DNA of 64,000 nt from a virus. The stretch spans positions 1 to 64,000 of the IMG/VR virus record IMGVR_UViG_3300027747_002377. The stretch is one strand, 5' to 3'. Shown in pieces: positions 1 through 64,000 of this stretch (positions within the stretch are counted from its first letter, which is position 1; the number at the start of each line of letters is the position of its first letter). A program made the position numbers and the translations under genes. Below the pieces are notes generated by a model that did not search any database, had not been told where the DNA came from, and saw nothing but the letters and a program-made list of their open reading frames with translations.

Positions 1-1472
1 TATATATGTTTGCACCAGCGGAGCTGATAGTACATTAAATTCGGGAATGAGGTATCCGTTTTATCTTTATAATCTGGTATTTTGTAGAAATTATTAATTG
101 CTATATAACCAAGGTCTCCAAAAACGCCTACACTGTCTCGTTGGTTGGTAATGCTACCATCTTTATTTAGGTACTGGCCACCCTTTGTAGATGTAATTGG
201 TGTTACAGGAAACCTACGTTTCATTACTTCATCATAAAAATTGTACCCATCTCTTCTTGTGTAGTCCTGACAAGTGCATTGGTACCTAACTTCAGTTGTC
301 AAAAATCTTCCAACCTCAAAGCCACGCTGTGCTGGCACAATTGTTTCAGTTAAGCTGTTTGCTGTCTGGGCGCCGTAGCTATCTGTTCGGTAAAAAACAA
401 CTTCATTTGTAGTAGCATCAACAGTTTTTACTGTGTAACCAACATAATCGTCATATCTAAATCCCATAATCAAGCGGTTGACAGTCAGGTTACCACTTGT
501 TGAGCCGCTGTCTATTGTTGTTATCGTAAACTGCGTTGTTGAAGTTACGGTAATAATGTATTGACCGGAACTAATAAGACCACTGGAGACCGAAAGGTAT
601 ACGGTATTACCAGTTGAAAGGCCGTGAACAGACGAACAAGTAACAGTTAACAGCGAACCTACCCTGCTATATGTTGATGAAATACCTGGATCTTTTTCAA
701 TGACCCTATCAACCAAACGCTCATCTGTTAAGAAGCTTGTTGCCGTAGGAAGTGACCGTAATCGTACTCTGGTTTCAGTCCAGCGAATGTCGTTAAATGT
801 AGTTGAAAGCCTTACTGTAACGTTCCCCCCAGTGGACAAAGATGCTGCAGCTGTACATACAAAGGAGTTTTGAGTTACCGATATGATTGGTAATGTTGCA
901 TTAACCCCTGCACCAGAGGTGAAGACGAGGTATATGTTCTCCCCTACGAAAAAACCATGATTCTGTTTTGCAACTGTGATAGTGGTCCCAGATTGGGAGT
1001 AAGTTGCATTTATAGCGTCCCCAAGATAACGAACAGCAAGTATTGGTAAACCGAAGTTATAAAAATTTAATGAGTTAGCGTCCCTAATACCGACCAATTG
1101 ATTGCCAAGTTCTTGATTTGTCGTTGGGAAAGTGAAAACCCGTAATGGTATAAAGACTCCAGGAAACTGCTGGAATGAGCAGTACATCCTGTAATCACCG
1201 CGATTTGCACGTTCCTGAGCAAAAGAACCTAAGACACTCTGTGTAATTGTGTATAGTTCGTAACCACGGCGCCACCTAGTCCAAAGGGAGTCGCGGTCAT
1301 AGAAACGAATGCGGCTTTTATATTTTGCGTCTTTTGGCGTAAATTTAAAAGGGTTTTCATCTGAAAGAAAAGCCTGCAAATCTATTTTTCCAGGGTCCTT
1401 AAAACCGTTAGTCAAACCACCGTCAAAATTTTTTGACGATGACCCGTTAAATCCGTTGGATCCAAAGGGCAT
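1..1472 (-). CDS. Tail or fibre structural protein, C-terminus outside window
   Basis: Open from an ATG at 1472 to the window edge (490 codons, no stop), so the C-terminus is missing. It contains two copies of a roughly 65-residue beta-rich module (about residues 150-215 and 260-325), each with a Tyr-Ser start, a central His-Gly turn, then a Val-Tyr-Leu strand and a Thr/Ser-rich end. A related module is in the gene immediately upstream. A Cys-rich patch (CTCQDYTRRDGYNFYDE) follows the modules. It starts 8 nt after the upstream stop. Composition and position at the end of the virion arm suggest a tail or fibre protein; I recognise no named family. Confidence 0.7.
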   Translation of the reverse strand, partial: MPFGSNGFNGSSSKNFDGGLTNGFKDPGKIDLQAFLSDENPFKFTPKDAKYKSRIRFYDRDSLWTRWRRGYELYTITQSVLGSFAQERANRGDYRMYCSFQQFPGVFIPLRVFTFPTTNQELGNQLVGIRDANSLNFYNFGLPILAVRYLGDAINATYSQSGTTITVAKQNHGFFVGENIYLVFTSGAGVNATLPIISVTQNSFVCTAAASLSTGGNVTVRLSTTFNDIRWTETRVRLRSLPTATSFLTDERLVDRVIEKDPGISSTYSRVGSLLTVTCSSVHGLSTGNTVYLSVSSGLISSGQYIITVTSTTQFTITTIDSGSTSGNLTVNRLIMGFRYDDYVGYTVKTVDATTNEVVFYRTDSYGAQTANSLTETIVPAQRGFEVGRFLTTEVRYQCTCQDYTRRDGYNFYDEVMKRRFPVTPITSTKGGQYLNKDGSITNQRDSVGVFGDLGYIAINNFYKIPDYKDKTDTSFPNLMYYQLRWCKHI

Positions 1473-1480
1473 TGTTATAT

Positions 1481-2254
1481 TTAGTAGTAACCAGCTTGCA
1501 CGTTGCAGTAGAAGCCGTTGGTCAAAGAAGTAGTTCCGCTAACAGAAACGTACAGAGCTTGACCACGTTGCAGCATTAGCCCGCGCATTTTGGGTGAGAC
1601 AGTGCTATTGGTGCTGGTAAAGTTTGCACCGGCTTGGGGAACTGGATGGTTAATATAAGGCAGAACAAGATTCGTGGTGAGACTGTACTCAACATTTTCA
1701 TAAGTCGCTGGCACACTGGCAACAAATAAAGGATAAAATTGATTTGTATTTGTAATCGTGCCAGAGCTTATAAGGTAGAAACCAAAATCAATTGGTTGAT
1801 AAACACTAACGTTGCCGCTGGTAGTAAGAGATCCTGCGCTTGTTACTGTGAATGTAGTTGGAGTTACAGCTGTAACTACTGCAACTTCATCGACTGCTGT
1901 ACCACTGGTGTAATCTAGGCCAACCTTTTGACCAACGCGGAGGTTATGGTTGGTAAGAGTAACTACTACAGAAGTTGTACCACCTTGGGTATATGTACCG
2001 GCACCAGCTGATTGTGCGTCGATAAAGGTATTGTTATTCTTTGTGTAACGGAACCAAATCTCATCAATATATGCGCCACTGATTGAAGTATCTGTTTGTG
2101 CAGAATCACAGTCAAATACTTTTGTACAGTTACCAACAGCCGTTGGGATCAGGCTTGTAGAAAACAGTTGACCGGACGCTACGGTGACAAGCGTGCTTAG
2201 GTTAGCAGGCCTGTCAATTAGCATAGGCTGCTTGTTTGAGGAGGATGAAGCCAA
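1481..2254 (-). CDS. Virion protein with one beta module
   Basis: 257 residues from a TTG start; an ATG 30 nt in (2224) is the alternative. The centre (about residues 85-150) carries one copy of the Thr/Val/Gly-rich module found twice in the next gene, again with an Asn-His-x-Leu turn and a Ser-Gly-Asn-Val end. Thr/Ser/Asn-rich throughout with few charges, typical of phage fibre or decoration proteins. It is transcribed with the wall-hydrolase genes upstream. Confidence 0.65.
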   Translation of the reverse strand: MASSSSNKQPMLIDRPANLSTLVTVASGQLFSTSLIPTAVGNCTKVFDCDSAQTDTSISGAYIDEIWFRYTKNNNTFIDAQSAGAGTYTQGGTTSVVVTLTNHNLRVGQKVGLDYTSGTAVDEVAVVTAVTPTTFTVTSAGSLTTSGNVSVYQPIDFGFYLISSGTITNTNQFYPLFVASVPATYENVEYSLTTNLVLPYINHPVPQAGANFTSTNSTVSPKMRGLMLQRGQALYVSVSGTTSLTNGFYCNVQAGYY

Positions 2255-2312
2255 GGCTCTATTTGGTTACTGTTGTTTTAATTGTAGCGTAGTTGTATCG
2301 AACACCGCTGCG

Positions 2313-2474
2313 CTATTGACTGGGCAGGTTCCTTTCAAGTTTTTTGATCTGCTTCTGATGTTCTTTTTCTTTTAGCCACCGTTCAAAGAATTTAATCTCA
2401 GCTGCACTAAAAAACTCAGGCTGGTTTAGAGCGTTGAGGACCAGCTTCTTTGTCTTTCCCACGACGGGCTCCAT
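2313..2474 (-). CDS. Small helical protein, 53 aa
   Basis: Starts at an ATG inside the 3' end of the preceding gene (59-nt overlap, other frame). The product ends in a long charged helix (FERWLKEKEHQKQIKKLERN) after an N-terminal segment with QPEFFSAAE. Amphipathic and Lys/Glu-rich. Composition and the tight overlap argue for a real gene; function unknown. Confidence 0.55.
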   Translation of the reverse strand: MEPVVGKTKKLVLNALNQPEFFSAAEIKFFERWLKEKEHQKQIKKLERNLPSQ

Positions 2475-2640
2475 TTTTCTCTTCTATTTTAGCGCGTGCT
2501 TTGCCCAGTGCTTCCTTGCGGCGCTCCTTATCGCCTTCTTTTTTCTCTTCAGCTGTAGTCTCTTTGGACTCACTACCGCCTTCTGCTTTCTTTTTGAAGT
2601 GTGCCAGCAGCTGGGGAGGCATGCGGTTTTTATCAGCCAT
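2416..2640 (-). CDS. Small highly charged protein, 74 aa
   Basis: Short N-terminal segment (MPPQLLAHFKKK) followed by almost nothing but Lys, Glu, Arg and Ala, so probably disordered or a single charged helix. Encoded within the virion arm; likely a minor virion or assembly factor by position only. Confidence 0.6.
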   Translation of the reverse strand: MADKNRMPPQLLAHFKKKAEGGSESKETTAEEKKEGDKERRKEALGKARAKIEEKNGARRGKDKEAGPQRSKPA

Positions 2641-2642
2641 TG

Positions 2643-2972
2643 TTACTGAGGAATCTCGGGGGTTCTAAGTTCGGCGCTTCCTACGTCAAGACGTTTGAAA
2701 GCAGAAGGAAGACCAGTGCCTTGCTTTACATCATAGTTTAAAGCATCCAATACGTCACCAGCCATACGTTGACGGCGTTGACCCTGTGGTTTAGCTGAAA
2801 CATACTGCCTTTTAGGCGGTTCATCAAAGGGCATTTGATCTTGCCTGACTCCAAGGGTATAGCCAAGGTCTGCGTGTGGTCTGTTAGCTGGTTGATCCTG
2901 AGGCTGCCTTTGGTGGTCGTCTGGGTGCCGAGGAAGACGTGTTCTTACGTTACGTTGTCCGTGTATACTCAT
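2643..2972 (-). CDS. Small virion-arm protein with RMAGD motif, 109 aa
   Basis: Basic, Gln/Pro/Arg-rich N-terminal two thirds, then RMAGD at residues 69-73. The same RMAG core occurs in at least three other proteins of this arm. Start overlaps the upstream stop (ATGA), so it is translationally coupled. No family recognised. Confidence 0.6.
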   Translation of the reverse strand: MSIHGQRNVRTRLPRHPDDHQRQPQDQPANRPHADLGYTLGVRQDQMPFDEPPKRQYVSAKPQGQRRQRMAGDVLDALNYDVKQGTGLPSAFKRLDVGSAELRTPEIPQ

Positions 2973-3268
2973 CGTGAATAATTCCCGTACAAGTTATTTT
3001 GTGTTGAGTTCCTGGCTAGGTCTACGGGAGGAAGTGGATCTGAGTGTGATCGGGAAACCTCTTTCATGTACGCTGGATTGTTTAACTGAAACTGAGGCTT
3101 CTCAATACCATTGTACGCAACAACGTAGGGACAATGCATTGTTTTATCCGTACGCTTCATGTTAAACGGGTCACTAAAGCCTGCAGTTGTAATGCTTCCA
3201 TCACCGTACAAGTTCCCGTACGTGACGGGAAAGCTTGGATCATAACCAGGGACCTGAGCAAATCTCAT
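2969..3268 (-). CDS. Small virion-arm protein, 99 aa
   Basis: Tyr/Asn/Pro-rich protein with no charged coils, typical of small structural proteins. Its start codon and leader lie inside the 140-bp direct repeat, so it has the same 5' leader as the hydrolase gene at 3274-3939. Overlaps the next gene by 4 nt. Confidence 0.6.
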   Translation of the reverse strand: MRFAQVPGYDPSFPVTYGNLYGDGSITTAGFSDPFNMKRTDKTMHCPYVVAYNGIEKPQFQLNNPAYMKEVSRSHSDPLPPVDLARNSTQNNLYGNYSR

Positions 3269-3405
3269 AATGTTTAACTTAAGTAATTTTGTTGAGAACT
3301 CAAGATTTTCTGCATTGAAAGTATGTACGGATTTTCTTGCAAAGTTGGTGCAGCCGGGAACTCAGTAGAAGATAAGCCGCGACTTACCATAAATTGTTTT
3401 AAATT
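3266..3405. repeat. 140-bp perfect direct repeat, copy 1
   Basis: Identical base for base to 3937-4076 (offset 671 bp). It covers the start codon and leader of the gene at 2969-3268, the intergenic gap and the last 44 codons of the hydrolase at 3274-3939. Weaker similarity continues for about 20 bp past 3405. Confidence 0.95.
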
Positions 3406-3939
3406 TGATAGGGCATCTGTTGGCTCGCCGCCAGGAGTACCTGGAATCAAGACAAAAGTATTACCAGTGCTTTGATTTTGTACTGGTTGACTTTGCTGTG
3501 TTTTCTGTTGTGTCGGAATAGTTGGAGCCTGGCCTGGCATTACATCAGTCAGATTACCTTCTGGTGTTTTGTATCGACCAGTAGCAAGCCATTCTAATTG
3601 TTGATCTGATAATGGCGCTTTGCCTGGTAATGCTAAATGAACATGAGTATCATGACCAGGGTCTCCAGGTCCAAACGTTTCAGCAAAAGTCCCAAGCTTC
3701 TTAGCTCTCCAAGCCAATTCTCCTGTTCGTTGTTTCCAGCTTTTTGGCGTTCCTCCTTCGTAAGCTGGTGCCATATCAGGACGCCAGTCTGTTATATCAA
3801 TTGCTTCTCCACCTGGAGCATAGTGATAAGAGCCCTTGGCATGACCGCCAGAAACGCCGCCAAATGCAGGATTTTCTCCTATTGTCAGCCCACGTTCCCG
3901 AAGAAATCTACCTACGTCAACAATAGATCTGTCGGCCAT
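3274..3939 (-). CDS. Peptidase M15-like wall hydrolase
   Basis: 221 residues. The N-terminal domain (about 1-125) has the zinc-ligand pattern of M15/VanY-type D,D-carboxypeptidases: S-x-H-x4-G-x-A-x-D at about residues 37-48 (SYHYAPGGEAID) and a later HxH (HDTHVHLALPG, about 95-105). A Gln/Thr/Pro linker follows, then a C-terminal 47-residue segment identical to that of the neighbouring SleB-like protein. Its position among virion genes suggests a virion-carried enzyme opening peptidoglycan at entry, or an endolysin; the shared tail suggests both enzymes attach to the same partner. The family call rests on the motifs; the role is inferred. Confidence 0.7.
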   Translation of the reverse strand: MADRSIVDVGRFLRERGLTIGENPAFGGVSGGHAKGSYHYAPGGEAIDITDWRPDMAPAYEGGTPKSWKQRTGELAWRAKKLGTFAETFGPGDPGHDTHVHLALPGKAPLSDQQLEWLATGRYKTPEGNLTDVMPGQAPTIPTQQKTQQSQPVQNQSTGNTFVLIPGTPGGEPTDALSNLKQFMVSRGLSSTEFPAAPTLQENPYILSMQKILSSQQNYLS

Positions 3940-4076
3940 AATGTTTAACTTAAGTAATTTTGTTGAGAACTCAAGATTTTCTGCATTGAAAGTATGTACG
4001 GATTTTCTTGCAAAGTTGGTGCAGCCGGGAACTCAGTAGAAGATAAGCCGCGACTTACCATAAATTGTTTTAAATT
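3937..4076. repeat. 140-bp perfect direct repeat, copy 2
   Basis: Second copy of the 3266-3405 repeat. It holds the start codon and leader of the M15-like gene and the 3' end of the SleB-like gene. Perfect identity including silent positions suggests recent duplication or gene conversion. Confidence 0.95.
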
Positions 4077-4649
4077 CGACAGAGCATCCGTTGGTTCCTT
4101 GTCTCCAGTATAAACAATAAAAGTGTTGCCACCCTGGGAAACAGGTTGTTGTGGTTGTTCTGCACTTGGAACTTGAGAAGTAGGTACTCCAACACCTTTT
4201 GATAGCCGCTCAGATAAACTTTTAGCTAAACCAGGGTTAGTTTGAAAGTAAAAATTACCTTTAGGGTCAAACATAACGTCGCCCTTTTGTTTATTGCCAA
4301 GCAAGCTTTGACCACGGAACTGCTCAGCACCTTGCCCGGTTTGGAACGCCTGCACCATCTGTGAAGGATTTTCAAACATTTGTTCAATTTGTTTATACCT
4401 TGAACCATGCACTTTGGTGCCGTAATTAGGATCAGTTACTTGTGCACGCGTATAAGGATCGTTAGCAACAAACTGCTGGGGTGCCTTTACAAGGTCAGCA
4501 ATATTTCCACCGCTTTTAAATTTTCGAGTTAAGATCGTTTGTAAGACACCCAATGGATCTCTTCCAGGACCAGCTTCTCCAGAAGCGGTGAAAAGTGCAG
4601 CGGCTTTTTCCTGTGGCGTTAAACCTAAAATTTGACTTGTGGTAGGCAT
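3945..4649 (-). CDS. SleB-like cell-wall hydrolase
   Basis: 234 residues from the ATG at 4649. This start is chosen over an upstream one at 4799 because a GAGGAG ribosome site lies 9 nt before it and the upstream part would overlap the neighbour. Residues 10-75 resemble the Hydrolase_2/SleB fold: ALFTASGEAG with a candidate catalytic Glu, then VLQTILTRK and QQFVAND. The C-terminal 47 residues, after a Gln/Pro linker, are identical to the end of the M15-like protein. A lytic transglycosylase or amidase role is known for the family; here it is inferred. Confidence 0.6.
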   Translation of the reverse strand: MPTTSQILGLTPQEKAAALFTASGEAGPGRDPLGVLQTILTRKFKSGGNIADLVKAPQQFVANDPYTRAQVTDPNYGTKVHGSRYKQIEQMFENPSQMVQAFQTGQGAEQFRGQSLLGNKQKGDVMFDPKGNFYFQTNPGLAKSLSERLSKGVGVPTSQVPSAEQPQQPVSQGGNTFIVYTGDKEPTDALSNLKQFMVSRGLSSTEFPAAPTLQENPYILSMQKILSSQQNYLS

Positions 4650-4662
4650 ATCGTTAATCTCC

Positions 4663-5142
4663 TCAGCGGAAACTATTTGAAAGCATGAGCCTAGTGCCAA
4701 CGGCAACGTCAGCAGGGCCTGGTAGCGCCTGAATAAATTCGGCGCCTTCTCGATTAAACCTATACCGAGCCTGTTCAGGGTTTCGGTAATTTGGAACATA
4801 AAGATGTAGAGCTAATCGATCCGTCTCGTATATATAAATTGTCGTCCAAGTTTTAAGCGTTTCTTTAAAATCAGAAGTCGCAATCGTACGATCTACGTCA
4901 CCTGCAATGCTTTCAATACGATTACGTGGAACAGTATTGTTGTTAACGCTACCAGTCATGTCAGTGCGTTTCTCTGCTTGGTCGCACCGACCGATCTGTT
5001 CGACAATTTTTGAATACCAGAACGAATCCGGAATGTTGTTGACAGCTTCCTCAAGACGGGCCTGGTCACCGGCAGGGACACTTGTAGTGTTGTATCCCAG
5101 GTGCCAGCGAACTTTTGACTTGAGGAAACTATCGAGTTGCAT
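4663..5142 (-). CDS. Virion-arm protein, 159 aa
   Basis: Mixed alpha/beta, soluble, no recognised domain. It overlaps the HhH gene by one base (TAATG type) and ends 13 nt before the SleB-like start. Size and location would fit a head-completion or tail-adaptor protein, but nothing in the sequence proves it. Confidence 0.6.
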   Translation of the reverse strand: MQLDSFLKSKVRWHLGYNTTSVPAGDQARLEEAVNNIPDSFWYSKIVEQIGRCDQAEKRTDMTGSVNNNTVPRNRIESIAGDVDRTIATSDFKETLKTWTTIYIYETDRLALHLYVPNYRNPEQARYRFNREGAEFIQALPGPADVAVGTRLMLSNSFR

Positions 5143-5582
5143 TACTCAACGCGGATAAGATTTTCTTTAAGAATTTCATCCCAGTCAACTCGTTTGATAG
5201 ATTTGAGTTGTTCTAGTTTGACAAACTTCTCACCAGACATTGAAGATTGGAGGTCCTTAATGTCTCGTGCTGTCTTCAATCCTACACCCGGTAATGCATC
5301 GGCAATCTGCCTTGCACTAGCAGTATTGATATTAATTCTAATATCAACTGGGAATGTTTCCCTGTTAGTTACTTTCGCAGGCTTGACACCTTCTTCTTCA
5401 AGCTGCGCTACAAGGCGTTCTTCTGTACGAATTTTTTCGTTGGTGGCGTCAAGATGAGGAATTAGATCCGATTCTTCTACGTACCAAACCTCATCTTGAG
5501 AATCCACGCACATGAGGATGCCTTCCCCATGTTGAGAAACAACTTCAAGAAGGGAGCCGGTGGGCTTGTATTGATACAGCAT
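5142..5582 (-). CDS. Helix-hairpin-helix protein
   Basis: 146 residues. Residues 85-112 form a ComEA-type helix-hairpin-helix (INTASARQIADALPGVGLKT, hairpin at 97-105), a non-sequence-specific DNA-binding fold. The N-terminal 45 residues look like a small beta domain (KPTGSLLEVVSQHGEGILM). A charged linker joins the two. Encoded between a structural gene and the 159-aa gene, it may bind packaged DNA at a virion vertex, but this is inference. Confidence 0.65.
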   Translation of the reverse strand: MLYQYKPTGSLLEVVSQHGEGILMCVDSQDEVWYVEESDLIPHLDATNEKIRTEERLVAQLEEEGVKPAKVTNRETFPVDIRININTASARQIADALPGVGLKTARDIKDLQSSMSGEKFVKLEQLKSIKRVDWDEILKENLIRVE

Positions 5583-5641
5583 TCGAGAAATGAAATGACA
5601 GATACCACTACAATACCCACCTTAACCCTTATTGACTAGTA

Positions 5642-6463
5642 TCAGATGTCGTCGCCGCCAACCTGAGAAGCAAAGTCAATGAAGCCCTGGATGTCATTCC
5701 AGGAAACAGCTGCAGCGGGACGCAGGTAGTTTACACGGCACACGAGGTAACCGGCTTGACCAGCATCAGAAGCAGCTTGGCTGATGAACACGCCAGCACC
5801 GTTAACGGAGGTAGCGGTTACGCCAGTGGTGTTGAACACCTTGAACGTGGTGTTAGAGGTGACCTTGTAGAACATGGAGTTCGCGAGGTCAGCCGCCACG
5901 ATACCGCCAGTGGTTACGGAGGTAGGGAACGGAACGATACCAGCAGTACCACCACCCGAAACAGCGCCAGCACCTTGAGCAAACAAGCTGGAGGCAGCAG
6001 TGAGGTAGGAGGTAGCAGCAGCCAGACCGTTGGCCTGGGTGCTAGGGATACCGTAAGGTGAGCCACTGTTGTTAGGACCCAAGAGCAGAAGCTCTGTAGA
6101 GGTGCCACCGATGTCAGCAGTCACAGGATCGGCAGGGAAGCCGATTGTGGTTGTGTCCTGAGCTACAGCGATAGAAGCGCCGTAAATATAGGCAGGACGC
6201 AAAGTGCTTGCGTTAACCGTCAGAGAGGTGCGGTTATCGCGTACACGATCATCAGGGCGACGATCAGGTGAAGGTACGGTGATGTCGAAGCTCTTGTAGC
6301 TAGCCTTATCGGCAGACAAGTTGCTAATCTTTACATAACCGACCATTTCAAAAGCTTCAATGCCGGGCCAGGCATATACACCTTCAGTGTTGAAGGAGGA
6401 GAGGCGATTGATTTGAGCGCCGGGCTGGAGAATGTTACCAGCGTTTGACTTGTAGGTTGCCAT
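5642..6463 (-). CDS. Major structural protein 2 (head decoration or tail)
   Basis: 273 residues, Thr/Ser/Gly/Ala-rich, beta-type, without Cys-rich or catalytic motifs. Preceded by a full Shine-Dalgarno sequence (AGGAGGT, about 8 nt from the ATG), implying high expression, and encoded 19 bp downstream of the capsid gene. Best guess is a capsid decoration protein or major tail protein. No family match recognised. Confidence 0.65.
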   Translation of the reverse strand: MATYKSNAGNILQPGAQINRLSSFNTEGVYAWPGIEAFEMVGYVKISNLSADKASYKSFDITVPSPDRRPDDRVRDNRTSLTVNASTLRPAYIYGASIAVAQDTTTIGFPADPVTADIGGTSTELLLLGPNNSGSPYGIPSTQANGLAAATSYLTAASSLFAQGAGAVSGGGTAGIVPFPTSVTTGGIVAADLANSMFYKVTSNTTFKVFNTTGVTATSVNGAGVFISQAASDAGQAGYLVCRVNYLRPAAAVSWNDIQGFIDFASQVGGDDI

Positions 6464-6482
6464 TTTTAGTTACCTCCTATCC

Positions 6483-7625
6483 TCAAATAATGGTGAAAGC
6501 AGAGGTGATGAAGTCCTTGTTCAGGTTAGCAAAACCGGCGTACAGCTGCCAAATCAGGATGATGAAGCGGCTGAAGTCGTCGTTGTTGTTGATCAGAACC
6601 TGAGCATTAGGACCACCGATGCCTACGCCAACAGCCTGAGGACCAAAGAAAAGGCCAGGAGGAGTTGTATGAGTAATGGCACCAGAACCGTCACCGATAT
6701 CAACGGTGATGGATTTATCAGCAAAGTTGGTTGATTCGAAGAAGCGAACACCTTCAAATACAAAACCGGTAGGCATTACAGGTTCACCAGCCACGAACAT
6801 GGCTTGGCCGTACTGACCACCGCCATAGATGGCTTGGTTAGGAGCGCCAGCACCCATCAGAGGGTTGCCTTGGCCCATGCCTGGGTAACGAGCCACTTCA
6901 CGGAAGCCTTGGTCAGCGCGGAGATCCTTCATGAATGAAGGGTCAGCAACGCAACGGTAGTAACCATCTTGGAACACGGGAACGTTGCGCTTACGCAGCT
7001 GACGAACCACTTCCAGAAGGTCGGTCTTCACGTTGAACTTGTAGCGTTCTGAGGCGTACTCAGTAGCGCTATAGGAGTTCAGGGTAGTGGAGGCAGACTT
7101 AGTCTTGCCATTGGGGTAGTAGTAACCGCCTTGGGTATCGCCAGAGGCGCCACGGGACTCAGACTTGGCCATTTCATCAAGGAACACACGGTCCCTCCAA
7201 CGGCGGTAGTCGTCCAGCAGGGTCAGCGAACCGATGGACTGGTGGAACATGTTAAGGTTCCCGGTGTCCAGCAGCAGACGCTGAGCGGTCATCAGGGTCT
7301 CACGAGCAATCTTGAAGGTACTCGGGAGGTTGGTGTTGTTCGGGTCAGCAGGACCGGTGTACTCACGCAAGGAAACAAGAACCTTGTCCTTTACGATGGC
7401 ACGGCTGCTAGCGGTACCGATGGTTTGATCTTGGGTACGCTCGCGGCTGGTCTTCGTCCCAGGGTTGCCCCAGAAACGATAACGGTCTAACTGTACAGTC
7501 TGACCAGGTTGTTTGGTAAAGTCATGGACCACGACGGGCTCAGCCGCCATTTCCACAATGTAAGCTGGGTGAGGGCGGTAAAGTTCCGCACCCAACAGCT
7601 TAGGAAAATCGTTATCGATAAACAT
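6483..7625 (-). CDS. Major capsid protein
   Basis: 380 residues. Order after portal and scaffold-like genes, length, and motifs such as DRYRFWGNPG near the N-terminus, GYYRCVADPSFMKDLRAD in the middle and FEGVRFFESTNFADKS toward the C-terminus fit an HK97-fold capsid protein of the broad N4-gp56-like type. The C-terminal QLYAGFANLNKDF would be the end of the P/A domains. It has its own candidate promoter and a leader hairpin. Role is well supported by context; exact family is inferred. Confidence 0.75.
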   Translation of the reverse strand: MFIDNDFPKLLGAELYRPHPAYIVEMAAEPVVVHDFTKQPGQTVQLDRYRFWGNPGTKTSRERTQDQTIGTASSRAIVKDKVLVSLREYTGPADPNNTNLPSTFKIARETLMTAQRLLLDTGNLNMFHQSIGSLTLLDDYRRWRDRVFLDEMAKSESRGASGDTQGGYYYPNGKTKSASTTLNSYSATEYASERYKFNVKTDLLEVVRQLRKRNVPVFQDGYYRCVADPSFMKDLRADQGFREVARYPGMGQGNPLMGAGAPNQAIYGGGQYGQAMFVAGEPVMPTGFVFEGVRFFESTNFADKSITVDIGDGSGAITHTTPPGLFFGPQAVGVGIGGPNAQVLINNNDDFSRFIILIWQLYAGFANLNKDFITSAFTII

Positions 7626-7659
7626 AGTGGTTACTCAGCGTAAAGAGTTAGCTGAAACC

Positions 7660-7676
7660 TGAGGTAGAACACCTCA
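7660..7676 (-). other. Hairpin in capsid leader
   Basis: TGAGGT-5 nt-ACCTCA, a perfect 6-bp stem about 35 nt upstream of the capsid start. No U-run follows, so it is more likely an mRNA-stabilising or regulatory hairpin than a terminator. Confidence 0.5.
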
Positions 7677-7707
7677 AAGTATCTGGAACATTTGCTCCAT
7701 TATAAAA

Positions 7708-7716
7708 ATTATAGCA
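7708..7716 (-). promoter_or_regulatory. Extended -10 promoter for capsid
   Basis: On the minus strand this reads TGCTATAAT, a perfect extended -10 box, with no good -35. It lies about 85 nt before the capsid ATG, just after the stop of the upstream gene. The same TGnTATAnT form occurs at 23332 and 37729. Confidence 0.55.
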
Positions 7717-7737
7717 AAGACTTACTTATCTTGATTA

Positions 7738-8031
7738 TTAACCCATTGGATGAAACTGTGGATCCACACCAGTGTAACCATCAACCATATTTCCGTACCG
7801 ATAAGATGTAGGTGCCATGGCGCCCATCATGTGATAAGGATTAGTCGTGGGAGTCTGCAGAGCAATCTGCTGAGCTTGAATTTCAGGATTAATACCAGCA
7901 CCTTGTGATTGGGCTAAGGCAATCATTTGTGCATTGGCTTGCTGCTGTTCAGCTTGGTTAGCAGAGGCTTTCTTCTGGCTGCTACGAGCTTTGGCCTTTG
8001 TCTTAGCAGTCTTTGCTTTCTTGGCGTCCAT
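7738..8031 (-). CDS. Small Lys-rich then Gln-rich protein, 97 aa
   Basis: First 25 residues are nearly all Lys/Ala/Ser (possible nucleic-acid binding tail), then a Gln/Ala-rich helix, then an uncharged Tyr/Met/Gly end. Shares one base with the upstream stop. Between the scaffold-like and capsid genes; likely a minor head protein. No family. Confidence 0.6.
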   Translation of the reverse strand: MDAKKAKTAKTKAKARSSQKKASANQAEQQQANAQMIALAQSQGAGINPEIQAQQIALQTPTTNPYHMMGAMAPTSYRYGNMVDGYTGVDPQFHPMG

Positions 8032-8585
8032 CAGCGGCGACCTTTTTGTTGGGGTTGTGGTGGCATTGCGCCAATAGGAAGCTGTCCGGTTGGCGGCATG
8101 TAACCGGTCATCATTTGTTGTTGATATGCCGTACCTTGATCTTGATTTATTTGTGCGGCCCTTAGATTATGACTTGCCAACACACCATACTGAGGTAGTG
8201 GTGAACCAAATGTATTTAGATTCAAGTAGCCCATTTGAAGATCTTGGGGCATAGGTGAACCTTGTACATGTGGGGAACCAATTTGAATGGCGTCACCAGC
8301 CATACGGCCTTTTTTGTTTTGTTGGTTAGCAACTGCTGCTCCTACTGCCGCGCCTGCACCAAGACCGGCAATACCGGCTGCTGCAACTCCACCCCATGAT
8401 GGTGGGCCTGGAGGAGGAGGAGTAGTTACTGAAGAAAGGAATTGAGAAGCACGATTGCCTACGCTGGTTGCTGCTTGCCCAACTGCTTGACCTACTGGAC
8501 CTTCTTGGACGGCCTGTACGCCTTTTTTTACTGCTGCACCTGCGCCAGTTACAGCAGATTGAACGCCCTGCGGCATGTTAAACAT
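8031..8585 (-). CDS. Virion-arm protein with Gly/Ala zipper, 184 aa
   Basis: An Ala/Gly/Val-rich helix at about 66-87 (GVAAAGIAGLGAGAAVGAAV) could be membrane-active. RMAGD follows at residues 94-98, then a Gln/Met/Pro-rich tail. It follows a rho-independent terminator, so it must have its own start signal or readthrough. Possibly an internal or membrane-interacting virion protein. Confidence 0.6.
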   Translation of the reverse strand: MFNMPQGVQSAVTGAGAAVKKGVQAVQEGPVGQAVGQAATSVGNRASQFLSSVTTPPPPGPPSWGGVAAAGIAGLGAGAAVGAAVANQQNKKGRMAGDAIQIGSPHVQGSPMPQDLQMGYLNLNTFGSPLPQYGVLASHNLRAAQINQDQGTAYQQQMMTGYMPPTGQLPIGAMPPQPQQKGRR

Positions 8586-8604
8586 TTCTATATCCCTATA
8601 TGTA

Positions 8605-8632
8605 ATAAAAAAGGGGTAGCACTTACTACCCC
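8605..8632 (-). terminator. Rho-independent terminator after scaffold-like gene
   Basis: On the minus strand: GGGGTAG-6 nt-CTACCCC followed by TTTTTTATT. Perfect 7-bp GC-rich stem. Separates portal/scaffold transcription from the 184-aa, 97-aa and capsid genes. Confidence 0.85.
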
Positions 8633-8663
8633 ATATTCTAAACTAAATTGATCAAACTATTGA

Positions 8664-9689
8664 TCATTCCATAACCAGGAGCTTCTGACGGAACACATCA
8701 GGGTTTTGTTGTGCTGCGTTCAGATAGCGCCAGGCATTGGCAGGATCACGCTCGGCAAGGGAACCAAAGCTATTCCAGAAATCAGCTGGAACGCCTTGTG
8801 TTTGCTGAGGTTGGGGAGGAAAGGGCATCTCAGGGCGCTGATACTGAGGAGCAGGAGCAGCAGCAGGACGCGCAAACTGTTGACCAACTGATTGACCGTA
8901 AGCTGGAGTTTCATCAGGAATCGGGTAAGGACCGTTTTCACCGAAGAATTCACAGGTGTAGTCAGCAAGTACGTCAGGATCGGTAAGAATTGTCTCATAA
9001 GCACGATGCTCATTAGACAGTTCTTGCAGAAGATTTACTGCTTGAACCAATTGATTATTGGTTACAATAAGAGCATCTTCAATACGGCAAGCATAATCAT
9101 TAAGGATGGCAGGAGCGTCTGCACCAAAATGATCAATTACGTTAAGACTTTCTTGACTTACTCCGCTTGCTTGGGCCTGTTGCTGGAGGCTGGGTGCCGG
9201 TGAGGTTTGGGAATAACCGTTGGAGTACCCCTGGCTGTTGTTGATCCCAGGCGTATAGATCTCCGTCCCCTGGTTGCTGTACTGGGGAACCGCTTGGGAA
9301 CTGTAGTTGGCCGGAGCGTACTGAGTACTCGTTTGAGACTGTTGACCCTGGAACGGGAACTGAACTGGAGAGCTCAGGAGTCCCACTACCCTGTTGAACG
9401 CCTCCTTGTACGGATTCTCCGCCTGCGGGGCTTGTGGGGCCTGTGGGGCTGCCTGGTAGGCTTGGGGGTACGACGCTGTAGGGGCGTATTGGGACGGGCT
9501 GACCCCCATCTGGGCCTGCATTTGCGGGGCTGGGGCCGTTGCCTGCTGGTAAGGCGCCACCCATTGGGAAGTTGTTGAAACTACCGGAGCCTGGGCTGCC
9601 GTTTGTGCTACCGGAGCCGCGTAGCTGATCGGTTGGGTCTGAGATACTTGGGGTGCCGATTGGATCGGCATTGCGGTATCGGCCTGCAT
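8664..9689 (-). CDS. Scaffold-like protein overlapping portal
   Basis: 341 residues. N-terminal half is Gln/Ala/Pro-rich low complexity with one ordered patch (NPYKEAFNRVVGLLSS, about 93-108). The second half is ordered and acidic (VIDHFGADAPAILNDYACRI and a helix ending EHRAYETILTD), ending in a normal helical tail. The ATG has a strong ribosome site (AAAGAGGT, 5-nt spacer) although it lies inside the portal gene, so the first 182 codons are double-coding. Position between portal and capsid, and a helical acidic C-half, fit a scaffolding protein (inference). The alternative is translation starting near 9140. Confidence 0.65.
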   Translation of the reverse strand: MQADTAMPIQSAPQVSQTQPISYAAPVAQTAAQAPVVSTTSQWVAPYQQATAPAPQMQAQMGVSPSQYAPTASYPQAYQAAPQAPQAPQAENPYKEAFNRVVGLLSSPVQFPFQGQQSQTSTQYAPANYSSQAVPQYSNQGTEIYTPGINNSQGYSNGYSQTSPAPSLQQQAQASGVSQESLNVIDHFGADAPAILNDYACRIEDALIVTNNQLVQAVNLLQELSNEHRAYETILTDPDVLADYTCEFFGENGPYPIPDETPAYGQSVGQQFARPAAAPAPQYQRPEMPFPPQPQQTQGVPADFWNSFGSLAERDPANAWRYLNAAQQNPDVFRQKLLVME

Positions 9690-11418
9690 AGGTTACCTCT
9701 TTTTGTAGGCTTTCGAGAGTTCGGTAAAGGAACGGTGTGAGATCGAGACGGGGGTCCGCAGCCATCGGTAAATCCGGTTGCTGTGGATGCGGTGTCCTCA
9801 TTTCCCGGTTAACCAGGTCAATGAATGTGGACATCGCCTTCTGTACTTCACCTACCATACGGAATGGGAAACCGGAGAGCATGCCCGCGATTTCGTCGTC
9901 CGTTTTTGAAGGGAACAAATACTTCAGTGCTTCAATGCTATCAACACCTAATTCCTGTAGGTTACGTGTAAAGATAGATTGGTTAAGTTTGTCTTGAGCA
10001 GTGTCTTCATAAACAGGTCCCATCCAGCGCCAGCAGACCGTTCTATCTCCGTCTGGAGCAAGGCCAAGAACGCCAGGAGGTACCTGTTTTGTTTGTACTG
10101 CATTATCAATTGCAGCCTGTAAACTCTTTTCATACTTATCTTTTGCTTTCTCGTATTTGATTTTTAACTTCTCATCTTCTGGATCTTCTGGCGGGGCTGG
10201 ATACTGTAGTCCAGATTGGTACGCCATTGTTTTTCGGAAGATTTGTTCTTCCTGAAAAATCATTAATTCAAAACATCTACAGATACCGTATGTATAAATC
10301 TGTAAACATTTCTTTTTAGCTGTTGCACTTACGCGGCCATACGCTGATTTAATTTCAGTCGCAGTTACGTTTGTAATACTTAGATCATCAATGCCGCCAA
10401 GGGCTAGACGTATTTCAGAACGTAGTTGTTCTGCATACCTGGCCTGATCAGTACTAATTGCATTAGGTGTAATAAACCCTACACGATCTGCTGGCTCCAG
10501 GTTAGCAATAACACGAGGAACCCTCATGCCTGTACCAGGTTTTCCTAGGTAGCCAGGGGCTTGTCGTGTTACGTTGTCTTGGCGATAAGTAGAACTTGAT
10601 AGTGCAAAATCAGATTGGAAACCAGACTGGCTTGCAATGCTTGGTCGTTGTGCAACGTCACCATCTTTCTGTTCAATGATGTCTTGCTTAGGCCGAGAAG
10701 ACAGCAGTGTTGGGTTACCAAAGAAAGAAAGGTTTGCCCGAATGTTTTTAACCATCTCATCGTGTGCGATGATCTGATTACCAAGCCATTCAAACTCACC
10801 ACTACCTTCAGTGCCGAAGGCATCTGGATTATTAAATACTTCAACACATGGAATAAACTCCATGGTGTTTGCAACGGTTTTTTTGTTAAGCGTGGCAAAC
10901 TCCATTGGGGAGTCAAAGTTTAATTCTTGCTCGCTATGAAACTCTTCAATTTCAGTTGCCGTAATCCGTAGACGCATATACCGTTTATCGGTAGATAGGC
11001 CTACTCCAGAAAATCCTTTGTTGGATTTTACTTTATACGGGTAGATAATGATTACTTCATCTAGTTCACCGTCCGGCGTATAGTATGAACGGTATGCGTC
11101 TTTATCAAACCAATACAATCTGTACGTTTTTTTAGTGGGCCGTATATAGAACAGTCCTTTTCCGTACGAAAGAAAGCGATCCCAGATCGAATCCAACCTG
11201 GCATCAAGCTTATTAAATTTTAAAACCTGCTGGACAAAATCAAATCGTTGAGTACCGAAATTATCCTGATGCGGATAGAATTCCACGCCTTGGCGAATTC
11301 CAAACATACGCATCTGCGAAAGATGCGCGTTCACCAGCATGGTGTCCGCAGAGCCTTCTCCGTCTCGGCTGACGACAGACTTGAGGATAGAATCCAGTGC
11401 CGACTTGCTACCGCTCAT
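9142..11418 (-). CDS. Portal protein
   Basis: 758 residues. Residues about 1-560 have a podovirus-like portal appearance: an N-terminal helical region, YGKGLFYIRPTKKTYRLYWF, then conserved-looking GGIDDLSITNVTATEIKSAYG at about 340-360 and a long helical stem with KIKYEKAKDKYEKSLQAA. The last 180 residues are Pro/Gly/Ser-rich, ending in a basic tail (KRSKSRKS), and are encoded by the DNA that also encodes the start of the scaffold-like protein. Forms the dodecameric DNA entry channel on which the terminase docks. Call based on context, length and composition. Confidence 0.75.
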   Translation of the reverse strand: MSGSKSALDSILKSVVSRDGEGSADTMLVNAHLSQMRMFGIRQGVEFYPHQDNFGTQRFDFVQQVLKFNKLDARLDSIWDRFLSYGKGLFYIRPTKKTYRLYWFDKDAYRSYYTPDGELDEVIIIYPYKVKSNKGFSGVGLSTDKRYMRLRITATEIEEFHSEQELNFDSPMEFATLNKKTVANTMEFIPCVEVFNNPDAFGTEGSGEFEWLGNQIIAHDEMVKNIRANLSFFGNPTLLSSRPKQDIIEQKDGDVAQRPSIASQSGFQSDFALSSSTYRQDNVTRQAPGYLGKPGTGMRVPRVIANLEPADRVGFITPNAISTDQARYAEQLRSEIRLALGGIDDLSITNVTATEIKSAYGRVSATAKKKCLQIYTYGICRCFELMIFQEEQIFRKTMAYQSGLQYPAPPEDPEDEKLKIKYEKAKDKYEKSLQAAIDNAVQTKQVPPGVLGLAPDGDRTVCWRWMGPVYEDTAQDKLNQSIFTRNLQELGVDSIEALKYLFPSKTDDEIAGMLSGFPFRMVGEVQKAMSTFIDLVNREMRTPHPQQPDLPMAADPRLDLTPFLYRTLESLQKEVTYAGRYRNADPIGTPSISDPTDQLRGSGSTNGSPGSGSFNNFPMGGALPAGNGPSPANAGPDGGQPVPIRPYSVVPPSLPGSPTGPTSPAGGESVQGGVQQGSGTPELSSSVPVPGSTVSNEYSVRSGQLQFPSGSPVQQPGDGDLYAWDQQQPGVLQRLFPNLTGTQPPATGPSKRSKSRKS

Positions 11419-11442
11419 TTGTGGTTAGTACCTGTTTCTATA

Positions 11443-11625
11443 TTATGCCTCAACTTCGTAACCGGCGTGCAGCCTTTTGAGTGTAATCACATCGTCCTCT
11501 ACCTCGACATCAAACCGTTCCCCAGGGGTAAGGGACATGTCGTGACAGAGTTCGTCGGGAAGTGGAAGCAGGGCAGAGCCGTAAGCGTCCTGTTCAAGCT
11601 CGATGACGTAGTAGCCGGTAGACAT
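11443..11625 (-). CDS. AbrB/SpoVT-like small protein, 60 aa
   Basis: The pattern (LPLPDELCHDMSLTPGERFD then VEVEDDVITLKRL) matches the swapped-hairpin AbrB/MazE fold: a strand, 'P-x-E-h' loop, 'hxxGD/E', two strands. Similar to the plus-strand protein at 47450-47659. Sits between terminase and portal. Could be a DNA-binding regulator or a structural use of the fold. Confidence 0.5.
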   Translation of the reverse strand: MSTGYYVIELEQDAYGSALLPLPDELCHDMSLTPGERFDVEVEDDVITLKRLHAGYEVEA

Positions 11626-11655
11626 TGCTGAGTGGTTTTATAAGTTTAAGTTGCG

Positions 11656-14118
11656 TCAATACTCTAACTCTAGTTTTCCTCTGGTCATTAAACCATTACA
11701 AAGCCAAACGAGAGCGTCGACACAATCGTCGTGGGAGCTGACACCAAAATTTACAATCTCATCAGTTAGAGCCATAAATTTGCGGTACCTGTTAAAGACT
11801 AGCTTACGTTGCTCAAATAAACCCATAATCCCCCTGAAACGTGCTACTTTGTCCCCGCGAAATCCTTTGACCGCATGCCAGTTAATGTTGTAAAGACCGT
11901 GGTCACCTTGGCATATCCTCCTGAAGTCTGCCTCCAGGGATGCCTGATATGCAACTGCTTCCGACCAAACATCAATGCTGCTTCCGGTTGGGTGGTAATC
12001 ATTACCGTCTTTATGCACTACTCCCCATTCATACAGCATTTCCATTAAAGCTTCGAGTTTTTCTAGGTTTCCCATGATGCGAATTCGCTTGCAATCAATA
12101 ATGTGAATTTTGTCCCCTACTCTTCCGCCCATAACAAACACGGTGTAGTCATTACGTTCTCTTACTCCAGCAGATAAATCAACGCCAATACCAAGTGAAT
12201 CAAAGTGCGTAGAAATTTGACCCTTAACAATTAAGTCAGGTGAGATAGATAGTTCACTGGTCTGTACGATTTGATTTTGATACTGAAAACTAAAACTGAT
12301 TGGAGCTTGACGGCGGCGATCTTGAAGGTATTCAAGTGACCACATTTCAGGCCAATAAGAAACTTCGTCGCCTTGTTCGTCTACAGTAATGGCAGATTGG
12401 ACAATCTGTACCCAATCGTTGCCAGGGGTGAAGGTACTGGCATGAACATCATCATGACGGAACCTAGTACCTAGACAGACTGCACGTCCACCTTCAAACA
12501 TTGTTGGTGTGATAACTGAGTTCCAGTTATCCTCCATTGCCACTCGGATATCCCTGTTCTTAATGTCGTCAGAGCTCTTAATCGGGTCATCTATTATACA
12601 ATTTGCTACACAGAACTTACCTTTACCCGCAAAGAAGTTATGGTTTGTGGATCTTGTTTCAAGGTCATAGACATACTCCTCTCCGCTGCTAATTTCTGAA
12701 ACGGCGGAAATGGTAGCTCCACTATCTTTGCTTTTTCTGCTAATTGATGATAGCTTGTATGGCAGGGCCTGCAGACAGTAATTAAATTCTGTAATACGTT
12801 GTTCTTCGGATTTGCATCGATATGGTGCACAACTAAGTTGGTTCTTACGTGTTGATTTTTTGCAGTCAACATTTGTTCCTTGATATTGCATAGAGAACAG
12901 GTCATATTGTCCCTTTTTAAAATTAATTCTCGCAGCTCCGGTAGTTTTGGCCTGCTCATGCCGTGCCGCCAATTTGAGTTCCACTTCCCCTTCATCATTC
13001 TGGAATGAACTTTGGAGGAACAAATTTTTGTACAGTAGACGCTTTCCGAGTTTCTTGGTTGGAAACTCTGATTGCATTCTGGGCAAATCTTTGGAAACAA
13101 AATTTGTTTGTATTTTCCTGCACACTTCTTTGAACAGAAAAACATTTTTATTTTGCTGTTTCGAGATAGCTGTCTCCAGTTTGTATTTACCTGAAAGCTT
13201 GTTTGACAGGTTGGACAACTTGTTTTTATTTTTATCTTGAAGGCAATCGGAATAACTAAGCAGCCGATCCCCAGCTTTGAGATCTTTGGCGCACACAATT
13301 CCCCGCCCTGGGATATAAAAAGGGTGTTCTGGGGTTGCCCGTATGAGATCTCCAGTGCTTGTTTCCACGTGGATAAACCGGTCGGCAAGGCGTCTAGACA
13401 CTGCGTGTATTCCTGACCACTCAACGGCACTTGTTTCTGGGTTGTATGTGCTGACTCTATAATCTTTTGGTTGTTGATACAGGTCATGGATTGGAATGGA
13501 GCCGTGTTGCGTATTGACAAGTGTATCACCTGTCAGGCATAAATGGCTACGCTTTGAGGTCACAGCACCTTTTAGTCCAGCGCAACAAAGAGTAAATTCT
13601 TCTTCACCAGTAGATTTAATGCCAGCAAACTTCCAATCAATACTCCAGTATTCGTTACTATTAATTCCTTTGGCAATCTTCACCATTGGAAATACTTCTT
13701 TGTATGTTTTACTTTCTTCTAAAATTCTTTTGATGGCTGCACTTTTAGGGCGAGCAACATCAACGGTATAAGAAATGTAAAGAATCTTTAGTGGTTTTTT
13801 ATTTAATGCGTGTACACCGATTGTCCATGCTGTGAACAAACCTAAAATGGTCGACTTGGCTGAACCCCGTGGTCCTAATATGTCTACGTTTGGTCCTGCA
13901 ATACCAATCAAGCACTCAGAATCATTTCCTGTGCATAGGTGCTGATGCCAGAGAAGGTGGTGAGCTGCTGGCGGTTTGTCGCCAACTACAGTACAGAAGT
14001 AAGCAAAGTCTACCCGTGCCCGTTCAATATCAATGTCGGAACTTTTTTTTACTACTTGTTGCTTTGCTGCAGCACGTGCAGTCCTCCGGTAAACGGAGTA
14101 TAGGGAAGTACCAGCCAT
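11656..14118 (-). CDS. terL: Terminase large subunit interrupted by intein
   Basis: 820 codons, of which 507 remain after intein removal, a normal TerL size. ATPase Walker A GPRGSAKST is at residues 82-90. Walker B (hydrophobics then IIDDP) is split by the intein: Leu193 precedes it and Cys-Ile-Ile-Asp-Asp-Pro follows. The C-terminal nuclease domain has the first acidic strand (GIGVDLSAGVRERNDYTVFV) and a terminal acidic strand (SSHDDCVDALVW). It pumps DNA into the prohead through the portal. Start follows the possible small-terminase gene by 24 nt. Without splicing the Walker B strand would be disrupted, so packaging probably depends on splicing. Confidence 0.9.
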   Translation of the reverse strand: MAGTSLYSVYRRTARAAAKQQVVKKSSDIDIERARVDFAYFCTVVGDKPPAAHHLLWHQHLCTGNDSECLIGIAGPNVDILGPRGSAKSTILGLFTAWTIGVHALNKKPLKILYISYTVDVARPKSAAIKRILEESKTYKEVFPMVKIAKGINSNEYWSIDWKFAGIKSTGEEEFTLCCAGLKGAVTSKRSHLCLTGDTLVNTQHGSIPIHDLYQQPKDYRVSTYNPETSAVEWSGIHAVSRRLADRFIHVETSTGDLIRATPEHPFYIPGRGIVCAKDLKAGDRLLSYSDCLQDKNKNKLSNLSNKLSGKYKLETAISKQQNKNVFLFKEVCRKIQTNFVSKDLPRMQSEFPTKKLGKRLLYKNLFLQSSFQNDEGEVELKLAARHEQAKTTGAARINFKKGQYDLFSMQYQGTNVDCKKSTRKNQLSCAPYRCKSEEQRITEFNYCLQALPYKLSSISRKSKDSGATISAVSEISSGEEYVYDLETRSTNHNFFAGKGKFCVANCIIDDPIKSSDDIKNRDIRVAMEDNWNSVITPTMFEGGRAVCLGTRFRHDDVHASTFTPGNDWVQIVQSAITVDEQGDEVSYWPEMWSLEYLQDRRRQAPISFSFQYQNQIVQTSELSISPDLIVKGQISTHFDSLGIGVDLSAGVRERNDYTVFVMGGRVGDKIHIIDCKRIRIMGNLEKLEALMEMLYEWGVVHKDGNDYHPTGSSIDVWSEAVAYQASLEADFRRICQGDHGLYNINWHAVKGFRGDKVARFRGIMGLFEQRKLVFNRYRKFMALTDEIVNFGVSSHDDCVDALVWLCNGLMTRGKLELEY
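12601..13539 (-). other. Terminase intein, 313 codons
   Basis: Residues 194-506 of the terminase reading frame. N-terminus: Cys in a block A (CLTGDTLVNTQHGSIPIHDL). Block B is RATPEHPFYIPGRG with Thr and His. C-terminus: EEYVYDLETRSTNHNFFAGK (block F), ending CVAN before extein Cys. The final Asn is preceded by Ala rather than the usual His, as in a minority of active inteins. N- and C-terminal splicing parts total about 146 residues, the size of a mini-intein. The roughly 166 codons between them look like no domain in this frame but encode an HNH endonuclease in the +1 frame. Confidence 0.88.
12606..13529 (-). CDS. HNH homing endonuclease nested in intein, +1 frame
   Basis: 307 codons open, lying wholly inside the intein but shifted +1 from the terminase frame. 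The recognisable protein is residues about 100-265 (DNA about 12735-13232). It has a zinc finger C105-x2-C108...C132-x3-C136, a second C149-x2-C152...C166-x3-C170, and an HNH domain with C211-x2-C214, LVVHHIDANPKNN (235-236 HH), QNL, and C253-x2-C256-H. Residues 1-99 are only the shadow of the intein N-domain, so the true start is unknown. No ATG precedes the first finger; a TTG in this frame after GGCGGGGAA, or a +1 ribosomal frameshift from the terminase frame, are possibilities. Zinc-finger plus HNH architecture is typical of phage homing endonucleases. Confidence 0.8.
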   Translation of the reverse strand: MIHLSIRNTAPFQSMTCINNQKIIESAHTTQKQVPLSGQEYTQCLDALPTGLSTWKQALEISYGQPQNTLFISQGGELCAPKISKLGIGCLVIPIAFKIKIKTSCPTCQTSFQVNTNWRQLSRNSKIKMFFCSKKCAGKYKQILFPKICPECNQSFQPRNSESVYCTKICSSKVHSRMMKGKWNSNWRHGMSRPKLPELRELILKRDNMTCSLCNIKEQMLTAKNQHVRTNLVVHHIDANPKNNVLQNLITVCRPCHTSYHQLAEKAKIVELPFPPFQKLAAERSMSMTLKQDPQTITSLRVKVSSV

Positions 14119-14142
14119 GCCATCAGCTTAGTGTACTAAACC

Positions 14143-14628
14143 TTAGGACTCTTCCGACAGAATCTTTGTCCAGACACCCATGGACGCTTCTTGAAGTGGG
14201 CCTTCAATTGGATCGTCACGGAAGATAGAAAGCATTTCCCTTAGTGCACGGTCTGCACCAGCAAGAATCAAACCTTGTTTATCGGTAAGAACTTTCTCGT
14301 CGTTGATCTGTTTAATTGAGCCACGCAATTCTTTTTGAAGCATGGCAATGCGGGAAGTTCCCATATCTTGTTTTACCATACCAAGATCAATTGCATCACG
14401 AAGTTTTGCAATGTCTTGCTGCATGGAGTCAACCTCTTCCTCTAGTAACGCATTAAAGTTTCTTTTTGGATATTCTTTCTTTGACCACTCGTCGCACTCA
14501 ACAATGCTACCTTTAAACCCGAGAAAACGGGCATAGAGGTACATTTGAATTGGTGTAGAGGTTTTTTTGCAAAATGCAAAAAAGGATTCGCGGTCTTTTT
14601 CAGTTAGGCTTTGAACCCATTTAATCAT
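14143..14628 (-). CDS. Possible small terminase subunit, 161 aa
   Basis: All-helical and acidic, with an N-terminal segment (SLTEKDRESFFAFCKKTSTP followed by QMYLYARFLGFKG) that could be a helix-turn-helix and a coiled-coil middle (EEEVDSMQQDIAKLRDA). It lies directly upstream of the large terminase, the usual place for TerS. Overlaps the upstream gene by 4 nt. Assigned by position and fold impression only. Confidence 0.5.
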   Translation of the reverse strand: MIKWVQSLTEKDRESFFAFCKKTSTPIQMYLYARFLGFKGSIVECDEWSKKEYPKRNFNALLEEEVDSMQQDIAKLRDAIDLGMVKQDMGTSRIAMLQKELRGSIKQINDEKVLTDKQGLILAGADRALREMLSIFRDDPIEGPLQEASMGVWTKILSEES

Positions 14629-15257
14629 GATCTGTACTGGTTCTGGGCTTGTTCGTAATCCCTGTTTTCTTTATAGCGCCTGAACATCTCTTGTTGAAGA
14701 TCAGTGGTGCGTTGTTCAGTAGCTGTTTTGCCAATGGTCTCACGTTGTTGTTCGCCGGTGGTTTCAACTGTTTTTCTTTCTTCTGTACCGGAGGTCTGGA
14801 TACCAAGGCGTTGTTGTTCGCCTGATGTAACAGTACTTTTACGTGTTTCTTCACCAGTGGTTTGAATTCCTAACCGTTGTTGTTCGCCTGATGTGACTGT
14901 GCTCTTACGTGTTTCTTCACCAGTGGCGGCAATGCCGAGGCGTTCTTGTTCTCCTTTTGTTTGCGTTAATGCTGTTTCACCGGCAAAACGTGCTGCTGTT
15001 GATTTTCGTTCTTCTTCCCCTTGCGTGGCAAGTGTTAACCGCTGTTCGGCGCCTGCGGCTTGTGTCCGCCTTACGTCTTGGCCAGCAAAGAACTCCGCGT
15101 TGGTGCGATCAAGCTCAGCACCTACCTCCATATTGAGGCGTGTTTGAGCAGCGCTTACTTCCGCTAGATCTATTTGCCCCCTGTAGGACTGAGTAGGGAC
15201 GTCAACCTGTTGTGGATCAGGTGTTGCTTGCGGGAGAAGTACGGTTTCGTCTGCCAT
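14625..15257 (-). CDS. Repeat-containing Gln/Glu/Thr-rich protein, 210 aa
   Basis: Residues about 75-190 consist of a 22-residue repeat of type GEETRKSTVTSGEQQRLGIQ, with two nearly identical copies in the centre and diverged copies on each side. Charge pattern suggests a long rod or coiled coil. It precedes the terminase genes and follows the series of internal virion proteins. Function unknown; a rod-like virion component is plausible. Confidence 0.65.
   Translation of the reverse strand: MADETVLLPQATPDPQQVDVPTQSYRGQIDLAEVSAAQTRLNMEVGAELDRTNAEFFAGQDVRRTQAAGAEQRLTLATQGEEERKSTAARFAGETALTQTKGEQERLGIAATGEETRKSTVTSGEQQRLGIQTTGEETRKSTVTSGEQQRLGIQTSGTEERKTVETTGEQQRETIGKTATEQRTTDLQQEMFRRYKENRDYEQAQNQYRS
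14811..14942. repeat. 66-bp tandem repeat inside coding region
   Basis: Two 66-bp units (14811-14876 and 14877-14942), nearly identical in DNA, with more diverged units on both sides. Each encodes 22 residues of the rod protein. The number of units may vary between relatives. Confidence 0.85.
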
Positions 15258-15297
15258 GGTTGTGCCGTTCTATTTCAATAATATAGTAAAAATTATT

Positions 15298-15918
15298 TTA
15301 TATCCGGCGAAGGGAGCCACCTTGACCCATCATGTATGCAGCTGCTTGGGCTTGATTAGCGACAGCGTTTGCGCGTGCTGCTTCCCCTTGGGCGGCTGTA
15401 TAAGCTTGACCCTGCCTGGATGCCGCAATGTCTTGTGCGACGGCATTACGAGCCATCTGACGTGTCGGAGAGTTAATGTCCCATTGGAAGCTACCACGAA
15501 GGTTGCGCCGCTGAGCAGACTCGGCAGCTTGTTCTAATATTGGATACGTACCATACATTTGCTCAAGACTTAATTGAGCCGCCTGTTGGTTTGCTGCTTG
15601 AGCAAGTCGTAATTGACGAGGATCATTGTACTCGTTAAATTGAGATATTGATTTCAATAAGGGATCTAAAGACCCAATTGGATCGTATCCTGTTGGCAGA
15701 AGCGGGGTTTGTGACGGACGTTCTTGCTGAGCCATTGCAACAACTTGATCACGTTTTCCGCTTGAAAGATCTGTACCAACTACCGGAAACGGCAAAGTAC
15801 CGCCGTATATTTTTGACCAGTCAGTCTTTGCACCTGGTTGCCCAAATGTTTGACCTGAGAAGTCTGGATATGCGGATAATGGTTGAAACCAATTGCTTCC
15901 AGTATTGGTGAAGGCCAT
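15298..15918 (-). CDS. Virion-arm protein, 206 aa
   Basis: N-terminal half is Pro/Gly/Tyr-rich (SAYPDFSGQTFGQPG); C-terminal half is an Ala/Gln-rich helix (RLAQAANQQAAQLSLEQMYG and QGEAARANAVANQAQAAAY). Such Ala-rich helical ends are common in ejected internal proteins. No family recognised. Confidence 0.6.
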   Translation of the reverse strand: MAFTNTGSNWFQPLSAYPDFSGQTFGQPGAKTDWSKIYGGTLPFPVVGTDLSSGKRDQVVAMAQQERPSQTPLLPTGYDPIGSLDPLLKSISQFNEYNDPRQLRLAQAANQQAAQLSLEQMYGTYPILEQAAESAQRRNLRGSFQWDINSPTRQMARNAVAQDIAASRQGQAYTAAQGEAARANAVANQAQAAAYMMGQGGSLRRI

Positions 15919-15920
15919 TG

Positions 15921-16718
15921 TTATGAATATGTATATTGTGAGGTAAGAGCAGAACCCATTTGAGCTGCTGCATTTAATCCCATGTTTTGTGCGGCAGTTT
16001 GACCACCAAGCATCATTTGGGCGGCGGTATCAATATTACGACGGATCTGAGCAGCTGCCATTTGACGTTGCATTTCAGTTTTTGAACGTGCTTCTGCGCC
16101 TTCAAATTGATATGGCATTATTTTTTTCATGCCCTCTAACTGGACGTCTTGTTGCATACGCTCTGCAAGAAGGGCAGCTTGTATTTGTCCGGTTGGATCC
16201 ACGACATTCCATGGGGACATTCCTTGTGCTTTAGATACGAGGTCACCAGGGACACCACCACCCTGTGAAACAAACTGACCGGAAGGTTGATTTTGTCCAG
16301 CCATAATTGCGCCAGTAGCGCCCACTGCTTGAGGAACTACACCAAGCGCCTGACCACCTATCTTGGAAACGCCGCCACCAAGTCCAGATGCCATTCCACC
16401 AATTAAAGGTGCAGCAACTGCTGCGCCTGCAAGAGGGATGCCAAGTTTCGCAATGTTATTTAATTGCGCTCCTGTTTTTGTCATAGGACCTATCCCACCT
16501 GTTCCACGTAATCCAGGCAACCCGGCTTGTCCAAGGGATTTCTCAGCTGCACCAAGTCCTTTAGCACCTAGCCCACCACCAAGATAGCCAAGTCCTCCAC
16601 CCATCAAGGCTTTGCCAACATCACCTTCACGGAGACCGGGCAGTGCTCCCATTGCAGCAGTGATATAAGGTAGCGCCTGCATTGCCATCCGGCCACCAGT
16701 TAAAAGAGCAGGTAACAT
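15921..16718 (-). CDS. Gly/Ala-rich putative internal or membrane-active protein
   Basis: 265 residues. GGRMAMQALPYI near the N-terminus resembles the RMAG motif of neighbours. Residues about 35-150 are a Gly/Ala/Leu-rich stretch with potential membrane-inserting helices (MGGGLGYLGGGLGAKGLG, PLAGAAVAAPLIGG). The end is Gln/Ala/Met helical. Could be ejected and inserted in host membranes during entry; inference from composition. Confidence 0.6.
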   Translation of the reverse strand: MLPALLTGGRMAMQALPYITAAMGALPGLREGDVGKALMGGGLGYLGGGLGAKGLGAAEKSLGQAGLPGLRGTGGIGPMTKTGAQLNNIAKLGIPLAGAAVAAPLIGGMASGLGGGVSKIGGQALGVVPQAVGATGAIMAGQNQPSGQFVSQGGGVPGDLVSKAQGMSPWNVVDPTGQIQAALLAERMQQDVQLEGMKKIMPYQFEGAEARSKTEMQRQMAAAQIRRNIDTAAQMMLGGQTAAQNMGLNAAAQMGSALTSQYTYS

Positions 16719-16759
16719 AATTTAGATCCTCTTGATTGTTATTTTAGGCGGAATAATCT

Positions 16760-17281
16760 TTATCCAAAATTACTGCCAATGCTTCCACCAAGTTTGGCAC
16801 CAATTCCCATGCCAGCTGGACCACCACCAAGTGCAAAACCTAATCCAGCACCTGCAATCTCTCCAATTGTACCTCCCCAGCCACTTTTCTGTTTAGAACC
16901 TCCGCCAGTAGTAAAACTAAACGGTTGTTGTTGTTGTTGTGGGGCATAAAGGGCCACGCCAGGGAGAATCTCACCCGCAAAACCGCTTTCTCCTATTTGC
17001 CTACGTCTACCAGTATCAAATGGATTTTTAGAAGACTCAGCTTGGCTTCTATATTTATCTTTTTCAAGTTGTTTTGATAAAGAACCAGCTACTGTTTTAA
17101 ATAACGATAAGTAATCAGTCTTAGGGTCACTTGTTCCTGAAGTACCCCAATCACTTGGTTTGGCTTCCCAGGAACCACCAGGTAAAGCAGTATCTGATCC
17201 GCTCCAGTCAATATTTCCTGGATCAAAGTTATTACTTTCATTCCAGCTTCCACTGGTTCCTATGTTAAAACCGTAAGCCAT
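16760..17281 (-). CDS. Virion-arm protein with C-terminal glycine zipper
   Basis: 173 residues. Trp/Gly/Ser/Asp-rich start, a Gln run (QQQQQ), and an end made of Gly-x3-Gly repeats (IGEIAGAGLGFALGGG) typical of membrane-active glycine zippers. Encoded 3 nt after its upstream neighbour. No family recognised. Confidence 0.6.
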   Translation of the reverse strand: MAYGFNIGTSGSWNESNNFDPGNIDWSGSDTALPGGSWEAKPSDWGTSGTSDPKTDYLSLFKTVAGSLSKQLEKDKYRSQAESSKNPFDTGRRRQIGESGFAGEILPGVALYAPQQQQQPFSFTTGGGSKQKSGWGGTIGEIAGAGLGFALGGGPAGMGIGAKLGGSIGSNFG

Positions 17282-17283
17282 GA

Positions 17284-18912
17284 TTATTTAATGTGAGGAA
17301 TAAGTTGCTGCCAGCTCTGAGCTTGTGGTACCCCTAAGGCAGTACTTGCTTGCTCAAGTGAGCCGTGTTTATGCTTTAAGTATTCTACAGGATTCTCTTT
17401 TTTGATACGTTGTTCTGCGGCTTTTTGAAAAAGTTTTTTTGTCGCATAGCCTGCAGCAACAGCAGTACCTACACCTAAAGCAGCAATGCCAGCGACCGTC
17501 GCAGTGGAGGGGGTACCAATTAATACTGGTCGAGAAATCTTTCTCATTGCTTCATCTAGTTCTCCAACTTGTTTTGCTGCTTCGCTGGTGTATTGTTTTG
17601 CTCTAGAAAGACGATTTTCTAACGTCTGAACTTCAGGAGAAGGGATATTTGCTTTAAGTTCATTTCTTGCGGAAGAAATAACTTGTTCTTTTCTTTTCTT
17701 TAAAGTTTCTATCCGCGCTGATAGCTTGCCAATATCTGCTTCTGGGTATTCTTTTGATGGCACTGAGCCAGGGGGTAAATACCTAATTCCTTCAAGAGCA
17801 TTCTGGCCAGTGGGTCCAAGCTCAATAGGAGGATTTGGAGATATGGTTTTTTTAATTCTGTACTCAAGTTTAGAAACTTCTGAATCAATTTTGTTATAAA
17901 TTCTGCCACGGTGTAAAGCTTTTTTGCTTGGTTTTTGGTACCTAGACTCAGGCGTTACTCCTAGATCTGCTAACTTATTTTCTACTCTTTCTATGATTCG
18001 TTTTCCAGTCGATTGTTTTTGTCTGGCGCCAGAAAGTTGCTCTCCTATGTCTTCCCGTTGTTTTACGGTAGCTGGTGAAACATCAGGACCCTCCATATAG
18101 CGTGCACGTTTTGCGGCCTCAGGAAGTGCGCTATAAGCTAATGCAGACGCACCCAATCCAGCAGCAGTTCCAATTATTCCGCTTGCGGTAATTGGCATTC
18201 CTTTAATTCTTATTTCCGGATCGTTTAATCCTTTTGCTGTGCCACGAACTAACCCACCTATGGTTGTAAAAGATTGCCCTTCAGGATCAATACCAATCAA
18301 TTTACCGGGTTCCGGTTTATAGTTTTCATAACGTCGATATTGTGTGTATGTAGAAGGAGCCACATCAGGACGTTCTTTTTTAAATTCTTGGTACGGTAAT
18401 ATTTGACTACGTTGTCCTAGCCCGTAGCGCAAGGTTGCTTCAAGTAAAGGAGATTGAGAAGTGCGTCCGGTGGGATCTTCTTCTTTTGAAACAGGTGCAA
18501 CAGCTTTATAGCCAAGTGGCCGCAAGCCTTGTTGTACGGGGCCACGTACATTGCTAAGAGCAAGGAGCGTAAGTGGCGCCAGCTTTCCCAGAGTTGCGCC
18601 TGTAACTGGGTCCATGCCTACGGTCTCTGCAACTCTTTTGCCTAGATCTCCAGCCATGCGAGGAACGTTTGTATATTTCCAAACATTCTTCAAACTGGCA
18701 TCAGTTAAAAGATCACCAACAGCTGTAGCCGCAATTTTTTGTGGGTTAGAAGCAATGTCCTTTAAAGATGAAAGTACGCTACCAGATTTAGAACCGAACC
18801 CATATTTACTTTGATATATAGACGAACGTAGTTCATCGGCCGCTGAATGAACAAACTTCTGAACAGATGCAAGACTGTTTGTTAAGTAATTTGTAACAGT
18901 ATTGACATTCAT
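17284..18912 (-). CDS. Large internal virion protein candidate, 542 aa
   Basis: Helical protein with RMAGD at residues 85-89, a hydrophobic segment at about 240-262 (SGIIGTAAGLGASALAYSAL), a charged coiled coil (about 290-430) and a C-terminal hydrophobic helix (TVAGIAALGVGTAVAAGYAT) before a basic tail. This lysozyme-less, coiled-coil/TM layout is seen in podovirus ejection proteins. One-base overlap with the upstream gene. No homology recognised. Confidence 0.6.
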   Translation of the reverse strand: MNVNTVTNYLTNSLASVQKFVHSAADELRSSIYQSKYGFGSKSGSVLSSLKDIASNPQKIAATAVGDLLTDASLKNVWKYTNVPRMAGDLGKRVAETVGMDPVTGATLGKLAPLTLLALSNVRGPVQQGLRPLGYKAVAPVSKEEDPTGRTSQSPLLEATLRYGLGQRSQILPYQEFKKERPDVAPSTYTQYRRYENYKPEPGKLIGIDPEGQSFTTIGGLVRGTAKGLNDPEIRIKGMPITASGIIGTAAGLGASALAYSALPEAAKRARYMEGPDVSPATVKQREDIGEQLSGARQKQSTGKRIIERVENKLADLGVTPESRYQKPSKKALHRGRIYNKIDSEVSKLEYRIKKTISPNPPIELGPTGQNALEGIRYLPPGSVPSKEYPEADIGKLSARIETLKKRKEQVISSARNELKANIPSPEVQTLENRLSRAKQYTSEAAKQVGELDEAMRKISRPVLIGTPSTATVAGIAALGVGTAVAAGYATKKLFQKAAEQRIKKENPVEYLKHKHGSLEQASTALGVPQAQSWQQLIPHIK

Positions 18913-19463
18913 TAGCCGTATTGAGGAGAATTTGCGGACACTATTCTATACATTGTATCTAGATCGGCGCTTGGATTGCGGTGTACAATTTCTGTTGGTG
19001 CGCGATAGTTTTTAGCCATGGCTAGAGCAATTTCGTTATTGTAACGTTGTTGCTCAAGGTCTGCATGATATTGTTGCATCTGCATTAAATCATTACCAGA
19101 AGCATAGGGCTGCTGATGTGATTCTGGTGTGATTATATTTGAAACTGCGTGAGACAACGGAGTTGCTGCAATCTGACCAGTTAGATTAGCCACTGAAGCA
19201 GGTACCCCAAGTGCTTCCATCCCACTGGAAATAGGTGCAGCAATACCTGAATGTACTGCCGCATTAATTAAAGATTGAGGTATTGTCCGTTGTGGTTGTT
19301 GATTTACAAGACGTGGCAATACTTGCTGAGTAGCGGCGCCAACAGCAGTATCAAGTGCTACTTGTGTACCAAGTGCTGAAAGCGTAGCTGGATTACTGAA
19401 ATGTGCCTTCATGGCTTGTCCAGCCATTCGTGCGCCAGATAGGATTGAGGATAGAGGGTTCAT
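18912..19463 (-). CDS. Virion-arm protein with N-terminal RMAGQ, 183 aa
   Basis: ARMAGQAMKAH at residues 11-21, then Ala/Gln/Pro-rich segments with short hydrophobic stretches, and a helical YHADLEQQRYNNEIALAMAK near the C-terminus. Coupled by 4-nt overlap to the upstream gene. Probably part of the same internal protein set. Confidence 0.6.
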   Translation of the reverse strand: MNPLSSILSGARMAGQAMKAHFSNPATLSALGTQVALDTAVGAATQQVLPRLVNQQPQRTIPQSLINAAVHSGIAAPISSGMEALGVPASVANLTGQIAATPLSHAVSNIITPESHQQPYASGNDLMQMQQYHADLEQQRYNNEIALAMAKNYRAPTEIVHRNPSADLDTMYRIVSANSPQYG

Positions 19464-19924
19464 GAGGTGGCTACTCCATTGCTGCCTGGAATTTTTCCTG
19501 CTATTACTTTACTAGGCATATCCATTGGTTGCTTACTTTGAAATGCAGAAATTGTTGATAAATCTACTTTGTCTTCTTCTGGTATGAGCCCACGATTGAC
19601 GCCAGAGGCGTATTTATTTGCCCAATCTGTTGCAAGTTCTACGTTGCGAGGATCTTTAAATTTTGGTTTCCCATCAGCATTGTCAAATTTTTCTTGTGAT
19701 GCCATGGCTGTATCCGCACTAAAAATAGCACGATTAATAAAATTTCTTCCTACTGTAGATTCACGTGCTTCAACGTAAGGATTATTTTTTGTATAACGTG
19801 ATAAAAACTTTTGTGGGTCATTTAACACATCAGGATATGGACCAGTGGTACCTGAATAAACAGGCTGACCGTCGCGCACAGCTTGGTCTCTTACCCCAAA
19901 ATTATGACTATAATACTGAGTCAT
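19460..19924 (-). CDS. Virion-arm protein, 154 aa
   Basis: Soluble, Asp/Asn/Lys/Pro-rich. Ordered middle (FINRAIFSADTAMASQEKFD, VELATDWANKYASGVNRG). Overlaps the following gene. No family recognised. Confidence 0.6.
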   Translation of the reverse strand: MTQYYSHNFGVRDQAVRDGQPVYSGTTGPYPDVLNDPQKFLSRYTKNNPYVEARESTVGRNFINRAIFSADTAMASQEKFDNADGKPKFKDPRNVELATDWANKYASGVNRGLIPEEDKVDLSTISAFQSKQPMDMPSKVIAGKIPGSNGVATS

Positions 19925-19929
19925 TTTTT

Positions 19930-20133
19930 TTATTTATTTTCTCTGTGCTTGCGTAGTTTACTTAGGGTCTTTGCCAGGTTAGCTTGTTTAACGGTGGTCT
20001 TATCATATTTTTCAGGATTTGCAGTCACCTGTGCGGCAAGTTCTTTTGTAGACATGCCGCGTTCTTCTGCTTTTTTAGTAAAGGCGCCGGGATGTTTGAT
20101 TGCGCCTTGTATCCAGTTCTTGTCTTCAGCCAC
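19930..20133 (-). CDS. Small basic protein, 67 aa
   Basis: Lys-rich helical protein (NWIQGAIKHPGAFTKKAEER then MSTKELAAQVTANPEKYDKT). The 'GAIKHPGAFTKKA' style N-terminus occurs in small phage proteins of unknown role that I associate with head genes. Two nt separate it from the next upstream gene. Confidence 0.6.
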   Translation of the reverse strand: MAEDKNWIQGAIKHPGAFTKKAEERGMSTKELAAQVTANPEKYDKTTVKQANLAKTLSKLRKHRENK

Positions 20134-20135
20134 GG

Positions 20136-20585
20136 TTACTTAGCAAGTAAAGATTTAACGTAAGAAATACCAACTTTTTTATTTACAAGACCATTTACGA
20201 CTTCAGTGATTTGCTTGGCAGCAAGCACTTGAGGTACTTCATATGCGGACTTGGAATATTGACGAACTTTGTCTGCTGCTTTTTGTGGCAACCAACGTTC
20301 GGCAATTAAGATTGAAATATCTTTTACTTCTTTTGGTGTAAGCGTACCGTCGCTGACGGCTTCTACTGTAAGTTGAATAGCTTGGTCAATATCCGAACCG
20401 TTCCATTTTGATAGGTTCCTATCCAGGATTGGATCGACAATATCGTAAGCTTTCTTGATTACTGGACCGTACTTAAGGATATTAGATGCAACCTTAAGGC
20501 GATTGAATTTAGTAACTGCAACCGTAATTCCAGCTCCCACCAGGAGGAAAAAAGCTGGTATAAGAATTGGTTCGAGTCCTGTCAC
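20136..20585 (-). CDS. Membrane-anchored protein, holin candidate
   Basis: 149 residues with one N-terminal transmembrane helix (ILIPAFFLLVGAGITVAV, about 6-23), a basic patch, then a soluble helical domain (DIDQAIQLTVEAVSDGTLTP). The layout is like LLH-type phage holins or anchored virion proteins. Only the anchor is clear. Confidence 0.55.
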   Translation of the reverse strand: MTGLEPILIPAFFLLVGAGITVAVTKFNRLKVASNILKYGPVIKKAYDIVDPILDRNLSKWNGSDIDQAIQLTVEAVSDGTLTPKEVKDISILIAERWLPQKAADKVRQYSKSAYEVPQVLAAKQITEVVNGLVNKKVGISYVKSLLAK

Positions 20586-20627
20586 GGCAATTCCTCAGTT
20601 TTGTTCATTCTAGCCTTAGTATGCCGT

Positions 20628-22973
20628 TTAATACGGATTGAGTTTGGTACCGATGCCAATGTTTTTCATAATTCCTGAAACCGTTTCATCGGATGGTCCG
20701 GGTATGCCTACTGGGACTTGACTTGTTTCTGAGCGCATTACACCACGAGAACGTGCTCGGCCTGCAAGGTGGCCAAAATTCTCAAGTCCTACTTGTCCTG
20801 TAGAGGTATTACGTGCAACTCCCATTAAAGTATTAAGTGCTCCATAAGCAAGTTGCGGATCATTTGCAACTGCCATGTGTATACCAGACTGGCGTAAGGC
20901 GTTATCAAATTGTTGGGCCAGCATTGGATAAGCAGATTTGCTTATACCTTTTGTATTAAAAAGTTTATTTGCGGCGTCAATAAATTCAGGATTTCTGTTT
21001 TCTATTACGCGACCATATTTAGTAACTGTGTGCGGATCAGGTAACTCTATTCCATTTGCTGCTGCATGTTGTTGTGCAACGTTTGCAAAAATAGCGTGAG
21101 CTTGATCCCCGATGCGTCGTCGGAAATCATTGGTGGTCATTGGGACTAAACCACCTTCTGTTTTTAAATGCAGAACTTGACTTGAGCTTTGTGGGCCAAG
21201 AAGTGAATTAAATGCTTTTACTCTATCTGAACTTGTTGCGTTTTCATATGTTCTTGCTGATATTTCTGGATCAGATCCTGTTGTTTGACCAGTAAAGCCT
21301 GCATACTCAATTCTTCCTTCAGCAAGGGCTTCTTTGTCAAGTGCGCTTACGTTACGCATTGTCCGACCGCCAGAGGCTGAAATAACTGCGGAAGGATTTG
21401 CAACTTCCGGAGTTACACCGTGTACATACTCAGAACTAAGGGTTTCACGTGATGCGCCTTGACGACCTTGTTTGGTTAGGCCAGCCACGTTTTCTTCTAC
21501 ATAACGATCAAGAAGATCTTTAGGAGTAGCGCCCCTTACTTCACCAGTACCAACTTCCATTGTGCGTCCGGTAAATTTAGTTTGCCCCGGATCAAATGTT
21601 TCTCCGCCAAGTGCAACATTACCTGTTTTCTCATAAGCTTTTTGCATTATATGGGAAAGCTCACCACTACTAACTGCGGCGTGCGCTTGATCAAGTGAAA
21701 TACGTTCTCCAGTTTTTGCAAAAACTTCTGCAACAAGGTTTGCAGCTTTCAAATCTTCTGGAGAAACATTACGTTCAGGCCTTGCACCACGGGTATACCA
21801 TGGGTCTCTGATTTCTCCTTTAATTGTTTGTACTGGAGGAAGTTCAAACCTACCTTCCCTTGCTTTCCGAGTATGTTCTCCTGTCCATGGATCGGCTTGT
21901 TGCGTTAAACCAGAAATAAATGAATCAACTTTATCTATTGTTGAAGGAACAGTAGCTGAAGTTTGTTGTGAGACGTTAAAAAGTTCCGGCTGCACTACAT
22001 TTGCACTTTGACCAGTTAAGGTTTCTCCGCTTGATGGTTCAACTCCAGCTAGGGAACGCATCCGCGCCAAAGCATCAACTTTAGGCATTTCTGAAAGTTC
22101 TAATTGAACTGGGTCTGCTGGGTCAACGCCACGACGAATTTCTTCAAACGTTAAACCTGCTTTACGTTTATTTGCTACATCAAGAAGACGTGCAGTAGCT
22201 TCTGACCGTTGTTGTTGTGCAACAATGTCGCCGGTCTGTTCTGGAGCAAATGTCTGGCTTGAAGTGATTACTTCGCTTTCAGTTACAGGTTTTGTACTTA
22301 AAACCTCACGAACAGGCGATCCAACCGGAGATCCTTTTGCAATTTGTACTTCTTGGGTTGAAACTGGCACATCTGCTTGGTTGTAACGTTGTGCAGTTGT
22401 TGGAGGGGTTACATCGCCAGAATTACGGATTGTGTCTGGATCAACGCCACGGTCTATCCCTAATCCCCCTAAGAAGCTTGAAACACGGTTACCAATATTT
22501 TGTGCGCTTTGTTTAATGGTTGCGCCAGCATTTTGTACAGCTTGACGACCTTCTGGAGTAACAGCAAGTGCAACGCCACCTGCAACAAGTCCGGCGCCAA
22601 GTGCTGCACGACCTAAATTACGAACTAAATTATGTTGTTGTGCTTCATCTTCAATGCGATCTGATTCTTGATTAATATAGTGTTCGCCAGTAAGTGTTGC
22701 GTCGTGTGTACCTACAACTTTTGAAACGTTGTTATCTGGCGTAACAGGTGAATGCAAAGCGCTATCTGCATCAAAGCGCTGCATAGAAACCGGCTGATCG
22801 TATACAATATTTGCGCCAGGGTTACTTAGAACCCTATTTGCCCCTGATTTACCAAAATTACGTACAAATTCATGTACATGAGGCGCCATCGCCATCTTTT
22901 CTTCTGGTGTTTGAGGGTATTTATTGCCTGTAGAGGACGCCCAGAGAGCAAAATCCTGCGGTGATACGGGCAT
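20628..22973 (-). CDS. Largest virion-arm protein, 781 aa
   Basis: First gene of the leftward arm. A hydrophobic Gly/Ala/Val helix at about 108-128 (NLGRAALGAGLVAGGVALAV) is followed by long Gln/Ser/Thr/Val-rich low-complexity sequence to about residue 380, then an ordered C-terminal half (DLKAANLVAEVFAKTGERIS, FNSLLGPQSSSQVLHL, FRRRIGDQAHAIFANVAQQH). Candidate ejection protein or a diverged tail-tip protein. It is not built like a tape measure. No domain recognised. Confidence 0.6.
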   Translation of the reverse strand: MPVSPQDFALWASSTGNKYPQTPEEKMAMAPHVHEFVRNFGKSGANRVLSNPGANIVYDQPVSMQRFDADSALHSPVTPDNNVSKVVGTHDATLTGEHYINQESDRIEDEAQQHNLVRNLGRAALGAGLVAGGVALAVTPEGRQAVQNAGATIKQSAQNIGNRVSSFLGGLGIDRGVDPDTIRNSGDVTPPTTAQRYNQADVPVSTQEVQIAKGSPVGSPVREVLSTKPVTESEVITSSQTFAPEQTGDIVAQQQRSEATARLLDVANKRKAGLTFEEIRRGVDPADPVQLELSEMPKVDALARMRSLAGVEPSSGETLTGQSANVVQPELFNVSQQTSATVPSTIDKVDSFISGLTQQADPWTGEHTRKAREGRFELPPVQTIKGEIRDPWYTRGARPERNVSPEDLKAANLVAEVFAKTGERISLDQAHAAVSSGELSHIMQKAYEKTGNVALGGETFDPGQTKFTGRTMEVGTGEVRGATPKDLLDRYVEENVAGLTKQGRQGASRETLSSEYVHGVTPEVANPSAVISASGGRTMRNVSALDKEALAEGRIEYAGFTGQTTGSDPEISARTYENATSSDRVKAFNSLLGPQSSSQVLHLKTEGGLVPMTTNDFRRRIGDQAHAIFANVAQQHAAANGIELPDPHTVTKYGRVIENRNPEFIDAANKLFNTKGISKSAYPMLAQQFDNALRQSGIHMAVANDPQLAYGALNTLMGVARNTSTGQVGLENFGHLAGRARSRGVMRSETSQVPVGIPGPSDETVSGIMKNIGIGTKLNPY

Positions 22974-23331
22974 CTTATTTAAATTCTTTGATATATCTGA
23001 TTTTAAGCTCTATAAACATGCTGTGACCCCTATCGGCGCCTTAAAATAGGCCATTTTGGGGTAAAAATTACGGCAGGCATCAAGCAACTATAGCGCCAGA
23101 GGGTGGGCTGAAACAAAAAAAGAAAGGGTAGATGCACGGGTGCATTGGACGGTGCGTTAAGAGTAGGTTATACGTTATGTATGTGTGTAGGTTGAGGCTT
23201 CCTCTGCGCTTGGGAGCGTATGTTAAGACATTTGCTTCGATTGATAGTATATAGTGCTTCGATTAAAAATTTTATTCGATGGGTGAAGCAGGATTTGTGT
23301 TTCACCTGCTGCGTTTAAACCAGGTTTACCC

Positions 23332-23340
23332 TGTTATACT
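23332..23340 (+). promoter_or_regulatory. Extended -10 promoter, first rightward transcript
   Basis: TGTTATACT, an extended -10 box without an obvious -35, 19 nt before a 41-codon reading frame and about 310 nt before the first longer rightward gene. Confidence 0.45.
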
Positions 23341-23358
23341 TCCCAAACCTTAATTTAT

Positions 23359-23484
23359 ATGCCCTTCTCCCTTATTCTCCCTCCAAATCCCTTCCAGCGC
23401 AACGCATCTCAGCGTTTCCGTCAGGTGGAAAGTGGCCAGCCAGGAAAATTCGGCAGGAGCTGTGGATATCTTTTCTTGCTTTAA
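23359..23484 (+). CDS. Possible 41-aa peptide
   Basis: ATG about 19 nt after the extended -10 box. The product is basic (MPFSLILPPNPFQRNASQRF at its start, then Gly/Ser/Arg) with a hydrophobic end. No ribosome site. Could be a leader peptide or chance. Confidence 0.3.
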   Translation: MPFSLILPPNPFQRNASQRFRQVESGQPGKFGRSCGYLFLL

Positions 23485-23652
23485 TTTTAACTACGTTTTT
23501 ATTTAGTATAACCTTTTGCTGCGTAAGATTTGTATTTATTCGGGAATTAAATTTTGTATTTAATACTACTTCGTTGTAGACGACTTCCTCCAGGCTTCGA
23601 TGCTTGGATGCAGTCCTCTTGACTGCAATCAATTCTACCAAAGCTAACTCCA

Positions 23653-23877
23653 ATGAACAACACATCTCCTTTCCAAGATGCTTTCTTTGCTGCAGAAGAG
23701 GCTGCAGAAGAAGCTGCAATGAATGAGTTTATGGCTAAGAATGACGCCAACGCAACTCTTGCAAAGGTTGCATTCAAAGTTGCATTCACAGCTGCAGTAG
23801 CAGGTGTTGGATACCTTGCAACACGCCCCAGAGTAAAACGAGCAGTTGCTGAACTGTTCAAAGCTGAATCCGTTTAA
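23653..23877 (+). CDS. First rightward gene, small membrane-associated protein
   Basis: 74 residues: an acidic Ala/Glu helix (AAEEAAEEAAMNEFMAKND), a hydrophobic helix (VAFKVAFTAAVAGVGYLATR) and a basic end. Probably inserts in or lies on the membrane. Followed by a GGGAGG/CCTCCC hairpin. Function unknown. Confidence 0.65.
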   Translation: MNNTSPFQDAFFAAEEAAEEAAMNEFMAKNDANATLAKVAFKVAFTAAVAGVGYLATRPRVKRAVAELFKAESV

Positions 23878-23884
23878 GCGGTCA

Positions 23885-23903
23885 GGGAGGTGCAATGCCT
23901 CCC
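23885..23903 (+). other. GGGAGG/CCTCCC hairpin, copy 1
   Basis: GGGAGG-7 nt-CCTCCC, 7 nt after the stop of the first rightward gene. Same stem and loop length as at 24272-24290. No U-run, so a stabiliser or processing hairpin rather than a classical terminator. Confidence 0.6.
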
Positions 23904-23947
23904 GCAGCTCTTACCAACACTACGTTTTAATGTTTTGTTGGTTCTCT

Positions 23948-23991
23948 GAAGTAAGTTTTGTATTTAAACTTGCTTCGTTTTATCCTTTGCA
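23948..23991 (+). repeat. Composite hairpin plus TCCTTTGCA element, copy 1
   Basis: Stem GAAGTAAGT/ACTTGCTTC (one G-U pair) around a loop containing TTTGTATTTAA, followed by CGTTTTATCCTTTGCA. The start codon of the next gene is 8 nt downstream. A second copy with different stem bases but preserved pairing is at 25471-25514. Confidence 0.7.
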
Positions 23992-23999
23992 CCACCGGT

Positions 24000-24260
24000 A
24001 TGACCTCTACCACCGCTGTGTACAACATGATCCAGGATCTACGTATCCTGGCTCGCAGAGATTCCAGTGAGTATCACCCTATGGTTGATCGTGACCTGGA
24101 ACAATTCCGCCTCTCCTTCCTTGATGCCTTCGAGGCATTCATGGACCTAGGCAAAGGTGATCTCCAGCCATTCATTGTGGTTGGAAATAAGATCATCTCC
24201 AGTAACAAAGAGTTACTGAAATGGCTTAAGCATGAGCTTGAGCTAGAAGCTGACTGGTAA
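24000..24260 (+). CDS. Early-arm protein, 86 aa
   Basis: Start at the ATG 8 nt after the TCCTTTGCA box, preferred over an upstream in-frame start at 23958 that would lie in the hairpin. Helical and acidic (EQFRLSFLDAFEAFMDLGKG, ELLKWLKHELELEADW). No family recognised. Confidence 0.6.
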   Translation: MTSTTAVYNMIQDLRILARRDSSEYHPMVDRDLEQFRLSFLDAFEAFMDLGKGDLQPFIVVGNKIISSNKELLKWLKHELELEADW

Positions 24261-24271
24261 CCAGACCAGCG

Positions 24272-24290
24272 GGGAGGTTTGAGCCCTCCC
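24272..24290 (+). other. GGGAGG/CCTCCC hairpin, copy 2
   Basis: GGGAGG-7 nt-CCTCCC directly after the 86-aa gene, followed by a second hairpin TGCCCA-4 nt-TGGGCA (24298-24313). Confidence 0.6.
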
Positions 24291-24335
24291 TCAGTTATTG
24301 CCCAGTAATGGGCACCAACCAAACAGGAGTACCCA

Positions 24336-24530
24336 ATGCTTTCATGGTCACCAGAAGGTTGTCCTACTCACCGGGTTACCTGGTATGGAGGACAGTCAAC
24401 TCAAATACACTTTGAAATACTACAGAAAGACGAATGGCGCCAAGTGGATATCAAGACCTTAAATGAACTACCTACCGGCGTTAAAGAATTTCAAGAACTG
24501 CTTATTGACTGCTATCAAGATTTTGTCTGA
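24336..24530 (+). CDS. Early-arm protein, 64 aa
   Basis: One of the few early-arm genes with a real Shine-Dalgarno sequence (AGGAG, 6 nt spacing). The product is small and soluble, with CPTHRVTWYGG at the N-terminus. No family recognised. Confidence 0.6.
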   Translation: MLSWSPEGCPTHRVTWYGGQSTQIHFEILQKDEWRQVDIKTLNELPTGVKEFQELLIDCYQDFV

Positions 24531-24605
24531 TAACACTTAAAGATTTATTAACTTACCCAATCGCAGCCTGGGTCAGGATGCTGCTTATTCCTTTGCTTTC
24601 ACAAC

Positions 24606-25013
24606 ATGTCTTCAGCTAACAACGGAATGATCGTCGGTACCATCGTGTCCGACATCATTCAACGTCAACCTAATGATCAACTCGCAGTAACACAATTCCG
24701 TGTTGCTCCAGTCGACGCCAGGAAAGAAGATTCTCCTATTCCATTAACTGCTTACAACGGTATTGGTACCAACATCGTTGATAAGTACAATCAAGGTGAT
24801 CTTGTAAGCGCTTCTTACAGATTGCGCTACCAAACCTGGCAAGACCCAGAAGGCAAGTATCTCAGCCGAATGGAAGTTGTAGTGACATCCATTACTACAA
24901 TCCGTCTCGGTAAGATCAGTACTGCCAAACGAGCAGAAGCTGCAGCTGGAACTGACAATCCAACTGAACCTCAGCTCAACATCCTAGAAGAAGCTAAACT
25001 CGCTTCTTTGTAA
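24606..25013 (+). CDS. OB-fold ssDNA-binding-like protein, 135 aa
   Basis: Strand pattern of an SSB OB fold: MIVGTIVSDIIQRQ, VTQFRVAPVD, PLTAYNGIGTNIVDKYNQGD, VSASYRLRYQTWQDPEG, SRMEVVVTSI. These are G-x-h start, F-x-V, 'K-x-G-D-x-V', and 'W-x-D-x-x-G' features of SSB/PriB-like proteins. It lacks the acidic xPF tip, unlike the second SSB at 43108. Preceded by a hairpin and TCCTTTGC box. May coat ssDNA early or regulate its own mRNA. Confidence 0.6.
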   Translation: MSSANNGMIVGTIVSDIIQRQPNDQLAVTQFRVAPVDARKEDSPIPLTAYNGIGTNIVDKYNQGDLVSASYRLRYQTWQDPEGKYLSRMEVVVTSITTIRLGKISTAKRAEAAAGTDNPTEPQLNILEEAKLASL

Positions 25014-25086
25014 TAAATTTTCACTCTATAGGGTAGTTTTAGCATTTGTTGAAACTACTCCTTGGAATGAATTCTCCTACTGATGG

Positions 25087-25130
25087 TCACAAGAAGGAGA
25101 TCCTTTGATCCCTTTTCTGTGGTCCTCACC
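25087..25130 (+). repeat. CACAAGAAGG hairpin family, copy 1
   Basis: CACAAGAAGG...CCTTTTCTGTGG forms an imperfect long hairpin, followed by TCCTCACC. The same ends with a different middle recur at 25763-25818. A 13-codon reading frame (ATG 25068) runs into it and ends inside the stem, a possible leader peptide. Confidence 0.6.
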
Positions 25131-25204
25131 TGAGGCCCGCTGTGTGAAACTTAAGGTTTTCTTTATGTTTCCACACAACAAATCACTTCCTTTCCACTAA
25201 CAAC

Positions 25205-25444
25205 ATGTCCAAACCTTTCATTGCTTTCGTCGGACTCACACTGACCGGAACAGTAGCTTGGCTCAAACTCAACGAAGAACAGCAGGAACGCATCAAAGAA
25301 GTGATCAAGATTAACCGGCGCAAGCTTGCTAACCTGATTGCTCCAAGTGAAGATCTTGGTGACCTAACAAACGCAGTAGATCCTGCTGTCCTGGAAGAAA
25401 TTGCTGCATTCTGTAATGCAACTCCAGGCACAGAAGAAGCCTGA
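25205..25444 (+). CDS. Early-arm membrane-anchored protein, 79 aa
   Basis: N-terminal hydrophobic segment (PFIAFVGLTLTGTVAWLKL) followed by a charged helix (NEEQQERIKEVIKINRRK). Cytoplasmic domain on a membrane anchor is likely. Preceded by hairpin GTGTG/CACAC. No family recognised. Confidence 0.6.
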   Translation: MSKPFIAFVGLTLTGTVAWLKLNEEQQERIKEVIKINRRKLANLIAPSEDLGDLTNAVDPAVLEEIAAFCNATPGTEEA

Positions 25445-25470
25445 CACCGCAACAATTTAATCATTTTTAT

Positions 25471-25514
25471 GGAGTGAGTTTGTATTTAAGCTCGCTCCGT
25501 TTTATTCCTTTGCA
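25471..25514 (+). repeat. Composite hairpin plus TCCTTTGCA element, copy 2
   Basis: Stem GGAGTGAG/CTCGCTCC around TTTGTATTTAAG, then GTTTTATTCCTTTGCA, then ATG after 8 nt. Compared with copy 1 the stem bases changed on both sides while pairing, including the G-U position, is kept. Confidence 0.7.
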
Positions 25515-25522
25515 ATCAAACC

Positions 25523-25759
25523 ATGCAACGTCAAGACTACTCCTTTCTCTATCAGAAGAACAGCGACGGTTACCTCGTTACAATCCGTGGTGACTTTGCT
25601 GAAATGACCCGTGTGAACGTTGTTGAGAAACGTTCTCAATACATCAAACTGGAAGCTCCTGTCGATGTAATCCGCCAGTCAGTCAATCAACTGATCGGTC
25701 GAGGCTACCGACAAGTCAAAGCTCTTGAGCTAAGCTGGAGAGCACTCGCTTCCGATTGA
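25523..25759 (+). CDS. Early-arm protein, 78 aa
   Basis: Beta then alpha (YLVTIRGDFAEMTRVNVVEK, VDVIRQSVNQLIGRGYRQVK). Start set by the ATG 8 nt after the box. Similar in feel to small cyanophage proteins but no family recognised. Confidence 0.6.
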   Translation: MQRQDYSFLYQKNSDGYLVTIRGDFAEMTRVNVVEKRSQYIKLEAPVDVIRQSVNQLIGRGYRQVKALELSWRALASD

Positions 25760-25762
25760 CAA

Positions 25763-25818
25763 TCACAAGAAGGGGCGTGAGTCTCATGAGTCTTACGCCT
25801 TTTCCTGTGGTTCTCACC
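25763..25818 (+). repeat. CACAAGAAGG hairpin family, copy 2
   Basis: CACAAGAAGGGGCGTGAG pairs with CTTACGCCTTTTCCTGTG. Outer arms and the trailing TTCTCACC match copy 1 at 25087-25130. GC-rich stem and a short U-tract (CCTTTTCC) make partial termination possible. Confidence 0.65.
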
Positions 25819-25850
25819 ATGAACCACAACCCATTTACAATCCTTTGCAA

Positions 25851-26063
25851 ATGAACCCTGTTATTGCCGCCATTGCGTCCGGTACTCTTCTCGGTTTCGG
25901 AACAACAATGGTTCTTCAAGATCTAATCAACGTTCACGTCTCCAAAAGCTGCAACACAACGCTAAACCAAATAGTTACCGTTCGTGGTGTAACTGGTGAC
26001 GCAAAATACTGCATCTCTACAAAACTTCTTCACGGTCCCAGTAACCTCAACCTAAATCAATGA
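25851..26063 (+). CDS. Small secreted or membrane protein, 70 aa
   Basis: The N-terminus is a hydrophobic signal-like helix (VIAAIASGTLLGFGTTMVL). Two Cys follow (SKSCNTTL, DAKYCIS), possibly a disulphide outside the membrane. ATG at 25851 chosen; a TTG two codons earlier lies within the TCCTTTGCA box. Confidence 0.55.
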   Translation: MNPVIAAIASGTLLGFGTTMVLQDLINVHVSKSCNTTLNQIVTVRGVTGDAKYCISTKLLHGPSNLNLNQ

Positions 26064-26263
26064 TCGGTTTCTCAATTGAATTCAAACGCTGGTACTTTGT
26101 ACTACGTGGACCACTGGGTAGAGTTTATTTAACTGCCGGTTTTGCTTCAAGGCCGCCAGTTGTAATTCCTAGTGGCTTTACTACGTGGAAAGATTTTTTT
26201 GATAAGGAAGGACATGATTTGTGTTCACCTGACGAACAGCCTGAAGATACCTTAACTCAGTAA
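26060..26263 (+). CDS. Early-arm protein, 67 aa
   Basis: Starts within the upstream stop (ATGA). Beta-rich start (FSIEFKRWYFVLRGPLGRVY) and acidic end. No family recognised. Confidence 0.55.
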   Translation: MIGFSIEFKRWYFVLRGPLGRVYLTAGFASRPPVVIPSGFTTWKDFFDKEGHDLCSPDEQPEDTLTQ

Positions 26264-26326
26264 CAACTATCCTGGCATTCAGCGCCAACCTGATGTAAGC
26301 CCAGGACATTCCTTTGCAACCTAACA

Positions 26327-26605
26327 ATGCTTAACTCTGGACAACAACTCGTGGCCAAGGTCATGGGTTACAACCCCCTCTCAGAAGAGGAAGGTGCAGA
26401 ACCTACAGACCTCTTCGCTTGCAACCTTCCTAACGACATCAGAGAAGGTTGGCCAGTTGTCAAATGGAAAGGCAACTGGTACAACGTTCCAACCATGGAG
26501 GAAGTAGAAGAGTGGACATTCGACTCAGTATGTTTCACCCCAGATGAAGATGAAGTCGAACCAGACGATCCGAAATCCTGGCTTTCAATCCTTGGAATGA
26601 TCTAA
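26327..26605 (+). CDS. Acidic early-arm protein, 92 aa
   Basis: Strongly acidic (EEEGAEPTD, MEEVEEWTFDS, DEDEVEPDD), a composition seen in host-takeover or DNA-mimic proteins, though no specific family is recognised. Preceded by a TCCTGG/CCAGGA hairpin and a TCCTTTGCA box 8 nt before the ATG. Confidence 0.6.
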   Translation: MLNSGQQLVAKVMGYNPLSEEEGAEPTDLFACNLPNDIREGWPVVKWKGNWYNVPTMEEVEEWTFDSVCFTPDEDEVEPDDPKSWLSILGMI

Positions 26606-26609
26606 CAAC

Positions 26610-26801
26610 ATGAACTTCATTGACGAACAACGCAATGCTGACATGCTTGATGCCCTGTCAGACATTGCAAACGAACAAGAAGCTGCAATGCGTGAGTCTG
26701 ATCAGTCTGACTGGGATGGTGTATGCGAAATCTCAGCAGACAAACGCAACGCCTGTGACAACTACAACGAAAGGTACGTCTTACCTGATTACAGGGTCTG
26801 A
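26610..26801 (+). CDS. Acidic early-arm protein, 63 aa
   Basis: Acidic helical protein with two Cys (GVCEISADKRNACDNY). Starts 4 nt after the previous stop, so likely co-translated. Unknown function. Confidence 0.55.
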   Translation: MNFIDEQRNADMLDALSDIANEQEAAMRESDQSDWDGVCEISADKRNACDNYNERYVLPDYRV

Positions 26802-26848
26802 CCTTTCTAAATAGCTTAACCAAACCTTAATATCCGCAATCAACACAA

Positions 26849-27106
26849 ATGAACTATGACTTCTACATTCCTGGTAACGTGTACGACTTAACAAATCGCT
26901 TACCTGCAGACAGGAATGGAGACCGTTTCGGTATGGTCTTATTCTTCCATCCAAAAGTTGGTTGGACCTGTGAGCCCTGGTCCGATGCAGCATACTTTCA
27001 AAGTGAAGGCTACACTTCATGGACTCACACTCCAACCATGCCAAAAGTTCTGATTCATTCTCCAATGCAATCAGATATAGCAAACCAAAACTTGATTGAA
27101 GGCTGA
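26849..27106 (+). CDS. Early-arm protein, 85 aa
   Basis: Aromatic-rich small domain (MNYDFYIPGNVYDLTNRLPA, VGWTCEPWSDAAYFQSEGYT). No family recognised and no ribosome site. Confidence 0.55.
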   Translation: MNYDFYIPGNVYDLTNRLPADRNGDRFGMVLFFHPKVGWTCEPWSDAAYFQSEGYTSWTHTPTMPKVLIHSPMQSDIANQNLIEG

Positions 27107-27128
27107 CCTCTACTCCATTTCTAACGCC

Positions 27129-27410
27129 ATGGACATCAAAGACATCACAATTGAAGATGACATCATTACAATCACAGCACTAATAGAAGATAAAGTCCTT
27201 CTGCGTCTTTCTGATAGTGTCAACCCAGCAGAATACGGTCCTGCAATCTGTACTGCTGTAATCGACATTACAGATGTACCAGATTGGATCAATCTATCTC
27301 TGCTATCACAAATCGAACGAATGCACGTCCTTAAAAGTCTTTTTAACTTTGACAAACTGGATTGGGAAGTAGTTGAGAATAATATTGACGATTTTAATGA
27401 CGTTTATTAA
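27129..27410 (+). CDS. Acidic early-arm protein, 93 aa
   Basis: Acidic Ile/Asp/Glu-rich beta protein (DIKDITIEDDIITITALIED). Start placed at the ATG 27129; a TTG at 27096 would overlap the upstream gene. Function unknown. Confidence 0.55.
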   Translation: MDIKDITIEDDIITITALIEDKVLLRLSDSVNPAEYGPAICTAVIDITDVPDWINLSLLSQIERMHVLKSLFNFDKLDWEVVENNIDDFNDVY

Positions 27411-27440
27411 TCACCACAACCTCACAAATTTTAATTAGAT

Positions 27441-27773
27441 ATGACTAATCAACACCCGATCACCCCACCGCCTGAACTTGTTGAGCAGTGGGTCCGTATG
27501 CTTGAGTACCTCCCAGACAAACAAGTTTTTAGTGAAGTTGCCCAATGGGGCGCCGACCAGGAGCTGGAGGCGTGTTGTGAGTGGCTTGAAGCTAATGGTT
27601 ATCCTGGCACTGCTTTTGAACTCAATGATCTCCGCCGCCCCCAGCCGCCGAGCTTGAAAGAGCAGGCTTTGACTGCGCTACACGCTGTTGCGACAGGAGC
27701 AAATGACACCCGTGAACAATACCAAGACCTTGACACCATCCGCCGCGCACTGGAGGCCCTGCCCAATGACTGA
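27441..27773 (+). CDS. Cyanophage-type ITPPPELV protein, 110 aa
   Basis: Carries the ITPPPELVEQW start and WGADQELEACCEWLEANGY middle that I associate with a recurring protein family of marine Synechococcus and cyanophages. Helical; ends PPSLKEQALTALHAVATGAN. Noticeably GC-richer than neighbouring genes, which could mean separate acquisition. Role unknown. Confidence 0.65.
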   Translation: MTNQHPITPPPELVEQWVRMLEYLPDKQVFSEVAQWGADQELEACCEWLEANGYPGTAFELNDLRRPQPPSLKEQALTALHAVATGANDTREQYQDLDTIRRALEALPND

Positions 27774-28047
27774 ACAATCTACAAAACTGCAAGATCAACA
27801 CCCAATTGAACTGTTGATTCTTGCTTTCTTCTTTGTTGCCGCCGCTATCATCGACCTTTGGCAAGCTCTACACCTGGTTTACTCCAGGGAATTAGCTTTA
27901 CAAAGAAGGGAAGCTAGGACAAATGTACTAGTCCCGGTAGTAGAACAGGTCGCTCCAGTAGAAGAAATTACTGCTGCCCCACCATCCGCTAAAGTAAAGA
28001 CGACCTCAAGGGCCGCCAAAGGCTTTAACACCTCTGTAAAACCTTAA
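27766..28047 (+). CDS. Single-pass membrane protein, 93 aa
   Basis: ATG overlaps the upstream stop (ATGACTGA). One transmembrane helix (IELLILAFFFVAAAIIDLW, about 14-32), then a basic Ala/Pro/Val tail. Coupled with the ITPPPELV gene, so they may act together. Confidence 0.6.
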   Translation: MTEQSTKLQDQHPIELLILAFFFVAAAIIDLWQALHLVYSRELALQRREARTNVLVPVVEQVAPVEEITAAPPSAKVKTTSRAAKGFNTSVKP

Positions 28048-28075
28048 GAGAATCTAAAGATCAACTGGTTTGATT

Positions 28076-28104
28076 TGGGGTTAAGCCTGCTGCGTTTAAC
28101 CCCA
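28076..28104 (+). other. Hairpin before PcfJ-like gene
   Basis: TGGGGTTAA-11 nt-TTAACCCCA, a 9-bp stem, then CATTCTTTTTG and a TCCTTTTGC box before the ATG at 28137. The loop CCTGCTGCGT also follows the hairpin at 23288. Confidence 0.6.
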
Positions 28105-28136
28105 TTCTTTTTGTCCTTTTGCGTTTAACTCTCACC

Positions 28137-29840
28137 ATGCAATTCTCCCTCCCTTCCAACCTCAAAGAACAACTTATTGCTTACGATCCAAAGTTAAAAG
28201 CTTTGGCTAAGGCTACCGCTACTACTACAAGCAAACCCAAGAAACAACGCACTCATCTTGGCTTGCCTGATGATATTATCCCTGCACACATTGTCACACC
28301 TAATGATTTACTTGCAGCAGTAACTGCTATTAACCAAGAAGAAGTTCCATATCGCTATCATACCTTTAGTCGTGTTACATATGATAAAGATATGGTAGCC
28401 ACAACAAAACTTAAAGCTGTTGTGTACCACTACGAATCCTTGTGGATTGCAGCATGGTTACCTAATTCAGGTGAAGATTATATCTATGGGTTTACTTATG
28501 CATTCAAGAATACAGAAACTGTACGTAAACAGGTATACATTAGGAGCATAGATATAAAAGATACTACTATTAAAAAGTATGGACGCATAGAGTTCAATGT
28601 CTATACAAAGTTTGTAACAGCAGAAGATGTATCTAATGGATGTCAATCACACTATTGGGAGCATGGTAACTTCAAAGGATACAATGCAAAAGGCAAAGAG
28701 ATAAGGCCACATGTAATACAACCATTTCGAGAAGCTATTGTAAATTCAATACCTAACTACACCGATGGTAATGTATGGGACAGAATAGATACAGCTAAAA
28801 ATAATTACTATGAACTATTGGAATTACGTTATGCAACAATACCAAAGAATCAAAACATTGTGCCTAGCTTTGAATTGTATATGGAAATACTAGGGGCACG
28901 GTATACCGAAGATTCAAGTAAATCATTTGCTGTTATGCAGGAAAAACTTAGCAAGCCATGGTTTAAACGTTACATCAATGAGCAGTGTCAATTAATTATT
29001 AATACGTTCAACGATCCAGCTACTAAAACTAAGAAAGAAATTAGCTCGATACATAAAAGACTTATGCATACTCTAGGTTGGATTCTAGATATTCTTGATA
29101 TATATCCTGATTGTCCTATGGATTATTTGCAGACTGGTATACAAACTAATATGTTTTTATCTGTCGGCCGTATCTATGCAATGCATTATTACGGAAATGA
29201 TTCGTCGTTAAAGGAATGGCTAACAGCTAATCTGCCAATAGCATCATTGTTTAATATGCTAAACAAGTTTATAGAAGATGAAAAGCCAAGTAATACGTAT
29301 AAAGACAGACAATTAGACTGTTATATGATTACATTCTATTCATTTAGAGATACAATGGACATGATTGTTAATGTATTAACTGCAGGCAAAGAACTTACTC
29401 CACCTAGGCGTTGGCGTTATACTGAGTTTCATGATCACGTGCAAGCAGAAGCCTGGAAGATAAATAACCTAAACCAAAAACTACCACAGGATTTATTTCC
29501 TGCTCCTGTCAAAGTAAAACTTGATGATGAGACTTGGACATTTATTCAACCCATAGATACCCATCAGCTTGCGCAATGGGGACAAGCAGTACGTAACTGT
29601 GTGGGTGCATCATCAGCATATGCTAATGCTGTGAAAGCTAAGAAACAATTCATTGTTTTATGTATGATTGACAACAAGCCTGTATTCACAATACAACTTA
29701 AGGTATCTAACGGGACCATGCATGTAGAGCAGATTGCAGGACCAAGTAACAAATCATTAACATCTATAGAACGTGAGAAATATCAAGGTATATTCCAAGA
29801 AGCTTTACGGATCCGTGAGTCTGAATTGTGTTCTGCATAA
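28137..29840 (+). CDS. PcfJ-like domain protein, 567 aa
   Basis: Residues about 480-560 match the PcfJ pattern: a Trp-Gly-x3-R-N-C-V-G start (WGQAVRNCVGASSAYANAV), then FIVLCMIDNKPVFTIQLKV, then HVEQIAGPSNKSLTS. PcfJ-like proteins occur on conjugative plasmids and mobile elements; biochemical role is unknown. Residues 1-470 are alpha/beta without known motifs. The body is clearly AT-richer than its neighbours. Largest protein of the small-gene arm, so probably important early in infection. ATG 28137 chosen over 28119 because of the upstream box. Confidence 0.6.
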   Translation: MQFSLPSNLKEQLIAYDPKLKALAKATATTTSKPKKQRTHLGLPDDIIPAHIVTPNDLLAAVTAINQEEVPYRYHTFSRVTYDKDMVATTKLKAVVYHYESLWIAAWLPNSGEDYIYGFTYAFKNTETVRKQVYIRSIDIKDTTIKKYGRIEFNVYTKFVTAEDVSNGCQSHYWEHGNFKGYNAKGKEIRPHVIQPFREAIVNSIPNYTDGNVWDRIDTAKNNYYELLELRYATIPKNQNIVPSFELYMEILGARYTEDSSKSFAVMQEKLSKPWFKRYINEQCQLIINTFNDPATKTKKEISSIHKRLMHTLGWILDILDIYPDCPMDYLQTGIQTNMFLSVGRIYAMHYYGNDSSLKEWLTANLPIASLFNMLNKFIEDEKPSNTYKDRQLDCYMITFYSFRDTMDMIVNVLTAGKELTPPRRWRYTEFHDHVQAEAWKINNLNQKLPQDLFPAPVKVKLDDETWTFIQPIDTHQLAQWGQAVRNCVGASSAYANAVKAKKQFIVLCMIDNKPVFTIQLKVSNGTMHVEQIAGPSNKSLTSIEREKYQGIFQEALRIRESELCSA

Positions 29841-29922
29841 CTACGTTTTAAACAACTAACGTAAAGCCGGTCCTAGGTCAAGACCTTAAACTGACCTTTC
29901 CTTTGTACCTTCTACACACACC

Positions 29923-30120
29923 ATGAACCCAATAGAAATTCACAACACAACAGAAGCCATGATCCGCTTTGGTGGTGGCTTCGTCAAAACATTTGCTACT
30001 ACCGTCAGAGTAGCTGACACCAACAACAGAACCCGTCTCTTCCAGGCTTTCCCAGAACTCCTGGAGAAGTACGGTCCCAAAAGCAACTTCTACTCCTCCG
30101 TCACCTCCACAGAACAATGA
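29923..30120 (+). CDS. Early-arm protein, 65 aa
   Basis: Small soluble protein (EIHNTTEAMIRFGGGFVKTF, RLFQAFPELLEKYGPKSNFY). A TCCTTTGTA box lies 15 nt upstream of its ATG. Ends in a 4-nt overlap with the next gene. Unknown. Confidence 0.6.
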   Translation: MNPIEIHNTTEAMIRFGGGFVKTFATTVRVADTNNRTRLFQAFPELLEKYGPKSNFYSSVTSTEQ

Positions 30121-30440
30121 GGCAAACTGAAATTCACTTCGAAGAATCCAAGTGGAAGTTGCGTGACGGCAGCACCCACGTCTACAAAATGCCTTCAAGC
30201 AGAAGGCTTGAACTAATCATCAAAGCTTTAAAAGATATTGTCGCCACAGAGAACAAAGTTGACTACATGTACAGAGAGCTACCTTTCTGGGCTGACGAAA
30301 AAATTGAAGAGGCTATTGAAACCCTAGAGTTCATCACTGAGTACGACCCCACAGACGAAATCTGTGATGGGGAACCACCAATCACTGCAGCTGAAATGGC
30401 ATCTGCTTCCTGGAAACAACACCTCGAATTTCATTCCTGA
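30117..30440 (+). CDS. Early-arm protein, 107 aa
   Basis: Translationally coupled (ATGA). Alpha/beta, acidic second half (FWADEKIEEAIETLEFITEY). No family recognised. Confidence 0.55.
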   Translation: MRQTEIHFEESKWKLRDGSTHVYKMPSSRRLELIIKALKDIVATENKVDYMYRELPFWADEKIEEAIETLEFITEYDPTDEICDGEPPITAAEMASASWKQHLEFHS

Positions 30441-30537
30441 TCCACTTATGACAACTGTGGACGAGCAAAGAAAGCTGCAGTACACTGCTCATGACCTGAG
30501 CATCCACGCTCAATCACCCTCATCCTCTGCACCTACC

Positions 30538-30723
30538 ATGGAAAAACGAATCCTCTCACTCACTCCAAAAGAAGCTGAAGTTGTTATCAAATATTTAGTG
30601 ATTGCCATTGATGAAATGTTGGGCGATCTAAACATGGGAGAAACTTCAAACACTTCTTCCCTTCTCATCAATGATGAAGTTGACCTACTAAACGAAATAG
30701 TAAATCAAATCAAAGGTAATTGA
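30538..30723 (+). CDS. Acidic early-arm protein, 61 aa
   Basis: Start chosen at 30538 because a TCCTCTGCA box precedes it by 6 nt; in-frame ATGs at 30448 and 30367 would lengthen it through atypical sequence. Helical (LTPKEAEVVIKYLVIAIDEM). Unknown. Confidence 0.5.
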   Translation: MEKRILSLTPKEAEVVIKYLVIAIDEMLGDLNMGETSNTSSLLINDEVDLLNEIVNQIKGN

Positions 30724-30743
30724 GAACCATTTGCAATAAGCTA

Positions 30744-30899
30744 ATGCAATCCGACAGCAAGCAAAGGTTTCTTACAATTGCCGTCTGCCTAGATGGTGAA
30801 TGGAAAGAAACCGTTTACCGTACAGATGACCCCAGCTGGAGGGAAGCCTTTCAAATCTTAAAAGAATCTAAGAACAAACTTAAACTTGTTTACCACTGA
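30744..30899 (+). CDS. Small early-arm protein, 51 aa
   Basis: ATG 8 nt after a CCATTTGCA box. Product has a beta-beta-alpha look (RFLTIAVCLDGEWKETVYRT, WREAFQILKESKNKLKLVYH). Too small for most gene finders; box spacing and composition support it. Confidence 0.55.
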   Translation: MQSDSKQRFLTIAVCLDGEWKETVYRTDDPSWREAFQILKESKNKLKLVYH

Positions 30900-30909
30900 A
30901 TCAACTCAA

Positions 30910-31125
30910 ATGAACCTTCCCATTCCACCAATCAATCCATTTCCTCCAGTCAATCCTATAAACAACTTCACAAACCTAGACATCAACACACCCCAGGGAC
31001 ACTGGGGTGGACATGTACTCAAGGTCGGCATCATGACCTTAACCCACTTAATTGGACCACAAAACAAGCAAATCAATGTCCGCTCCATGGACATCGGAAT
31101 TACAAAGCAGATAGATCTTTATTGA
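30910..31125 (+). CDS. Pro/Asn-rich early-arm protein, 71 aa
   Basis: Proline/asparagine-rich N-terminus (MNLPIPPINPFPPVNPINNF) then a small hydrophobic domain (HVLKVGIMTLTHLIG). ATG at 30910 is preferred over a TTG start at 30886. Unknown. Confidence 0.5.
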   Translation: MNLPIPPINPFPPVNPINNFTNLDINTPQGHWGGHVLKVGIMTLTHLIGPQNKQINVRSMDIGITKQIDLY

Positions 31126-31443
31126 ATGAAAAACACGCCACAGTTCTTTCTGTACCGGAACAACTCCAAGGAATTTATTCAAAACATCATGAACAACATC
31201 GAATTTCCTTCCAATAACGACGCCAAGGATCTAAGCCAGCGGGACAGCTACAGCCTCCAGCAGCTGCAAGCCATGCAAGTAGTGGCACGCATGAAAGAAG
31301 CTGCAGACAAGGTAGGTGCTGGATTTGTTGGAGGTTTTGTCACACCAACTGGAGAACGCTTCCTTATGTCCAACATGGATAGCGACAGCAGCCAGCTCAA
31401 AGCAATCAATGCCAAACTAAACGAACTGCAGAACAGGGATTAA
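31126..31443 (+). CDS. Early-arm protein, 105 aa
   Basis: ATG immediately follows the previous stop (TGAATG). Helical middle (SLQQLQAMQVVARMKEAADK) then a Gly-rich beta segment (VGAGFVGGFVTPTGERFLM). A later ATG at 31189 could be the real start. Unknown. Confidence 0.55.
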   Translation: MKNTPQFFLYRNNSKEFIQNIMNNIEFPSNNDAKDLSQRDSYSLQQLQAMQVVARMKEAADKVGAGFVGGFVTPTGERFLMSNMDSDSSQLKAINAKLNELQNRD

Positions 31444-31476
31444 AGCTGATACAATTTTAGTAATTGCTATCGCTTC

Positions 31477-31710
31477 ATGGATTACCTCAGTAAGATCAAC
31501 ACGATCATCAGTACCATTGAGGAACTACAAGAGAACCCTGAGTTCTTGAGTAAACTCACAAGTGAATCGGAGATCTCCCTTGATGAGGCCCTGGAGCTGT
31601 TCTGTTCAATCGAAGACATGGTAACTCCAACACCAGAAAAAGAAATAGATGATCCAATCAGGTGGCGTTTTGAACAAGACAAAGAAAACGAAATTGATTC
31701 TGCAAATTAA
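31477..31710 (+). CDS. Acidic helical protein, 77 aa
   Basis: Very acidic and helical (IISTIEELQENPEFLSKLTS, LDEALELFCSIEDMVTPTPE). No family recognised. Confidence 0.55.
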   Translation: MDYLSKINTIISTIEELQENPEFLSKLTSESEISLDEALELFCSIEDMVTPTPEKEIDDPIRWRFEQDKENEIDSAN

Positions 31711-31762
31711 AGCACCTTTAATCGGAAATTAACCGATCATCCTTTTTACACGAGACAAAGTA

Positions 31763-31942
31763 ATGCTTACTGGACTTGCTTCTTTATGCGGATTTGTTGG
31801 GACCACCTACTTGTGTGGTCCCATTGGGATAAATCCATTTATCTACAATCCTGCTTATTTCCAACAACAAATTTATCAACCAACTTTTCCCTGTTACAAC
31901 TATGTAAAGAAACCATTAAATCTAACTACGGAAGAGCGTTAA
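31763..31942 (+). CDS. Small Cys/Tyr-rich protein, 59 aa
   Basis: MLTGLASLCGFVGTTYLCGP start could be a membrane or signal segment; the rest is Tyr/Pro/Gln-rich with a third Cys. Its 3' end overlaps the convergent minus-strand gene by 17 nt, and its stop lies in a perfect palindrome AGCGTTAACGCT (31934-31945). Confidence 0.45.
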   Translation: MLTGLASLCGFVGTTYLCGPIGINPFIYNPAYFQQQIYQPTFPCYNYVKKPLNLTTEER

Positions 31943-32669
31943 CGCTCATACTGTTAACATAATCTTGCAGTAGATCATTGGCTTTTTGTTTTGCATATTC
32001 TTCTTTTGCTGCTTCATTTTGGCTTTGCGTAACAGCATTGTTGTAAGCAGGCATAAGCTGCTCATTGTATACGCGTTGTTGAATTAAACTTTGAGGAGTC
32101 TGAGAACGTGTTGTATTTGTATCTACGCCTAAATTAAAACCGTACTCTTGAGTCCCAGGTTTGCCTATTCCTAATTGAGAATCAACTTGGTGTCGTCTAA
32201 ATTTTTCAAGAGCATCCGGATTGTTTTGAAAAAATTCACGCATAGCTGGATCACTCACCGATGCTAACGCTTCTTCTGAACTTACTTTTGGAGTATGAGA
32301 CTTACCAAAACTAAGCATTACGCCGTAATCATTACTTCCTGGTACACCGCCAGGGTGATAAAAACCTTCTAACGCAGCACGGTAGCCGCTCTGATGGTCA
32401 CCAACTGGAATTTTTATGCTCCCACTAACTGCATTAGAACCTGGTGTGTAATTTGCTTGTATGTCAGTACCGTACTGATTAACGTACCCTCCTTTTATTT
32501 TTAAATTTTGATCAGTTCTATATGCAGGCATCGGCCTTAAAGGCCTATCAATTGGCTGTGCACCAGGGTAACCTATTTGCGTGCTCGGCCCAGCCCCAAA
32601 GGGGCTTACTCCTCCCATCTGGGCACCTGCTTGGGACGTAATGGGAGTAAAGAAAGATGAATCTGGCAT
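31926..32669 (-). CDS. Isolated minus-strand virion-type protein, 247 aa
   Basis: Gly/Pro/Tyr-rich, beta-type (NQYGTDIQANYTPGSNAVSG, GYRAALEGFYHPGGVPGSND), with a Gln/Asn helical C-terminus. Composition matches the leftward virion arm, not the neighbouring early genes. Alone on the minus strand within the early arm, it needs its own promoter. Resembles no family I know. Confidence 0.6.
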   Translation of the reverse strand: MPDSSFFTPITSQAGAQMGGVSPFGAGPSTQIGYPGAQPIDRPLRPMPAYRTDQNLKIKGGYVNQYGTDIQANYTPGSNAVSGSIKIPVGDHQSGYRAALEGFYHPGGVPGSNDYGVMLSFGKSHTPKVSSEEALASVSDPAMREFFQNNPDALEKFRRHQVDSQLGIGKPGTQEYGFNLGVDTNTTRSQTPQSLIQQRVYNEQLMPAYNNAVTQSQNEAAKEEYAKQKANDLLQDYVNSMSVNALP

Positions 32670-32723
32670 TTTAAATATTTTTACTTATTCTATCAAACTC
32701 CAACTTCAACTGGTTTACTTCTG

Positions 32724-33011
32724 ATGTACAGAACCAAAGCTCAGCACTTCTACAAGTCTCAAGATCCTGACTACATCCACAGCAATCATGAAGGAGTGCG
32801 CAAGTTCTGGAAGATCTATCGAAAGATCAAGATGGTCATCAAAACACTGTATGATATCAGTTCAGTTCTTGTTATCATTATGAGCTTTGATAAGGTCTAT
32901 AAGTATAAAAGTTGGAAGGTAATTAAAACCTGGCAAGTTGCTCAACTCATAGAAAGATTCCCGCGAATGCTCAATAATTTTAAACATAACTTCATGCCTG
33001 CCTTCCATTGA
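32724..33011 (+). CDS. Basic early-arm protein, 95 aa
   Basis: Strongly basic and aromatic (RKFWKIYRKIKMVIKTLYDI) with a hydrophobic middle (ISSVLVIIMS). Possible membrane- or nucleic-acid-binding. Divergent from the minus-strand 247-aa gene. Unknown. Confidence 0.5.
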   Translation: MYRTKAQHFYKSQDPDYIHSNHEGVRKFWKIYRKIKMVIKTLYDISSVLVIIMSFDKVYKYKSWKVIKTWQVAQLIERFPRMLNNFKHNFMPAFH

Positions 33012-33064
33012 ATCTTTTAATGTAACACAAGCTACAATTTAACCTGCTCTTAACACCATAGCAG

Positions 33065-33145
33065 ATGCAGGCAGGTATCCTGGATGAGCTAACTTCTCAG
33101 TGGTACCAATGGTTTCTACTCGCGCAACCTCGTGCAAAAGCATAG
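33065..33145 (+). CDS. Possible 26-aa micro-peptide
   Basis: Short frame encoding Trp/Gln/Leu-rich peptide (LDELTSQWYQWFLLAQPRAK). No ribosome site; may be chance within the 176-bp gap before the next gene. Confidence 0.2.
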   Translation: MQAGILDELTSQWYQWFLLAQPRAKA

Positions 33146-33187
33146 ATTCATGCCTCGCATAATGAGATACCGGAGAGTAAATAAATC

Positions 33188-33385
33188 ATGGAATCCACCA
33201 GCGAACCAGACCCTGCCAGCAAATCAAATCCATTCACTTCTCACCTTGTCTGGGCCATCATGACAAAGACAGCCACAGGCAAGAGTGAGGTTATCAGAAT
33301 CGTCCGCAACCACGAGGAAGCCGACCAAGCCGTTCAAGATAACCCATCCATGTTCTACAAGTCAGGCCCCATTCTGCTAGCCTAA
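33188..33385 (+). CDS. Early-arm protein, 65 aa
   Basis: Has a ribosome site (GGAGAG, about 10 nt upstream). Small alpha/beta domain (HLVWAIMTKTATGKSEVIRI, EEADQAVQDNPSMFYKSGPI), of the same general layout as the next gene. Unknown. Confidence 0.6.
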   Translation: MESTSEPDPASKSNPFTSHLVWAIMTKTATGKSEVIRIVRNHEEADQAVQDNPSMFYKSGPILLA

Positions 33386-33409
33386 TTCAGCATCAAAGTT
33401 CCCTATTTC

Positions 33410-33619
33410 ATGAAGATGCCAGTTCTTGGTTACACCGTGTTGATGCACCACCAGGGAGTGGGGACATTTGCTCCTCACTTCCCTTCCATAGATGAAGCGG
33501 AGGAGTTCAGCAACGCCATGAGGATCCTCACTGATGGCACTGCAATAAGTGAACCCATCCCAGTCGTAGCCAGTAAGAATTACATCGTCAACTTCGACGA
33601 AGCATCAGCAGTAACTTAA
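33410..33619 (+). CDS. Early-arm protein, 69 aa
   Basis: Small alpha/beta protein (YTVLMHHQGVGTFAPHFPSI, DEAEEFSNAMRILTDGTAIS). Followed by a strong terminator. Layout resembles the 65-aa product upstream, so the two may be distant paralogues. Confidence 0.6.
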   Translation: MKMPVLGYTVLMHHQGVGTFAPHFPSIDEAEEFSNAMRILTDGTAISEPIPVVASKNYIVNFDEASAVT

Positions 33620-33645
33620 GAACCTAACTAAACATGATTACCAGG

Positions 33646-33679
33646 GTTGTGCTATCGTTTAGGTAGCACAACTTTTTTA
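33646..33679 (+). terminator. Rho-independent terminator in leader of RHH gene
   Basis: GTTGTGCTA-9 nt-TAGCACAAC followed by TTTTTTAT: a perfect 9-bp stem and U-run. It ends only 4 nt before the ATG of the next gene, so that gene is expressed only by readthrough or attenuation control. Confidence 0.9.
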
Positions 33680-33682
33680 TAC

Positions 33683-33934
33683 ATGGCAATAGTAGTCAGT
33701 GTTTCAGTCCCCGACGCCCTACACCAACGGTGGAAAGAATCAGAGCTAGATCTGAGTCCCTCCTCCCTATTTCAAACAGCGTTAGAAACTGAACTCAACA
33801 AAACAAATCAACACCTTGTCTACTGGAGCAACCGTGCTCTACAAGCAGAGAAAAAGCTTAAGACAATCTTAAATCTAATCAATGCATCAGACAAGGAAGT
33901 TAAGAAGTTCTTAATCTTTGATGATATGAAGTGA
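33683..33934 (+). CDS. Ribbon-helix-helix-like small protein, 83 aa
   Basis: N-terminal strand and two helices (VVSVSVPDALHQRWKESELD, LSPSSLFQTALETEL) fit a CopG/Arc-type RHH DNA-binding domain; a coiled coil follows (WSNRALQAEKKLKTIL). Start taken at 33683, just after the terminator. RHH proteins often repress their own transcript, which would suit the leader terminator. No partner toxin is adjacent. Confidence 0.55.
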   Translation: MAIVVSVSVPDALHQRWKESELDLSPSSLFQTALETELNKTNQHLVYWSNRALQAEKKLKTILNLINASDKEVKKFLIFDDMK

Positions 33935-33952
33935 CCTTCACAAAGCAATCTC

Positions 33953-33980
33953 TTGACCTGGCTTGAATAAAGTATAAAAT
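33953..33980 (+). promoter_or_regulatory. Sigma70-type promoter
   Basis: TTGACC, 16 nt, TAAAAT (overlapping TATAAA). Transcription start expected about 33987, giving a leader of about 18 nt to the ATG at 34005. Confidence 0.65.
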
Positions 33981-34004
33981 TGTACTGCACCAACAACACC
34001 AACC

Positions 34005-34310
34005 ATGATTAAAGAAATTGACCTTGACTTCGACACAGTAGACCTTGAGTTCGATCCTCCCCACAAGGAGGAAAGCACGGAACCACCAGCTGAAGTGATC
34101 ATAACGCCAGAAGTAAAACATTCACACTTACTTACATTCAATGAAGAACAATTAGATGCAATGAATGATACGCTCCCTTTATTTAAAGAACTGGGAGTAA
34201 TTTCTGAAGATGTAGATCTTGATCAATTTATAGATGAATGCTTTGTTCGTGGCCTCAATGAACTCTTTTTTGAAAGTATGTCCAAACTAAACGCATCTAG
34301 TGAATCTTAA
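34005..34310 (+). CDS. Acidic early-arm protein, 101 aa
   Basis: Extremely acidic N-terminal 40 residues (KEIDLDFDTVDLEFDPPHKE), then a helical domain (DQFIDECFVRGLNELFFESM). First gene behind a good sigma70 promoter. Unknown role. Confidence 0.65.
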   Translation: MIKEIDLDFDTVDLEFDPPHKEESTEPPAEVIITPEVKHSHLLTFNEEQLDAMNDTLPLFKELGVISEDVDLDQFIDECFVRGLNELFFESMSKLNASSES

Positions 34311-34452
34311 GACAATATAAAAATTAATAAAAAGTGAAGATTTTATTCGCACTTCCTTCCCTTATGTCACGCCCACCGCCAGGTAGAATATATAGTATAT
34401 AAGTAACTATATAAAGTATATATAAACCATAGACAAAGTATAAATAAAAGGG

Positions 34453-34479
34453 GCCGGGCACTGTACCGGCATTTTTATT
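34453..34479 (+). terminator. Rho-independent terminator
   Basis: GCCGG-8 nt-CCGGC followed by ATTTTTATT. Ends the transcript carrying the 101-aa acidic protein. Confidence 0.75.
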
Positions 34480-34482
34480 GGC

Positions 34483-34515
34483 AAAAAAAGAGCCAGTCCC
34501 CCTCGGAACCAGCTC
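34483..34515 (-). terminator. Minus-strand rho-independent terminator without gene
   Basis: Read on the minus strand: GAGCTGGTTCC-4 nt-GGGACTGGCTC followed by TTTTTTT. The 11-bp stem includes three G-U pairs. No minus-strand gene lies just upstream, so it may end an antisense RNA. Confidence 0.65.
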
Positions 34516-34598
34516 CTGAATCCTTTGCACACTTGTCATCCTACTCCAAAACCTCTATAGTGTGCAAGTCCATCGGACCTAACCTTTGCAACCCTCCT

Positions 34599-35045
34599 AT
34601 GAACTCCTTCTCTTTTCAGAACATTCAGTCTCTTGAGATCACTGCAGCCGATCAGCCGTCCCTGAACGTAGCAGACGATCAGTTGGTCCTCACAGCTACC
34701 CGTAACGGTAGCCGCATCATGATCACCGCTCCTCTTAGCCACATCATCCCTACTCCAGTACAGACAACTGTCAAGTCAAACTTAAAGGCTTCACGGAAGG
34801 TTAGCTCATTAAAAGGTAAAATCCTTGATCCTTCTGATGAGCGCGTAGGAGAAAAGAATGGTAATGCAAAACTTAATGTTGGCCAGGTAAAAGTAATCAA
34901 AACAAAGCTTAAATGTGACAAATTTATGGGTGATTACAAATCAAGGACCGCAGCACACAGGGTACTTGCCGGTTGGTACGAAGTAGATACGAGCTGCATT
35001 TATCAGATCGATAACAACCTTACCTGGAAGCACGTAACGATCTGA
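34599..35045 (+). CDS. Early-arm protein, 148 aa
   Basis: ATG at 34599 is 8 nt after an ACCTTTGCA box, so the longer TTG-started version (34533) is rejected. Beta-rich N-terminal 75 residues (SFQNIQSLEITAADQPSLNV, DQLVLTATRNGSRIMITAPL), basic linker, and a C-terminal segment (KSRTAAHRVLAGWYEVDTS) that could be a small DNA-binding helical unit. No family recognised. Confidence 0.6.
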   Translation: MNSFSFQNIQSLEITAADQPSLNVADDQLVLTATRNGSRIMITAPLSHIIPTPVQTTVKSNLKASRKVSSLKGKILDPSDERVGEKNGNAKLNVGQVKVIKTKLKCDKFMGDYKSRTAAHRVLAGWYEVDTSCIYQIDNNLTWKHVTI

Positions 35046-35233
35046 TGGTTAAATTTTTTAACGTCACGGTTGCTTTTGGTGATGGATGCCCCATCCGCAC
35101 CGTAGTAATGGCTCAAACTGCTTTTGAAGCACACGAGAAAGCACTCAAGCGTTACCCTGGATCCATCAGAGCCTTGGTTAAAGGGGTAACAACAGAACCA
35201 GATCCTACGAACTCACTTTGTTTTGCACCATGA
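35045..35233 (+). CDS. Early-arm protein, 62 aa
   Basis: Starts in TGATG overlap with the preceding gene. Pattern FFNVTVAFGDGCPIRTVVMA then FEAHEKALKRYPGSIR resembles small beta-alpha phage proteins with an 'A-x-x-A-x-x-K-A-h-x-x-Y' helix. Unknown. Confidence 0.6.
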   Translation: MVKFFNVTVAFGDGCPIRTVVMAQTAFEAHEKALKRYPGSIRALVKGVTTEPDPTNSLCFAP

Positions 35234-35430
35234 TCAACACAACCGTTCACGAAGGTTTGACTGTTCATTACGATGATGGAAATGAAAATAAAGAAGTATC
35301 TTTAACATTTGAATGGGACGAAGAAACCCATCCACAATACAATTATCTTAATGAAATGACATCGGAACAGTTGATTGCCATGCTTGTAAAACGCGTAGAA
35401 ACTGTATTAGATGAAACCAATAATGATTAA
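35230..35430 (+). CDS. Acidic early-arm protein, 66 aa
   Basis: Coupled to the preceding gene by 4-nt overlap. Acidic, beta then helix (VHYDDGNENKEVSLTFEWDE, MTSEQLIAMLVKRVETVLDE). ATG 35230 chosen over a TTG at 35218. Unknown. Confidence 0.6.
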   Translation: MINTTVHEGLTVHYDDGNENKEVSLTFEWDEETHPQYNYLNEMTSEQLIAMLVKRVETVLDETNND

Positions 35431-35457
35431 AAGTACGTTAACTTTCTGAGGTAAATT

Positions 35458-35645
35458 ATGACAGGAATGACCCCAAGGTTTAAACCTATCTTTAGGACTG
35501 TTTAGAACGAGGTATCAGTCGTGGGTACGCACGTGCCCACAAACACGTAGAAAAACCTTCAGATTCAGACATTTTTGAGAACATTCACGACACTGTAATG
35601 AGTGAACTGTATGAGTACTTTGATTTTTTAGATTCTGACGATTAA
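35458..35645 (+). pseudogene. Frameshifted 62-aa gene
   Basis: The ATG frame stops after 15 codons (TAG at 35503), but the -1 frame then encodes a convincing 48-residue continuation (ERGISRGYARAHKHVEKPSD, FENIHDTVMSELYEYFDF) to a TAA at 35643. Adding one base at AGGACT (35494-35499) would give a continuous 62-residue protein. So a single-base deletion, a sequencing error, or a programmed -1 shift. The downstream part alone has no start codon. Confidence 0.65.
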
Positions 35646-35653
35646 GTTTTCAA

Positions 35654-36007
35654 ATGAACTGTTCTAAGTGCAAATCTCGCGCCACAGTTAGGGACACAAA
35701 ATGCAATCTAGAGGGAGCTAAAACACGGAGGTACCACTGCAACACTTGCAGCAACCGATTCACCACAGCAGAAGTACCAATCGACTGGTTGGATGAACTA
35801 AGGGAGCTTCGGTACATACGTACTCAAATGCAGAAACTTTTAGGAAGTTCAACAGTTTCTGCAACAGTTGAAGAACCTGTCAATAAAAAAATAAAAACTT
35901 GCCAAGAATGTAGCCACTGGTGGAAAGGTGTATGTAACCTTGAAATACCAGAGGCTGGTGATTATTTTGCTACCGAGTGCTCTGCTTACGAGGATCCTAA
36001 TGACTAA
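35654..36007 (+). CDS. NrdR-type zinc-ribbon protein, 117 aa
   Basis: Residues 3-40 are a zinc ribbon (CSKCKSRATVRDTKC ... YHCNTCSNRFTT) like the N-terminus of the ribonucleotide reductase repressor NrdR, but the ATP-cone is absent. A second Cys set is at the C-terminus (TCQECSHWWKGVCNLE, CSAYE). The next zinc-ribbon gene (36238) shares this C-terminal Cys pattern. Likely DNA-binding. Confidence 0.6.
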   Translation: MNCSKCKSRATVRDTKCNLEGAKTRRYHCNTCSNRFTTAEVPIDWLDELRELRYIRTQMQKLLGSSTVSATVEEPVNKKIKTCQECSHWWKGVCNLEIPEAGDYFATECSAYEDPND

Positions 36008-36254
36008 ACCAGTTACAACTATCTTGACTATTGCTGTGCACTCACCTAATAGCAATCCTGTTTATGGTGCTGGTTCTTTACATGTGTCACTAGATGATGA
36101 AGCAGGTGGTGCTTATATCACCATCAAAGAACTAAGTGACGGTTCAGAACACGGTGTAGTGCGTATAGATCCTGACGAGGTTCCAATAGTATTTGAAACT
36201 GCTATGAAACTACTTGCTCAAGAAACATTGAACAAAAATGACACTGACAATTAA
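36000..36254 (+). CDS. Small protein between zinc-ribbon genes, 84 aa
   Basis: ATG 36000 overlaps the upstream stop by 8 nt. Beta-rich (TTILTIAVHSPNSNPVYGAG, VSLDDEAGGAYITIKEL), acidic. Ends 17 nt inside the next gene. Unknown. Confidence 0.6.
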   Translation: MTKPVTTILTIAVHSPNSNPVYGAGSLHVSLDDEAGGAYITIKELSDGSEHGVVRIDPDEVPIVFETAMKLLAQETLNKNDTDN

Positions 36255-36738
36255 TTGTCCCCACTGTGATCACAACCACTGCACTACACTAAGAACAGGA
36301 CTTCACGCTAGTGGAGTACTTATGCGTTCACGTAAGTGCTCCCACTGTAAGCAACACTTTCCTACTTATCAGTTACCAGGAGAATCCCATCAAACAGTAG
36401 GTTATTTGCCTGATCAGTATAAAGTCTCACGAAAAAATTCTCCCCTTACATATGAAGTTGCTAATATAATTCGAACTCGTGTTGCCAATGGTGAGAACCA
36501 AATAGAACTAGCTAATGAGTTAGGCCTACATCGTTCAACTGTTGGTAAAATAGTACGTAATGTTGTATGGACTGAAGAAAAAGTTAAACGAAAAGAAGAG
36601 GCAAAAACATATAAATTATCCCGTTGCCATGTATCAGAATGCGTTCATTGGGAACGTAAATGCACCATGGGTTTTACTGAGCTTGATGGCTACGACTGTG
36701 CATGTTATGCAAAAAAAAGAAGAGCAATGAATATTTAG
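36238..36738 (+). CDS. Zinc-ribbon and HTH DNA-binding protein, 166 aa
   Basis: N-terminal zinc ribbon (CPHCDHNHCTT ... CSHCKQHFPTY), a helix-turn-helix at about residues 88-112 (QIELANELGLHRSTVGKIV), and a C-terminal Cys cluster (CHVSECVHWERKC, YDCACYAKK) like that of the 117-aa protein. Three nucleic-acid-binding units make a transcription regulator the best guess. Located directly before thyX. Confidence 0.65.
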   Translation: MTLTINCPHCDHNHCTTLRTGLHASGVLMRSRKCSHCKQHFPTYQLPGESHQTVGYLPDQYKVSRKNSPLTYEVANIIRTRVANGENQIELANELGLHRSTVGKIVRNVVWTEEKVKRKEEAKTYKLSRCHVSECVHWERKCTMGFTELDGYDCACYAKKRRAMNI

Positions 36739-36783
36739 CCTTTATTTAGCTATCGTATTGTTTAACCCCACAGCAATTTTGAA

Positions 36784-37425
36784 ATGAGTTCCGTTCACTT
36801 GGTTTGGTCTACCCCAGGGGCAGAGCAGCTGATCGTGCAGATGGCACGGGTAAGCTCACCTGAAAACGCAGACAACATGGAAACAGCCCCAAGGCTATTG
36901 AAGTACCTAATCAATCACAAGCACTGGTCACCATTTGAGATGGCTAATATGTGTGTCATGATTAATACTGAACGAGATATTGCCGCTCAAATTATTAGGC
37001 ATAAATCAATTTCATTTCAAGAGTACTCTACACGTTATTCAGAAGCACAAGAAATTAGTTTGCCTACGTTTCGACGCCAGGATCATAAGAATAGGCAGAA
37101 CAGCTTTAATGATTTAGAGCCAGAACTTGTCAGTAGTTTTGTTCGTAGGTCTTCTTATTTGCTTAAGGATCTGCGTGATCTTTACAACGAAATGATTGAA
37201 GCAGACGTTGCAAAAGAAACTGCTAGAAGGATCTTGCCTTTGTGTACAAAAACAACAATGTATGCAAATGCAAGCCTAAGGTCTTGGATTCACTACCTAC
37301 AGGTCAGGACAGACCTAAGCACCCAGCAAGAACATCGAGGTATTGCAGACATGATCAAGTTGATCTTTGAAGGGCAGTTCCCAATCATTGCAGAAGCTGC
37401 CTTTGGCCCTACTTCTGCTGTATGA
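36784..37425 (+). CDS. thyX: Flavin-dependent thymidylate synthase
   Basis: 213 residues, normal ThyX length. The signature RHKSISFQEYSTRYSE (72-87) matches RHRxxSxNExSxRYS, binding dUMP and FAD; Lys and Gln replace the usual Arg and Asn. The C-terminal HFxxxR-type region is SWIHYLQVRTDLSTQQEHRG, with the Ser-Gln/Glu substrate region following. Converts dUMP to dTMP using methylene-tetrahydrofolate and NADPH, feeding phage DNA synthesis with the dCMP deaminase at 42605. Confidence 0.93.
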   Translation: MSSVHLVWSTPGAEQLIVQMARVSSPENADNMETAPRLLKYLINHKHWSPFEMANMCVMINTERDIAAQIIRHKSISFQEYSTRYSEAQEISLPTFRRQDHKNRQNSFNDLEPELVSSFVRRSSYLLKDLRDLYNEMIEADVAKETARRILPLCTKTTMYANASLRSWIHYLQVRTDLSTQQEHRGIADMIKLIFEGQFPIIAEAAFGPTSAV

Positions 37426-37742
37426 TTCTATGGGTTTCAGCTGACCCTTCCTGGCCAGGAACACCCCGAACTCTTGCTGCAGCCGCAAGAGTTTATTAAC
37501 TTCTTTGGGACTGGAAGACCCAAAGTCGTAGCAGGCACAGGGCGCCCGCCGCACGGGCTGAGGAGCTATTGCGCTCTAACCCTGTATCTGTAACTTTCAA
37601 AAGCTTTGTAGGGAGGGACCGCACCTTGATCAGAGGCACGGCCCGTCTGTTACCAGCCAGGGGAAACCGTAAAAATCCTGACTCCCTTTTTTATGATAGG
37701 GCTGACACGGTTCTGCTTCGCCCCAGCTGCTATAATACATGA
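37422..37742 (+). pseudogene. Open frame broken by one in-frame stop
   Basis: From an ATG overlapping the thyX stop, 25 codons run to a TAA (37497-37499); the same frame is then open for 80 more codons to TGA at 37740. The downstream part reads like protein (EELLRSNPVSVTFKSFVGRD, RTLIRGTARLLPARG). Either a nonsense-mutated gene, a downstream gene starting at TTG 37569, or chance. Its composition is more GC- and Arg-rich than the flanks. Confidence 0.35.
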
Positions 37743-37794
37743 ACAACACACACGCTGGGGCGTTTCCGTGTAGGATCTTGGCCCCTTTTATTAT
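37719..37794 (+). promoter_or_regulatory. Extended -10 promoter inside inverted repeat, with alternative hairpin
   Basis: CGCCCCAGC (37719-37727) and GCTGGGGCG (37754-37762) form a perfect 9-bp inverted repeat enclosing TGCTATAAT (extended -10, 37728-37736). Its right arm also pairs (GGGGC, 37757-37761) with GCCCC (37781-37785), followed by TTTTATTAT. Readthrough RNA could form the first hairpin; RNA started here could only form the second, terminator-like one. Confidence 0.55.
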
Positions 37795-37805
37795 GGCCAA
37801 CCACC

Positions 37806-38033
37806 ATGTCAACACTCTGCAAACCTCGAAAAATTAATTCTGTTAGCTGTGATTCTGGTAGTATCTACATTGTGGACCCGTGTCATCTTGAAACTTCTTC
37901 AGGTGTCACCGGTCGCAATCCTCTTTATTTCGGTGCTAGTTTCAATACCGAAATAGGAGACGGTGAATTCAACATTTATGAACAACGCGACAACAAGGGT
38001 CACCTTCGTCGCATAGTAATCGAAATTGATTAA
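37806..38033 (+). CDS. Small protein with DSGxIYIxDPC motif, 75 aa
   Basis: Contains VSCDSGSIYIVDPCHL and GDGEFNIYEQRDNKG then RIVIEID, a pattern (D-S-G-x-h-x-h-x-D-P, later G-D-G-x-h-x-h) I recognise from small phage and bacterial proteins of unknown function. First gene after the 37731 promoter. Confidence 0.55.
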   Translation: MSTLCKPRKINSVSCDSGSIYIVDPCHLETSSGVTGRNPLYFGASFNTEIGDGEFNIYEQRDNKGHLRRIVIEID

Positions 38034-38189
38034 ATGAATTCCAAGTTGTACAGTTTGATTATTTTTTGCATTTGGTTCGTCTGTAGTTTAATATTTATTT
38101 TTAATCCTGCATTGAGCGGTATTTACTTGGCAATCATCAATATTGCCTTTATGATAGCTGCGATCCTTTCCTTCTCAGATCAGTCATGA
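38034..38189 (+). CDS. Two-helix membrane protein, 51 aa
   Basis: ATG follows the previous stop (TAAATG). Two predicted transmembrane helices (LIIFCIWFVCSLIFIF, IYLAIINIAFMIAAILSF) and a short turn; almost no other residues. Holin-like or membrane-modulating small protein. Overlaps the next gene (ATGA). Confidence 0.6.
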   Translation: MNSKLYSLIIFCIWFVCSLIFIFNPALSGIYLAIINIAFMIAAILSFSDQS

Positions 38190-38443
38190 ACTACTTAGAT
38201 CCAAGGGAACAGCCGAACCAATGGCTTGGTGAGGTGCTTAAGAACCTTTTGAAAACTGCTATTGAAGTCAAGAACGCAGAATCCATTGAGCTTCTTGAGT
38301 TTGCCCACAAGCAACTTGCTCTATGGATTGACCCAGGGATCTTGAGTTCGGTCTTTAGCGATTGGATTGAAGAGTATGTTGATGAGATGGAAGCACAACA
38401 AAAACCAGTAAGTACGGAGGAGCTGACCGAGACTTGCACTTAA
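38186..38443 (+). CDS. Early-arm protein, 85 aa
   Basis: Helical (WLGEVLKNLLKTAIEVKNAE, VFSDWIEEYVDEMEAQQKPV), acidic. Coupled to the two-helix membrane protein. Unknown. Confidence 0.6.
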   Translation: MNYLDPREQPNQWLGEVLKNLLKTAIEVKNAESIELLEFAHKQLALWIDPGILSSVFSDWIEEYVDEMEAQQKPVSTEELTETCT

Positions 38444-38485
38444 GTGTAAGGGTGGTAAGGTGGCGGCAGATACGCTGGTTCATCG

Positions 38486-38770
38486 ATGGAAGAGCTAATT
38501 GCCATGATTCAAGGCGACCCTGTCTTATGGGAAGTCATTGAACAACTAAAACACCAAGACGAAGACCTGGACGACTTCATCCTTAACATAGCTCAAATGC
38601 TTAGTGTTGAGTTTGAGGAAATGCACCGCACTGATCTCAGTGATAAGCTGTCCGCTTTGTTTGGTGGTCTGCCGCCACAAGCCTTTAAGATGGCTCCTCT
38701 GTTTCTGCACATTGCCTTGGATCTATTTCTGATGCGTGCAGTGCCTGATCACGCCAGTATCAAGGATTAA
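38486..38770 (+). CDS. Acidic helical protein, 94 aa
   Basis: Helical (VLWEVIEQLKHQDEDLDDFI), acidic start and hydrophobic C-terminal half (FLHIALDLFLMRAV). Unknown. Confidence 0.55.
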   Translation: MEELIAMIQGDPVLWEVIEQLKHQDEDLDDFILNIAQMLSVEFEEMHRTDLSDKLSALFGGLPPQAFKMAPLFLHIALDLFLMRAVPDHASIKD

Positions 38771-38774
38771 GGTC

Positions 38775-39008
38775 ATGCAAAGAGGTTTTGTTTTCTGTAA
38801 TAAAGACTTCACTAAAGTTCTTTGCATTGACTCCAAGGTTCATGGTTTTGTAATGATTTCTGTTGACGATACGAAAGCTTTGAATAAAGCTATGTGCCTT
38901 CATGATTTGACAGAAGCTAAGAACATTCAAAGCCGCCTTGATGTCAATGGAATGAATAATGATCTAGAAATTACTAACATTGCCCGCTTGTACAAAAAGT
39001 TCTACTAA
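38775..39008 (+). CDS. Small protein before DNA polymerase, 77 aa
   Basis: ATG at 38775, 5 nt after the upstream stop; overlaps the polymerase start by one base (TAATG). Alpha/beta (GFVFCNKDFTKVLCIDSKVH). Unknown, but coupled to the polymerase. Confidence 0.55.
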   Translation: MQRGFVFCNKDFTKVLCIDSKVHGFVMISVDDTKALNKAMCLHDLTEAKNIQSRLDVNGMNNDLEITNIARLYKKFY

Positions 39009-41650
39009 TGACAAGATTTGTACTTGACCTTGAGTCCAACGGTCTGCTGCCGACCATGGACAAAATTCATTGTATTGTCCTTTATGATCTAGACAAACAA
39101 GAGTATATTAGCTGCGCTGATCAACCTGGATATAAACCATTAAGTTATGCTATTGAGTGTATCCAACAGGCTACACTCTTGGTGGGTCATAACGTAATTA
39201 AGTTTGATATTCCTGCTCTCAAAAAGATTTACCCTGATCTCATACTGAGTCCGGATTGCACTTATTTTGATACGCTTATCACCAGTAGGTTGTTCTGGCC
39301 GGAGCTTGAGCCAGTTGATCACGCTAAGTACAGTCACATAGAACGTAAGTACTTTGGTAGGCATTCATTGGCTGCCTGGGGTGAACGTCTTGGCGTAAGT
39401 AAAATTGACTTTAAGGCTGAGTTAAAAGAACAAGAGGAAGAAGTTAAGAACGTATGGGAATCTTGGTCCGCCACCATGCAAACTTACTGCATGGCAGGCC
39501 ACCACAAGTTTTTGCGTGACGATTTAAGTTGGGTCCCGTGCAAAGATATACACGAAGGTGACACAATTTTAGGGTTTGACGAGTTTCCAGAAAAACAAAC
39601 TGGTCGGTGTTTTAAGCCTACAAAAATATTAAAAAAAACAACAGATCAAGCTGAACTGTTTCGCGTTACTTTGAAATCAGGAAAAACTTTTGATGTCACA
39701 GCTGAACATAAGTGGTTGGTAAGAAACTACAAATCACGTTCATCTTTGCAAAACCCTTTTGAAACCAGAACTCAACTAGTTTGGGCGGAAACTAAAGATT
39801 TAATGGCATCAAAATGTTTTGCAATTAAATATATGAATACTTGGGAAGATGTAAAAACATGGGAGGCAGGTTATCTTGCAGGAATTTTTGACGGCGAAGG
39901 CAATGTTAGAAGGCATCAGAAGTGGGACCGCCTTGATTATTCTTTTGCGCAAAAACCTGGTGTGGTGCACGATTTAGCGTGCAAAATTATTAATAATTTG
40001 GGTTTCAGATATACTACAAGAAAAGTAATGAATACTGGTGATTGCGATTGTATTAGAGTTGTAGGCACTTGTTATGAAAAGCTTAGATTGTTGGGCATGA
40101 TTAAGCCTGTTCGATTAATTAAAAATGCGCAACCTTTTGAGCGCCTTGGAAGGTGTGAAGTCAAGGGTGAAGGGGATTTTGATGAAATTGTTTCGGTTAT
40201 TTCTATCGGAATGGACGTAATTTATAAGATAAGTACTGATACTAAAACATTTGTTTTAGATGGCTATGCTCACCACAACTGTGAAGGTGACATTAAAGTT
40301 TCTATACGTCTGTATGACTACATGCTCAGCCAACAAGCTGACCCACGATCAGTAGAGCTAGAGCATCAATTTGCTTTAGTAATGGCAAAACAAGAACAAT
40401 TTGGATTTCCTTTTAATGAGAAAGCGGCCTTCGCATTGGTTAACACACTCAAAGCCAAGAGGACTGAGATCAACGACCGCCTCCAGGAAGTGTTCCCATC
40501 TATCGTCGAGGAACGGTGGTCAACTAAGACGGGTAAACGGCTTAAGAACAAGGTGCAGATCTTTAATCCAGGTTCTAGGCAGCAAACTTCTGAGCGGCTT
40601 AAGGCGCTTTACCCAGAAATTACTTTCGACACCACGGAGAAAGGGAATCCTCAGGTAGATGATGATGTGCTGGAAAAGCTTGGCACAAAGTATCCTGAAG
40701 CTAAACTACTAGCTGAGTACCAAACGCTAAACAAACGACTTGGACAAATCGCAGAAGGAAAAGAAGCCTGGCTTAAGCACGTTCAGGTTTATGGCGATGG
40801 TCGAATTCATGGTGAAGTCATCACCAATGCTTGCATCAGTGGTAGGTGCAGCCACAAGCGTCCAAACATGGCGCAGGTACCCAGTGTTGGCCACGCTTAT
40901 GGTTCTGAATGTCGGGCTCTTTTTTATGCTCCTGATGGGTGGAAATTAGTTGGCGCCGACGCATCAGGACTTGAGTTACGTGCACTCGGAGCATGGCTTG
41001 CCTACTTCGACGAAGGAGATTATGCAAGGCTTGTTAGTGACCCTGCTGTCGATATTCATAGTTACAACGCTCGTATGTTCGGTATTTATAGTGGTGATAA
41101 CCCTATAACAAAAGCCGAAAGGGACCTATCAAAGAAGCTAATCTTTGCTCTTGCTTATGGTGCTGGCGCAAAAAAAGTTGGTAGTATCGTACTGCCTTTT
41201 GGAAGTGAAGATGAACAATATAAACAAGGTAAAAAAACAATGGAAACGTTCTACGATAACCTTCCTGCTATTAAGCAACTAAAAGATCTCATTGAGAAGC
41301 GCGTTAATGAGAAAGGATACTTAACTGGGATCGACGGCAGAAGGCTACAGATCAGATCAAAGCATGCTGCCCTGAACCAATTGCTCCAGAGTACCGGGGC
41401 AATAGCAGTTAAGAAAGCTACATGTATTTTGTATGAGGACTTAAAAACTATTGGATTAGAGTTCGGCAAACACTGGGGTTATGTTGCACACGTCCATGAT
41501 GAATTTCAAGCACTCGTTCTCCCAGCTTATGTAGAAACTTATATGAAGGTGGCAATTGATTCCTTTAAGAAAGCTGGTGAGTACTTTAACCTAAAGTGTC
41601 CACTGACAGGTGAGGCCAGGGTAGGACAGAACTGGATGGAAAGCCACTAA
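39008..41650 (+). CDS. T7-like family A DNA polymerase with intein
   Basis: 880 codons; 616 residues after removing the intein. N-terminal 3'-5' exonuclease: Exo I FVLDLESNG (residues 4-12), Exo II HNVIKFDIP (61-69), Exo III Y160-C-E-G-D, split by the intein. Polymerase motif A is GADASGLELRALG, motif B is RDLSKKLIFALAYGAG and motif C is HVHDEFQ. The residue equivalent to E. coli Pol I Phe762 is Phe. No 5'-3' exonuclease domain. Replicative polymerase; works with primase-helicase 51821 and SSB 43108. Tail-to-tail 4-nt overlap with the minus-strand gene at 41647. Confidence 0.93.
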   Translation: MTRFVLDLESNGLLPTMDKIHCIVLYDLDKQEYISCADQPGYKPLSYAIECIQQATLLVGHNVIKFDIPALKKIYPDLILSPDCTYFDTLITSRLFWPELEPVDHAKYSHIERKYFGRHSLAAWGERLGVSKIDFKAELKEQEEEVKNVWESWSATMQTYCMAGHHKFLRDDLSWVPCKDIHEGDTILGFDEFPEKQTGRCFKPTKILKKTTDQAELFRVTLKSGKTFDVTAEHKWLVRNYKSRSSLQNPFETRTQLVWAETKDLMASKCFAIKYMNTWEDVKTWEAGYLAGIFDGEGNVRRHQKWDRLDYSFAQKPGVVHDLACKIINNLGFRYTTRKVMNTGDCDCIRVVGTCYEKLRLLGMIKPVRLIKNAQPFERLGRCEVKGEGDFDEIVSVISIGMDVIYKISTDTKTFVLDGYAHHNCEGDIKVSIRLYDYMLSQQADPRSVELEHQFALVMAKQEQFGFPFNEKAAFALVNTLKAKRTEINDRLQEVFPSIVEERWSTKTGKRLKNKVQIFNPGSRQQTSERLKALYPEITFDTTEKGNPQVDDDVLEKLGTKYPEAKLLAEYQTLNKRLGQIAEGKEAWLKHVQVYGDGRIHGEVITNACISGRCSHKRPNMAQVPSVGHAYGSECRALFYAPDGWKLVGADASGLELRALGAWLAYFDEGDYARLVSDPAVDIHSYNARMFGIYSGDNPITKAERDLSKKLIFALAYGAGAKKVGSIVLPFGSEDEQYKQGKKTMETFYDNLPAIKQLKDLIEKRVNEKGYLTGIDGRRLQIRSKHAALNQLLQSTGAIAVKKATCILYEDLKTIGLEFGKHWGYVAHVHDEFQALVLPAYVETYMKVAIDSFKKAGEYFNLKCPLTGEARVGQNWMESH
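39488..40279 (+). other. DNA polymerase intein with LAGLIDADG endonuclease
   Basis: 264 codons in frame (residues 161-424). Starts at Cys (CMAGHHKFLRDDLSWVPCKD), block B GKTFDVTAEHKWLV, a single dodecapeptide motif YLAGIFDGEGNV, and ends DTKTFVLDGYAHHN before extein Cys. Penultimate His and terminal Asn are canonical. Inserted between the Tyr and catalytic Asp of Exo III. Complete, so probably active in splicing; endonuclease activity is uncertain with one motif. Confidence 0.92.
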
Positions 41651-42066
41651 CCAGTAATTGGTCCGCCATATAACCAGGCGTCACAGGTTCTGGCGCCAGC
41701 GCACTTGAATTTAAACAGCTGGCAATAACCAAGGTCAGCTAAATCTTCAACAGCATGAGGGTCTGCTGCAGCATGTTCATTGATCCCTTCAATAATGCAC
41801 TCCATTAGCTTAGGAGACTGGTCAAAAGCTGCACAGTTACAGCACTTAGCAGTCTGTGCTGTGCTCACATCTGTATGCCACATGTCAGCTTTGTTCTCCC
41901 AGAAACCTTGATCTGGATAATCTGGATTCAATGGACCATAACCAAAATTATCAATGGTCCAGTTACGGTTCTTAATATTTTCCTTGATGTCATGGGTAGG
42001 CGTAGGACAGACATCGGAAACCTGGCTTACTTTTTTGTTAAGTAAAACTTCTGTTTTGAAATTCAT
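41647..42066 (-). CDS. Cys-rich minus-strand protein, 139 aa
   Basis: Cys clusters AKCCNCAAFDQSPKLMECI and YCQLFKFKCAGARTCDAW, preceded by Pro/Tyr/Trp-rich sequence, suggest metal binding (the spacing resembles HiPIP-like phage proteins). Position apart from the virion arm but coupled to two small basic proteins upstream. Likely a late protein; unproven. Confidence 0.6.
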   Translation of the reverse strand: MNFKTEVLLNKKVSQVSDVCPTPTHDIKENIKNRNWTIDNFGYGPLNPDYPDQGFWENKADMWHTDVSTAQTAKCCNCAAFDQSPKLMECIIEGINEHAAADPHAVEDLADLGYCQLFKFKCAGARTCDAWLYGGPITG

Positions 42067-42269
42067 TTGTTTTTTGCCTTGTGTTTCTTGGCTAATTGTA
42101 CTGCCTTAGTTGCTCTTTCGGTATTAGGTACAAATTGTTTTCCTTCTCTACTGCCTAAACGTTTTTTGCGGTCAGTCTCCTCCCTTTCTTCCTTGGATAA
42201 CGAAGCCCACGCTTTCTCTGGGAGATACCTTTTTGTATAGCCAGATTGAATTGCTTTGTCAGCAGTCAT
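42063..42269 (-). CDS. Small basic protein, 68 aa
   Basis: Lys/Arg-rich helical protein (EKAWASLSKEEREETDRKKR). The 'KAWASLSKEEREETDRKK' style pairs with the next family in other marine viruses I know. 4-nt overlaps on both sides show an operon. Confidence 0.6.
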   Translation of the reverse strand: MTADKAIQSGYTKRYLPEKAWASLSKEEREETDRKKRLGSREGKQFVPNTERATKAVQLAKKHKAKNK

Positions 42270-42538
42270 CGTTTTGATTCTTTGTGGGCTTTGGCTTTAG
42301 CTTTGGCTTTAGATCTTTTTTCATATTGATCTTTTGTTTGCCACTTTTCTTCTCCCCATTTTTCTAAGGATTTTTGTTTCTCATTCTTACCACCTTTATA
42401 ACCGCCTCCTTCTTTTTCATATTCCTGTGCAACAAGCTGAGCTTTACGCGCTGACCATTGACCTGGCTTCCCACCTTTAGACCCAGCCATGATGCGTTTT
42501 TTAATTTGCTCACGCAGTTCAGGCTTAGTGTAAGACAC
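42266..42538 (-). CDS. DUF5872-like basic protein, 90 aa
   Basis: Matches the pattern YTKPELREQIKKRIMAGSKG, then KPGQWSARKAQLVAQEYEKE, then KSLEKWGEEKWQTKDQYEK, a family found in aquatic phages and large eukaryotic viruses. Very basic; may bind packaged DNA. First gene of the three-gene minus-strand operon. Divergent from the dCMP deaminase. Confidence 0.7.
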   Translation of the reverse strand: MSYTKPELREQIKKRIMAGSKGGKPGQWSARKAQLVAQEYEKEGGGYKGGKNEKQKSLEKWGEEKWQTKDQYEKRSKAKAKAKAHKESKR

Positions 42539-42558
42539 TGTTTAATATTTCTTTTCTC

Positions 42559-42586
42559 TTGTAATCCTACCAAGTCCTAGTATACT
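42559..42586 (+). promoter_or_regulatory. Sigma70-type promoter for dCMP deaminase
   Basis: TTGTAA, 16 nt, TATACT, about 18 nt before the ATG at 42605. Lies in the divergent gap. Confidence 0.6.
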
Positions 42587-42604
42587 CCTGTCAAATCAAC
42601 TGAT

Positions 42605-43063
42605 ATGCAAATGATGGAAGCACGTGATTATGTTTGGCACCAGCGGTTTATGAAGCTGGCTGACCAAGTGGCAAAGTGGAGTAAGGATCCATCAACGAAA
42701 GTTGGTTGTGTCCTCATAAAGGATCGTCGAATTATTTCAACTGGTTTCAATGGGTTCCCAAGGGGCATCAATGATGATATAAATAGGTTGATGGACCGTG
42801 AGAAAAAGTATGAGCTTACGATCCACGCAGAAACAAATGCGATCATTACAGCTGCAATTCATGGTGTTAGTACCGATGGTTGTAGTGCTTATGTCACTAT
42901 GCATCCATGCAGCAGGTGTTCTGCGGCACTTATCAATGCTGGAATCAAAGATGTTTATGTGAAGGGTTGTAAGGACATTCCTGAGCGCTGGTTAGAGAAT
43001 TTTATTTTGGCTTCTAAGCTTCTTGAAGAAGCTGGTATACCCCTGGTTGCAGTCGATCTTTAG
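42605..43063 (+). CDS. dCMP deaminase
   Basis: 152 residues. Zinc/catalytic motif HAETNAI (His-Ala-Glu; Glu is the proton shuttle) and PCSRC for the two Cys ligands (MHPCSRCSAALINAGI). N-terminal LADQVAKWSKDPSTKVGCVL is typical of the family. Deaminates dCMP to dUMP, the substrate of ThyX. Start could also be the second Met (42611). Own promoter upstream. Confidence 0.92.
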   Translation: MQMMEARDYVWHQRFMKLADQVAKWSKDPSTKVGCVLIKDRRIISTGFNGFPRGINDDINRLMDREKKYELTIHAETNAIITAAIHGVSTDGCSAYVTMHPCSRCSAALINAGIKDVYVKGCKDIPERWLENFILASKLLEEAGIPLVAVDL

Positions 43064-43107
43064 ACTGCTACACTGTCCACATCCATTTGCACACCTGACT
43101 TAAAGAC

Positions 43108-43842
43108 ATGAATTCTTTTGTTGGAATCGGTACCTACACCGGAGAGAGTTACCACGACAGTGGGCTCCGGTTCATGGGAATCAGCCTGCCAAAGGTAGGT
43201 AAGAGTGGTTCAGATGTACCACTTCTTATGGTACCCAATAAAGCAGCAGGCGAAACTTTTGACGTGTTCCAACCAGGGGTACGACTCCTGCTGGGAGGAA
43301 GGCTCTACCCAAACCGTCAAGATTACAAAATGTATCTGGTGCCAAACCAGCCACTGCAATTAGTTAATGACAAATCATTACAACTGAACCGCGTAAACCT
43401 TGCTGGTGGTGTCGGGTTCATCCCAGAGCAGGCAAAGGAGGATCTGTTTACGTTTACAACCATGGTGTCTGCTCCGGCGCAGATGATCCTTGGTCACAAC
43501 TGGGAAGACAGCCTCAGCTTCCGCATGGAGTCCTGGGGTGACGATGCTAAAAGGCTGACCTCCTTGCTCCACGTGGGCCGCCAGTTGAGCGTGGAGGGAG
43601 TGTTGCGCTATAACCTATGGCAGGCCCAGGACGGCTCTCAGCGTGGCACCTACCAGATAAGAGTGCGGGCTGGAATGTACTCCGTCTTTGGCAAGAATAA
43701 GAACAGGGAGGAGCAGGCGAAGGTTAAGAATGAGTTAAGTGAGGAGAATTTGTGTTCACCTGCTTCCGTTTCAAAGCCACCTGCTCAACCGGCTCGAAAA
43801 GCCTATGCCCCTACCGTTGACGAAGACTCTGTTCCGTTCTAA
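43108..43842 (+). CDS. Single-stranded DNA-binding protein, two OB folds
   Basis: 244 residues. Two OB-like halves: FVGIGTYTGESYHDSGLRFM to about 110 with VRLLLGGRLYPN, and a second with FRMESWGDD and LSVEGVLRYNLWQAQDGSQR. C-terminus is a flexible Pro/Ala/Lys region ending DEDSVPF, the acidic protein-interaction tip of SSBs. Protects ssDNA at the fork and recruits replication partners. A CCATTTGCA box lies 16 nt upstream. Confidence 0.75.
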   Translation: MNSFVGIGTYTGESYHDSGLRFMGISLPKVGKSGSDVPLLMVPNKAAGETFDVFQPGVRLLLGGRLYPNRQDYKMYLVPNQPLQLVNDKSLQLNRVNLAGGVGFIPEQAKEDLFTFTTMVSAPAQMILGHNWEDSLSFRMESWGDDAKRLTSLLHVGRQLSVEGVLRYNLWQAQDGSQRGTYQIRVRAGMYSVFGKNKNREEQAKVKNELSEENLCSPASVSKPPAQPARKAYAPTVDEDSVPF

Positions 43843-43983
43843 GGTCTGATCCAGTGGTGTGAGTCCTGCCTGTCTCGTACAGGCTTTCTTCCCCAGGCCA
43901 GTGCCAGGCAGACGTAAGTCTTGTCCTGTGTAGGTGTAACTCCTGCTCTGGGTGCCGTTCCTCTTGCCATTCCTCTGAACGTA

Positions 43984-44913
43984 ATGTCTGTTCTTGATCG
44001 CTACAAAAACACTGAGAAGTACCAAGGAGTGCTTCGTGATTTCTGCAACTGTCAGATCCTCAATGACAAGTCCAAGCCAGGGCTTTTCCTGAAGGACACA
44101 GTGCTTGCACGTATCGGCTGGTCCGGTACTGCCGACATGTTCCCCGATGCCGAGGAATATGAGCACACCTACAACAATGGTGACTCCAATAAGGGTGTCT
44201 TCTTTAAGACCCCGCGCATGATCATCCTGCATTGCGGGTTCCGTAAGGACGTAACCTTCATTGAGAACTCAGATAAAGGAGGGATCGAAGGCCTCTACCC
44301 ACGGGATTCCATTCTGTATGACGATTGGCAAGAGCAGAACCCAGACAAGCCAAGCCCTTACAAGCGCCGTCGTCTGGTCCTGACGTTCCTTGTAAACGAA
44401 AAGGGTAGCCCGGTTCACAAGAAGCCGATGCTCCTTTCAATCCATGGGGGTGCATCTAACCTGTTCACCGATGCTTACGGCACCTTCATCGAGCAGCTTG
44501 AATCAGCTTTTGCTGAGTACGCAGGCTCTAAAGGTGGCTCAGGGTTTGACCCCAAGCAAGCCGCTGCTGCGATCTTTACTCCTACCTTTGGAGCACAGCA
44601 GTACGGCGAAAAACAAAAGAGCTGGATTGCTTTCCCTAAGTCTTGGGTAGTCCCTACCGCCAAGACCATTGAGCAGTTCTTCCCTGCTGCCGACGACGAC
44701 ATCGACTTCATTGAAGATGTCTGGGAGACCTGTCCTCCTGAGGTGTACGCAAAATCCTTCTTCCAGCAATGTGAGAAGGAGATTGGTCATCACGCAATCA
44801 AGCCAGGACTTGATTTCACACTGCCAGCCATCGGTGAATCTACTGACAGGGGTGGTATGAAGTCCCTGTTCGGCGCCAGGGATGCTGATACCGGTGAAAT
44901 TGAGTTGACCTGA
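43984..44913 (+). CDS. DUF5895-like protein, 309 aa
   Basis: Resembles a cyanobacterial family in its N-terminal region (VLDRYKNTEKYQGVLRDFCN then CQILNDKSKPGLFLKDTVLA and IGWSG), a middle with GVFFKTPRMIILHCG and a C-terminal KSWIAFPKSWVVPTAK. Unknown biochemistry. Encoded right after the SSB and ended by a strong terminator, so it may be a replication or repair accessory. ATG 43984 chosen; upstream in-frame start lies in weakly coding sequence. Confidence 0.6.
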   Translation: MSVLDRYKNTEKYQGVLRDFCNCQILNDKSKPGLFLKDTVLARIGWSGTADMFPDAEEYEHTYNNGDSNKGVFFKTPRMIILHCGFRKDVTFIENSDKGGIEGLYPRDSILYDDWQEQNPDKPSPYKRRRLVLTFLVNEKGSPVHKKPMLLSIHGGASNLFTDAYGTFIEQLESAFAEYAGSKGGSGFDPKQAAAAIFTPTFGAQQYGEKQKSWIAFPKSWVVPTAKTIEQFFPAADDDIDFIEDVWETCPPEVYAKSFFQQCEKEIGHHAIKPGLDFTLPAIGESTDRGGMKSLFGARDADTGEIELT

Positions 44914-44933
44914 TCAACCCTCAGTAAGTAACA

Positions 44934-44958
44934 GCCGTCCGAAAGGGCGGCTTTTTTA
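44934..44958 (+). terminator. Rho-independent terminator
   Basis: GCCGTCC-GAAA-GGGCGGC followed by TTTTTTATT. GNRA tetraloop, strong stem with one G-U pair. Ends the dCMP deaminase/SSB/DUF5895-like transcript. Confidence 0.92.
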
Positions 44959-44962
44959 TTGA

Positions 44963-45208
44963 CTACTCAGCGTATTTTTTGAATAGTGCTTCTGTTTCTA
45001 GTTTCACTAACTTCATGCACAGCCCACGAATTACTCCCTGGCGTTGAGTAGCCAACTCAACAAGCTTACTTGCAATCTCACGTAACTCCTGCTTGCTATC
45101 AGTCTTCTCAATTGTTTGCTTTAGTTTGGCAGCAAAAAAACTATCCTCTATTGTTTCACGAAAATCTGCAAAATCAGATTGATCCTCGACCAGCTCAAAC
45201 TTTGACAT
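44963..45208 (-). CDS. Small helical minus-strand protein, 81 aa
   Basis: Helical and acidic to neutral (FELVEDQSDFADFRETIEDS, REIASKLVELATQRQGVIRG). Expressed from the leftward half of the divergent promoter at 45229-45302. A regulatory role is plausible from the dyad between it and its divergent neighbour. No family recognised. Confidence 0.6.
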   Translation of the reverse strand: MSKFELVEDQSDFADFRETIEDSFFAAKLKQTIEKTDSKQELREIASKLVELATQRQGVIRGLCMKLVKLETEALFKKYAE

Positions 45209-45228
45209 AGGTGTCGAGCATTTTGTTT

Positions 45229-45302
45229 ACTGTAAGGCAGTACGCGCAGAAGTCAAGTTTAAACAAAATTTAACTTGACCTGCGCCCCTGAAACCCTAGA
45301 CT
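45229..45302. promoter_or_regulatory. Back-to-back divergent promoters on a dyad
   Basis: Rightward: TTGACC (45275-45280), 16 nt, TAGACT (45297-45302). Leftward on the minus strand: TTGACT (45251-45256), 16 nt, TACAGT (45229-45234). The -35 boxes lie within the arms of an inverted repeat GTCAAGTT/AACTTGAC, extended outward by GCGCAG/CTGCGC (45244-45285). One dimeric regulator could control both. Confidence 0.7.
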
Positions 45303-45324
45303 ACCACTGTCTTTTCTCGTCACC

Positions 45325-45468
45325 ATGGCATCACCAAAGAAGGCAGGATCCGGTTCTAGCTTCGTTGTCCACAATGCAAAACGCACATCCATTGGTCAGG
45401 GTCTACGCAAGCGTGGTTCCTGGAACGTCCAACGCAAAAAGCCAAGCCGAGGGCAAGGCAAAGGTTGA
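45325..45468 (+). CDS. Small basic protein, 47 aa
   Basis: Lys/Arg/Gly/Ser-rich (SFVVHNAKRTSIGQGLRKRG). Expected transcription start about 45309 gives a 16-nt leader. Possibly nucleic-acid binding. Confidence 0.6.
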   Translation: MASPKKAGSGSSFVVHNAKRTSIGQGLRKRGSWNVQRKKPSRGQGKG

Positions 45469-45510
45469 TTAACAACCTAGTCCAAATACTTTGCACACCA
45501 CCTGAACGTA

Positions 45511-46395
45511 ATGCTTGTACTTGAAAGTCAACTAACCAAAGCACAAAATTTAATCTATGGACGCAAAAGGATTGTTGATTCTTTCTATCAGCTAGATCCT
45601 GACAAGTTCCATGGCCTCACGCCAACTGATATCAACTCGATTTCACTCCAGGGTGATGAGGTTGTGTGTGAGGTCGATGGTTCCCAACTCTCGTTAGGGC
45701 GCCGACATGTGCTTAAAAATTTTCTAGAGCACAGAACACGCACTCCTTCATTCTTTGATTACAAGGTTTGGAACCAGTACAAAATTAAAGATTCTGATGA
45801 TGGTATTCCTGTTGCTGCTCTTGATTACTCTGGTGATCAGACACACGCTGCTCTTGCTCCTCATATCGGTAGGCCGCCTAAAATCTTGACAGACAAAAAT
45901 GGCGAACAAAAGATTTACTTCATAAAGACAAAAGAACAACAATGCAGTTGTCCTTCCTGGGCTCAATTAAATGAACATAGGGAAGAGTTATCAGCAGAGT
46001 TTAATCAGTTCACAGGTACTGAATTTGTACCAGTTTGTAAACACATGCAATGGCATAATTCTAATCTGCAGTTAGAGTATTTACGTTTTACTGTACAAGA
46101 ACAGTCCAGGAAACGTGGATACAACTTACATATGTGTGTTTATCACTTTGATTATCGACTTGGGCGCTTATTGTATCGAGTTACTAATGATGGATTGAAG
46201 GACAAAATGGAGTGGCTTCCTAAAGATCACTGGAAAGAACAAGCTGTTTATGATGCAGCGCACACTCCAACTGGTAACTGTTGGAAAGTTTTTACCAAGG
46301 CACTGTCTCATGACCCTGCTTATCAGTTAATTCAATACAGTCAATCTGTTGCCCACATCATGGGTCAAATCAACGCACGCAACTCTACTCACTGA
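45511..46395 (+). CDS. SWIM-type zinc-finger protein, 294 aa
   Basis: A SWIM-like motif spans about residues 145-190: C-S-C-P-S-W then VCKHMQWHN (CxC...CxH). N-terminal region has SLGRRHVLKNFLEHRTRTPS; C-terminal region is alpha/beta. SWIM domains bind DNA or proteins. Located in the recombination/replication block next to a Gp157-like gene. TACTTTGCA box 15 nt before the ATG. Confidence 0.65.
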   Translation: MLVLESQLTKAQNLIYGRKRIVDSFYQLDPDKFHGLTPTDINSISLQGDEVVCEVDGSQLSLGRRHVLKNFLEHRTRTPSFFDYKVWNQYKIKDSDDGIPVAALDYSGDQTHAALAPHIGRPPKILTDKNGEQKIYFIKTKEQQCSCPSWAQLNEHREELSAEFNQFTGTEFVPVCKHMQWHNSNLQLEYLRFTVQEQSRKRGYNLHMCVYHFDYRLGRLLYRVTNDGLKDKMEWLPKDHWKEQAVYDAAHTPTGNCWKVFTKALSHDPAYQLIQYSQSVAHIMGQINARNSTH

Positions 46396-46399
46396 TACC

Positions 46400-46999
46400 A
46401 TGGCTGACAAACAAAGCTACCTGCAACTTTCTGAATCCATTCAACACGTCACTTTCTTGAAGGATCTTCCTGATGTAAGTGAAGATGAGAAGTCTGAACT
46501 ACAAACACACATCAAAGATCTTGCCTCCAGGCAGGAAAATAAGTTTGATAACATCATTGGAATGATAAAGAAGTGTGATGCCTACATAGAGGCATTGGAG
46601 AATGAGATGGAAGAAATTAAAAACAACCGTGATGCGTGGAAACGCAACAAAGAAAACCTTATTAAGATCATTAAGTTTGCTTATCAACAGAACCTAATAA
46701 GTAATACGCCTACTGGTAACAAGTATCAAGCAACTATTAGGCCCGTTAAACCTAGGTTGGTTGATAACTTTGACCAGTGGACAGATCCGGACAGAGCTGA
46801 GTACGGCCTAAGGAAGATCACAACCCTGGTACGGATCAAGGATGAGACAGTCCTGGAGTCCAAGCAGGAGGAGCTGCCTGATAAGGACCGTCTGCGGAAA
46901 GACATCCTTGCCAACCAAGAGAAGGCCCCTGCCGTAGCTCAACTTGTCCCAGGGTACAGCCTGGTCTATGAACGGAGGAAGAGGTTAACCTCCTCATAA
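46400..46999 (+). CDS. Gp157-like coiled-coil protein, 199 aa
   Basis: Residues about 45-105 match the siphovirus Gp157 family (KFDNIIGMIKKCDAYIEALE then MEEIKNNRDAWKRNKENLIK), a coiled coil near recombination genes in many phages; the C-terminal part is beta/basic. Start ATG 46400 follows the SWIM stop by 4 nt. Known from phages that replicate in part by recombination. Ends at a GAGGTTAACCTC palindrome and a terminator. Confidence 0.7.
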   Translation: MADKQSYLQLSESIQHVTFLKDLPDVSEDEKSELQTHIKDLASRQENKFDNIIGMIKKCDAYIEALENEMEEIKNNRDAWKRNKENLIKIIKFAYQQNLISNTPTGNKYQATIRPVKPRLVDNFDQWTDPDRAEYGLRKITTLVRIKDETVLESKQEELPDKDRLRKDILANQEKAPAVAQLVPGYSLVYERRKRLTSS

Positions 47000-47019
47000 C
47001 AACATGTTGAAATGTTAAA

Positions 47020-47051
47020 GCCCCTGGCACTCCTGCCCAGGGGCCTTTATT
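47020..47051 (+). terminator. Rho-independent terminator
   Basis: GCCCCTGG-9 nt-CCAGGGGC followed by CTTTATTAT; perfect 8-bp stem. Ends the SWIM/Gp157-like transcript. Confidence 0.85.
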
Positions 47052-47081
47052 ATGCCTTCAGTTCAACCCTTCCTTTGAGCC

Positions 47082-47453
47082 ATGAACGATCCGCTTCAGT
47101 ACACACCAGAAGAATTTACTGATAGGTTCCGAACCACGAGTCGGAATACCCTCAATTTAATGTCAGTGTTCATAGAAGAACTTGTTGTTGCTGAAACACG
47201 TTTTAAAGATTGTGCTAGTTTCTACCCTGAATACTCCTTTAAAAATCTGTATGAAGTAACAAGTGACATGATGTACCATACCCAACGTTTGTTCAATAAA
47301 GAAGAAGAAGGAGGAGAAGAAACTAAGATTGAAGGATTTTCATGCAACAATATGGGAGAGTTTCGTGTAATGATGAAAGGTCTTCTTTATGAAGTCGTTA
47401 TGGAATGTTTTGATATCGCAATAGAAGCAGTTAATGCTGAGGAGAAAAAATGA
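47082..47453 (+). CDS. Acidic helical protein, 123 aa
   Basis: Helical, acidic, with a Glu-rich segment (NKEEEGGEETKIEGF). A TCCTTTGA box lies directly upstream of the ATG. Overlaps the AbrB-like gene by 4 nt. Unknown. Confidence 0.6.
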   Translation: MNDPLQYTPEEFTDRFRTTSRNTLNLMSVFIEELVVAETRFKDCASFYPEYSFKNLYEVTSDMMYHTQRLFNKEEEGGEETKIEGFSCNNMGEFRVMMKGLLYEVVMECFDIAIEAVNAEEKK

Positions 47454-47659
47454 CTAAGCACGGTTGGAAGTACTTTGACACAGTTGATGAAGAAGGTGTC
47501 ATTACCTTTCCTGAAGAAGTCCTGAAACGTCTTGGCTGGTATGAAGGTATTGAGTTAGATTGTATTCCACAAAAAGACGGATCAATTCTTATCAGAGCCG
47601 TAGGTAACACTAATGAAAAAGAAGTACAGGGACCGACTGAGGAGACGGTTGTTGCTTAA
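47450..47659 (+). CDS. AbrB/MazE-like small protein, 69 aa
   Basis: Pattern YFDTVDEEGVITFPEEVLKR then LGWYEGIELDCIPQKDGSIL matches the swapped-hairpin AbrB fold (strand, PEE, 'GW-x-x-G', two strands). Second protein of this fold in the window (see 11443-11625). May be a transition-state-type regulator or orphan antitoxin; no toxin is adjacent. Confidence 0.6.
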   Translation: MTKHGWKYFDTVDEEGVITFPEEVLKRLGWYEGIELDCIPQKDGSILIRAVGNTNEKEVQGPTEETVVA

Positions 47660-47783
47660 CATCATCTCCTTTATTGGGCAAAAGAAAAGTGATGACTACA
47701 TTCGTGGGTATGAAGAATGCCTTCGTAATGTAGAAAGTTACTTAGGGGAGGTAGAACTTTATATAAATAATTCTGCTGAATAA
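47613..47783 (+). CDS. Small basic protein overlapping AbrB-like gene, 56 aa
   Basis: Starts 47 nt inside the preceding gene in another frame. Basic N-terminus (KKKYRDRLRRRLLLN) then a helix (DDYIRGYEECLRNVESYLGE). It continues well beyond the overlap and stops before a terminator, so likely real. Confidence 0.55.
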   Translation: MKKKYRDRLRRRLLLNIISFIGQKKSDDYIRGYEECLRNVESYLGEVELYINNSAE

Positions 47784-47804
47784 AGTTTAACTTGTAAGCA
47801 CAAG

Positions 47805-47842
47805 TCCGTCTCCTCTATCATTTAAAGGGGACGGATTTTTTA
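47805..47842 (+). terminator. Rho-independent terminator
   Basis: TCCGTCTCC-13 nt-GGGGACGGA followed by TTTTTT. Preceded by a small hairpin CTTGT-AAGC-ACAAG. Confidence 0.85.
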
Positions 47843-47858
47843 CTTCTCTGTTGCTACC

Positions 47859-48092
47859 ATGAAAAACAAAGCTAAAGCCTCATCAACACAGCCGGAATGG
47901 GTATGTAATGAGTGTGGAGAAAAGTATGGAACCTGGTACCAAGGCGGTGAGTACAGTGGACCTAAACATCTGATGTCCACTATGCATGAGGACATGTGCG
48001 ATGTCTGCCACAAAATTAGCGTATGTACTGAAGCCAGGGACTATGGTTACTTGATCAAAGCCTGGCTTACAGCAGATAGAGAAAAGCTTTAA
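47859..48092 (+). CDS. Zinc-ribbon protein, 77 aa
   Basis: WVCNECGEKYG and MCDVCHKISVCTEARDYGYL form a zinc ribbon of a type widespread in aquatic phages, ending in the 'x-E-x-R-D-x-G-Y-L' signature. Function unknown. It starts only 17 nt after the terminator U-run, so it depends on readthrough or a hidden promoter. Convergent with the fibre gene. Confidence 0.65.
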   Translation: MKNKAKASSTQPEWVCNECGEKYGTWYQGGEYSGPKHLMSTMHEDMCDVCHKISVCTEARDYGYLIKAWLTADREKL

Positions 48093-48111
48093 CACAGTGT
48101 CTGCTTATCAG

Positions 48112-49449
48112 TTACCTACTTATTTCTTCCCAATCTACAGAAGCAAAAACACTCCCGCCATTGTCACTTGCGACGACAAGTGTTGACTCAAAAGCAGTTG
48201 AAGTAAATGTATTCCTTTCCAATTGAAACTTAAATAAAGCTTCTTTTAATATATCTACAGAAGTGGTGCTCTGATTTGATGCAGAAAAATAACCACTTGC
48301 CAACGTTCTACCGTTTGCAAAACTTGTTCCTGTAATGTTGTATTCAACAGCTGAGTCAGATCCTGCACTAACCCAAGTGCCTGCAGTTGTTGTACCTGAG
48401 GCAATAACTTTCCAGTTATAGTTAACCCCATTACCTGTGCCCAGTAAAGATAGGGCGGTCAAAATTACAATTGCATCTAAAAAATTTGGTGATGCTTTAA
48501 GACGAATTGAAATAATTGGATAGTACGTACCAGCAGTTGAAGTTGTTCTTGCCGCTGTAATAGGTATTGATACTGATTGCTGTAATCCGCGTAGCTCGTA
48601 GCCACCTTCTGATATTACAGTGGAACAAATCTGTTTTAGTATGCTGCTGCCTGATGTTGTTCCAGTGTTCTCAATCTCGTAACGCAACGGCAGCGATGCA
48701 GTTGTAATATAGGTTGACGTTATTAAATTTGCGTGATGGAATTGATGGCAAAGTATGAATTTACCGTCAATAACAAAGCCCATTCTTACCGTACCTAAAC
48801 CAAGCCACTCGATATCCATCCATAAAATCTGTGCCTTAGTAATATCTAAGGTCATTTTTGATGGTCCTGTGCCATCCATCTTGTCGTAATTCCAAGATGA
48901 TTGATTTACTTTTGTATCTACAGTAGATCCAGACACATAACTACGTTCAACAAATGACAGAACTGTTCCACCTGTTCCATCTAGCTCCAGAAACATTCCA
49001 TTTTGATCCCCGTAGTAACCTAACCGCTGCCTAAGGTTTGCTTTTGCTGAAGACATTACAAATGTAGTCATCACCAGTAAAGACTTACCAGGTAAATAGG
49101 GTAATACTTTTGTTGTTTCTCGGTAAACTTTGGAACCAGAAGTAGTTGTAACGCTTAGCTCTACTAGACCTTGATTTGCACTAAATGCTGCTGCACCACC
49201 GGTTGCCGTTAACGTGTTCCAAAGTCCGTTGTCTTTATAACGATGGCTAGAATCGAACAACGTTAGCGGATTAGACACCCTGAGGCGACCAAAAGCATCC
49301 AGTGCTGCTGACTTGGTTCCGGTGCCAGGGTCTGTAGTTACACTGATTGGCTGGCCAGTAAGGGCAACGTTTGTAGGGGCATCGTTATATGGGGACATCT
49401 TGATGACTTCATAACGATTGAAGTCCGTTGAATCGATAATGGTTGCCAC
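48112..49449 (-). CDS. Fibre-type structural protein, 445 aa
   Basis: Contains DAFGRLRVSNPLTLFDSSHR, which I associate with cyanophage structural proteins, then a Thr/Ser/Gly-rich beta body (LGYYGDQNGMFLELDGTGGT, KMTLDITKAQILWMDIEWLG). Starts at GTG 49449, or at the ATG at 49398. Isolated minus-strand gene far from the virion arm. Likely a receptor-binding or capsid-surface fibre. Confidence 0.65.
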   Translation of the reverse strand: MATIIDSTDFNRYEVIKMSPYNDAPTNVALTGQPISVTTDPGTGTKSAALDAFGRLRVSNPLTLFDSSHRYKDNGLWNTLTATGGAAAFSANQGLVELSVTTTSGSKVYRETTKVLPYLPGKSLLVMTTFVMSSAKANLRQRLGYYGDQNGMFLELDGTGGTVLSFVERSYVSGSTVDTKVNQSSWNYDKMDGTGPSKMTLDITKAQILWMDIEWLGLGTVRMGFVIDGKFILCHQFHHANLITSTYITTASLPLRYEIENTGTTSGSSILKQICSTVISEGGYELRGLQQSVSIPITAARTTSTAGTYYPIISIRLKASPNFLDAIVILTALSLLGTGNGVNYNWKVIASGTTTAGTWVSAGSDSAVEYNITGTSFANGRTLASGYFSASNQSTTSVDILKEALFKFQLERNTFTSTAFESTLVVASDNGGSVFASVDWEEISR

Positions 49450-49514
49450 GTTTGTGCTGCTTGAGTTGTTCTAAGTGTAGAGCATTATGCTGATGGAGTA
49501 GTTGCTGCCTCACC

Positions 49515-49751
49515 ATGAGGGACATCAAAAAGCTTAAGTACCGTGGTCAAGCCTCAGAAATCCTGGATTCTATTGAGTTCGAGGGTTACGAGATCAAATC
49601 TCTGCGCCACGGGAACACCAATCACGTCCTGTACTGCTATCCCAGGGCTGAGGATGGTGAACCCTGCTGGGGTATGGACCTTGAAACTGCTAAGAAATGC
49701 GTTCTTAAAAATAAAAAGCGCAAGGTTGTTGTTACAAACGAATGTGAATAA
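49515..49751 (+). CDS. Early-arm protein, 78 aa
   Basis: Beta-rich (ASEILDSIEFEGYEIKSLRH) with a basic end (KKCVLKNKKRKVVVT). Unknown. Confidence 0.55.
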   Translation: MRDIKKLKYRGQASEILDSIEFEGYEIKSLRHGNTNHVLYCYPRAEDGEPCWGMDLETAKKCVLKNKKRKVVVTNECE

Positions 49752-49796
49752 ACTCCTATAGAATCAAAATGTAACGTTAACTTTGGAATAGGACCA

Positions 49797-50060
49797 GTGG
49801 CAAGACCTAGCATGAACCATGAAGCACTTATGGACGATCTGGCTTACCAGATCCATGAGTTCTTAATGGAAGAAGCAACTGAGTATAAGGGTGATCACCT
49901 GGTCCTTATTCCTGTAACAGCAATCGTGAAGAAATTTGGGCGTAACCATAGAACAATTGCTCGCCGGTTATCTGCACTTAAGGATCATGGGTTGCTGTTG
50001 CCTATTATAAAAAAAGATTACACTACTCTTTACTACGTAAAAGAGGAAGAGGAAAACTAA
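49797..50060 (+). CDS. Winged-HTH regulator, 87 aa
   Basis: GTG start at 49797 (or ATG 49812). The core IVKKFGRNHRTIARRLSALK is a helix-turn-helix, followed by a wing-like DHGLLLPIIKKDYTTLYYV. Probably a small transcription regulator. One-base overlap with the next gene (TAATG). Confidence 0.6.
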   Translation: MARPSMNHEALMDDLAYQIHEFLMEEATEYKGDHLVLIPVTAIVKKFGRNHRTIARRLSALKDHGLLLPIIKKDYTTLYYVKEEEEN

Positions 50061-50368
50061 TGGTTGAAGAACCCGGCAAAAACAATGGTAATCCTGCAGC
50101 AGATATTGCATATTTGCTTGCATCTTTTTCTGATAACGGAAGATCTTTACGTTCTTTTATAAATCATCCCCAGGAACTTGGGGTCTGCATTCTGACTGCA
50201 GGGCTACTGGCTAACTCGAAGCTCATGATCAGCCCTGAGGATGCAGTAAGAAGTAGCTTTGACATTTATACCAAGATCCAGGGGCACGTTGCCCGTTATC
50301 AGAATATGCAGTTTGCGAATAATATTGAGGGTTGTTTTGAGCGTCATCCAGAGGTGGACGGGGACTAA
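50060..50368 (+). CDS. Small helical protein, 102 aa
   Basis: Helical (NPAADIAYLLASFSDNGRSL, LGVCILTAGLLANSKLMISP). Coupled to the wHTH gene. Convergent with speD, 3 nt apart. Unknown. Confidence 0.55.
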   Translation: MVEEPGKNNGNPAADIAYLLASFSDNGRSLRSFINHPQELGVCILTAGLLANSKLMISPEDAVRSSFDIYTKIQGHVARYQNMQFANNIEGCFERHPEVDGD

Positions 50369-50371
50369 CCC

Positions 50372-50743
50372 TTAAGCCTCATTGGGCACCGGGATCGCCC
50401 TGCTAAAAATTTTGGTGACGCTTCCCCCTGCTTCCAGTTCCTGTTTTAGTACCTCACAAGCCGCATCGGGATTTGTGTGTTGACCGCAGGTAAAGACATC
50501 AATTGCTGCGTAATTTAGTTCGGGCCAGGTATGGACGGATATGTGGGACTCTGATAGCAGTGCTAGCGCCGTGACCCCTTGCGGTTCAAATTTGTGACTT
50601 ATCAATTGCAAAAGCGTTGCGCCGGAACGGGTTACAGCTTTTTGAATAGCTTCTTTGATGAAGTCTTCGTTGTTTAAATGGTCAGGGTTGCTGTCGTACA
50701 CCTCAAGGATACAGTGACGACCAAGCGTTGCTACCTCATGCAC
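50372..50743 (-). CDS. speD: S-adenosylmethionine decarboxylase proenzyme
   Basis: 123 residues, class 1B prokaryotic length. Self-cleavage site Glu65-Ser66 in LSESHISVHTWPE; Ser66 becomes the pyruvoyl group, His71 and Cys86 (DVFTCG) are the processing and catalytic residues. Makes decarboxylated AdoMet for spermidine synthesis. A known auxiliary metabolic gene of cyanophages. No spermidine synthase is nearby, so it would act through host SpeE. Confidence 0.93.
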   Translation of the reverse strand: MHEVATLGRHCILEVYDSNPDHLNNEDFIKEAIQKAVTRSGATLLQLISHKFEPQGVTALALLSESHISVHTWPELNYAAIDVFTCGQHTNPDAACEVLKQELEAGGSVTKIFSRAIPVPNEA

Positions 50744-50837
50744 TTCTACAGGACACGCATTTTTTTGCCATTCTAAGGTCCAGAATCCTCGCCAAGATAC
50801 AAAAATCGGTTACTGTACCGGTAGGTGAATTCTTTTC

Positions 50838-51761
50838 ATGCCTACCGCGTGCCTGGATATTGACGTGGAGGTGCTTGAAAGCATCTACCTAGAGCGCAAA
50901 ATTCACCCCTTGTACTCTCGAACTGCGCCTCATACTCAGTTCTTGCAGTACCGCAGCGAAGGAGATACCCGACTCACCATCAACGGGAGTCGGCACTACA
51001 AGACTCCATACGGTGCACTTCCGTCTGTAACTACCATCCTCTCTGCAACGGGTGGTAATAAGGCTGCCCTAGAAAGATGGGCAAAGAAAAATCCTGGTGG
51101 TCGTGAAGCTGCTGCCGCCAGGGGGACTCGGGTTCACAGCTTGATGGAGGAGTACCTCCTTGGTGTAGAGAAGAATCCGGTCATTGATGATCCAGAAATT
51201 GAGGCGTTCTGGAATGGATTGCCGGAGAAATTGGACAAGCTTGGACGTGTGTTATGGGCTGAGAACCCAGTCGGTGACAACTTTTCTTGGACCATTGGTG
51301 GTGATGGGGTGAGTCGTGTTTGGCATCCAGGAATCAATGAGAGTGAGAACTGGGGATGGGCAGGCGCACCAGATATTGTTGCTGAGTACAAGGGCAAAAT
51401 TATTCTTGGTGACCTAAAGACTTCAAATGGTCCTTACTACAGTCGTTGGCCGGGGTCTGAGACGTTGAAGAGTGAGTACGCCATGAGGCGCTCTGGATTT
51501 ATGAAGTATCAGAAGTGCCAGATGCAGCTAGGTGCCTACGCGCTGGGCCTGGAGCACACCATTGGAGTGGTGCCTGAGGTCTTCATGACGTTCGTTGCTA
51601 CCAGGGATCGGACGCAGGTTTTTGCTGTGCAGGGAAGCACGATTGAGAAGTACAAGAACAAGTGGCTGGAGGCTGTGACAAAATATTACAGTGAGATTCT
51701 TCCGGCTCAAAACGAGATCGACATGGAAGCTGTAGATGGCGACAAGGCTGAAGGGGCTTAA
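50838..51761 (+). CDS. PD-(D/E)XK exonuclease, Cas4/RecB type
   Basis: 307 residues. GTRVHSLMEEYL (about 96-107) is the RecB-type first motif with His; GAPDIVAEYKGKIILGDLKT supplies the G-x-x-D and D-x-K catalytic residues (about 175-194); QKCQMQLGAYALGLE is the Q-x3-Y motif. Resects DNA ends for recombination or genome processing. Immediately before the primase-helicase. Cas4-like iron-sulphur Cys are not evident. Confidence 0.85.
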   Translation: MPTACLDIDVEVLESIYLERKIHPLYSRTAPHTQFLQYRSEGDTRLTINGSRHYKTPYGALPSVTTILSATGGNKAALERWAKKNPGGREAAAARGTRVHSLMEEYLLGVEKNPVIDDPEIEAFWNGLPEKLDKLGRVLWAENPVGDNFSWTIGGDGVSRVWHPGINESENWGWAGAPDIVAEYKGKIILGDLKTSNGPYYSRWPGSETLKSEYAMRRSGFMKYQKCQMQLGAYALGLEHTIGVVPEVFMTFVATRDRTQVFAVQGSTIEKYKNKWLEAVTKYYSEILPAQNEIDMEAVDGDKAEGA

Positions 51762-51820
51762 TGCCAGATTCATGCGCTGTAATTTGAAATTTATAGGAAA
51801 CGCCGCTAAACTGAGCCAAT

Positions 51821-54409
51821 ATGTCCCTTGCTGCTATGGATTCCAGGCCCCCTAGGAAGGCACTCCAACCTGGGGAGATCAACCTGGATCTTATCCCAGA
51901 GGACTGGGCTTTAACTCCTCTTAATGGGAAGCGGGCTTATGTCAGTGGTTGGACTTCTAATCCATATACTATTAATCAGATTAAGGAAGAGTTAAGCGCT
52001 GGTCGTGCTACCGGCATTGGTCTACTGAGTGGCCAGCACTGCAATGAGTATGGGCTCATCTGGGTAGACATTGACGGAGAAGAGGCGATACCAGCTATTG
52101 AGGCCATGGGTGGTGGTCCTCTTGATTCAATCTTTCCGCCAACACTGACCATCACCAGTGGGAAGCCGGGTAAGTCACGGATGCTGTTCCGTGTGCCGAA
52201 CCACAAGGTAGAGATGTTGCCAGATAAGGCTACCTTGAAGCTCGATAAGGGGCCATGGGAGATCCTTTGGAGGAGCAGGCAAGGCGCCTTGATGGGTGCT
52301 CACCCCGATACAAATGGCTACCATACCTCCCCTCATGGTGGGTTTGAGTACGCAAAAAATTTGCCCGAGATGCCCGACTGGCTCTACAAAGCAATCAGTG
52401 ATGCGTACCCCTCCAGTAAGTACCGCCGCAAAACAACTGGAGCGGGACACTATTTGGCGAAGAATATCACCCTTAATTATGAGGAGGATAGTACATATCA
52501 ACTAGAGGTAATTATTGGTGAGGCGCAGCAGTACCTTGAGGCCATGTCCCCAGAACGGGCAGACGACTACGAAGAATGGGTTGCCGTTGGCATGTCCCTC
52601 CACCAAATTGATGACAGCTTATTGATTGATTGGATTGAGTGGTCAATGCAATCTGAATCTTTTGAGGAAGGTTGTTGTGAAGGTAAATGGGAATCATTTG
52701 AACGTCTGCCAGGTGGACCAAACCCTGAGGGAGCCCGTGGTCTTAAGACGTTACGAGCTAAGGCAAAGGAAGACGGGTTCATTGATATGCACGGCTTTAC
52801 CGCCCCAAGCATTGAAGAAGTTGCAAAGAGGATTGCAGCTGAAAGCAATGAAGCTTTTGCTGATTATGTGGCTTCTGGTGGTCAAGATTTCGATGGTGAG
52901 GAAGATGAGTACGTATCCGACGTTGGTGATTTCTTGAATTCTCTTGGGGCCAAGGGGAAGAACGGTAAAAAGTCCACCCGAAACCCTCCGCCGTCTGAGA
53001 TTGCGGATTTTGTTATGCCGCTTTGCAGGAAGAACGGTTGGCTGTATGATCCACGGTTCGACGTTTTTATGCGCTATGACGAGAAACGCGGGATCTGGTC
53101 ACGCCAAGGGTATAGCAAGGACTTTAAGCACGAAGTTCAGTTCACACTCTGTAACTTGCCACTGCCTAATGGTTATAGCAATAACCTCATTAATGATGTT
53201 TGCGGACTCCTCGAAGGCCACCTCGCTCATACCGACTGGAACGATGACGCGTCTATGCTGGCCTTCCGTAACGGTGTTCTTGAACTCGATTCGGGTAACT
53301 TCCTAGAGCACAGCCGCAACAACTACATTACGTGGGGCCTTGATTTTGATTACAACCCACAGGTTCTCCCTGGTCCTATTGTTGACTGGCTTTCACGTAC
53401 ACAATATGGTGATAATGACCGAGTTCAGGTGCTGAGAGCCTGGTTGAGGGCCTGTTTGGTTGGTCGGGGTAATGAGTTGCAACGGTTCCTTGAGGTCATT
53501 GGACCCGGTGGTCGCGGTAAATCTACCTATGCCAACCTATGTTGCGCCATGGTGGGGGCCGGGAACTACGCTAGTACCTCGCTCAACCAGCTGGAGCAGA
53601 GTAGGTTTGAGCTGTCCTCTATTAAGGACAAGCGCCTTACCTTAATCAATGATTCAGAGCGGTACGGTGGCTCAGCGCAGACCTTCAAAGCATTGACTGG
53701 TGGGGATTCCCTGCGTTATGAAGAAAAACTGAAGGCAATCGGTGAACCGTTTGTGTATACAGGGATGGTCATGGTTGCTGCCAATGAACCGATTCAGACC
53801 ACTGATAACACCAGTGGACTAGCCCGCCGTCGCCTCACCATTGAGTTCAACCGCAAGCTCTACGATAAGAGTAGCGAAGCTAAAGACATGATTAAGATCG
53901 ATAAAGGCAGCATTAGTGGCGTATGGAAAGATTATCTTCCCGGTCTTGTTAATTGGGTTCTCGAAATGAGTGAAAAAGATATGCGTCGTTATCTGCTTGA
54001 TACTGTTGAAATGGTTCCTGCCCTGCGTCGTGTCCGCAACAACATCCTTCTCAGCAGTAATAACTTAATTGAGTGGCTGCAGTCGGAAGTTGTTCTTGAT
54101 AAAGATAGCGTGACTGCCGTAGGTAAGAAAGTTCCTGCCGCAAAAGATAGTAATACCCGTTACTACAATACGCACTCACACCTGTATCCAAGTTACTGTG
54201 AACATTGTGACTCCACAGGGTCTAAGCCCGTTGGTCAGAAGCGTTTTGTTAACTTGCTACAAGATTGCTGCAAGAATCAGCTTAACTTAGACGATGTTTA
54301 TTCTTTCAACAAGGCAGGACGTACATTCTTTAAGGGCATTGCAATCCGTGCTTCTGAACAATCCTTTAGGGATCTGCCCACTATTCTTCCCGAAGGTAAA
54401 GATCAGTAA
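51821..54409 (+). CDS. Prim-pol / SF3 primase-helicase
   Basis: 862 residues. N-terminal archaeo-eukaryotic-type prim-pol: WVDIDG (about 81-86, metal-binding D-x-D), TSGKPGKSRMLFRVP and WEILWRSRQGALMGAHPDTN. Middle: PriCT-2-like YEEWVAVGMSLHQID and WSMQSESFEEGCCEGKW. C-terminal D5-type helicase: Walker A GPGGRGKST (about 561-569), Walker B LTLINDSE, sensor VMVAANEP, then arginine-rich ARRRLTIEF. Unwinds and primes for the T7-like polymerase. Start is ambiguous between 51821 and 51836. Confidence 0.92.
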   Translation: MSLAAMDSRPPRKALQPGEINLDLIPEDWALTPLNGKRAYVSGWTSNPYTINQIKEELSAGRATGIGLLSGQHCNEYGLIWVDIDGEEAIPAIEAMGGGPLDSIFPPTLTITSGKPGKSRMLFRVPNHKVEMLPDKATLKLDKGPWEILWRSRQGALMGAHPDTNGYHTSPHGGFEYAKNLPEMPDWLYKAISDAYPSSKYRRKTTGAGHYLAKNITLNYEEDSTYQLEVIIGEAQQYLEAMSPERADDYEEWVAVGMSLHQIDDSLLIDWIEWSMQSESFEEGCCEGKWESFERLPGGPNPEGARGLKTLRAKAKEDGFIDMHGFTAPSIEEVAKRIAAESNEAFADYVASGGQDFDGEEDEYVSDVGDFLNSLGAKGKNGKKSTRNPPPSEIADFVMPLCRKNGWLYDPRFDVFMRYDEKRGIWSRQGYSKDFKHEVQFTLCNLPLPNGYSNNLINDVCGLLEGHLAHTDWNDDASMLAFRNGVLELDSGNFLEHSRNNYITWGLDFDYNPQVLPGPIVDWLSRTQYGDNDRVQVLRAWLRACLVGRGNELQRFLEVIGPGGRGKSTYANLCCAMVGAGNYASTSLNQLEQSRFELSSIKDKRLTLINDSERYGGSAQTFKALTGGDSLRYEEKLKAIGEPFVYTGMVMVAANEPIQTTDNTSGLARRRLTIEFNRKLYDKSSEAKDMIKIDKGSISGVWKDYLPGLVNWVLEMSEKDMRRYLLDTVEMVPALRRVRNNILLSSNNLIEWLQSEVVLDKDSVTAVGKKVPAAKDSNTRYYNTHSHLYPSYCEHCDSTGSKPVGQKRFVNLLQDCCKNQLNLDDVYSFNKAGRTFFKGIAIRASEQSFRDLPTILPEGKDQ

Positions 54410-54416
54410 TTAAAAA

Positions 54417-54548
54417 CTACTTAGGGCCTGGATCTTTTCCTTTCATTACTACTTCACAGGCCCTTCTGTAGTAATCACAGTTAGTTTTCCCTGCTGTCTC
54501 CAGGGCAGCCTTTACTTTCTTCCAGTTATCAATTGTGTGTTGCTCCAT
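54417..54548 (-). CDS. Small minus-strand protein, 43 aa
   Basis: Starts inside the 3' end of the preceding minus gene. Sequence (WKKVKAALETAGKTNCDYYR then RACEVVMKGKDPGPK) follows a 'W-K-x-h-x-x-A-L-E-x-x-G-K-T' then 'Y-x-R-A' pattern I know from small phage proteins. Convergent with the primase-helicase. Confidence 0.6.
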   Translation of the reverse strand: MEQHTIDNWKKVKAALETAGKTNCDYYRRACEVVMKGKDPGPK

Positions 54549-54711
54549 TAGGTTCTATGGGGTCAATGGGCATCTCATGTTTAGACTGACACCAGGTTCT
54601 GTCGTGTGGTATCGTTTCCGTACCGTACTCCCAGTCATCGTAGGTGTCAAGATTCCTGAGGAGTGTGGCTAAACTTTCGATTAGTTGACGTTCGTCAGGT
54701 GTTAAGTTCAT
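54529..54711 (-). CDS. Small protein, 60 aa
   Basis: Acidic helical start (LTPDERQLIESLATLLRNLD) and a Pro/Trp/His end. Overlaps both neighbours (4 nt upstream, 20 nt downstream). Unknown. Confidence 0.55.
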   Translation of the reverse strand: MNLTPDERQLIESLATLLRNLDTYDDWEYGTETIPHDRTWCQSKHEMPIDPIEPNGATHN

Positions 54712-55031
54712 ACCCCTTTTATTTTGCTGTATTGTCTTACCTGATCTTCTGTCCAGCTGTCAGGACGTCCTAACTGTCTTTTGGCATAATTTATTCTTCT
54801 AGTTAAGCCTGGTAAGTATATATCTGGGTCGATGGAAGGCTTCTCATTTATTTCAAAGCTTGGTGTACTTGAAATAAGTTGCTGCCCTACAAGTGGTCCG
54901 CCGCTCTCTTGTGCATACTGATCTTGAAGTCGTAATGAAGGAATATCGCTGCCCGCTTGGCTATAATCCTCCATTCCTTTTACGTATTGTTGAAGGAACC
55001 CTACTGCAGGAAAATCGTTATCTCCCATCAC
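54708..55031 (-). CDS. Minus-strand virion-type protein, 107 aa
   Basis: Gln/Pro/Ser/Asp-rich with a helical C-terminus (RRINYAKRQLGRPDSWTEDQ). Coupled on both sides. Composition like the virion arm. Confidence 0.55.
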   Translation of the reverse strand: MMGDNDFPAVGFLQQYVKGMEDYSQAGSDIPSLRLQDQYAQESGGPLVGQQLISSTPSFEINEKPSIDPDIYLPGLTRRINYAKRQLGRPDSWTEDQVRQYSKIKGV

Positions 55032-55264
55032 CGCCCCATGCTATGTAGGAATTGGGTTACTCGATCTCCCACCGGCATTTGTGAAGCCGCATTCTGTGGG
55101 TTGGTCTTCATGGCAGCCTTCTGGTTTGCCATTTGGTACGGTGCACTCACCGCCTGACCTTGGTTAGACCACCCACCAGGGAGCATGCCTTGACGTTGAA
55201 CGCCATCTACATGCCCCATCTGGCTGTAATCAAATCCCGAAGGGTTGTACTGTTGGTGCATCAT
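55028..55264 (-). CDS. Minus-strand virion-type protein, 78 aa
   Basis: Gln/Met/Gly-rich, low complexity. Its end (DRVTQFLHSMGR) resembles the end of the next upstream gene product (EKVQAFLNMLTGVGQGR), suggesting a shared docking motif or duplication. Confidence 0.55.
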   Translation of the reverse strand: MMHQQYNPSGFDYSQMGHVDGVQRQGMLPGGWSNQGQAVSAPYQMANQKAAMKTNPQNAASQMPVGDRVTQFLHSMGR

Positions 55265-56142
55265 CGTCCTTGTCCAACTCCAGTGAGCATGTTGAGGAAG
55301 GCTTGAACTTTTTCGTTGGTGCTGCCGGTACGATCTTCTCCCATCTCAGGCTGAGCCACTTGAGCTGGTTGTTGCTGTTCTGGGTTCCACGCATTGGTGG
55401 CACCAAGTACCGGTTGTTGCATTGACCAAGGCATTGAGACAACGCCTTCTGGTTGGCCAGGTTGACGGATGCCTTGCTTCTGTATTACATCATAACCGGC
55501 TTGACCAGGGCGAACCTTAGCGGCTAGATCAGGGTGTGCCTGTGCCCATATCTGCATACCCAGTGCTTCTTTAGAGGGGCCTGCAACTGTGTTTGCGTAT
55601 TGAGCCAGCTCAGATTTGTATTGATCGCTCTGTGACCAGTCAGGAGTTACTCCGTCCCTTGTTCCCATGATAATGGGAGTAGGACCTGTTAGAGGTGCAG
55701 GCTGTTGGTTGGGAGCAGGAGTAAAAGCGCGGCCTGTGTAACCACCCATATTACCGCCGCCTAGGCTGCCACCACCCGCACTACCTTCTCTGCCGGTACC
55801 GATTTGAGATGCCCTAGCTTTTGCTGCAAGAACTAGTTCATCGTGGGTATAGCCTCTGGGAAGACTAGAAACACCACCACCTGTGTACGGAAGGCGTCCA
55901 CCAAAAATACTTTTACCTATATAATTTAATTCGTTTAATGCACCTCGACCAAGATCATTTGATTTTGTTGAAGGAATAGCCCGTAAGGATTGATCAAGTA
56001 AAGATCCGGTTTGTCCTTGCTTGAATAGCTCAGAACCTAAATATGTAGCTAATCCGTTACCCAACCCTTTACCCAACGTACTTTTAAGTCTCCTGTAATG
56101 AGAGGTATCCCAATCAAATTGATCCATCTCTGCTTGATTCAT
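55261..56142 (-). CDS. Minus-strand virion-type protein, 293 aa
   Basis: First gene of the 54417-56142 operon. N-terminal ordered helices (HYRRLKSTLGKGLGNGLATY), Gly-rich centre, Gln/Pro-rich end, final helix EKVQAFLNMLTGVGQGR. Composition matches internal virion proteins such as 15921-16718. No family. Confidence 0.6.
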   Translation of the reverse strand: MNQAEMDQFDWDTSHYRRLKSTLGKGLGNGLATYLGSELFKQGQTGSLLDQSLRAIPSTKSNDLGRGALNELNYIGKSIFGGRLPYTGGGVSSLPRGYTHDELVLAAKARASQIGTGREGSAGGGSLGGGNMGGYTGRAFTPAPNQQPAPLTGPTPIIMGTRDGVTPDWSQSDQYKSELAQYANTVAGPSKEALGMQIWAQAHPDLAAKVRPGQAGYDVIQKQGIRQPGQPEGVVSMPWSMQQPVLGATNAWNPEQQQPAQVAQPEMGEDRTGSTNEKVQAFLNMLTGVGQGR

Positions 56143-56189
56143 CTCTGCACTTAGCTTTCTTACAATAATACTATCTCAAAACTTTTTTG

Positions 56190-56387
56190 ATGGAAGAAAT
56201 TGTAGTTCAAAAATACGATAGCGGTGTCAAGATAATTCAAGCCCAGGATTCTAGGGGGCTAGATGTTTACCTTGTGTGCGGGGCCAAGGTGAATAGTTGT
56301 CGTTATTGCGATTCTTTTCATATAGCCCTTGCATATGCCAAAGAATTTGATGATGAAACACAGAAAGATTTGGAGGGGCAGCCCTGA
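56190..56387 (+). CDS. Small plus-strand protein, 65 aa
   Basis: Beta-alpha protein with two Cys (NSCRYCDSFHIALAYAKEFD), possibly metal-binding. ATG 56190. Lies just left of the 44-bp inverted repeat. Unknown. Confidence 0.55.
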   Translation: MEEIVVQKYDSGVKIIQAQDSRGLDVYLVCGAKVNSCRYCDSFHIALAYAKEFDDETQKDLEGQP

Positions 56388-56524
56388 AATTGGTAGTACA
56401 ACAGTTCTATAGGTGAGTTGATAGGGGTCGGAGACTGTTAGACAGTTCCTTGCGCTGCAACGGGTTTCAGGGAAGGGTTTTGACCCTTTTGAAAAGGTGA
56501 TGCCGCTGAAAACTCCTAATGAAG

Positions 56525-56595
56525 AAAAAAGGGTTACTGCCTAGCAGGCAGTAGTAGGGGTGTGAGGGTGTCTGCTAGTCAGTAACCCTTTTTTT
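56525..56595. terminator. Long bidirectional hairpin with A/T flanks
   Basis: AAAAAAGGGTTACTG pairs perfectly with CAGTAACCCTTTTTT; after a one-base mismatch the stem continues CTAGCAG/CTGCTAG around a 24-nt G-rich loop. About 22 bp of stem. T-run on either strand, so it can terminate both directions; it could also be a structured small RNA. Confidence 0.8.
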
Positions 56596-56648
56596 CTCTA
56601 TAAGAATTAATAGAGGCCGCAGTTTTTTGCGTTCTTCCAAGACGATCC

Positions 56649-56677
56649 TTGACATCCCTTGCAGCGCAGGCTACTGT
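56649..56677 (+). promoter_or_regulatory. Sigma70 promoter with overlapping operator
   Basis: TTGACA (perfect), 17 nt, TACTGT. Start expected about 56684, only about 4 nt before the TTG start codon, so the mRNA is nearly leaderless. The dyad ACTGTCTAACAGT (56673-56685) covers -10 to +1. Confidence 0.75.
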
Positions 56678-56687
56678 CTAACAGTAT

Positions 56688-57845
56688 TTGTCCCCTATCA
56701 ACTTGCTCAACGCCAAAAAAACGGGTCAGTTCTTCGCTGACAGGGGTCTTGGTACCGAAGATTTGATCTGGCTACTGAAATGCACGAAACTCCTACGTGA
56801 TCGCCTCCCTGGTGACCGTTGCTGGTGCCTGGACAAGATCAACCATCCGTTCTTCCATGGGTTTACACTCCAGGGGAGAGGGGCGCTCAAGGGGGCTCAG
56901 GGGGACGCTGATAAAGCCTCAGGCAAAAGACCCATGTATAGAGGCAGGGACGCCCGCTCCTTGATCCTGGCGATCACAGGACGTTATGGAGAGCCTGGGA
57001 AGGTGGTTGTGCGTACCGCTGCCTGCGAATCTTTTTATTGCATCAATCCCACCCACTATTACTGGGGCACCAAGGGGGACGTTCAGTTGGAACGCCTAAG
57101 GCGCGGAGGAACTGACCTACCTAACGAGACGATCAAGCAGATCAGGGAAGCAAGGCAATCAAATGCTCAGATCTATACCTACCAAAAACTGGCGGAAGAA
57201 TTTGACCTTTCTTATAGCGTTATACGTGGGGTATGTACCAAGGGTAATTACCAGACGACAGAGGCGGCTGCACAGGAAACTGTTATAGTGCCAGAGAAAC
57301 TAGGTTTAAATATGGAAACCCTTGCAATTACTGAAGACGACACCATGGATTACTCAAGTATTGAGTGTATCTGGGGGCACAAGGGACGGTTTGGAATGAT
57401 GGGTGAGTGCCTTGATTGCATGGATGAGATAGCCAAGGGGAAATGTGAAATAAATCTTAAATCTTTTGCCTTTGATAAGTACTGGACCGTACGCAGCTTC
57501 TGGGACAAAGTCAACATTCCTAAAGATCAGGACACAAAACAGTGTTGGTCATGGGGTGGGGGCAGGAAACCCAGCAATGAAACGGTTGCTTATATGCCAA
57601 GTCCATTCCACTCAGCCAAAGCTCAGACTGCTCCACGGGTGGCGTTCTGGGTAGCCCGAGGTTACACTGGCAAATACCGGATTCAACACGCCAACAAAGA
57701 CTGTGAATCTGGTTGCTGCAATCCGACTCATCTAACCATTAAAGGGTTACAGTTAGTAGAGCAACCAGATAAATTAACTGTCTACGATCTGTCCTATGGA
57801 AACATCTTTGAGCAAGTCAGGAAAGCCAGCGCAGAAACGAAGTGA
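56688..57845 (+). CDS. Double HNH-like DNA-binding protein, 385 aa
   Basis: Two degenerate HNH-type zinc modules: ACESFYCINPTHYYWGTKGD at about 110-130 and RIQHANKDCESGCCNPTHLT at about 335-355 (Cys-x-Asn-Pro-x-His as in HNH_3-type endonucleases). A helix-turn-helix lies between (YTYQKLAEEFDLSYSVIRGV, about 160-180). The first module lacks the leading His, so nuclease activity is doubtful and a DNA-binding regulator is plausible. TTG start at 56688; TTG 56703 is an alternative. Its promoter carries a palindromic operator, hinting at autoregulation. Confidence 0.6.
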   Translation: MSPINLLNAKKTGQFFADRGLGTEDLIWLLKCTKLLRDRLPGDRCWCLDKINHPFFHGFTLQGRGALKGAQGDADKASGKRPMYRGRDARSLILAITGRYGEPGKVVVRTAACESFYCINPTHYYWGTKGDVQLERLRRGGTDLPNETIKQIREARQSNAQIYTYQKLAEEFDLSYSVIRGVCTKGNYQTTEAAAQETVIVPEKLGLNMETLAITEDDTMDYSSIECIWGHKGRFGMMGECLDCMDEIAKGKCEINLKSFAFDKYWTVRSFWDKVNIPKDQDTKQCWSWGGGRKPSNETVAYMPSPFHSAKAQTAPRVAFWVARGYTGKYRIQHANKDCESGCCNPTHLTIKGLQLVEQPDKLTVYDLSYGNIFEQVRKASAETK

Positions 57846-58140
57846 AATACTGCGAACTTGTTATCATAGGGAAGACTTTAAGTGGATAGGTCTTGTAACA
57901 ATTGGACCAGATAATTTCTGGACGACACCTAGCCCCAACAAAGAAGAAGTTGCAAGTGACCTGCGTTCACTTGAGAAGCAACTTAATTATGAATTGATTG
58001 AAACTGTTGAAATGGAAGGAGTATATCCTAAACGCGCTACAATAATAGAAGAAAAGTATCAAGCTAGTGGCAGGACCAACGGCTTGTACATAGGATTAAA
58101 CCTGAAAAATGGCGAGATACTTAACGACACTACCAAGTAA
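57796..58140 (+). CDS. Small protein, 114 aa
   Basis: Starts 50 nt inside the preceding gene and ends 32 nt into the next one. Alpha/beta (DFKWIGLVTIGPDNFWTTPS, EEVASDLRSLEKQLNYELIE), a layout of small cyanophage proteins with 'W-h-G-L-V-T-I-G'. Unknown. Confidence 0.55.
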   Translation: METSLSKSGKPAQKRSEILRTCYHREDFKWIGLVTIGPDNFWTTPSPNKEEVASDLRSLEKQLNYELIETVEMEGVYPKRATIIEEKYQASGRTNGLYIGLNLKNGEILNDTTK

Positions 58141-58804
58141 TCTTGGTTACGTAAATCTTGGCACTGTCCAAGCTTACCCAACTGGTGGCACTGGGCCCAC
58201 GGCTTATGGGCCTACCAGTTATTTCGGTAGTGATCCGCTTCCTCCACGGCCAGGGGACAACATCAATAACCCAGTTGACCTTGGGGACATTAGTACATTT
58301 GATTCACTTTTCAAAACACTTACGCTAACCAATACGCACGGCGGTTTAACTCGAATACAGACAACGTTCTATAAAGTACGCCTTCTAAAGCCGCGTTCAA
58401 TTCAATTTACACAGAACTACAGCCAAACTTCTTACGAATCAAAAACAAACAGAAACACTATAGTTTCAATTTACTCTGTTGAGGATGGGAACCACAGAAG
58501 AGAATTACCAATTAACGACAATGGATACGTTTATACAACCTCAGCAATCCCTTATTCTGATTCGGACACCGACATAATTGAAAGCCGTACGGCAGACTAC
58601 CCAAACACAATTCTTCCAGAGGGGAATTATTTATTCTTAATCACAAACGACATCCGTTTTATTGAAACTACTTATTCAATCTCAATAATAATCTCATTAA
58701 CTGACTGGCGTTATACGGATGAGCCAGTGGAGAAAGCTATTGACTTCGGTTCCATAACAGCCCCAGTGGATACCTCTTTTGATTTCGGTGGTATAGCGGC
58801 ATAA
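58109..58804 (+). CDS. Plus-strand virion-type protein, 231 aa
   Basis: Thr/Ser/Asn/Tyr-rich beta protein (SLFKTLTLTNTHGGLTRIQT, IQFTQNYSQTSYESKTNRNT, NYLFLITNDIRFIETTYSIS) ending SFDFGGIAA. Looks structural although it is on the plus strand. Possibly a tail- or surface-associated protein with a pre-peptidase-like jelly roll; no family confirmed. Confidence 0.6.
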   Translation: MARYLTTLPSNLGYVNLGTVQAYPTGGTGPTAYGPTSYFGSDPLPPRPGDNINNPVDLGDISTFDSLFKTLTLTNTHGGLTRIQTTFYKVRLLKPRSIQFTQNYSQTSYESKTNRNTIVSIYSVEDGNHRRELPINDNGYVYTTSAIPYSDSDTDIIESRTADYPNTILPEGNYLFLITNDIRFIETTYSISIIISLTDWRYTDEPVEKAIDFGSITAPVDTSFDFGGIAA

Positions 58805-58837
58805 GTGCTACACTATTAGCAGCAAACCGTCTGCACC

Positions 58838-59041
58838 GTGAAAGTCATTACTGTTGAGCAGTTTGAGCACGATTTTGACGCCATAATGGATGACGTGTGT
58901 AGTAATTTAGAGCACTATAAAATACTTACGGAAGACTCTGCGGTTATGCTTATACCAGTAGCAGCTTATGACTTTTTAAAAGACACGTACAAAGAATGGG
59001 TAAACGAATCAAAAACCGCCCCTGTTGAGGGCTTTGATTGA
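58838..59041 (+). CDS. Phd/YefM-like antitoxin protein, 67 aa
   Basis: GTG start. MKVITVEQFEHDFDAIMDDV followed by a strand (HYKILTEDSAVMLIPVAAYD) fits the Phd/YefM antitoxin N-domain. No toxin neighbour, as often with phage orphan antitoxins that counter host systems. Convergent with the minus-strand 329-aa gene. Confidence 0.6.
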   Translation: MKVITVEQFEHDFDAIMDDVCSNLEHYKILTEDSAVMLIPVAAYDFLKDTYKEWVNESKTAPVEGFD

Positions 59042-59050
59042 TTTTATTTT

Positions 59051-60040
59051 TTAAGCAGTGGCGACGGCTGCTTTATCGGCGGCTTGTTTTTTAGCCAGGG
59101 TATCAAGATAGTCTTGAGAAGCGGTTGAAGGAAGTTTAAATTCGTCTTTTGGAGCTGCAGAGCCAGGCGTAGCACTGGTAGCGGCAGTAGAGCTTCCATC
59201 GGGTGCATAAAAATCACCAGCAGCTTCTCGCGTAAATTCTTTATTAGCGGCTAAAGCTTCTTGTTCTTTAGTATCTGCCGAATAAACATGCTGCCCAGAA
59301 ATAACGTTCATGTATCTTTGAACGTGTTTAGATCCTTCGGCACCTGGTGTTTTAAGTGCACGACCTAGTACGCCTTCACGTACGTAACCTCCTTTTTGTG
59401 CAGACTCAATTTCACCGGGATCAGAAGTAAGAAGATAATCATTAAAATCGCCCCTTCGCAATCTAACTATATCAACTGCGTCAGGAGATTTATCTTCTTG
59501 TCCGAAAAGTTTAAAGGCTTCACCTTCTTTGGTCCATCCAGTTCGTTGAGCAGCTGCTGCTTCATCAGCGTTTTCTATATATACGTGAGCACCAGTAAGT
59601 GGGTTAAGTAGCCTATTTATTTGTTTAGAAGAAGAAGAAGCTGCCGGTGTAGATGCAGTAGCAGCGGTAGCAGCAGCAACATCTCTTTTTTTATTTACAG
59701 CCTCAACATAATCTTTTTGTGCTTCACTTGTAATACCTGTCCAAGTTGAACGTGCTGTTTTCCAAGGATCGACACCACCGGTATTAGCTGAGGTATATTT
59801 ATCAGCAATTGGAAGGGATGACAGGTAATTAGCAGCTTCTCCGGCCTGCCTACCACGTTCACGAGCAGCTTGTTCTTCTGGCGTACCGTATATTTGGTAT
59901 CTACGATTTCGAAACTCTTCTGTTTCTGATTTAATTTTAGCTTTTAACTCAGCGCTACGTTGAAAGTCTGCTTCAGGAATTACAGAAGTGTAAAGCTTGG
60001 GGGCAGCTGGTGCTGGCAAAAAGCCGTATGTCGTGGCCAT
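59051..60040 (-). CDS. DUF5648-repeat virion-type protein, 329 aa
   Basis: Residues about 140-275 contain three repeats of the type RLLNPLTGAHVYIENADEAA... GWTKEGEAFKLF; third copy RYMNVISGQHVYSADTKEQE. These match the DUF5648 pattern (R-h-x-N-x-x-T-G-x-H-h-Y-x-x-x-x-x-E ... G-W-x-x-E-G-x-x-F), found in cell-surface and carbohydrate-associated proteins. N-terminal 130 residues are helical, Ala/Glu-rich. Likely a virion surface adhesin. Confidence 0.65.
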   Translation of the reverse strand: MATTYGFLPAPAAPKLYTSVIPEADFQRSAELKAKIKSETEEFRNRRYQIYGTPEEQAARERGRQAGEAANYLSSLPIADKYTSANTGGVDPWKTARSTWTGITSEAQKDYVEAVNKKRDVAAATAATASTPAASSSSKQINRLLNPLTGAHVYIENADEAAAAQRTGWTKEGEAFKLFGQEDKSPDAVDIVRLRRGDFNDYLLTSDPGEIESAQKGGYVREGVLGRALKTPGAEGSKHVQRYMNVISGQHVYSADTKEQEALAANKEFTREAAGDFYAPDGSSTAATSATPGSAAPKDEFKLPSTASQDYLDTLAKKQAADKAAVATA

Positions 60041-60058
60041 AACCTTTTATTTTTTTAC

Positions 60059-60445
60059 GTGAAACTCTATACTGATCTTACTACCAATAAATTGAGCCAG
60101 GTGCTGGATCCCTACAACCCCCAAGGGGCCGAGAACGATGATCAAAAAAAGCTCGGCGTAGGTAATGGGCCTTTTCATGAGGAGGAAGTTTTGCAGTACA
60201 TGGTCCAGTTTAACGAACTATTGGCCAGTATGTCTACAAAGGTTATGTACTCGTTAATGACTTGGCAGCAAAAGCAGGTAGCGAAGTCCTGGTGGGAGGC
60301 CTGTAATTACGGCGGTAAGCCTAAGCCAGGTGATTTAAAACACATGGAAGACAGACGCAAATATTATGAGTGGGTTTTACGGTTGGACCATATAAGACAG
60401 TGGGAATTTGCGCTAAAAAACGTTAAGATACCGGCAGAACCGTAA
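60059..60445 (+). CDS. Plus-strand protein, 128 aa
   Basis: GTG start at 60059, preferred because the upstream in-frame part is antisense to the DUF5648 gene. Ends in helices with many Trp/Tyr (TWQQKQVAKSWWEACNYGGK, WVLRLDHIRQWEFALKNVKI). Unknown; followed by a gene 10 nt away. Confidence 0.55.
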   Translation: MKLYTDLTTNKLSQVLDPYNPQGAENDDQKKLGVGNGPFHEEEVLQYMVQFNELLASMSTKVMYSLMTWQQKQVAKSWWEACNYGGKPKPGDLKHMEDRRKYYEWVLRLDHIRQWEFALKNVKIPAEP

Positions 60446-60455
60446 AATTTCTTTC

Positions 60456-61043
60456 ATGTTGTCGGACATCTGGCTTGAAGAGGAGATACCTGTAAGTCCG
60501 AACAAGGCTGCCGCTCCTATTGACCCTAATAAATACGTTAGTTATAGGTTCAACGGGCTTGATATACCTGAGGTAACCATAGAAAACCATGAAGAAAAGC
60601 TGGTACCGTCCCTGGCAAGACAGGTAGAAATGTTTTTACCGCCCTCAGGAAGCTTTGAGGAGGCTGATTTAAGGCGTTACCTAGAGCTTGTGCGTAGCTA
60701 TGAGACCTCTACAAACGACCTTGTACTTGGGCTTTCATTGGCAGATCAAATACGCATATGTTTTAGCGACATGGTGCCAGCAAAGATCTGTTCTAAGTTT
60801 CCTGACATCGATCTAGCCACAAAACGCAGGTATCGGTGCGTTGCTGAGTACCTTATACGCCAGGAGGAACTGATCAAGATGAGGGATACATCAGGAAAAC
60901 TGATAAAAGAAGTAGGCAACCTTGGGAAAATGGTAGTAATCTATCGTCCACTGCCAAAAATAAGGGAAACCTTAAGGCGTTCAGGTCTAGCTAACTTCAT
61001 TAAGCCTTCGCCAAGGGAGCAGGCAGAGCAAGCCGTACAATAA
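60456..61043 (+). CDS. Plus-strand protein, 195 aa
   Basis: Helical (LRRYLELVRSYETSTNDLVL, LATKRRYRCVAEYLIRQEEL) with an acidic Pro-rich start. Coupled in operon with the 128-aa gene. No family recognised; composition like a replication accessory or packaging protein but unsupported. Confidence 0.55.
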   Translation: MLSDIWLEEEIPVSPNKAAAPIDPNKYVSYRFNGLDIPEVTIENHEEKLVPSLARQVEMFLPPSGSFEEADLRRYLELVRSYETSTNDLVLGLSLADQIRICFSDMVPAKICSKFPDIDLATKRRYRCVAEYLIRQEELIKMRDTSGKLIKEVGNLGKMVVIYRPLPKIRETLRRSGLANFIKPSPREQAEQAVQ

Positions 61044-61079
61044 TTTTCAAGGTATCCGAATCAATTTTTTCTTTTTTCT

Positions 61080-61088
61080 TGCTATCAT
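61080..61088 (+). promoter_or_regulatory. Extended -10 promoter
   Basis: TTGCTATCAT (TG one base before TATCAT) after a pyrimidine-rich stretch, about 27 nt before the ATG of the next gene. No clear -35. Confidence 0.45.
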
Positions 61089-61114
61089 CTTAAACAACCA
61101 CACTTAAACAGCAT

Positions 61115-61522
61115 ATGACTAACTACAAAGCAAAGAAACTATCAAAGCTACTGGGAACAGCTTCGACCCAGACGGAACGCTTGATGGCAGAGCTTGCCGT
61201 TGAAAGGGTTTGCGATGATATGTGTGATTTTTACGATAGGTTCTACTTCTTTGAGGGGCCAGGTGCAATGGTGTACGTGCCGATGGCCAAGGAAGAAAAA
61301 GATACTATGTTCTACATGACTGTTGCTGCGCTTATTGCAGCCAAAGCAGACTTTGAAAGTAAAGATATGGATGGACTTGCCGAAGTAATGCGTAAGGCGA
61401 TTGTTAAGGCGGAAGCCCTTGATCAAGAGAAGGAAGCTTTATTCATTATTCAGGATCCAGAGCACATGTCCCTGCTCCACTACAACCGTCAGAAGGGTGC
61501 GTCTGGGTTTGCTATGGCATGA
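61115..61522 (+). CDS. Plus-strand helical protein, 135 aa
   Basis: Helical (AELAVERVCDDMCDFYDRFY, EKDTMFYMTVAALIAAKADF). 4-nt overlap with the methyltransferase-like gene downstream, suggesting linked function. No family recognised. Confidence 0.6.
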   Translation: MTNYKAKKLSKLLGTASTQTERLMAELAVERVCDDMCDFYDRFYFFEGPGAMVYVPMAKEEKDTMFYMTVAALIAAKADFESKDMDGLAEVMRKAIVKAEALDQEKEALFIIQDPEHMSLLHYNRQKGASGFAMA

Positions 61523-62139
61523 GTTACTACAAAAACCTACCTCGATACCTATTCCTCACCAGGATCTTAAGGATAGAGGAGGACTGGTTAACTCCTGTTG
61601 AGTATTTACCATATATTTATGCATTGCTTGGTGACATTGACCTTGATCCATGCACAACAGAGCATGCAAACAAAGAGTACCTACGCGCAAAGAAAATATA
61701 CACATTGAAAGAAGACGGGCTAAATACCCATGAACCTTGGCTTGGTAAGACTTATTTATTCCCTCCAACATATGGACGTTGTTCTTTCAGTAAAGAGCGT
61801 GGAACCTGGAGGTGGGGATTAAAGGGCGGCCATAGGGGTAAATCCCCTTCTGTTGTATGGTTTAATCGTTTAGAAAAAGAGTGGAAGCTTCGGAATGTAT
61901 CTGAGGCTTTACTTTTTTCTACGAGCCACGAAATATTAAGAAGCTGCCCTACGCTTTGGGATTACCCAGTTTGTATACCAAAAGATCGAGCCAGGTTGAT
62001 ACACGGAAGACTTATGTGTACACTTGGGGCACCGTTCACGTGGGGTTTCTTTGTTTATTTACCTGGGACAGACCTTGGGTTTAATCAAGTAGACAGGTTT
62101 AAAGAAATTTTTTCCCACATAGGAAAAGTTATCTGTTAA
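61519..62139 (+). CDS. Dam-like N6-adenine methyltransferase, altered motif
   Basis: 206 residues. Matches the phage Dam family (PF05869 type): DWLTPVEYLPYIYALLG, DIDLDPCTTEHANKEYLRAK, then EDGLNTHEPWLGKTYLFPPT. The catalytic NPPY/DPPY is replaced by FPPTY, so the Asn/Asp that contacts adenine is missing. The C-terminal half (SVVWFNRLEKEWKLRNVSEA, SHEILRSCPTLWDYPVCIPK) is conserved-looking. It may be inactive, act on another target, or bind DNA only. Confidence 0.65.
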   Translation: MSYYKNLPRYLFLTRILRIEEDWLTPVEYLPYIYALLGDIDLDPCTTEHANKEYLRAKKIYTLKEDGLNTHEPWLGKTYLFPPTYGRCSFSKERGTWRWGLKGGHRGKSPSVVWFNRLEKEWKLRNVSEALLFSTSHEILRSCPTLWDYPVCIPKDRARLIHGRLMCTLGAPFTWGFFVYLPGTDLGFNQVDRFKEIFSHIGKVIC

Positions 62140-62383
62140 ACAGAGGGGCACGGAAGGCATTCTTAAAGCCGTAGGTACTGTCTCCAGGGCCAGATATAAC
62201 AAAACGATTATCTTCTCTGCGCTCAGGGGTTATATTTTGCTCATTTGCGTCCTTACTTTTTTCTATATACTCTTTTAAAAAACGCTTACCAGAAATATTA
62301 TCCGAGACATTTGAACCATTGGGCCCATCTGTTTCCTGGTACCTGTTATCAACGTCGTAGTCCTGACTTGTTTGTAATTTCAT
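62129..62383 (-). CDS. Minus-strand small protein, 84 aa
   Basis: Hydrophilic, Asn/Asp/Ser-rich (DVDNRYQETDGPNGSNVSDN), probably disordered with a short helix (KRFLKEYIEKSKDANEQN). Convergent, 11-nt overlap with the methyltransferase-like gene. Likely late; unknown. Confidence 0.55.
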   Translation of the reverse strand: MKLQTSQDYDVDNRYQETDGPNGSNVSDNISGKRFLKEYIEKSKDANEQNITPERREDNRFVISGPGDSTYGFKNAFRAPLFNR

Positions 62384-62413
62384 GCTAATATTTGGGCAGC
62401 TACCTGCACTGAC

Positions 62414-62770
62414 ATGATTACTTTCCAGTCTACCCCAGCTGAAGACACCATTTTTTTTGGCGCAAGCAAGTCAAACAATTACTTTTCTGACAACAATTTT
62501 TGGTTTGATCAGGACAGCTCATTTACTTGTGCGCCTGCTAGTACGTCAAGTGATCGGATCAATTCGCCTACACACTACAATAAAGACGAGGACATTGAGT
62601 GCATAGAAGCAATTAAGGCTGCACTAGGTACAGAGAAATTCCGTGGTTTTTGCCAAGGCAATGCAATCAAGTATCTGTGGCGTGCTGACCATAAGAACGA
62701 TACGGTTGAGGACCTAAAAAAATGCCGTTGGTATCTTGATCGTTTGATTGCATCGCACGAAAATATTTAA
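62414..62770 (+). CDS. DUF3310 protein, 118 aa
   Basis: C-terminal 65 residues match DUF3310: INSPTHYNKDEDIECIEAIK, FCQGNAIKYLWRADHKN, VEDLKKCRWYLDRLI. The family is common in phages, often called nucleotide-kinase-like without proof. N-terminal 50 residues are a Ser/Asn/Phe-rich extension. Lone plus-strand gene among minus-strand virion genes. Confidence 0.8.
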   Translation: MITFQSTPAEDTIFFGASKSNNYFSDNNFWFDQDSSFTCAPASTSSDRINSPTHYNKDEDIECIEAIKAALGTEKFRGFCQGNAIKYLWRADHKNDTVEDLKKCRWYLDRLIASHENI

Positions 62771-63513
62771 ATGGTTTTACTGGAACCGAGGCCACCTTGT
62801 TCTTGGTTCCAGTATCGCCAAAATCTACGTAAGGTTTCCTGGGAAGGATCAAACTCAAGGAGTTTACGCTCTAAGTATTCAATTGCCTTAACTTGATTTG
62901 GTGTACCAAGATAACTTTCTCCAATATTAAGCAAACATTGATTAAGTTGGCACTTGTGCTCAAAGAATAAAGGTACTTTCTTGTCTGCCGCCAGGAAAAG
63001 ATTAAGTTCTACGCGTCTACGGTTCATTAACTTTTCACCTGCGTTTAGATAACAAGGATTAATCAGGGGACTCCACTCCTTAATAATGGCCTTCTTACTG
63101 GCAAATGTATTTATTAACTCCAGCAAATAAGAATTTTTAAATGCGGCAAGTCCGACACTATGCGCATAACTTAGTACAGCTGCTTTCTTTTTATCGTTTA
63201 AATTAACAAATACATATTCTTGAACTTGTTTTGAAAACCCTTTGAGGTCTTCTACTAATTGTTTATTTACTTCTTCTGTGGTTGCCTTAGTAAAAAAATT
63301 AACCGCACGTTTATTTATGCGACAACTTTCGTATCCAATCTTATAGCAGTCATCTCCTTCATTCTTGTACGAACCAAAACGCCCAAAACCTAAGTAGATT
63401 CTGGGCGTTGCGTAACGTTGAATTACATTTATTCCGTCTTGATTTAAGAACGGCGGAAAAACTTCCTCAGGGGACGACGACGCTGCCGTTGTAGCTGACT
63501 TCCGAGTAACCAT
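62767..63513 (-). CDS. GH24-like lysozyme, degenerate active site
   Basis: 248 residues. Residues about 55-170 follow GH24 (T4/P1 lysozyme) layout: YKIGYESCRI where TIGYGH is usual, TTEEVNKQLVEDLKGFSKQV, KKKAAVLSYAHSVGLAAFKN, SYLLELINTF and LMNRRRVELNLFL. The catalytic Glu before the beta-hairpin and the Thr of TIG are not in place (Lys instead of Thr). Probably a virion structural relic or altered enzyme. C-terminal 70 residues are extra helices. Confidence 0.65.
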   Translation of the reverse strand: MVTRKSATTAASSSPEEVFPPFLNQDGINVIQRYATPRIYLGFGRFGSYKNEGDDCYKIGYESCRINKRAVNFFTKATTEEVNKQLVEDLKGFSKQVQEYVFVNLNDKKKAAVLSYAHSVGLAAFKNSYLLELINTFASKKAIIKEWSPLINPCYLNAGEKLMNRRRVELNLFLAADKKVPLFFEHKCQLNQCLLNIGESYLGTPNQVKAIEYLERKLLEFDPSQETLRRFWRYWNQEQGGLGSSKTI

Positions 63514-63856
63514 CTAGCTCCAGGAGAACAATGTAATCCTTGCTTGCATTGGTTACGTTAACAGCAACTACACCTTTGCCGCGACCATCTTTCACGATGT
63601 TAGCATAAACTTTGTAGCCAGATGGAGCACTAGACCCAGTATAAGCGTCTTCTTGGAAGATTTCCATCGTGTTAACACCGACGCTACGGTCAATGGTTAC
63701 GATCAGATTTCCTGTGCTAGCTGGGTTTACACGGAAGCCACGAATGTTTAGGCCAGGGGTTGAAGAGGCTGTGGTTGTTCCTTGGTAAACAACTTCACTG
63801 CCAGCATTGACAAAAAAAGTATCAAGCGTTCCTTTGATAGTACGAGTAACAGCCAT
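63467..63856 (-). CDS. Small beta-rich virion protein, 129 aa
   Basis: All-beta, Val/Thr/Gly/Asn-rich (TRTIKGTLDTFFVNAGSEVV, GKGVVAVNVTNASKDYIVLL). Overlaps the lysozyme-like gene by 47 nt. Typical of head decoration or tail proteins. No family recognised. Confidence 0.6.
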   Translation of the reverse strand: MAVTRTIKGTLDTFFVNAGSEVVYQGTTTASSTPGLNIRGFRVNPASTGNLIVTIDRSVGVNTMEIFQEDAYTGSSAPSGYKVYANIVKDGRGKGVVAVNVTNASKDYIVLLELDGYSEVSYNGSVVVP

Positions 63857-63861
63857 GGCAA

Positions 63862-64000
63862 TTAAGAGAGTTGGCTCCCAGTAAGGTAGTTAAATTTAAT
63901 TTCGGCATCGATGCCGTGTTCTTTCATAATACTGAAGAACATTTGTTTATCCATCATTTTTTGATGGAGCATGTCCATAAATGCCTCTTCCAGTTCATCC
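63862..64000 (-). CDS. Partial minus-strand gene at right edge
   Basis: The last 45 codons of a protein whose N-terminus lies outside the window. Helical, Met-rich (EEAFMDMLHQKMMDKQMFFS then IMKEHGIDAEIKFNYLTGSQ). Six nt separate its stop from the 129-aa gene start. Confidence 0.6.
   Translation of the reverse strand, partial: DELEEAFMDMLHQKMMDKQMFFSIMKEHGIDAEIKFNYLTGSQLS

Follow-up and report, generated by a model that had tools for sequence, protein, structure and literature searches.

A widespread lineage of cyanobacterial viruses around the Synechococcus phage S-EIV1 has a stretch of about 180 codons that, judging from its sequence, encodes two protein segments at once, the end of the portal and the N-terminal half of a scaffold-like protein. 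We put at roughly 0.88 the probability that two head-assembly genes share one dual-coding segment, the second frame of which is entered by internal initiation. In the window (the whole 64,000 nt stretch of viral DNA analysed here), the ORF call places both genes on the minus strand, a portal ORF of 758 aa (11418-9142) and a scaffold-like ORF of 341 aa (9689-8664), each with an ATG start, the second beginning within the first. The shared segment (9142-9689, minus strand) spans 548 nt or 182 codons, and is read for the scaffold in a frame shifted by +1 from that of the portal. This is the layout that an earlier note, made from the letters of this DNA alone, had described, with the portal frame continuing to 9142 and the next gene starting at 9689, the strand not being given, and its remarks on the composition of the segment hold as well. 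The overlap is richer in GC (59.7%) than the remaining portal gene (44.0%), the scaffold-only part (47.7%) and the window (44.3%), and none of 635 stepped 548-nt windows matches its GC content. It is also of low complexity in both readings, the portal part being rich in G, P and S, and the scaffold part in Q, A, P and S (clade averages).

The arrangement is kept in the relatives of this virus. A portal search of viral contigs gave 575 relatives, of which the best 80 were kept, together with S-EIV1 (KJ410740) and its 80 best. Both ORFs are present in 162 loci (window included) of the window-like and S-EIV1-like freshwater clades, always (162/162) in the +1 frame and with an ATG start, and the overlap ranges from 515 to 641 nt. 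In the alignment, the scaffold ATG occupies a single column in all 161 loci with a complete portal, a count that leaves out L107, where the portal runs off the contig. At 95% DNA identity, these 161 loci are represented by 89, of which 45 belong to the window clade and 44 to the S-EIV1 clade. In S-EIV1 itself, the gene order of the structural module is that of the window, the portal is 58% identical over residues 4-600, the major capsid protein (MCP) is 70% identical, and the scaffold ORF in its extended form (about 59,287-60,264 of the record) reaches 554 nt back into the portal gene, a +1 overlap as in the window. The S-EIV1 record annotates the scaffold-like gene from after the portal stop, with about half of the gene missing and the overlap unannotated.

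Two further samples extend the comparison. Among 116 contigs collected with a 23-nt element of the portal gene (see below), 108 have the scaffold start at the same spacing, and the remaining eight carry less than about 220 nt past the element, too little to show a start. A portal-core peptide sample supplied 63 new contigs, of which 22 were dropped because the portal runs off the contig end; 37 of the 41 that remain overlap by at least 400 nt under an ATG-only rule. Three of the other four (L360, L375 and L405) have a short or missing overlap and look like damaged or cut contigs. The fourth, L401 (portal identity 43-44%), is a member of a third clade, in which the overlap is present and the scaffold starts one codon later, with GTG instead of ATG. 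All of the 80 best L401 relatives keep the overlap (446-536 nt) and the GTG start; 61 of 79 serve as third-clade representatives at 95% DNA identity (L485 is cut). Single loci deviate. A MAG contig (L281:5001-7387) has an intact scaffold ORF but two ORFs in place of one for the portal, along with some 150 additional nt, the result of either an insertion or a misassembly. In L030, the scaffold ORF (6733-7428) stops at 231 aa with similarity running on to the end, which is a frameshift or sequencing error. The comparison of relatives suggested in the earlier note turned up neither a portal stop near 9690 nor a scaffold start near 9140, and a sequencing frameshift in 9142-9689 is ruled out by independent contigs from many samples with the same arrangement. 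The overlap is real, and not an artefact of sequencing or annotation.

The gene order in the window is TerL, portal, scaffold, two small genes and MCP, all on the minus strand. The gene for the terminase large subunit (TerL), which contains an intein, lies upstream of the portal gene (11656-14118; phrog_38, E 8.3e-68; Terminase_6C), and the MCP gene two small genes beyond the scaffold-like gene (6483-7625; phrog_1357, major head protein, E 1.2e-14). The portal (9142-11418) matches phrog_20475, a virion structural protein family, with an E-value of 1.3e-211. The alignments for structure prediction were built from 60 and 59 of 73 listed pairs. The AlphaFold model of the portal, from the alignment of 60 relatives, is confident in parts only (mean pLDDT 44.7). 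With this model as query, the top PDB matches in Foldseek are portals (best E 1e-5), and all 50 of the VIA-align matches shown are portal or portal-complex entries. The best of these (Z 12.7, rmsd 6.2, 263 residues aligned) covers model residues 1-469, and the matches span mainly residues 5-469, which is the core of the protein and not its tail. The fold match, together with the position between TerL and MCP, supports the assignment of the upstream protein as a portal. Helices in the model reach residue 579, so that the core comprises approximately residues 1-579, and the tail (580-758) is almost without predicted structure. The disordered portal tail envisaged earlier agrees with this nearly helix-free region of a model that is poor overall.

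The downstream protein (8664-9689, minus strand) matched no sequence family in Pfam, PHROGs or the PDB; scaffolds diverge fast, so that the absence of a family match does not exclude a scaffold. Its only sequence match is S-EIV1 (tblastn, 41% over residues 95-341). The AlphaFold model is weak (mean pLDDT 45) and predicts a short helix (residues 95-105) and two further helical regions, one central and one C-terminal. The short helix belongs to a motif with invariant residues inside the overlap (NPYKEAFNRVVGLLSSPVQFPFQGQ, 9342-9416), the NPW/Y..AF core of which is preserved in three clades. The helical centre (residues 168-252, 8934-9188) is predicted with low to moderate confidence, and the C-terminal helices (residues 301-340, 8670-8789) with a pLDDT of about 57-64 through residue 340; this last region contains a conserved FW..F....RDP.NAW. 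Capsid scaffolds are largely helical, with C-terminal helices that bind the capsid. The gene order and the predicted helices make it probable that the second protein is a capsid scaffold. With dual coding taken as real, it might instead be another head or neck component, which the missing family match and the two small genes between it and the MCP gene in the window would allow. We regard this as the less probable identity, given the location between portal and MCP, the mostly helical prediction with C-terminal helices, and the fact that no other gene of the portal-MCP interval was found to be common to both freshwater clades.

Some other features of the neighbourhood deserve mention. The two small genes of the window clade (184 and 97 aa, 7738-8585, minus strand) have no match in S-EIV1-clade representatives, and a member of that clade (L280) has a 156-aa gene in their place. 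Between the scaffold stop and the next gene, there is a terminator-like hairpin of eight pairs followed by a T-run (8613-8632, minus strand); as a transcription unit end it is only suggestive, with about 2.4 such sites expected by chance in the region. Between TerL and portal lies a 60-aa ORF (11443-11625, minus strand), with related ORFs in both freshwater clades. A Pfam search with a cut-off of E 0.5 gave no match for it, and its product is, by eye, presumably similar to an AbrB-type swapped-hairpin domain. The TerL intein in the window corresponds to the Pfam family Intein_splicing (residues 202-500). The S-EIV1 TerL (L081:1197-3737) also has an intein, and its record says only putative terminase large subunit. 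Two annotated CDSs, one on the minus strand and a short one on the plus strand (L081:7901-8662 and 8657-9127; S-EIV1 60784-62010), both termed "hypothetical protein", lie over the S-EIV1 MCP homologue (60859-61989), and the true MCP ORF of this phage appears to be unannotated.

In the overlap, the third, first and second positions of portal codons are the second, third and first positions of scaffold codons, so that selection on either frame has its own distinct signature. Per-site substitutions were counted by parsimony on portal-core trees. For portal positions 1/2/3, the counts are 1.63/0.63/11.08 upstream and 3.50/1.10/2.56 in the overlap for the window clade (45 representatives), and 2.28/1.00/10.83 upstream and 4.99/1.86/3.06 in the overlap for the S-EIV1 clade (44 representatives). 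Portal wobble substitutions are 3.5- to 4.3-fold lower inside the overlap, and portal first positions, equivalent to the scaffold wobble, change faster there in both freshwater clades. Right past the portal stop, the scaffold wobble rate is back to about 10 in the window clade and averages 8.7 in the S-EIV1 clade. A simplified pairwise count, which classifies substitutions by their consequence in each of the two frames without multiple-hit correction (300 pairs per clade, related and not independent; codon bootstrap), gives a portal dN/dS in the overlap of 0.39 (0.27-0.52) for the window clade and 0.40 (0.26-0.60) for the S-EIV1 clade, versus 1.32 and 1.28 for the portal-frame control where the scaffold alone is coding. 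For the scaffold frame, the same count gives 0.31 (0.22-0.42) and 0.25 (0.16-0.34), versus 0.81 and 0.84 for the control where the portal alone is coding. The signal is weaker in the third clade (portal 0.66; scaffold 0.55 versus 0.80 in the scaffold-frame control). Both frames are under purifying selection, and start, Shine-Dalgarno sequence and frame are kept in all 241 placeable relatives, in agreement with the double coding that had been proposed from the single sequence.

Constraint alternates along the overlap: the portal is almost free in one stretch, and dominant near its own end. In a stretch of 25 codons, the portal frame is near neutral (dN/dS 0.91 and 0.81). Further on, the tail carries the conserved motif QPGVLQRLFPN (9205-9237), and the part bearing it has a portal dN/dS of 0.14 in the window clade and 0.10 in the S-EIV1 clade. 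The QPG.L..LFP pattern is found in 44 of 45 window-clade and 39 of 44 S-EIV1-clade representatives (83/89), and in none of 61 from the third clade. The portal ends in a basic sequence, KRSKSRKS (9145-9168); the last 14 residues contain, in the three clades, on average 4.6, 5.8 and 5.8 lysines and arginines, with minima of 3, 4 and 0. The near-neutral stretch and the predicted lack of structure might suggest that the scaffold frame alone is coding, and that the portal past about codon 580 is read, but serves as a spacer of indifferent sequence. This appears improbable in view of the portal dN/dS, which lies below that of the scaffold-only control over the overlap and falls to 0.10-0.14 near the end, of the motif shared by two clades, and of the basic end in most members of all three, even if the lowest count of lysines and arginines in one clade is 0. 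If anything, the scaffold frame is the more constrained of the two.

The converse, that the portal frame alone is coding in the overlap, that the scaffold starts past the portal stop and that the open frame results from the low complexity and high GC content of the codons, is how the S-EIV1 record is annotated. The GC content is indeed high, and in some genomes an open frame is not unexpected. In codon permutations of nine single genomes, P(open) was 1.0 for L063 and 0.03 for the window, both of the window clade, 0.02-0.14 for L012, L030 and L040, and 0 to 0.0035 for four S-EIV1-like genomes. The open frame in one genome alone is weak evidence, and the first argument, from a single sequence, was suggestive only; chance is excluded because of the conservation across relatives and the frame-specific selection. 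We consider a portal-only overlap highly improbable, as portal wobble positions (scaffold second positions) are slowed and scaffold wobble positions accelerated inside the overlap, the scaffold dN/dS (0.25-0.31) is well separated from that of the shadow controls (0.81-0.84), the ATG, the Shine-Dalgarno sequence and the stop at -6 do not vary within either freshwater clade, and the S-EIV1 ORF in its extended form is similar to the window protein from residue 95 onwards, a point well before the start given in the record.

The position of the scaffold start is pinned by its Shine-Dalgarno sequence and an upstream in-frame stop. The former, AAAGAGGT (9695-9702, minus strand), lies within portal codons before the ATG (9687-9689), and is the strong ribosome site that had caught attention at the outset. 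It is conserved in relatives, as CAAAAAGAGG, identical in all 45 window-clade representatives, as CAAAAGGAG in all 44 of the S-EIV1 clade, and as AAGGAG in all 61 of the third clade. The stop, TAA (9693-9695, minus strand), stands two codons before the start. It is TAA at -6 in 45/45 window-clade, TGA at -6 in 44/44 S-EIV1-clade, and TAA at -9 in 60/61 third-clade representatives; therefore, the scaffold-like protein cannot begin further upstream. Phages use ribosomal frameshifts, and the scaffold frame is on the same strand at +1, but synthesis of a portal-scaffold fusion by frameshifting in place of internal initiation is very unlikely, because the start codon and the Shine-Dalgarno sequence are conserved in three clades, and a frameshift before the start would terminate at the stop two to three codons upstream that is present in 149 of 150 representatives. 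Single RNA folds around the start, computed for three genomes, are close in stability to those of shuffled sequences or less stable (z -1.41, -0.53 and +1.73). An internal sigma-70 promoter was considered and rejected, with one weak site found versus 2.2 expected, and this site (9054-9082) located downstream of the scaffold start.

The portal gene contains a 23-nt element, GTTGATAGCATTGAAGCACTGAA (9923-9945, minus strand), at a distance of 256 nt upstream of the scaffold start, and synonymous sites in it hardly vary in the two freshwater clades. This near-invariance is absent from the first six third-clade representatives examined. From the element to the scaffold start, synonymous change is approximately 3- to 5-fold low within clades, and the reduction is much smaller in the third clade. 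The element could be a regulatory site, reflect recombination, or both. Nucleotide constraint across the whole 260 nt upstream is unsupported between clades, which share islands alone. A third overlapping ORF, proposed to account for the low synonymous change, was rejected, as no further sense or antisense frame upstream of the scaffold start is stop-free in all representatives. RNA structure in this segment is unsupported as well, with double changes in 5 of 41 predicted pairs (55 of 89 representatives), and Rfam gave no match in the window.

According to the dual-coding model, a ribosome on the portal frame would read on to 9142, and thus make the core and the tail, which is rich in G, P and S and ends in basic residues. 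Another ribosome would enter inside the portal gene, at the Shine-Dalgarno sequence 9695-9702 and the ATG 9687-9689, in the +1 frame, so that the 182 shared codons would also yield the Q/A/P/S-rich N-terminal half of the scaffold-like protein, followed by a presumably helical, single-coding C-terminal half. We infer that both proteins are made from the overlap. A portal ring consists of 12 subunits, and scaffold is required in far larger numbers. Internal initiation would allow a single transcript to yield more scaffold than the 12-copy portal, a need that a separate strong start would fit. The flexible segments would tolerate the double reading, because Q/A/P codons read as P/G/S in the other frame. 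With respect to the order of events, codon usage is equally atypical in both frames and indicates no direction of overprinting; the scaffold could have been overprinted on the portal tail, or equally the reverse.

Portal C-termini point into the head interior, the site of the scaffold, and the tail motif and basic end of the portal may meet the scaffold there. It is a doubtful extension that the portal tail (QPG.L..LFPN and basic end) binds the N-terminal half of the scaffold (NPW/Y..AF helix) at the vertex, and that the overlap serves as a genetic lock. If so, the lock would tie a portal and the scaffold that matches it to a single segment that cannot be separated, fix their translation ratio, and predate the split between the freshwater and third (L401-type) clades.

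There is some precedent for the arrangement. In phage lambda, the scaffold Nu3 is nested in gene C and has an internal start, in-frame with the protease gene. The pair described here is similar in that the scaffold gene shares DNA with an adjoining head gene and starts internally, but its frames differ, and the partner is the portal. In the uncultured phage ctsTn925 (MW202426), whose TerL is distantly related, TerL is followed by the portal, a small gene, a gene of 302 aa and MCP; no long overlap is annotated, and the portal and the 302-aa protein are without detectable similarity to the window proteins. No sequence outgroup was found: phage records gave S-EIV1 alone for portal, MCP and scaffold, a genome scan yielded four loci that are all kin, and among distant TerL relatives MW202426, the one compared, is not alignable. 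In a survey of phage overlaps, the commonest overlap is 4 nt, and the largest one common to different phage families, at a 95% DNA-similarity cut, is 185 nt (PMC7017920), whereas here 446-641 nt are retained at about 43% protein identity. Long same-strand viral overlaps likewise use one stretch in two frames, with both proteins selected (PMC7017920). The survey is annotation-based, and unannotated overlaps are therefore invisible to it. A literature search, with most subscription papers outside its scope, found no description of a portal-scaffold overlap. Overlapping genes are known; the length, age and gene pair are new, in relation to the literature covered.

The S-EIV1 record shows that the reference for a widespread cyanophage lineage is without half of one head gene. 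It is therefore likely that pipelines forbidding long overlaps cut the scaffold-like gene elsewhere as well. A long out-of-frame overlap of two head-assembly genes has been held in an 80-kb dsDNA phage while portals diverged to about 43% identity, and retention over such divergence argues against simple genome compression. The overlap offers a testable case of the way in which one DNA segment can encode two flexible stretches of protein.

Follow-up and report, generated by a model that had tools for sequence, protein, structure and literature searches.

The terminase gene and its intein

The DNA that we analyzed (a stretch of 64,000 nucleotides, hereafter the window) comes from a viral contig of 82,372 bp, and the virus is cyanophage-like. 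On the minus strand of the window, the gene for the terminase large subunit (TerL) forms a single ORF without interruption, from 14118 to 11656, into which an intein is inserted. The ORF and the parts of the intein, in window coordinates, are as follows.

11656..14118, minus strand: TerL ORF including the intein, 820 aa, with Terminase_6C and Intein_splicing matches
12601..13539, minus strand: Walker-B intein of TerL, 313 residues from C1 to N313, followed by extein Cys+1
13219..13539, minus strand: N-terminal Hint half, intein residues 1-107, with block B TPEH (AlphaFold2 and Foldseek)
12724..13218, minus strand: host-frame linker, which is the other-frame reading of an HNH gene, intein residues 108-272 (165 residues)
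12601..12723, minus strand: C-terminal Hint half, intein residues 273-313, with blocks F and G (AlphaFold2)

The product of the ORF was 49% identical to the TerL of phage S-EIV1, with 99% of the length covered, and its Pfam matches were to Terminase_6C, the terminase nuclease domain (E=6e-9), and to Intein_splicing (E=1e-11, residues 202-500). The intein occupies TerL residues 194-506 (Cys194 to Asn506) between the junctions SHL/C and VAN/CIIDDP and is thus inserted directly before the Walker-B segment CIIDDP. In sequence, it fulfills what is expected of a class-1 intein, namely, a Cys nucleophile at position 1, a TxxH motif, a terminal Asn followed by Cys, and an empty site. In our alignment of inteins (A6), C1, G13, H72 and N313 were invariant columns; the block B motif was present as T69-P-E-H72, with T69 conserved in at least 90% of the sequences, and the C-terminal Hint motif VYDLE..HNF..N was conserved as well. 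Moreover, N506 and Cys+1 (C507) were invariant across 31 host ORFs. The penultimate residue of the intein is Ala in the window, not the usual His; other close relatives have Ser, Leu or Gly there.

The host-frame intein was modeled with AlphaFold2. The N-terminal Hint part (residues 1-100) was modeled with a pLDDT of about 90 to 97 and the C-terminal part (residues 275-313) with a pLDDT mostly above 90, and the Hint part matched solved inteins in Foldseek (best E=7e-7). The linker of residues 108-272 stayed below a pLDDT of 50 throughout, as a disordered segment; read in the host frame, it resembled nothing known and was not conserved as a protein. Maturation of the 820-codon product by protein splicing is inferred, without experiment, and belongs to the overall reading that we consider very likely.

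A zinc-finger HNH protein in the +1 frame

This DNA has a second open frame, +1 relative to TerL, which encodes the following features.

12606..13529, minus strand: longest form of the +1-frame ORF, from a GTG start, 307 codons, conserved as a protein in relatives
12606..13424, minus strand: candidate HNH endonuclease CDS from a conserved TTG, 272 aa plus stop, start codon inferred
13122..13217, minus strand: first zinc finger of the HNH protein (CPTC ... CSKKC), cysteines at least 90% invariant in alignment A5
13020..13085, minus strand: second zinc finger (CPEC ... CTKIC), cysteines invariant in A5
12747..12914, minus strand: HNH nuclease domain with a CxxC..CxxC zinc site (HHIDANPKNNVLQNLITVCRPCHTSYH), ligands invariant in A5, supported by PHROG families

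Even in its longest form, the ORF lies wholly within the intein limits. Both zinc fingers are of the C-x2-C..C-x3-C type, and the core motif of the nuclease reads HHIDANPKNN..NLITVCRPCH; residues H200, H201, N213, C218, C221 and H222 were invariant among the 40 sequences of alignment A5. The 272-aa form matched 18 PHROG families, 17 of which are HNH or related endonucleases (best E=7.5e-24). The AlphaFold2 model of the +1-frame protein had a mean pLDDT of 77; most of the HNH and finger regions reached 80 to 95. When this model was compared with the PDB by Foldseek, we obtained weak matches alone (E>0.05), as expected for a small multi-zinc protein. The protein shows two of the hallmarks of an HNH homing endonuclease, an intact motif with its zinc ligands and genetic mobility (see below). 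That it cleaves intein-less terL near the insertion site is inferred, since there are no cleavage data.

A first-pass annotation made from the sequence alone had described a TerL frame open across a 313-codon intein, a linker of about 166 codons, and a +1 frame of 307 codons inside the intein limits that carries two zinc fingers and an HNH domain. All of these claims held: the first is borne out by the ORF, the Pfam matches and the junctions, and the linker corresponds to the disordered segment of 165 residues.

Relatives sharing the layout

Using tblastn and pattern searches, we found the same layout in about 100 viral contigs, some of them near-duplicates, as well as in the cultured Synechococcus phage S-EIV1 and the cultured Gordonia phage Clown, in both of which the locus is annotated merely as terminase. 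The first scan returned 63 loci in which a longer ORF encloses the HNH ORF; at all of them, the HNH frame leads the host frame by one base. The second scan added about 34 to 37 contigs that agree in phase and have an intein C-junction; these junctions were assigned by motif, and four contigs were verified with Pfam. Representative host ORFs matched Intein_splicing in 31 of 31 cases and Terminase_6C in 29 of 31, and nearly all had the insertion at the same Walker-B site, L160 having it at another TerL position. HNH identity among carriers falls to about 30% with the phase unchanged. The HNH lay in the +1 frame in every carrier examined, and no in-frame HNH was found among TerL relatives; in-frame HNH inteins were present only as distant relatives in other genes (L150). 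The backbone of the HNH protein tree was unresolved, and the number of origins could not be resolved.

The layout was not confined to terminases. In L261 (1332-4241), a DNA polymerase A ORF with Hint and Intein_splicing matches contains a +1-frame HNH ORF, and the same layout was found in the N6/N4 methylases of L248 and L258, whose Hint-like ends were judged by eye. Dual-coded TerL inteins also lie on three contigs with isolate-style IMG/VR numbers (L195, L236 and L192) that resemble prophages of sequenced bacterial isolates, and these isolates are possible experimental hosts.

Several other inteins and HNH genes were seen in the course of this work. The window itself contains a second, canonical intein of 264 aa (39488-40279, plus strand) with an in-frame LAGLIDADG motif, AGYLAGIFDGEGN, in a DNA polymerase A ORF (39008-41650), and an ORF at 56688-57845 (plus strand) whose C-terminal part matches phage endonuclease/HNH families (PHROG 1872, E=2.6e-11). 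In some relatives, the Walker-A P-loop of TerL holds an additional in-frame intein of the LAGLIDADG type, which was read directly in L007 (1228-4833) and L054 and inferred from ORF length in L100 and L125; L007 has both this intein and the dual-coded Walker-B intein. In the HK97-gp10-like tail gene of L149 (2962-4388), an intein N-part, followed by a stop, and an HNH plus C-part lie in two overlapping ORFs, for which a split intein, a frameshift or a sequencing error is possible; L150 shows this layout in one frame. In L039 (4460-5032) and L050 (about 1670-2239), both with intein-free TerL alleles, an HNH ORF of a different family overlaps the end of terL in another frame.

Selection on both frames

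We estimated how often an HNH gene would leave the TerL frame open by holding the HNH protein fixed and redrawing synonymous codons according to the codon usage of the contig itself. For the window, 16.8 TerL-frame stops were expected over 189 codons and none was observed (P about 6e-10); the unused third frame of the HNH region contains 16 stops. TerL-frame stops were likewise absent from all 34 loci tested, against 3 to 20 expected. GC-rich loci are weak taken alone because just 3 to 5 stops were expected there, and many of the loci in the codon-usage tests lie on short contigs. The P values apply per lineage and should not be multiplied, since the relatives are not independent.

The pattern of substitutions also changed frame inside the intein. 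In eight pairs of relatives, differences in the exteins fell at host codon positions 1, 2 and 3 in proportions of 20, 8 and 72%, versus 57, 24 and 18% in the HNH core; there, the wobble base of the HNH codons coincides with host position 1. This switch was significant in each of the eight pairs (<1e-13) and in the pooled data (chi-square p about 1e-172). Synonymous rates in the host frame, determined for the S-EIV1-like group, defined one further feature.

12679..13437, minus strand: excess synonymous constraint on the host frame, host residues 228-480, mapped from the S-EIV1-like group

The rate was about 0.5 outside this region and mostly 0.00 to 0.2 inside it, and it recovered beyond residue 480. 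The region takes in about 60 codons of the N-terminal Hint domain, and this part is strictly dual-coded, since the host protein is conserved there too, besides the synonymous constraint. Thus, both frames are under selection, and the dual coding is not accidental, a result shown by sequence comparisons.

These data bear on further claims of the first-pass annotation. Its chance estimate for the open frame, 1e-4 to 1e-5, was conservative compared with the synonymous redraw, and its suggestion of selected dual coding is supported by the phase in relatives, the codon-position switch and the conservation in two frames. Two checks that it had named gave clear answers: comparison with related terminases and inteins revealed the same phase and, among TerL relatives, no in-frame HNH, and the per-frame analysis of synonymous constraint revealed a switch of frame within the intein.

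The phase itself has consequences for the stops. Because the HNH frame leads by one base, any stop in the TerL frame must include an HNH wobble base, arising from an HNH codon that ends in T before a codon starting with AA, AG or GA, and all such stops are therefore avoidable without altering the HNH protein. The opposite phase has unavoidable stops, e.g., Met before a codon starting with A. Since the stops can be avoided in one phase only, it is possible that the constant phase reflects feasibility as well as descent.

Translation of the HNH frame

A TTG codon lies at 13424..13422 of the window and is shared by 25 of 26 members, L104 having TTA; it sits at the onset of constraint, near host residues 228-232 of the S-EIV1-like group. 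It has no Shine-Dalgarno sequence and no unusual RNA accessibility (mean percentile 0.41). We consider it likely that the HNH protein is translated from its own internal start near 13424; this start is inferred and remains a candidate only. Two other starts were considered. The GTG at 13529, which would give the 307-aa form, is not supported as a certain start, because constraint begins about 30 codons downstream in the S-EIV1-like group and the GTG is absent in L007. An ATG about 20 codons into the intein is missing in L104, L109, L115 and L125. The first-pass annotation had left expression between an internal start and a +1 frameshift; neither is settled, and the TTG candidate is favored.

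Mobility and decay of the element

Intein-free alleles (L010 to L019) aligned through the junction without an indel, which defines an exact empty site. The closest of these, L010, is 98.1% identical to the exteins of the window, and its differences from the window delimit the following feature.

13540..13624, minus strand: co-conversion tract in the N-extein adjoining the insertion site, from clustering of differences versus the empty allele L010

Of 29 differences, 13 fall within about 84 to 86 nt just 5' of the site (binomial P=1.7e-9). This cluster is the footprint expected of repair from a donor (co-conversion); the footprint is shown, and the event is inferred from the sequence. The intein of the window is 96.2% identical to that of L003, versus 84 to 85% for the exteins, and it has therefore moved between lineages. 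L003 matches 8 of the 13 tract sites and is not the tract donor. In a second carrier/empty pair, L004 versus L055 and L057, the differences were not sharply clustered, and no sharp co-conversion tract was found.

We also observed decay of the HNH frame in carriers whose TerL frame is intact. In L124, the HNH frame is broken by a nonsense codon that TerL reads as a replacement of Thr by Ile, and in L139 and L141, 126 linker codons were lost and the nuclease is broken. The intein can therefore do without the linker, and each reading has a fate of its own.

Proposed mechanism and alternatives

The locus is very likely a mobile class-1 intein at the Walker-B site of TerL with a separate homing endonuclease overprinted in the +1 frame. 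In this model, the TerL frame would be translated straight through the intein, and the Hint halves would fold around the disordered 165-residue linker and splice the intein out, leaving functional TerL. The +1 frame would separately give a zinc-finger/HNH endonuclease of about 270 aa, probably from the internal start near 13424. In terL alleles without the intein, the endonuclease would cleave at the Walker-B codons, a highly conserved target, and repair from the carrier would bring in the complete intein together with a short stretch of flanking DNA. The architecture, its conservation, the selection on two frames and the horizontal transfer are shown; splicing, nuclease activity and the cleavage site are inferred from sequence and models, with no experiment.

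A rival already raised in the first-pass annotation holds that two compensating indels, either real or sequencing errors, struck an ancestral in-frame HNH intein, so that the dual coding is accidental. In-frame HNH inteins do exist in phages (L150), which makes an ancestral in-frame state plausible in deep time. Against this rival stand the identical phase in about 100 contigs and two cultured phage genomes, at HNH identities down to about 30%, the absence of TerL-frame stops against a strong expectation, and the failure to find an in-frame TerL relative. It is very unlikely in general and is refuted for the window contig, since divergent independent carriers, including the cultured S-EIV1 and Clown, share the phase. 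A group I intron or another RNA-level element with an HNH ORF, the TerL frame being open by chance, would fit the frequent occurrence of HNH ORFs in group I introns of phages. However, there was no Rfam match up to E=1 and no catalytic RNA core was found, the Hint motifs are conserved in the TerL frame, and chance does not explain the open frame; this alternative is all but excluded.

The HNH might also be an unexpressed relic in the window, with the intein alone mattering now, and its frame is indeed broken in some relatives (L124, L139 and L141). In the window, however, the HNH is intact, 16 of 19 core changes versus L003 are at HNH third positions, and the transfer is recent, with a co-conversion tract, so that we regard a relic as very improbable. 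Finally, +1 ribosomal frameshifting in the intein could produce a TerL-N/HNH fusion without internal initiation. The HNH frame is the +1 frame of TerL, and the S-EIV1-like group shows good conservation of the sequence where constraint sets in (ACAGATCAAATTGATTGG). However, neither a prfB-type TerL-frame stop nor a slow codon was present as a trigger, and the group of the window itself lacks the ACAGATCAAATTGATTGG motif; what the members have in common is the TTG (25/26). Frameshifting is therefore unlikely, and an overprinted endonuclease with its own internal start remains the preferred reading.

Relation to known systems

The closest described case is the out-of-frame HNH of the ShiLan insertion. 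Arsenault et al. (2025; PMC11855218) reported that a nonsplicing insertion in phage methylases conceals an HNH in its third frame; the authors found neither an intein nor an intron, and the insert remains in the methylase. Both cases involve a zinc-finger HNH that lies out of frame in a phage gene with an open frame and is distributed sporadically, with homing inferred. The element of the window is not of the ShiLan type: it is a true TerL intein with a splicing domain, its HNH is in the +1 frame and not the third, and selection on both frames has been quantified for it. The class-1 TerL inteins of mycobacteriophages (Kelley et al. 2016; PMC5050341) are likewise mobile, located in the TerL ATPase domain, and provided with an endonuclease in the linker position. 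In those inteins, however, the endonuclease is a domain of the intein, whereas in the window it is a separate +1-frame protein and the linker is disordered; with the endonuclease outside the frame of the host protein, this is not a canonical in-frame fusion. The HK97-gp10-like phage gene of L150 also combines Hint with an HNH bearing zinc motifs, but its HNH is in the host frame and is only a distant relative. Phage group I introns of the I-HmuI type carry free-standing HNH ORFs. As in the window, the endonuclease is there a separate protein from an ORF within a splicing element; the difference is that splicing in the window would take place at the protein level, and the host frame must therefore stay open through the endonuclease gene.

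In the literature searched, we found no dual-coded HNH in a true intein, with the possible exception of a 2025 preprint on actinobacteriophage inteins of "non-canonical architecture" (10.1101/2025.01.02.630785), which PMC11855218 cites for overlapping frames. This preprint may cover part of the layout, e.g., the case of Gordonia phage Clown.

Two DNA methylases in our set, L245 (2649-4271) and L247 (255-2111), are ShiLan-like: the HNH occupies another frame, no splicing domain was detected, and both frames are open (P of 2e-6 and 6e-19). Their HNHs are about 50% identical to those inside the methylase inteins of L248 and L258, and this kinship ties the splicing and nonsplicing kinds together. 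The cytosine methylase of Staphylococcus phage CUB-EPI_14 (L084, 575-2380) also has an HNH in another frame, with no splicing domain detected. A bolder reading, toward which we lean by a small margin, is that of a widespread class of mobile inteins, not previously described as such, with an overprinted, separately translated endonuclease; its members occupy two sites in TerL as well as N6/N4 methylases and DNA polymerase A, and would be linked with ShiLan-type insertions in one evolutionary series.

Inteins are taught as a single polypeptide that splices and cuts. In the inteins described here, the cutter would be a second protein, encoded in another frame of the same DNA. Standard annotation overlooks such nucleases, as the examples of S-EIV1 and Clown illustrate, and these cultured phages allow tests of splicing, internal initiation and cleavage. 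The homing cycle becomes readable frame by frame, since the nuclease can die by a nonsense mutation while the intein frame survives, as in L124. Dual-coded inteins thereby provide a large natural comparative system for overlapping genes, in which splicing and mobility would be encoded apart yet remain inseparable by recombination.

Follow-up and report, generated by a model that had tools for sequence, protein, structure and literature searches.

Directly upstream of a gene for an HNH-like protein, the virus DNA analysed here carries a long inverted repeat, which raises the question whether this repeat regulates the adjacent gene, serves as a switch for the genes on both sides, or marks a site of recombination, replication or packaging. 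The window, i.e., the whole stretch of 64,000 nucleotides that was analysed, is part of an 82,372-bp IMG/VR virus record. The phage is related to the cyanophage S-EIV1 of Synechococcus (KJ410740), as judged from a major capsid protein that is 70% identical and a D5-type primase that is 36% identical. Gene control in S-EIV1-like cyanophages is hardly described, as far as the literature found shows. This paper describes the extent, folding and conservation of the repeat as determined entirely by sequence computation, and proposes with moderate confidence that the element is a cis-acting lock that would keep read-through RNA from expressing the HNH-like gene, combined with an internal promoter that would express it.

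The repeat was originally predicted as a gap-free pair of 44-bp arms, and these arms (56417-56460 and 56659-56702) are indeed paired at 37 of the 44 positions, with 3 additional G.T pairs and no gaps. The chance of a 37/44 match is about 3e-16 for a single comparison and about 1e-8 over 64,000 x 500 comparisons. The element is larger than predicted: a repeat search delineated arms of 58 nt at 81% (56416-56473 and 56646-56703), as well as a second, inner pair of arms (56492-56550 and 56569-56627). Since the outer and inner pairs share one axis, the whole stretch from 56412 to 56707 (296 nt) is a single gap-free quasi-palindrome (Table 1). For the + strand a folding energy of about -150 kcal/mol was predicted, and for the minus strand one of -133 kcal/mol, corresponding to a z of about -12 relative to shuffled sequences in both cases. 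The element represents the most extreme 300-nt fold among the 1,368 windows of the genome. Besides its own inner pair, it is the sole inverted repeat with arms above 31 nt within 500 bp in the repeat-finder list for this genome. The stem-loop with flanking A/T runs that had been noticed between the arms was recovered as the central hairpin, and no open reading frames of at least 50 amino acids were found between the arms. The central stem is followed by T7, and it was absent from the list of a consensus scan for terminators on the + strand, which was restricted to loops of 3-8. The dyad ACTGTTAGACAGT is present as an exact copy in each arm, as had been stated, and no other mismatch-free copy occurs in the 82,372-bp record.

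Table 1. Coordinates of the inverted repeat element, its predicted parts and the neighbouring genes in the window.
Feature	Position	Strand	Remarks
Leftward ORF of the neighbouring operon, 293 aa	55261-56142	-	No family match
Small co-directional gene, 66 aa, ATG at 56190	56187-56387	+	Stops 25 nt before the element
Left (5') arm	56412-56475	+	From repeat search, fold and arm pairing count
Left dyad-like site CCTTGCGCTGCAACG	56448-56462		11/12 match to CCTTGC-N3-GCAAGG
Central hairpin, terminator-like	56519-56600	+	-40.5 kcal/mol; A-run before, T-run 56589-56595 after
Right (3') arm	56644-56707	+	From repeat search, fold and arm pairing count
-35-like TTGACA of the predicted HNH-like gene promoter	56649-56654	+	Identical in A' relatives
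Right dyad-like site CCTTGCAGCGCAGGC	56657-56671		Within the promoter spacer
-10-like TACTGT, 17-nt spacer	56672-56677	+	Weak match in the window (3/6); A' relatives have TATTGT
HNH-like protein gene	56703-57845	+	TTG 56703 taken as start; longest ORF from TTG 56688

The right arm contains a sigma70-like sequence, TTGACA-N17-TACTGT, which was recognized by consensus match, and the start codon TTG 56703 is located at the base of the outer stem. Many groups of relatives have promoter-like pairs with a spacing of 16-17 nt at a comparable distance. On basis of this arrangement, RNA that is read through from the small upstream gene would fold into the long hairpin, of which the terminator-like tip could terminate transcription and the outermost 3' strand would cover the start region of the HNH-like gene, such that read-through RNA would give little or no protein. 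Transcription from the candidate promoter in the 3' arm would yield a short transcript with a leader of approximately 19 nt, lacking the 5' arm and with its start open. Both transcripts would be made, and the protein would be translated from the short one only.

This proposal was evaluated with a model long transcript comprising 340 nt upstream and a model short transcript that begins 28 nt before the HNH start. The unpaired share of the start region was 0.06 for the long model transcript and 0.60 for the short one; with the upstream part shuffled it was 0.39, and none of 20 shuffles reached a value as low as 0.06. In model read-through transcripts the HNH start ranked first of 51 starts in this genome for sequestration. 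Start codons of the relatives were set by rule or by eye; over the 59 loci that were modelled, the long-range pairing at the start codon amounted to 0.37, as compared to 0.19 in shuffled sequences. Strong sequestration was found in groups A (close relatives of the window phage) and A' (72-73% protein identity), the L048 group, and loci L064, L091, L108, L191, L190 and L029, and it was absent in S-EIV1, L027 and L034, while many group-B loci were no better than their shuffles. The leader preceding TTG 56703 (AGTATTTGTCCCCTATCAAC) has no evident Shine-Dalgarno motif.

The bidirectional switch that had been suggested is supported for one direction: a regulatory role for the rightward HNH-like gene is supported by the predicted promoter in the right arm, the start at the stem base, the conserved architecture and the synteny. 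Control of the leftward genes (54417-56142) found no such support, as inspection by eye gave no -35/-10 pair in the left arm and the co-directional gene at 56187-56387 intervenes. A 15-bp tandem duplication (56119-56148) is located at the start of the leftward ORF 55261-56142.

The same features could be read as a plain intergenic insulator, in which an intrinsic terminator ends the small upstream gene, the HNH promoter comes next, and the long outer arms have no function of their own. The central stem has its A/T runs in both groups A and A', the hairpin of the A' relatives being of the same A-run/T-run kind, and the candidate promoter lies downstream of it. However, the match between the outer arms greatly exceeds chance and the arms co-vary, and the sequences of groups B, C and D, as read by inspection, have a central stem without a clear T-run and yet keep the nested architecture, which makes such an insulator an unlikely explanation.

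Relatives were collected through protein-family searches that gave 17, 8, 80, 6 and 80 IMG/VR loci in overlapping sets. A blastn search of the region and a tblastn search of the protein encoded at 56688 against phages gave no match; the relatives were those found in IMG/VR together with S-EIV1, which was read by hand. In bacterial and archaeal genomes no relatives were found. In most of the approximately 60 relatives examined, including S-EIV1 (L025, about 7740-8015 on the minus strand), a nested inverted repeat is positioned directly upstream of the 56688 homologue. The usual order is leftward ORF, small + ORF, element and HNH-like gene, with a small + ORF in the equivalent place in most relatives that usually stops approximately 290-390 nt before the HNH start. 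The element is nearly unchanged within group A, and it is kept with many changes in the A' relatives, while element sequences are barely alignable between groups or subclades; L030 and L031 have coding sequence in place of the element. The mean fold z over 64 upstream regions was -4.3 for the + strand and -3.8 for the minus strand, with several group-B loci near zero. Conservation among relatives extends to position and architecture, but neither to sequence between subclades nor to the ACTGTTAGACAGT dyad. A long promoter-bearing hairpin that is fixed in place across a lineage while its sequence turns over constitutes a testable regulatory element.

Recombination or inversion at a pair of sites, as was also put forward originally, would be in keeping with a long inverted repeat that flanks a non-coding segment. 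All loci inspected have the same orientation, and the alignment of A and A' is collinear throughout, which leaves this explanation highly improbable.

In the alignment of A with A', 11 pairs (32 cells) are altered on both sides and still paired, versus at most 4 pairs (11 cells) when partners were slid along the alignment; 96% of the cells are paired versus 40-53% with slid partners, and the covariation score is 0.198 versus at most 0.087. Columns 34 and 263 display G-C, G-U and A-U states across different phages. For these 9 aligned sequences, 2 of the 5 covariation measures were not above those of shuffles, and most of the covariation signal derives from one split, A versus A'. Two-sided changes are also present in the sub-alignments of other groups, in up to 31 of 75 pairs, and the group-B core gave a weak consensus fold only. 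Template switching between the arms could be an alternative source of concerted changes.

Whether this pairing acts in RNA or in DNA was addressed through the mismatches. Within the window element the register mismatches comprise 19 G.T versus 3 A.C, on a strand that is G/T-rich (ratio 1.48). Helix mismatches favour G.U over A.C (94.5 versus 45.5; shuffles 92.5 versus 81), while one-step changes at paired sites between sister sequences are nearly balanced (G.U 141 versus A.C 124.5) and display no clear strand bias, so that selection may act on a + strand RNA or on DNA. Because these counts do not agree on a strand and start sequestration is not universal, paired DNA operators are the main rival of the proposed lock. 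The arms would then carry inverted sites at which a regulator binds and represses the promoter, possibly by looping; the HNH/HTH protein might itself be this regulator and control its own promoter, and arm pairing would be a by-product of site symmetry. Several observations are consistent with such operators, including the inverted dyad-like CCTTGC-N3-GCAAGG sites in the left arm and the promoter spacer, the approximately equal folding of both strands, and the short sites that recur in inverted orientation in the outer arms and loop of groups B and C, with a further recurrence ahead of the HNH start in group C. Many relatives have sites like CCTTGCGCTGCAACG at approximately 260-300 nt before their HNH start. 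A precedent is I-TevI, which is known to repress its own gene through an operator that overlies the promoter (PMC2988022), and which resembles the present case as a nuclease-family protein with an HTH-like segment and dyad-like sites at its promoter, the difference being that the sites described here are diffuse and putative. Against operators, an EM motif search over the relatives gave a diffuse motif only, and the A/A' pairing reaches well past any single site. Moreover, the ACTGTTAGACAGT dyad is gone in the A' relatives although arm pairing is retained. We consider paired operators possible, if on the whole rather doubtful.

The strong fold and the covariation, together with better folding of the + strand than of the minus strand in several relatives, would also suit a free-standing structured non-coding RNA with a function of its own. 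Searches of Rfam 15 gave no family above the gathering threshold for the window, and E-value searches of nine relatives and of the element-bearing L001 gave only chance miRNA-like hairpins. Moreover, no promoter was identified for a separate RNA, and the sequence is barely conserved between subclades, which renders this explanation very unlikely. In the S-EIV1 clade the inner-arm sequence is repeated just before the start codon, where it could provide an alternative pairing partner or a binding site. Some group-B loci, e.g., L050, L053, L060 and L105, seem to have a second copy of the central hairpin further upstream, a module of the form GGTTAGGT...ACCTAACC that has ACAGTC-type sites inside.

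The protein encoded downstream of the element matches HNH/endonuclease families of PHROG (E 2.6e-11; relatives up to 4.8e-28). No match above the cut-off was found in Pfam, and a sequence search of the PDB gave no notable match; the structure model has a mean pLDDT of 53 and is usable at best for residues 81-180. Residue 111, two positions before the first motif Cys, is presumably the position of the catalytic His, as judged from general knowledge of HNH motifs. It is Ala in the window protein and His in 7 of the 40 aligned relatives, these being groups E and F and L098. The HNH-like gene of S-EIV1 seems shortened in its record (7027-7467), as the open frame extends to 7704, and a + strand CDS annotated at 7576-7725 overlaps this frame and looks spurious.

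The closest counterparts of the proposed lock are homing endonuclease genes of T4-like phages. The combination of a hairpin in upstream-initiated transcripts that covers the start and an internal promoter has been reviewed for I-TevI, I-TevII, I-TevIII, segB and mobE, the latter of phage Aeh1 (PMC2988022, PMC3014915). As in those systems, the gene concerned here belongs to a nuclease family, and upstream-initiated transcripts would fold over its start, here by prediction only; the T4-type promoter inside the structure yields transcripts without the 5' strand, for which the window offers a candidate promoter with a weak -10. In contrast to the T4-type systems, the structure comprises approximately 296 nt with a terminator-like tip, a Shine-Dalgarno sequence was not seen within it, the gene occupies a fixed place across the whole phage lineage, and the window protein lacks His at the probable catalytic position. 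Because no Shine-Dalgarno motif was seen and the probable catalytic His is mostly absent, the element was not classified as a member of the T4 type. The S-EIV1 locus is alike in lineage, in its homologous HNH-like protein and in the nested inverted repeat directly upstream, but its element is unrelated in sequence and its start codon is not sequestered in the model. If the proposed lock is correct, the hairpin-lock logic of T4 would also apply to nuclease genes in phages unrelated to T4, and perhaps to a nuclease turned regulator. A broader and decidedly speculative proposal is that S-EIV1-like cyanophages maintain a lineage-specific element for its shape, a nested hairpin that bears a promoter, and not for its sequence, and that the nuclease-derived protein, having lost the catalytic His in most lineages including that of the window, may now bind DNA and regulate its own hairpin.

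Two features would fit a hairpin that acts in single-stranded DNA as a replication origin, priming site or single-strand promoter: the place of the candidate promoter within a hairpin stem, which is reminiscent of known single-strand promoters, and the gene for the D5-type primase, located approximately 2.3 kb left of the element. We know of no single-stranded stage for this phage, and the cumulative GC skew has no extreme at the element, its minimum being near 35 kb, away from the element, in this genome and in S-EIV1. A replication landmark, which had been among the original suggestions, is accordingly quite unlikely, and a packaging end finds no support in the records, which run through the element. 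Near the primase gene, an ORF at 50372-50743 resembles S-adenosylmethionine decarboxylase by eye, and S-EIV1 has an annotated S-adenosylmethionine decarboxylase beside its own primase.

Several further repeats and insertions were observed elsewhere in the window. Direct repeats GTAAGTTTTGTATTTA with related 35-nt copies are present at 23490-23982, between leftward structural genes and rightward genes, and may be promoter or regulatory repeats; a further dyad-like site is located at 23390. A 66-bp tandem repeat of 2.3 copies (14806-14955) lies within ORF 14625-15257. Finally, the ORFs for the terminase large subunit (11656-14118) and DNA polymerase (39008-41650) seem, by eye, to contain intein-like insertions.
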